A program made the position numbers and the translations under genes. Source: Thiomicrospira sp. UBA5634 (GTDB taxonomy: Bacteria; Pseudomonadota; Gammaproteobacteria; Thiomicrospirales; Thiomicrospiraceae). Taken from it: DNA of 7,210 bases. The notes below the pieces were generated by a model. The model ran no database searches, was not told the DNA's origin, and worked only from the letters and a program-made list of their open reading frames with translations. The stretch covers positions 1-7,210 of the forward strand of contig DIJW01000081.1 of assembly GCA_002421475.1 (NCBI GenBank), read 5' to 3'. Shown one piece after another: positions 1 to 7,210 of this stretch (position 1 is the first letter of the stretch; the number at the start of each line of letters is the position of its first letter).

Positions 1-861
1 AGTTTACTGATTATGATCAGTGATGATTTGTTCCCGCAAATGTTACGTGCCGGCGCATTTAGTGATACAGCCATTCTATTTAACAGCTTGGGGGCATTAG
101 GTTTCGTTATCGCGACGGTACGATTCATTTTATGTACGGAGGTGCACCATGCACCAACTATTTTGGCCATTTACAGTCTGTTATTTGCCGTGGCGGGTAT
201 CTTATTTGAATATTCGTTGTTATGGGATGCCACCTGGTGGTTGTGGCATCTGATTCGGTTTTTTGCGCTGAGTTTTGTATTGAGTTACTTTTTTTATCTG
301 TTTTATCAACAAACCGAAACCACTCGGCTGCATGCTCAAAAATTAGAAACCCTAGCCTTTCGCGATAGCTTAACGCAGTTACCTAACCGCTCTTTGTTTT
401 ATCAGCAGCTGGCATTAGCTATGTCGCAGGCAGCGCGCAATAAAACGCAACTGGCTTTAATGTTTATTGATTTAGATAAATTCAAAGTCGTCAACGATAC
501 ACTCGGACATGACATCGGCGATCATTTGCTCGTTGCAGTCGCTGCACGTTTACAAAACAGTTTGCGCCAAACAGATTTATTAGCGCGCATGGGGGGAGAT
601 GAGTTTACAGTGATTTTAAATGGTGACCAAAACCAACATACCGCCGGCCGCGTCGCGCAACATTTAATTGATGCGGTTAAACCACCCTATCATATTCAAG
701 GCCACCACATTGAAATCGGTGCCAGTATCGGCATGGCGTTCTACCCTGCAGACAGTCAAGACGTTAATAGTTTAATGCGCCTGGCCGATACGGCCATGTA
801 TAACGCCAAATCACTCGGCAGCAATCGTTACTGTTTTTACCAAACTATCGCCTCAAACTAA
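1..861 (+). CDS. Membrane-anchored diguanylate cyclase (GGDEF), 5' end outside window
   Basis: Makes cyclic di-GMP from two GTP at the inner membrane. Numbering from the ATG at 13, three hydrophobic segments (about residues 21-40, 48-70, 74-98) are followed by a short linker and a full GGDEF domain (about 112-280). Visible motifs are D-SLTQLPNR (118-126), FIDLDKFK with the metal-binding Asp at 153, the inhibitory-site RQTD (185-188) exactly five residues before GGDEF (194-198), and ASIGMAFYP (237-245). The active site and the product-inhibition site are therefore both intact, so an active, feedback-inhibited cyclase is expected. The frame stays open from base 1 and no ribosome-binding site precedes the ATG at 13. 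The true start is probably upstream, with more membrane or sensory sequence missing. The input signal cannot be told from what is visible. Confidence is high for the domain and moderate for the missing N-terminus. Confidence 0.93.
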   Translation, partial: SLLIMISDDLFPQMLRAGAFSDTAILFNSLGALGFVIATVRFILCTEVHHAPTILAIYSLLFAVAGILFEYSLLWDATWWLWHLIRFFALSFVLSYFFYLFYQQTETTRLHAQKLETLAFRDSLTQLPNRSLFYQQLALAMSQAARNKTQLALMFIDLDKFKVVNDTLGHDIGDHLLVAVAARLQNSLRQTDLLARMGGDEFTVILNGDQNQHTAGRVAQHLIDAVKPPYHIQGHHIEIGASIGMAFYPADSQDVNSLMRLADTAMYNAKSLGSNRYCFYQTIASN

Positions 862-901
862 TCTTGGTTAATCGGAACGTTTGAATCTGATTTATCAAGA
901 T
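861..901. repeat. Imperfect inverted repeat after the GGDEF gene
   Basis: The arms ATCTTGGTTAAT (861-872) and ATTTATCAAGAT (890-901) match at 10 of 12 positions around a 17-base loop. The left arm overlaps the last base of the GGDEF stop codon. No T-run follows on the plus strand, so this is not a standard intrinsic terminator. It could be an operator for the dctQM genes or chance in an AT-rich gap. A TAAAAT (912-917) downstream resembles a -10 box, but no good -35 box lies 16-18 bases upstream. Confidence 0.25.
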
Positions 902-937
902 TAATTTCCGTTAAAATATCGACTTTTCCGTTCGTTA

Positions 938-1561
938 ATGGCTTTTTATATGTCAAACAATCCGTTATACGGTTTTATAATCCGCTACAGCCTGGCTTTT
1001 ATGCGTGCGCAAAATATCTTTCAACAACGCGTTGGCCAAACGATTGCCTGGGGCGCATTAACCCTGGTGTTACTTACTACCTTTGCGGTTTTTTTACGTT
1101 ATGCGTTTGGTTTTAGTAACGCTAAACTCGATGAAAGTTTGCTCTACAATCACGCATTATTATTTATGCTCGGGATCGCGTACACCTATCAACAAAACCA
1201 ACATGTGCGCGTTGATGTGTTTTATGCGCGCTTAAGCGCCAACCACCAGGCCTGGATTAATTTAATCGGTGCAACGCTATTGGTATTGCCGGTAATGGGT
1301 TTTATTTTATGGTCAGGCTGGGACTACGTTGCCGCGAGCTGGGCAGTGCAAGAACGTTCGGCGGATGCCTCCGGCCTGGCGTATGTGTACCTTTTGAAAA
1401 GCGTTATTTTAATCAGTGCAGGCCTGGTGATTTTGCAAACGCTGGCGCTGATTGTGCAATATAGTTTGCAGTTGTTTGCGCCACACGCGTTGCAAATGGA
1501 CGCCTGTGCCGAAGCGTTTTACGACAACTCCGAAAAATCAACCACCGGCGGAGGCGTTTAA
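938..1561 (+). CDS. dctQ: TRAP transporter small permease subunit (DctQ family)
   Basis: Small membrane subunit of a tripartite ATP-independent periplasmic (TRAP) transporter; it packs against the large permease DctM and helps dock the substrate-loaded binding protein. Four membrane segments are visible (about residues 36-56, 68-84, 107-127, 151-176). Family marks are the arginine at the end of helix 1 (FLRYAFG, 52-58) and HVRVDVFYARLS (89-100). The pattern resembles the mannitol/chloroaromatic (FcbT2/TakQ-like) branch. The start is uncertain: ATGs at 938, 950 and 1001 are in frame and none has a clear Shine-Dalgarno site. The ATG at 1001 would give 186 residues, which fits the family well. 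dctM begins one base after the stop. Two copies of the iterated palindrome lie inside the gene, encoding H-Q-A-W and A-G-L-V. The substrate is not deducible; organic acids or 2-oxo acids are likely by family. Confidence 0.88.
   Translation: MAFYMSNNPLYGFIIRYSLAFMRAQNIFQQRVGQTIAWGALTLVLLTTFAVFLRYAFGFSNAKLDESLLYNHALLFMLGIAYTYQQNQHVRVDVFYARLSANHQAWINLIGATLLVLPVMGFILWSGWDYVAASWAVQERSADASGLAYVYLLKSVILISAGLVILQTLALIVQYSLQLFAPHALQMDACAEAFYDNSEKSTTGGGV
1246..1255. repeat. Iterated palindrome copy, CCAGGCCTGG (11 of 12)
   Basis: The sequence reads ACCAGGCCTGGA from 1245, one base short of the full ACCAGGCCTGGT. It lies in dctQ and is read as H-Q-A-W (residues 103-106), the codon phase shared only with the copy at 3285. 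Confidence 0.8.
1419..1428. repeat. Iterated palindrome copy, CAGGCCTGGT
   Basis: This copy has lost the two outer left bases (G-CAGGCCTGGT-G). It lies in dctQ and is read as A-G-L-V, where Ala replaces the Pro of full copies. Confidence 0.7.
1550..1554 (+). promoter_or_regulatory. Ribosome-binding site of dctM
   Basis: GGAGG lies eight bases before the ATG at 1563, inside the last codons of dctQ. It fixes the dctM start at 1563 rather than the upstream in-frame ATG at 1452, which would overlap dctQ by about 110 bases and add 37 residues unlike the family. The arrangement suggests translational coupling of the two permease subunits. Confidence 0.85.
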
Positions 1562-1562
1562 T

Positions 1563-2939
1563 ATGGAATGGCTCGCTTTGGTGTTATTTGGCTTAGTGTT
1601 GATTGCGTTGATGATCGGCTTTCCGGTGGCGTTTACGCTGGCCGGGGTATCGTTATTATTCGGTTTAATCGCCGCCGCTTTCGGCGTGTTTGACATGGCG
1701 TTTTTGCACAGTATTCCCAGCCGTATTTACTCGATCATGACCAATAGCAGCCTGATGGCCGTGCCATTGTTTATTTTTATGGGACTCATGTTGGAAAAGT
1801 CCAGAATTGCTGATCAGTTGCTGCTGACATTAGCCGAAGTGTTCCAAGGTGTGCGCGGTGGATTGGGTATTGCAGTGATTTTAGTCGGCGCATTATTAGC
1901 CGCCAGCACAGGCCTGGTGGGCGCGACCGTGGTAATGATGGGCTTGCTCGCATTACCAACCATGCTCAAACAGGGTTACGATCCCAAACTGGCCTCCGGT
2001 CTGATTTGTGCCTCCGGCAGTTTAGGCCAAATTATCCCGCCGTCGATTATTCTGATTCTACTCGCCGATGTGTTATCCAACGCCTATCAACAAGCACAAC
2101 TTAAACAAGGCATTTTCGCCCCCGAAACCATTTCAGTCGGCGATTTATTTGCCGGGGCGTTGATACCAGGCCTGGTGCTAGTCGGTTTGTACCTGCTTTA
2201 TATGGTTTTTGTGGCGATTTTTCAGCCACAACGCGCGCCGGCGTTTAAGGCAGAAATCACAGACCAGCAACCAGGCCTGGTGGTGCGTGTTATCCACAGT
2301 TTATTGCCGCCTTTAGCATTGATTTTAATTGTACTCGGCTCAATTATCGCCGGTTTGGCTACACCAACCGAGGCCGGCGCGCTCGGCGCTTTAGGCGCAT
2401 TACTGCTTGCATTAGGCAAACGTCAACTCAGTTTAACCACGCTGAAAAACGTGATGCAAAGCACACTCAAAATCAGCAGCATGATTTTCTTTATTTTTAT
2501 CGGTGCGGTGTTTTTTTCGTTGGTGTTTCGCGGTCTCGGTGGCGACGACCTCGTACATAACTTACTTGAAGACTTACCAGGCGGGGTATTTACCGCGATG
2601 TTATTGGTAATGGTGTTTTTATTTGTGCTCGGTTTCTTTTTAGACTTTATCGAAATCACCTATGTGGTGGTACCGATTGTCGCGCCGATTTTATTGATGA
2701 TGGGGGTTGATCCGATTTGGCTGGGCATTATGATTGCGATTAACCTGCAAACCGCGTTTCTGACACCGCCGTTTGGTTTTGCATTGTTTTATCTGCGCGG
2801 CGTGGCAACGGACGCACTCAATACCATCGACATTTATCGCGGTGTATGGCCGTTTATTGGGTTACAACTGCTGATGTTGGCAATTTTAGCCTTCTGGCCA
2901 AGCTTGGCGACTTGGTTGCCAAAAGCGCTTTACGGCTAA
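1563..2939 (+). CDS. dctM: TRAP transporter large permease subunit (DctM family)
   Basis: Large, transport-carrying subunit of a TRAP importer (ion transporter superfamily), which moves the substrate across the inner membrane with sodium ions. The 458-residue product is almost entirely hydrophobic helices, in line with the family. Recognisable pieces are the start MEWLALVLFG, LMAVPLFIFMGLMLE (64-78), the first hairpin and unwound region ASGSLGQIIPPSI (150-162), the second-half counterpart GLATPTEAGALGA (264-276), LDFIEITYVVVPI (360-372) and QTAFLTPPFGFAL (396-408). The longer linker around residues 176-195 and the overall pattern match the mannitol/chloroaromatic (FcbT3/TakM-like) branch. No periplasmic binding protein gene is next to it, so the transporter needs one from elsewhere. 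Three palindrome copies lie within the gene. chrA follows after 41 bases. Confidence 0.95.
   Translation: MEWLALVLFGLVLIALMIGFPVAFTLAGVSLLFGLIAAAFGVFDMAFLHSIPSRIYSIMTNSSLMAVPLFIFMGLMLEKSRIADQLLLTLAEVFQGVRGGLGIAVILVGALLAASTGLVGATVVMMGLLALPTMLKQGYDPKLASGLICASGSLGQIIPPSIILILLADVLSNAYQQAQLKQGIFAPETISVGDLFAGALIPGLVLVGLYLLYMVFVAIFQPQRAPAFKAEITDQQPGLVVRVIHSLLPPLALILIVLGSIIAGLATPTEAGALGALGALLLALGKRQLSLTTLKNVMQSTLKISSMIFFIFIGAVFFSLVFRGLGGDDLVHNLLEDLPGGVFTAMLLVMVFLFVLGFFLDFIEITYVVVPIVAPILLMMGVDPIWLGIMIAINLQTAFLTPPFGFALFYLRGVATDALNTIDIYRGVWPFIGLQLLMLAILAFWPSLATWLPKALYG
1909..1918. repeat. Iterated palindrome copy, CAGGCCTGGT
   Basis: A copy reduced on its left side, in dctM, read as T-G-L-V (residues 116-119). 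Thr here, Ala in two other copies and Pro in the full ones show that the GGCCTGGTG part is kept while the first codon varies. Confidence 0.7.
2165..2176. repeat. Iterated palindrome copy, perfect ACCAGGCCTGGT
   Basis: Perfect 12-bp palindrome in dctM, read as P-G-L-V (residues 202-205) at the start of a membrane helix. The next perfect copy begins 105 bases further on. Confidence 0.9.
2270..2281. repeat. Iterated palindrome copy, perfect ACCAGGCCTGGT
   Basis: Perfect copy in dctM, read as P-G-L-V (237-240). It falls in the polar linker between the two halves of the permease (QQ-PGLV-VRV), a place with no evident structural need for this peptide. Confidence 0.9.
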
Positions 2940-2980
2940 TTCATGCATTTGTCATAAAGCCAATTTAAACTGGAAAACTT

Positions 2981-4129
2981 ATGGCAACTTTCAAACTTTT
3001 CAGCATTTTCTTACGTCTTGGCCTCACCTCATTTGGTGGGCCGATTGCGCATATCGGTTTTTTTCGGGCTGAGTTTGTCGAAAAACAGCGCTGGTTTGAT
3101 GACACGCAATTTGCACAATGGATTGCACTGTGTCATGCACTTCCCGGCCCTTCCAGCTCACAACTGGGTTTTCTGATTGGTTATCAACGTGGCGGTTGGT
3201 CGGGCGCTATCGCAGCATTTATCGGTTTTACTTTGCCTTCTGCTTTAATCATGACGGCATTGGCTTATGGTTGGTTTGCTTACCACCAGGCCTGGTCGCA
3301 GATCATTCAAGCGCTATTAATTGTAGCTGCCGCCGTAGTGATTCACGCCACCTGGAGTATGGCGAAACAATTTTGCACACAATGGTATTTAGCTTTAATC
3401 GCTGTTTTTTGCGCACTCATTCTCGTGTTCTTCCCCTCGGTTTTGACCCCGATTGGATTATTGCTGGCATTGGGTTTAATCGGTCAGTTTTTTAAACCGC
3501 AAACATCCACCTTAATGCTGAGTTTGCCGCGCGTACCCGGCAAAAAACTCGCGCTGATTTTATTAATCACACCTTTGATATTACTGCTGTTGCTACCAGG
3601 CCTGGTGCAATGGTTACCATCGCTTAATTTATTCGACAAAGTGTTTCGCGCCGGCGCATTAGTGTTTGGCGGCGGTCATGTGGTATTACCCTATTTACAA
3701 CTTGAATTGGTTCTACCAGGCCTGGTGACAGAGTCCGCGTTTTTAAGCGGCTACGCCTTAGCGCAAACCTTACCGGGGCCGCTATTTAGTTTCGCCAGCT
3801 ATTTAGGCGCTTTAACCCAAGGCTGGATCGGTGCGGTGGTGGCGACTGTGGCAATATTTTTGGCCGGATTAATGTGGATTATCGGCATCTTGCCGTTTTA
3901 TCAAAGTCTGCTAAACCAACCACGCTTTCAAGCAGGCCTGGTGGCGATTCAAGCCGGAGTGGTGGGATTCCTGCTGGCGGCATTAATCAACCCGATTTTG
4001 CCGCATGCGCTGACTGATTGGTTAAGTGTGGCAGTTATGCTAATAAACCTAGCGTTACTTTTTCTATTTAGATTTTCGATTATCTGGCTGATTACCCTAA
4101 ACCTGATCATCTATGGCCTTATCTTTTAA
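2981..4129 (+). CDS. chrA: Chromate transporter, long two-domain ChrA type
   Basis: Inner-membrane protein of the CHR superfamily; characterised members expel chromate from the cytoplasm using the membrane potential. The 382-residue product holds both CHR domains. The N-terminal half has RLGLTSFGGPIAHIGFF (12-28), the conserved FVEKQRWFD (32-40) and LCHALPGPSSSQLGF (50-64). The C-terminal half repeats the scheme with FRAGALVFGGGHVVLP (222-237) and ALAQTLPGPLFSF (259-271). Both PGP signatures and both GG loops are present, so it looks functional. GGAAAA about six bases before the ATG is a modest ribosome-binding site. The gene lies 41 bases after dctM on the same strand with no terminator between them, so joint transcription is likely. 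No chromate regulator (ChrB-like) is nearby, and many proteins of this family have never been tested, so the substrate is a family-level inference. Four palindrome copies lie within the gene. Confidence 0.93.
   Translation: MATFKLFSIFLRLGLTSFGGPIAHIGFFRAEFVEKQRWFDDTQFAQWIALCHALPGPSSSQLGFLIGYQRGGWSGAIAAFIGFTLPSALIMTALAYGWFAYHQAWSQIIQALLIVAAAVVIHATWSMAKQFCTQWYLALIAVFCALILVFFPSVLTPIGLLLALGLIGQFFKPQTSTLMLSLPRVPGKKLALILLITPLILLLLLPGLVQWLPSLNLFDKVFRAGALVFGGGHVVLPYLQLELVLPGLVTESAFLSGYALAQTLPGPLFSFASYLGALTQGWIGAVVATVAIFLAGLMWIIGILPFYQSLLNQPRFQAGLVAIQAGVVGFLLAALINPILPHALTDWLSVAVMLINLALLFLFRFSIIWLITLNLIIYGLIF
3285..3296. repeat. Iterated palindrome copy, perfect ACCAGGCCTGGT, second codon phase
   Basis: Perfect copy in chrA, shifted one base against the codons compared with the P-G-L-V copies, so it reads H-Q-A-W (residues 102-105). 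It is a key case showing that DNA, not peptide, is conserved. Confidence 0.9.
3595..3606. repeat. Iterated palindrome copy, perfect ACCAGGCCTGGT
   Basis: Perfect copy in chrA, read as L-P-G-L-V (P at 206). It lies exactly 120 bases before the next copy and shares CT on its left and G on its right with it. Confidence 0.9.
3715..3726. repeat. Iterated palindrome copy, perfect ACCAGGCCTGGT
   Basis: Perfect copy in chrA, read as L-P-G-L-V (P at 246), between two membrane segments of the second CHR domain. Confidence 0.9.
3933..3942. repeat. Iterated palindrome copy, CAGGCCTGGT
   Basis: Left-reduced copy near the end of chrA, read as A-G-L-V (residues 318-321). It is the last copy before the intergenic region and ATPase island, which have none. 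Confidence 0.7.
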
Positions 4130-4142
4130 ATAAACACCCAAT

Positions 4143-4166
4143 AAAAAATCCGCCAAACGGCGGTTT
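4143..4166. terminator. Intrinsic terminator between convergent genes
   Basis: A five-base GC stem, CCGCC (4150-4154) and GGCGG (4159-4163), closes an AAAC loop. On the plus strand it is followed by only TTT, about 20 bases after the chrA stop. On the minus strand it is followed by a run of six Ts (plus-strand As at 4143-4148), the better terminator. It therefore probably ends chrA and also minus-strand transcription. It lies about 150 bases beyond the ATPase stop, so it may have served eamA before the ATPase arrived. Confidence 0.75.
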
Positions 4167-4176
4167 AGGCTAAACC
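4162..4176. repeat. Short inverted repeat next to the terminator
   Basis: GGTTTA (4162-4167) and TAAACC (4171-4176) around a GGC loop, overlapping the terminator's last bases. The inner TTAGGCT (4165-4171) also pairs with AGCCTAA (4194-4200), so alternative folds are possible. No function is assigned. Confidence 0.5.
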
Positions 4177-4186
4177 TGACCAAAGA

Positions 4187-4246
4187 TAAAACCAGCCTAA
4201 CTATGCTAGTTTTACTTAAAAATCAACAACAAAAGTAAAACTAAGC
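4187..4246. repeat. Nested inverted repeats downstream of the ATPase
   Basis: The main hairpin has perfect 11-base arms, TAGTTTTACTT (4207-4217) and AAGTAAAACTA (4233-4243), with a 15-base AT-rich loop; an outer GC pair on each side extends it past one bulged A. The same left arm can pair with TAAAAC (4187-4192) or AACTA (4199-4203), giving competing hairpins. No T-run follows on either strand, so it is not a plain terminator. The remaining gap to 4310 shows no gene. It may be the acquired ATPase unit's own 3' end or a recombination scar. Confidence 0.55.
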
Positions 4247-4310
4247 GCGACCTCTAAATCGTCAAATATCAAACTGTGCGATACAAACAAACCGTGCATC
4301 TGAGAACATT

Positions 4311-6119
4311 TTAACTATTAATTAAGGTTTCTATGATGTCAAAAACTACAACGAAACCGGAAAAATCTCCGGTTGAACCATTGTTACAAAGCCAACTACA
4401 CATATTTCCTTTTTCATCTCTATTTACAGACTTTGAAGCTGGAATAATTTTCTGTACGCCACGAACTCTTTCCGAAGATGCGTTTTGAGTATCAATGTAG
4501 TGAGGGTTTTCGTTTTCAATCCTCTCAATAGTATTTGCCGAAAATAGGTTCTCTATACCTTTAGTGATAGGGTTCTCGTTTACAGTTGGCAACACTCGTT
4601 TGAACACTAAGTTTTTCTGATCATCCTGCTTGTGCGTATCACAGTCGTATAAAAGTATTATTTTATTTGGAACAACTTCTGAAATTGAGTTGTTATAACT
4701 CTTCCAAATTTTATCGAGGTTTCCATAACCAACAGCATCTTTTAACTCAACCCTATCTAACACATCTCTTTTATCAAGAATCTCTGCAGCTTTTTGAAGG
4801 TATCGAATGTCATAATCACCCTCAACAAACACTATCGGCTTTGAGTGTAATTTTATTTCAGCAAATATTTCTTCTCGATGTTTTGTAGTTTCTTTAAAAG
4901 CTTCATATGCAGCTATGAACTCTGAAAAATCATTTGCTACAACCTTTTCGCCATTGGGTAAATTTATTATTTCAAAACCATCTTCCCCAAACTCCTGTTC
5001 CATACCAAGAAGGAATAGCGGAGCGTGTGAGGTAACTATAAATTGAACATTAGGGAATGAGCTAATCAGCTTAGGCAAGACTTCTTTCTGGTGTATTGCA
5101 TGAAGGTGGGCATCAATTTCGTCAATTATTACGATCCCTTTTATATCGTTGAGAGTATTAAACTCTCCTTCGGAAAGATCATAATCCCTAATGATCGAAA
5201 TAAATAAATTTATTAGTTGCACCTCACCTGTCGATAGCTGAAATAAATTTGGTACCCAAACTTTTTCGTCCTTCATAACAGATATTTGCCGTTTTTGTCT
5301 TCTTCCAGCCCCGAGTCTAATACTTCCTTCTTCATCCAATATTACCCGTATAACCTGTAAGACAGCGTCATAAATATTCGTGCTTTGTCCCCGATAGCCA
5401 GTAAAGACAGAAACCAAAGTCGGATTAGGACTTCCCTCTAGGGCGATTGAAGTCTGATTTGTTTGGATATCATATACTTGTCTATCAAATATTAGATCAA
5501 GCAACCAATTGATATTATTTTTAAGCGGCGATGCGCAGATAATGTCCCGATTCGAATATCCAGTAATTCTTTTCAGGTCGGTATAGCTGGCTTTCGATTT
5601 TAAATGCGTTAAGTTTAACCATGCAGGTTCTTCAAATCTGTTAACCGGAAAATACAAGCAACATTGCTTCTTAAATATTTGCTTTGTGCTGTCTGAGTTT
5701 CCTTTAAAGGAAGAAACAAAATGCGAGCTTTCCGCGGAAGGTATCTGATTCCATTCTGACCTAGGAGCTGTGTAACCTAGCTTTTCTTCAAAGTTTGCTC
5801 TTGAAAGTGCAAGCTGCCACTCTTGAACTTTTTCTCCTGATTCAAACTCTACGCTTGAAAACGAATAAGACTCTCCAGACTTTATGTAATCTGGGCTTCT
5901 ATACTTAAATACCTTACCCCTTTCAATTTCCACATCCTCATATACCTCTTGTTTACCAACCACAAGAGTGTTTACGAGATGCGCAAGAAGTATGCTTTTT
6001 CCAGAACCATTTTCGCCTACAATAATCAGTGGCTTAGGAATGTCACCATTTTTCGGAAACTCAATACATAATCCTGCTAGTGGGCCAACATTAACTATTT
6101 CGACTTTTTTAAATAACAT
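4311..6119 (-). CDS. OLD-like ABC ATPase with C-terminal TOPRIM nuclease domain
   Basis: A cytoplasmic 602-residue protein. The ATPase part has Walker A GENGSGKS (35-42), an ABC signature-like LSTGE (295-299), Walker B GIVIIDEIDAHLH (328-340, catalytic Glu 334) and the switch-histidine strand IVTSHAPLFL (361-370). After about residue 425 comes a TOPRIM-type domain: IVFVEGDYDIRYL (429-441, Glu 433) and ILLYDCDTHK (488-497, Asp 492 and Asp 494), then KGIENLFS and a conserved-looking C-terminal tail. This order is that of OLD-family nucleases, several of which (P4 OLD, GajA) act in phage defence. The ATPase here has no GajB-like helicase neighbour, so it is not Gabija. Base composition is clearly AT-richer than the flanking genes and the host palindrome is absent, pointing to horizontal transfer. 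A weak AGAG lies nine bases before the ATG. The gene follows eamA in the same direction. Defence is an inference; DNA repair is the alternative. Confidence 0.9.
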   Translation of the reverse strand: MLFKKVEIVNVGPLAGLCIEFPKNGDIPKPLIIVGENGSGKSILLAHLVNTLVVGKQEVYEDVEIERGKVFKYRSPDYIKSGESYSFSSVEFESGEKVQEWQLALSRANFEEKLGYTAPRSEWNQIPSAESSHFVSSFKGNSDSTKQIFKKQCCLYFPVNRFEEPAWLNLTHLKSKASYTDLKRITGYSNRDIICASPLKNNINWLLDLIFDRQVYDIQTNQTSIALEGSPNPTLVSVFTGYRGQSTNIYDAVLQVIRVILDEEGSIRLGAGRRQKRQISVMKDEKVWVPNLFQLSTGEVQLINLFISIIRDYDLSEGEFNTLNDIKGIVIIDEIDAHLHAIHQKEVLPKLISSFPNVQFIVTSHAPLFLLGMEQEFGEDGFEIINLPNGEKVVANDFSEFIAAYEAFKETTKHREEIFAEIKLHSKPIVFVEGDYDIRYLQKAAEILDKRDVLDRVELKDAVGYGNLDKIWKSYNNSISEVVPNKIILLYDCDTHKQDDQKNLVFKRVLPTVNENPITKGIENLFSANTIERIENENPHYIDTQNASSERVRGVQKIIPASKSVNRDEKGNMCSWLCNNGSTGDFSGFVVVFDIIETLINS

Positions 6120-6134
6120 ATTTGTTTGCTCTAT

Positions 6135-6245
6135 TTATTTACGAATATTTATATGGCGATCAACTTCAGTAGTGTCGTATTTAGAATGCAATTCCCGTTC
6201 TGCATCTCCTCCATTAACAGAAGTTTTCTCGTAAAAATCACTCAC
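6135..6245 (-). CDS. Possible small ORF (36 residues) just upstream of the ATPase
   Basis: A GTG-initiated frame of 36 codons ending 15 bases before the ATPase ATG; an in-frame TTG at 6251 is an alternative start. The product starts with SDFYEKTSVNGGDAERE after the initiator, ends in VDRHINIRK, and is strongly charged with no membrane segment. GAAG abuts the GTG, which is too close for a normal ribosome-binding site. The codons look ordinary, and the position suggests either a small partner of the ATPase, a leader peptide coupling its translation, or the remnant of a longer gene. I do not recognise the protein. A spurious ORF remains quite possible. Confidence 0.35.
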   Translation of the reverse strand: MSDFYEKTSVNGGDAERELHSKYDTTEVDRHINIRK

Positions 6246-6288
6246 CTTCAAGTCTTAACGAATACGCAGATTACAGCATTTTACACAT
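6246..6288 (-). promoter_or_regulatory. Short gap between eamA and the ATPase unit, possible weak promoter
   Basis: Read on the minus strand, TAAAAT (plus 6278-6283) lies six bases past the eamA stop and could serve as a -10 box for the small ORF and ATPase. The matching -35 position falls on TTTGCT within the last eamA codons, only three of six consensus bases. No hairpin terminator ends eamA here, so readthrough from eamA into the ATPase is the simpler expectation. Confidence 0.25.
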
Positions 6289-7210
6289 TCAACCCTTATT
6301 AGCAAAACCAGCTTTTTTAGTTTGCTTTAACGTCAACACCCCCACCCCGATCATCACCAAGGCAAAGCCGAACAAGTGCGGCAGGGTGAAGGGTTCGGCG
6401 AGAATCCATACCGCCAGCACAATGGTAAATACCGGGCCTAAACTGCCGATAATACCGGTTTGCGCCGGGCCAAGGCGCGCAATTGCTTCACTGATCATAA
6501 AACTCGGAATGACGGTGCTGAAAATGGCGAGCAAAAACGTCCATAATAAAATGAGTTCATTCAGCACAAATGCTGCCCAATCTAACGTGACGCCAAAATA
6601 CACAATCACCCACACGCAGGCGGCGATCATCGCCCAGCTGGTAAACCATAAACTGCCGACTTGCGCGATCAGTTCTCGGCTAAACAACACATAAAACGCA
6701 AAACTGAATGCAGCAAGCGCCACCAGAAACGTCCCCCACGCGACGCCATCGCCACTCAAGCTGGCTTCTTGGGCGTAAATCATCCAAATGCCTACGTAAG
6801 ACAACAGCAAGGCGAAAATGATTTTGCGCGTTAGCGGTTGTTTAAAAAACAACGCCCCCAAGATCGCCACCATAATCGGATAGGTAAATAAGGTCAGGCG
6901 TTCGAGCTGGGCGGAAATGAGTTCCAACCCCATTAGGTCTAACCACGAAGAGACAAAATAACCGAGAAAACCCAAGCCGATCAGTTTCAGCCATACCAGG
7001 CCTGGTAGTTCGGCGGCTTTATAAGGATTCCGCTGCCACAACAAACATGCAATAAATGCATATACCGGCAATGCCATTAACATGCGCAGCACCATTACGC
7101 TGTCGGCATCCGAGCCGGCGGCATAAGCCAGTTTGATTAAAATAGACTTAATCGAAAATAACAGTGTGCCGCCGACCGCAAGGGCAAAACCTGTCCAAAA
7201 ATAATAGGGC
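6289..7210 (-). CDS. EamA-family (DMT superfamily) membrane exporter, 5' end outside window
   Basis: Drug/metabolite transporter of the inner membrane; relatives export amino acids, cysteine derivatives or other metabolites, and the substrate cannot be read from sequence. The frame is open from the window edge: upstream of the first in-frame ATG (7095) it continues as PYYFWTGFALAVGG and further into the first EamA helix, so the gene starts beyond 7210 and the ATG at 7095 is internal. About 306 residues are visible, nearly the usual family length, with ten hydrophobic segments in two EamA repeats. The second repeat shows the typical PAQTGIIGSLGPVFTI and ILAEPFTLPHLFGF near the end. The basic tail (KQTKKAGFANKG) fits a cytoplasmic C-terminus. 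One perfect palindrome copy lies inside, read as P-G-L-V. The gene is convergent with chrA and codirectional with the ATPase. Confidence 0.92.
   Translation of the reverse strand, partial: PYYFWTGFALAVGGTLLFSIKSILIKLAYAAGSDADSVMVLRMLMALPVYAFIACLLWQRNPYKAAELPGLVWLKLIGLGFLGYFVSSWLDLMGLELISAQLERLTLFTYPIMVAILGALFFKQPLTRKIIFALLLSYVGIWMIYAQEASLSGDGVAWGTFLVALAAFSFAFYVLFSRELIAQVGSLWFTSWAMIAACVWVIVYFGVTLDWAAFVLNELILLWTFLLAIFSTVIPSFMISEAIARLGPAQTGIIGSLGPVFTIVLAVWILAEPFTLPHLFGFALVMIGVGVLTLKQTKKAGFANKG
6995..7006. repeat. Iterated palindrome copy, perfect ACCAGGCCTGGT, in a minus-strand gene
   Basis: The only copy right of the ATPase island, read on the minus strand in eamA as L-P-G-L-V-W. It shows the word is used on both sides of the island and in genes of either orientation. 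Confidence 0.9.

Follow-up and report, generated by a model that had tools for sequence, protein, structure and literature searches.

A family-restricted palindromic word, iterated genome-wide in Thiomicrospira relatives, as a putative DNA uptake sequence

The window, the whole stretch of 7,210 bases analyzed here, holds genes for the two membrane subunits of a TRAP transporter, a chromate-type transporter and an EamA transporter, and all four carry copies of the palindrome ACCAGGCCTGGT or near matches to it (Table 1). A sequence-only reading had reported a highly iterated word at this locus, and both window and genome-wide counts confirm that the word is real. Its six perfect copies were all recovered in place, as was the 11/12 match ACCAGGCCTGGA at 1245. 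The three CAGGCCTGGT copies that it listed (1419, 1909 and 3933) were found as well, with the correction that the last belongs to AGCAGGCCTGGT (3931-3942), which likewise matches at 11 of 12 positions. When up to two mismatches are allowed, the window contains 11 matches, against a mean of 0.23 (maximum 2) in 200 shuffles, and one of the 11 (ACCAGGCGGGGT at 2576) is without the core octamer CAGGCCTG. AGGCCT occurs ten times in the window, always as part of CAGGCCTG and always within a reading frame.

Table 1. Copies of the word in the window and the genes in which they lie
Feature	Position	Strand	Context or evidence
ACCAGGCCTGGA, 11/12 match	1245..1256	.	reads HQAW within DctQ
TGCAGGCCTGGT, core CAGGCCTG at 1419-1426	1417..1428	.	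reads AGLV within DctQ
CACAGGCCTGGT, core at 1909-1916	1907..1918	.	reads TGLV within DctM
ACCAGGCCTGGT, perfect	2165..2176	.	reads IPGLV within DctM
ACCAGGCCTGGT, perfect	2270..2281	.	reads QPGLV within DctM
ACCAGGCCTGGT, perfect	3285..3296	.	reads HQAW within chromate-type transporter
ACCAGGCCTGGT, perfect	3595..3606	.	reads LPGLV within chromate-type transporter
ACCAGGCCTGGT, perfect	3715..3726	.	reads LPGLV within chromate-type transporter
AGCAGGCCTGGT, 11/12 match	3931..3942	.	reads AGLV within chromate-type transporter
ACCAGGCCTGGT, perfect	6995..7006	.	reads LPGLV on - strand, EamA transporter
DctQ, TRAP transporter small membrane subunit, 2 words	938..1561	+	Pfam PF04290, 4.7e-22
DctM, TRAP transporter large membrane subunit, 3 words	1563..2939	+	Pfam PF06808, 5.9e-76
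Chromate-type transporter, 4 words	2981..4129	+	Pfam PF02417, 5.5e-73
EamA transporter, open at window end, 1 word	6289..7209	-	Pfam PF00892, 7.4e-29

The enrichment extends over the whole genome. The 2.0-Mb draft genome that contains the window (G000) has 688 copies of ACCAGGCCTGGT and none of the reversed control, together with 1101 cores in 2,007,832 bases (548 per Mb), a density that the window, with its 10 cores, exceeds about 2.5-fold. Against order-3 Markov expectations, the 12-mer occurs 129 times versus 0.06 in a sample of a second genome (G001) and 71 times versus 0.016 in a sample of G000, an excess of thousands-fold. Cores are present in 20 of 20 stretches spread across G001 (1 to 14 each), and the listed enriched octamers of both genomes all overlap the word. 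The sequence-only reading had held that enrichment confined to the window would tell against it, and had likened the word to the cyanobacterial HIP1; we find the excess throughout the genome, and genome counts, Markov samples and family counts bear out the HIP1-like character. One-mismatch forms are also in excess over simulation (49 versus 1.0 in G001, 30 versus 0.3 in G000), and two-mismatch forms number 29 versus 19 and 24 versus 6, respectively, with no excess of forms with three or more mismatches in these samples and none of mismatch forms in the word-less G016. In the G001 sample, 91 of 102 CCTGGTGG fall within CAGGCCTGGTGG.

Among the 62 family genomes counted, whose named relatives are Thiomicrospira, Thiomicrorhabdus and Hydrogenovibrio, AMCAGGCCTGKT counts are bimodal, with 58-748 copies in 32 genomes, 0-4 in 28, and 17 and 20 in the remaining two. 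In 365 gammaproteobacterial genomes outside the family the 12-mer count is 0-5 per genome; within the sampled class, the word is restricted to the family. It differs even among congeners, G030, G032 and G034 having no 12-mer and 9 to 14 cores, and G013 and G020 having 400 and 515 12-mers. The inner CAGGCCTG, which was the search word, is constant, and the outer letters vary by lineage. With clades taken from the ComEC tree, the ratio of 12-mers to 8-mers is 0.40-0.73 in one g1 clade (G000, G001, G003, G004, G006 and G008) and 0.19-0.22 in the other (G002, G005 and G007), 0.60-0.66 in G013/G020, 0.19-0.30 in G017/G024/G028, 0.02-0.03 in G019/G023/G033, 0.71 in G011 and 0.49 in G031. In 120 kb each of the word-less G030, G032, G016 and G035, no comparably enriched palindrome that could be a replacement word appears among the top words listed, the best there being CGCGCGCG in G016 (10 copies, O/E 6.5). 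The remaining enriched words of these four genomes look like local or dispersed repeats. An exact-word search of the open-licence literature returned no paper with the 12-mer: of the 130 papers containing one or more of four strings, those ranked highest contain two, where the 12-mer would entail three. The open-licence HIP and uptake literature gave no report of the word in these bacteria.

In ten sampled genomes, core density is 2.73 times higher between genes than within them (154 intergenic and 471 coding copies), compared with intergenic/coding values of 0.48-0.53 for the control palindromes TGGCCA, CAGCTG and GGCGCC in the same sampling. Cores per kb amount to 2.19 in convergent, 0.86 in tandem and 0.43 in divergent gaps. 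Perfect arms of at least 18 bases surround 37 of the 154 intergenic and 16 of the 471 genic copies. Counted by fifths of the gene, genic cores occur along the whole length (104, 95, 102, 79 and 91), and the 12-mers are commoner in the first fifth (66 of 218), a bias that may be due to over-extended start calls. All 469 of 469 coding copies read as QAW, PGL, AGL, RP, QAC, TGL or SGL. The one stretch of ribosomal-protein, EF-Tu and EF-G genes examined (L146) has a single core in 20 kb, against a mean of 8.8. G000 and G001 have 9 of 18 aligned core positions in common, indicating that places are partly conserved, and differ at these 18 places by substitutions, with short alignment gaps in three; none of 14 positions is kept in G007, G028, G011, G030, G023 and G019 combined. 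Word positions thus turn over, although the numbers are small. Four of the ten genomes have copies spaced more evenly than chance would give (p 0.005-0.03, uncorrected), and the other six, G000 and G001 among them, show no such evenness; in G028, the 70 of 93 12-mers that were listed are randomly spaced (CV 1.04).

These properties can be compared with two known groups of words, the uptake sequences of Neisseriaceae (DUS) and Pasteurellaceae (USS) and the cyanobacterial HIPs, both recognized by strong over-representation at hundreds of copies per Mb, as found here. The relevant part of PMC3630211 describes both of the former families as taking up self-DNA by way of an over-represented word. 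Such words are 9 to 12 bases long and number in the hundreds to thousands in each genome, and an excerpt of PMC12616744 defines USS-bearing genomes by a cut of 300 USS per Mb. DUS and USS resemble the present word in having a fixed core with lineage dialects, an intergenic excess, gene-end hairpins, family members without the word, and competence genes. Indeed, passages of PMC3630211 report that DUS dialects follow phylogeny around a constant core and that DUS stand at terminators as hairpins, and a section of PMC1939737 describes uptake sequences without bias to the downstream side of genes. According to that same section, however, neither Pasteurellaceae nor Neisseriaceae have palindromic uptake sequences, and the density here, one core per ~1.8 kb in G000, is below the one per 400 to 1100 bp given for DUS in an excerpt of PMC7371117. 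DUS belong to another family, ComP_DUS has no match here, and an uptake role for this word is putative. Recognition of self-DNA through a palindromic site also operates in the RAATTY uptake of Campylobacter jejuni, where, in the part of PMC10046745 concerned, it depends on an N6-methyl mark set by CtsM on a 6-base site; the word here, in contrast, spans 8 to 12 bases, is itself strongly over-represented and is tracked by no searched methyltransferase. HIP1 and the alternate HIPs, as presented by Elhai in 2015 (PMC4390886), are likewise perfect palindromes at hundreds per Mb, with relatives that have no such word or another one and with off-by-one variants at the outer letters, but HIP1 has 8 bases and a different sequence, and HIP genomes generally have a matching methyltransferase, whereas no searched family tracks the word here.

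Together, the evidence leans towards uptake over a nucleoid protein, both of which the sequence-only reading had named. We propose, at slightly less than even confidence, that ACCAGGCCTGGT is the form taken in one lineage by a palindromic word with inner CAGGCCTG, a putative self-DNA uptake sequence for natural transformation that would have been spread by it. The competence pilus would have a surface DNA receptor with a preference for the word, uptake and recombination would favor fragments carrying it, and molecular drive would spread and keep it wherever the gene product tolerates QAW, PGL/AGL or RP peptides. It would be kept most readily between genes, where flanking bases may sometimes have become gene-end hairpins, while drift in receptor specificity would change the dialect and loss of specificity would lose the word. 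Other sequence-specific binders, if subject to drive or weak selection, could also give such a distribution, and the gene-end hairpin arms also fit terminator selection.

Of the competence genes, two were searched: ComEC is found in 34 of 36 genomes (all 19 with the word and 15 of the 17 without it) and DprA in 62 of 62. Both are nearly universal and about equally common without the word, and therefore do not discriminate. ComP_DUS (PF16732), the DUS-receptor family, has no match above cut-off in the 62 genomes. A prepilin scan of sampled stretches gave three matches, all in one G028 cluster, which resembles type II secretion pseudopilins. The literature searched yielded no report of transformation in these genera. 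The predicted receptor in Pasteurellaceae is, in an excerpt of PMC12616744, another minor pilin, so that the absence of PF16732 bars filing the word under DUS but does not bar an uptake function.

Because no receptor was found and both competence genes occur in word-less genomes, a serious rival is that the word is the site of an intracellular dimeric DNA-binding protein in nucleoid organization, recombination or repair, with two homodimer half-sites forming the palindrome, coverage every 1 to 3 kb selected and individual positions free to drift. A perfect palindrome suits dimer reading, and the turnover of positions, the copies in every G001 stretch and the even spacing in some genomes all fit. 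A housekeeping site, however, would not be expected to gather at convergent ends and thin out between divergent genes, to be scarce in a ribosomal-protein stretch or to be lost among congeners, and we regard this reading as unlikely, if well worth weighing. The SlmA, Noc and MatS sites, (near-)palindromic, 12 to 14 bases long and read by dimers, have tens of position-biased copies per genome, as opposed to the hundreds to a thousand here. Chi (GCTGGTGG) and KOPS are also short, frequent and genome-wide, but they are polar, and such functions do not suit a symmetric word which all listed enriched octamers overlap. Transcription termination offers another explanation, a terminator element that spread with its hairpin as the selected feature, and the fivefold density of convergent over divergent gaps and the 11 to 17-bp stems of four intergenic copies picked for long arms speak for it. 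Yet three quarters of the sampled cores (471 of 625) are genic and 455 of these lack long arms, folding of the window copy at 2165 hardly improves on that of shuffled sequence (z -1.22), and the invariant GGCC would form the hairpin loop, which is not the part that matters for termination; this origin seems very improbable. A mobile repeat, REP or MITE-like, inserting around the genome would give many copies and intergenic hairpins, but flanks differ beyond 12 to 14 bases, the coding copies are confined to few peptides, and the listed enriched words of G000 and G001 include no longer common unit, making this origin scarcely credible.

The sequence-only reading had also suggested a link to Dcm/EcoRII-type methylation or very-short-patch repair through the abutting CCWGG sites, and this did not hold. 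At least one CCWGG accompanies every core sampled in G000 (113/113) and G001 (177/177), whereas none accompanies 23 of 43 cores in G019, 22 of 46 in G023 and 3 of 4 in G033 (a small sample); since about half of the G019 and G023 cores do without it, the abutting sites are not the conserved part, and neither the C5 enzyme nor Vsr has a match in the genus. PF00145 (C5 methyltransferase) is absent from 13 of the 14 word-bearing family genomes that the search took in, five further ones lying outside it; the 13 include all nine of the genus (G000 84% complete, four others single-contig), and in G017, the one genome with a match, this consists of two short fragments where contigs begin. Vsr (PF03852) is found in 5 of 62 family genomes and in none of the nine. 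As candidates for the word's methyltransferase, PF01555 (6 of 16 word-bearing, 5 of 12 word-less) and PF02086 (8 of 62) were rejected, neither tracking the word. None of the four methylation-related families searched (PF00145, PF03852, PF01555 and PF02086) tracks it. Methylation could still act as in Elhai's model for HIP1, an orphan methyltransferase marking the inner sequence and methylation-directed repair accumulating the palindrome, or through uptake dependent on a methylated palindrome, of the C. jejuni kind. The outward form of HIP1 is shared (a palindrome, hundreds per Mb, patchy in its clade), one-off variants concentrate in the outermost letters as with HIP1, and in G019 and G023 the enrichment extends to AGGCCT flanked by C/G on a single side, as would be expected if the site being read were a shorter inner one. 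The missing enzymes weigh against this, but not fatally, because some genomes have HIP1 and no CGATCG methyltransferase (in a passage of PMC4390886). A further point against it is that AGGCCT outside CAGGCCTG in G001 (58 of 235) is at or below its Markov-3 expectation of 72, and we consider a methylation-based origin quite unlikely.

For the uptake reading, we would venture with greater reserve that the word is a putative self-DNA uptake code peculiar to a third group of bacteria, and the first such code to use an over-represented palindrome. Its receptor, perhaps dimeric or orientation-blind, would read CAGGCCTG together with the outer letters of the lineage and so recognize a fragment from either end, and dialects would act as gene-exchange barriers among sulfur-oxidising chemolithoautotrophs. 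If so, these bacteria would have a palindromic word of their own, showing that uptake codes evolve more than once and can do without asymmetry; as close congeners have gained and lost the word, a comparison of their gene contents should lead to the receptor. If the word has some role other than uptake, it is still HIP-like, with the expected methyltransferase missing from the families searched, and so is relevant to what maintains HIPs.

Finally, CACCAGGCCTGGTG is present in 20 IMG/VR contigs, with one 12-mer in 19 of 20 in the stretches examined. Viral contig L246 holds three 12-mers, with four cores over 12.5 kb, and L243 has the same number of cores over 14.5 kb; because these densities are host-like, viruses or proviruses may carry the word.

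The 12-bp palindrome (hereafter the word) is enriched throughout the draft genome from which the window comes (G000; 2,007,832 bases, 83.8% complete), where it occurs 688 times and its reversed control not once. A 194-kb sample that includes the window, half of whose contigs were chosen among those listed as word-bearing and whose density of the inner eight bases (the core) is close to that of the genome (0.58 and 0.55 per kb), holds 71 copies against 0.016 expected from an order-3 Markov model. The sequence-only reading, which had noted a highly iterated palindrome, is borne out by the same model in a 400-kb sample of a second genome of the genus (G001), with 129 copies observed and 0.06 expected. 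In both samples the other leading 12-mers overlap the word, and the palindromic 12-mer that ranks after it occurs twice per sample. Furthermore, the core CAGGCCTG is present in 840 to 1128 copies per genome in 9/9 genus members, and the control GTCCGGAC in 0 to 5.

Within the window, the copies reported from the sequence alone were all recovered, namely six perfect 12-mers and four further copies listed in the table, one of which, at 3933, sits inside a longer 11-of-12 match. When up to 2 mismatches are allowed, the number of matches is 11, compared with a shuffle expectation of 0.23. The 10 cores all lie in genes (DctQ 2, DctM 3, chromate-type transporter 4, EamA 1) and are read as HQAW, AGLV, TGLV or PGLV. 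The DctM protein is 69 to 74% identical to those of Thiomicrospira, Thiomicrorhabdus or Hydrogenovibrio loci. The AAA ATPase gene is possibly a mobile defence gene.

Features of the window and of other stretches
Sequence	Position	Strand	Feature	Remark
Window	1-861	+	GGDEF diguanylate cyclase (PF00990, 2.8e-51)	truncated by window start; without the word
Window	1245		11-of-12 match	
Window	1419		CAGGCCTGGT	
Window	1909		CAGGCCTGGT	
Window	3933		CAGGCCTGGT	
Window	3931-3942 (contains the copy at 3933)		11-of-12 match	
Window	4311-6119	-	602-aa AAA ATPase (Pfam AAA_21, 1e-11; PADLOC PtuA profiles, best 7.2e-32)	without the word; flanked by chromate-type transporter and EamA genes
L246 (IMG/VR)	1-12462		4 cores	three perfect 12-mers; filed as viral
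L243 (IMG/VR)	1-14488		4 cores	one perfect 12-mer; filed as viral
L147 (G000)	3073/3094		intergenic word doublet	
L157 (G000)	3810/3832		intergenic word doublet	
L162 (G000)	6720/6737		intergenic word doublet	
L132 (G001)	5566/5590		intergenic word doublet	
L144 (G001)	15182/15210		intergenic word doublet	

Across the order, which is a single family of 62 genomes, counts of AMCAGGCCTGKT are bimodal, with 58 to 748 copies in 32 genomes, 0 to 4 in 28, and 17 and 20 in the remaining two, and a control word never exceeds one copy. The word is present in 9/9 genomes of the genus, and two other genera (g3 and g6) have hundreds of copies in some members and none in others. The 365 non-family genomes in a draw of 369 from the class contain 0 to 5 copies each (1 to 5 in 81/365). 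Similarly, among 80 dctM loci the 12-mer was found in 5 of the 17 assigned to the family (13 copies in 299 kb) and in none of the 63 others (1.15 Mb). On a quick, single-gene ComEC protein tree of 34 members, with some long branches, genera with several entries stay together and word status has to change five times or more. Two contigs filed as viral carry the core at host-like density, and are possibly provirus edges or mis-filed host DNA.

Where DNA of G000 could be aligned to the G001 sample, 9/18 cores have a core at the same place; for six other relatives combined (G007, G028, G011, G030, G023 and G019), the figure is 0/14; both numbers are small, and G030 is word-less. Among named loci, three of five cores are shared in L005, one of three in each of L006, L020 and L042, and none in the remainder. 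Since the number per genome is kept among genus members while places partly change, these observations suggest that the favoured unit is the word itself rather than single sites.

The outer letters vary between lineages, giving what we term dialects. One-off variants fall mostly at the outer two positions of each half (33/49 in G001, 23/30 in G000). Next to the core, G000 and G001 have GGT then often G; G005 and G007, G or C then T; G011, G020 and G031, GT followed by A-rich and T-rich letters; G028, G then T or C; and G019 and G023, T, G or C, then T. The constancy of the core is partly by construction, because the core was itself the search word. Its inner six bases, AGGCCT, are enriched overall in G019 (69 vs 22-26 expected) and G023 (83 vs 22-31), and the enrichment there extends to copies bordered by C or G on just one of the two sides (21 and 26, respectively); in G000 and G001 the excess lies almost entirely within CAGGCCTG.

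Ten genomes, sampled at about 5 to 20% each with simple gene calls, gave 471 genic and 154 intergenic cores, a density ratio of 2.73 favouring gaps, against 0.48, 0.50 and 0.53 for three control palindromes; because the gene-calling script extends starts upstream, some intergenic copies were probably scored as genic. Considered by themselves, G005 and G007 show no such excess (0.42 and 0.43 per kb vs 0.44 and 0.45 genic, from 4 and 7 intergenic copies). Core density is 2.19 per kb in convergent gaps, 0.86 in tandem and 0.43 in divergent ones, and 37/154 intergenic vs 16/471 genic copies have perfect arms ≥18 bases long. Four intergenic copies, picked because their arms are long, form stems of 11 to 17 bp closed by a GGCC loop (z -4.9 to -8.0), and a DctM copy of the window has no comparable fold (z -1.22). 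Genic copies (n=469) are read as QAW (163), PGL (135), AGL (70), RP (46), QAC (29), TGL (18) and SGL (8). A 20-kb stretch of G001 encoding ribosomal proteins, SecY, EF-Tu and EF-G has one copy (10/29 called frames scanned, all ten of that kind), and three other low-copy stretches have 3, 3 and 4 cores. The spacing of copies gave a mixed result.

The word had been likened to HIP1 of cyanobacteria and described as two abutting Dcm-type sites, with a possible link to a methyltransferase or Vsr. Every sampled core of G000 (113) and G001 (177) indeed holds CCWGG, but many cores elsewhere are without it (G019 23/43, G023 22/46, G033 3/4, G007 15/54, G005 9/53), and the abutting sites are therefore a property of some dialects only. 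A model tying such words to DNA methylation was proposed for HIP (Elhai 2015, PMC4390886, in the part cited). The enzyme counts go against it here: the C5 methyltransferase family PF00145 was found in 2/22 family genomes searched, the word-less G015 and, as two short pieces at contig starts, G017; PF01555 in 6/16 word-bearing and 5/12 word-less genomes; PF02086 in 8/62, among them G000 and none of the other eight genus members; and Vsr in 5/62, with no match in the genus. The proposed Dcm/Vsr link thus finds no support in these genomes. As to the methylation model, however, HIP1-rich genomes without the CGATCG enzyme are also reported in that part of the same paper. A terminator alone would leave unexplained the three quarters of copies within genes, and the symmetry of the word does not suit polar functions such as Chi.

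We tentatively propose, by analogy, that the word may have an uptake-sequence-like function. It resembles the DUS and USS of Neisseriaceae and Pasteurellaceae, as presented in the passages cited, in density class, dialects around a fixed core, intergenic excess, gene-end hairpins and the existence of word-less family members (PMC3630211, PMC2346458, PMC1939737, PMC7371117, PMC12616744). Its symmetry is a clear difference, those sequences being described as non-palindromic in the relevant passage of PMC1939737; Campylobacter jejuni has a documented palindromic uptake signal, although this is a methylated 6-base site according to the portion cited of PMC10046745. ComEC was found in 34/36 family genomes searched, both misses being word-less, and DprA in 62/62, so that both occur with or without the word. 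Given the palindromy, and as the DUS-receptor family ComP_DUS was not found in the family genomes searched, membership of the DUS/USS class is not claimed. Ranked next is an intracellular dimeric protein that binds the word, which we consider less probable but worth taking seriously.

Other repeats were seen in relatives. The word-less G030 of g6 (L100, L207-L211) is densely repetitive: CCGCGG occurs 54 times in 20 kb, and 120 kb contain 27-28 copies of each of GGAGCGTGGA and CGGCTAGGTC. These resemble long tandem repeats or dispersed ones. G020 (L097, L197-L201) is enriched in one more word, GCGGCTTAGA (19 occurrences within 120 kb, observed/expected about 360), and G031 (L092, L187-L191) in GTCATCCTGA (likewise 19 within 120 kb), which has no relation to the palindrome. 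Finally, intergenic doublets of the word lie 17 to 28 bases apart in G000 and G001, and gaps of <60 bases between copies are in weak excess (6 vs 3.2 expected and 6 vs 4.1, respectively).
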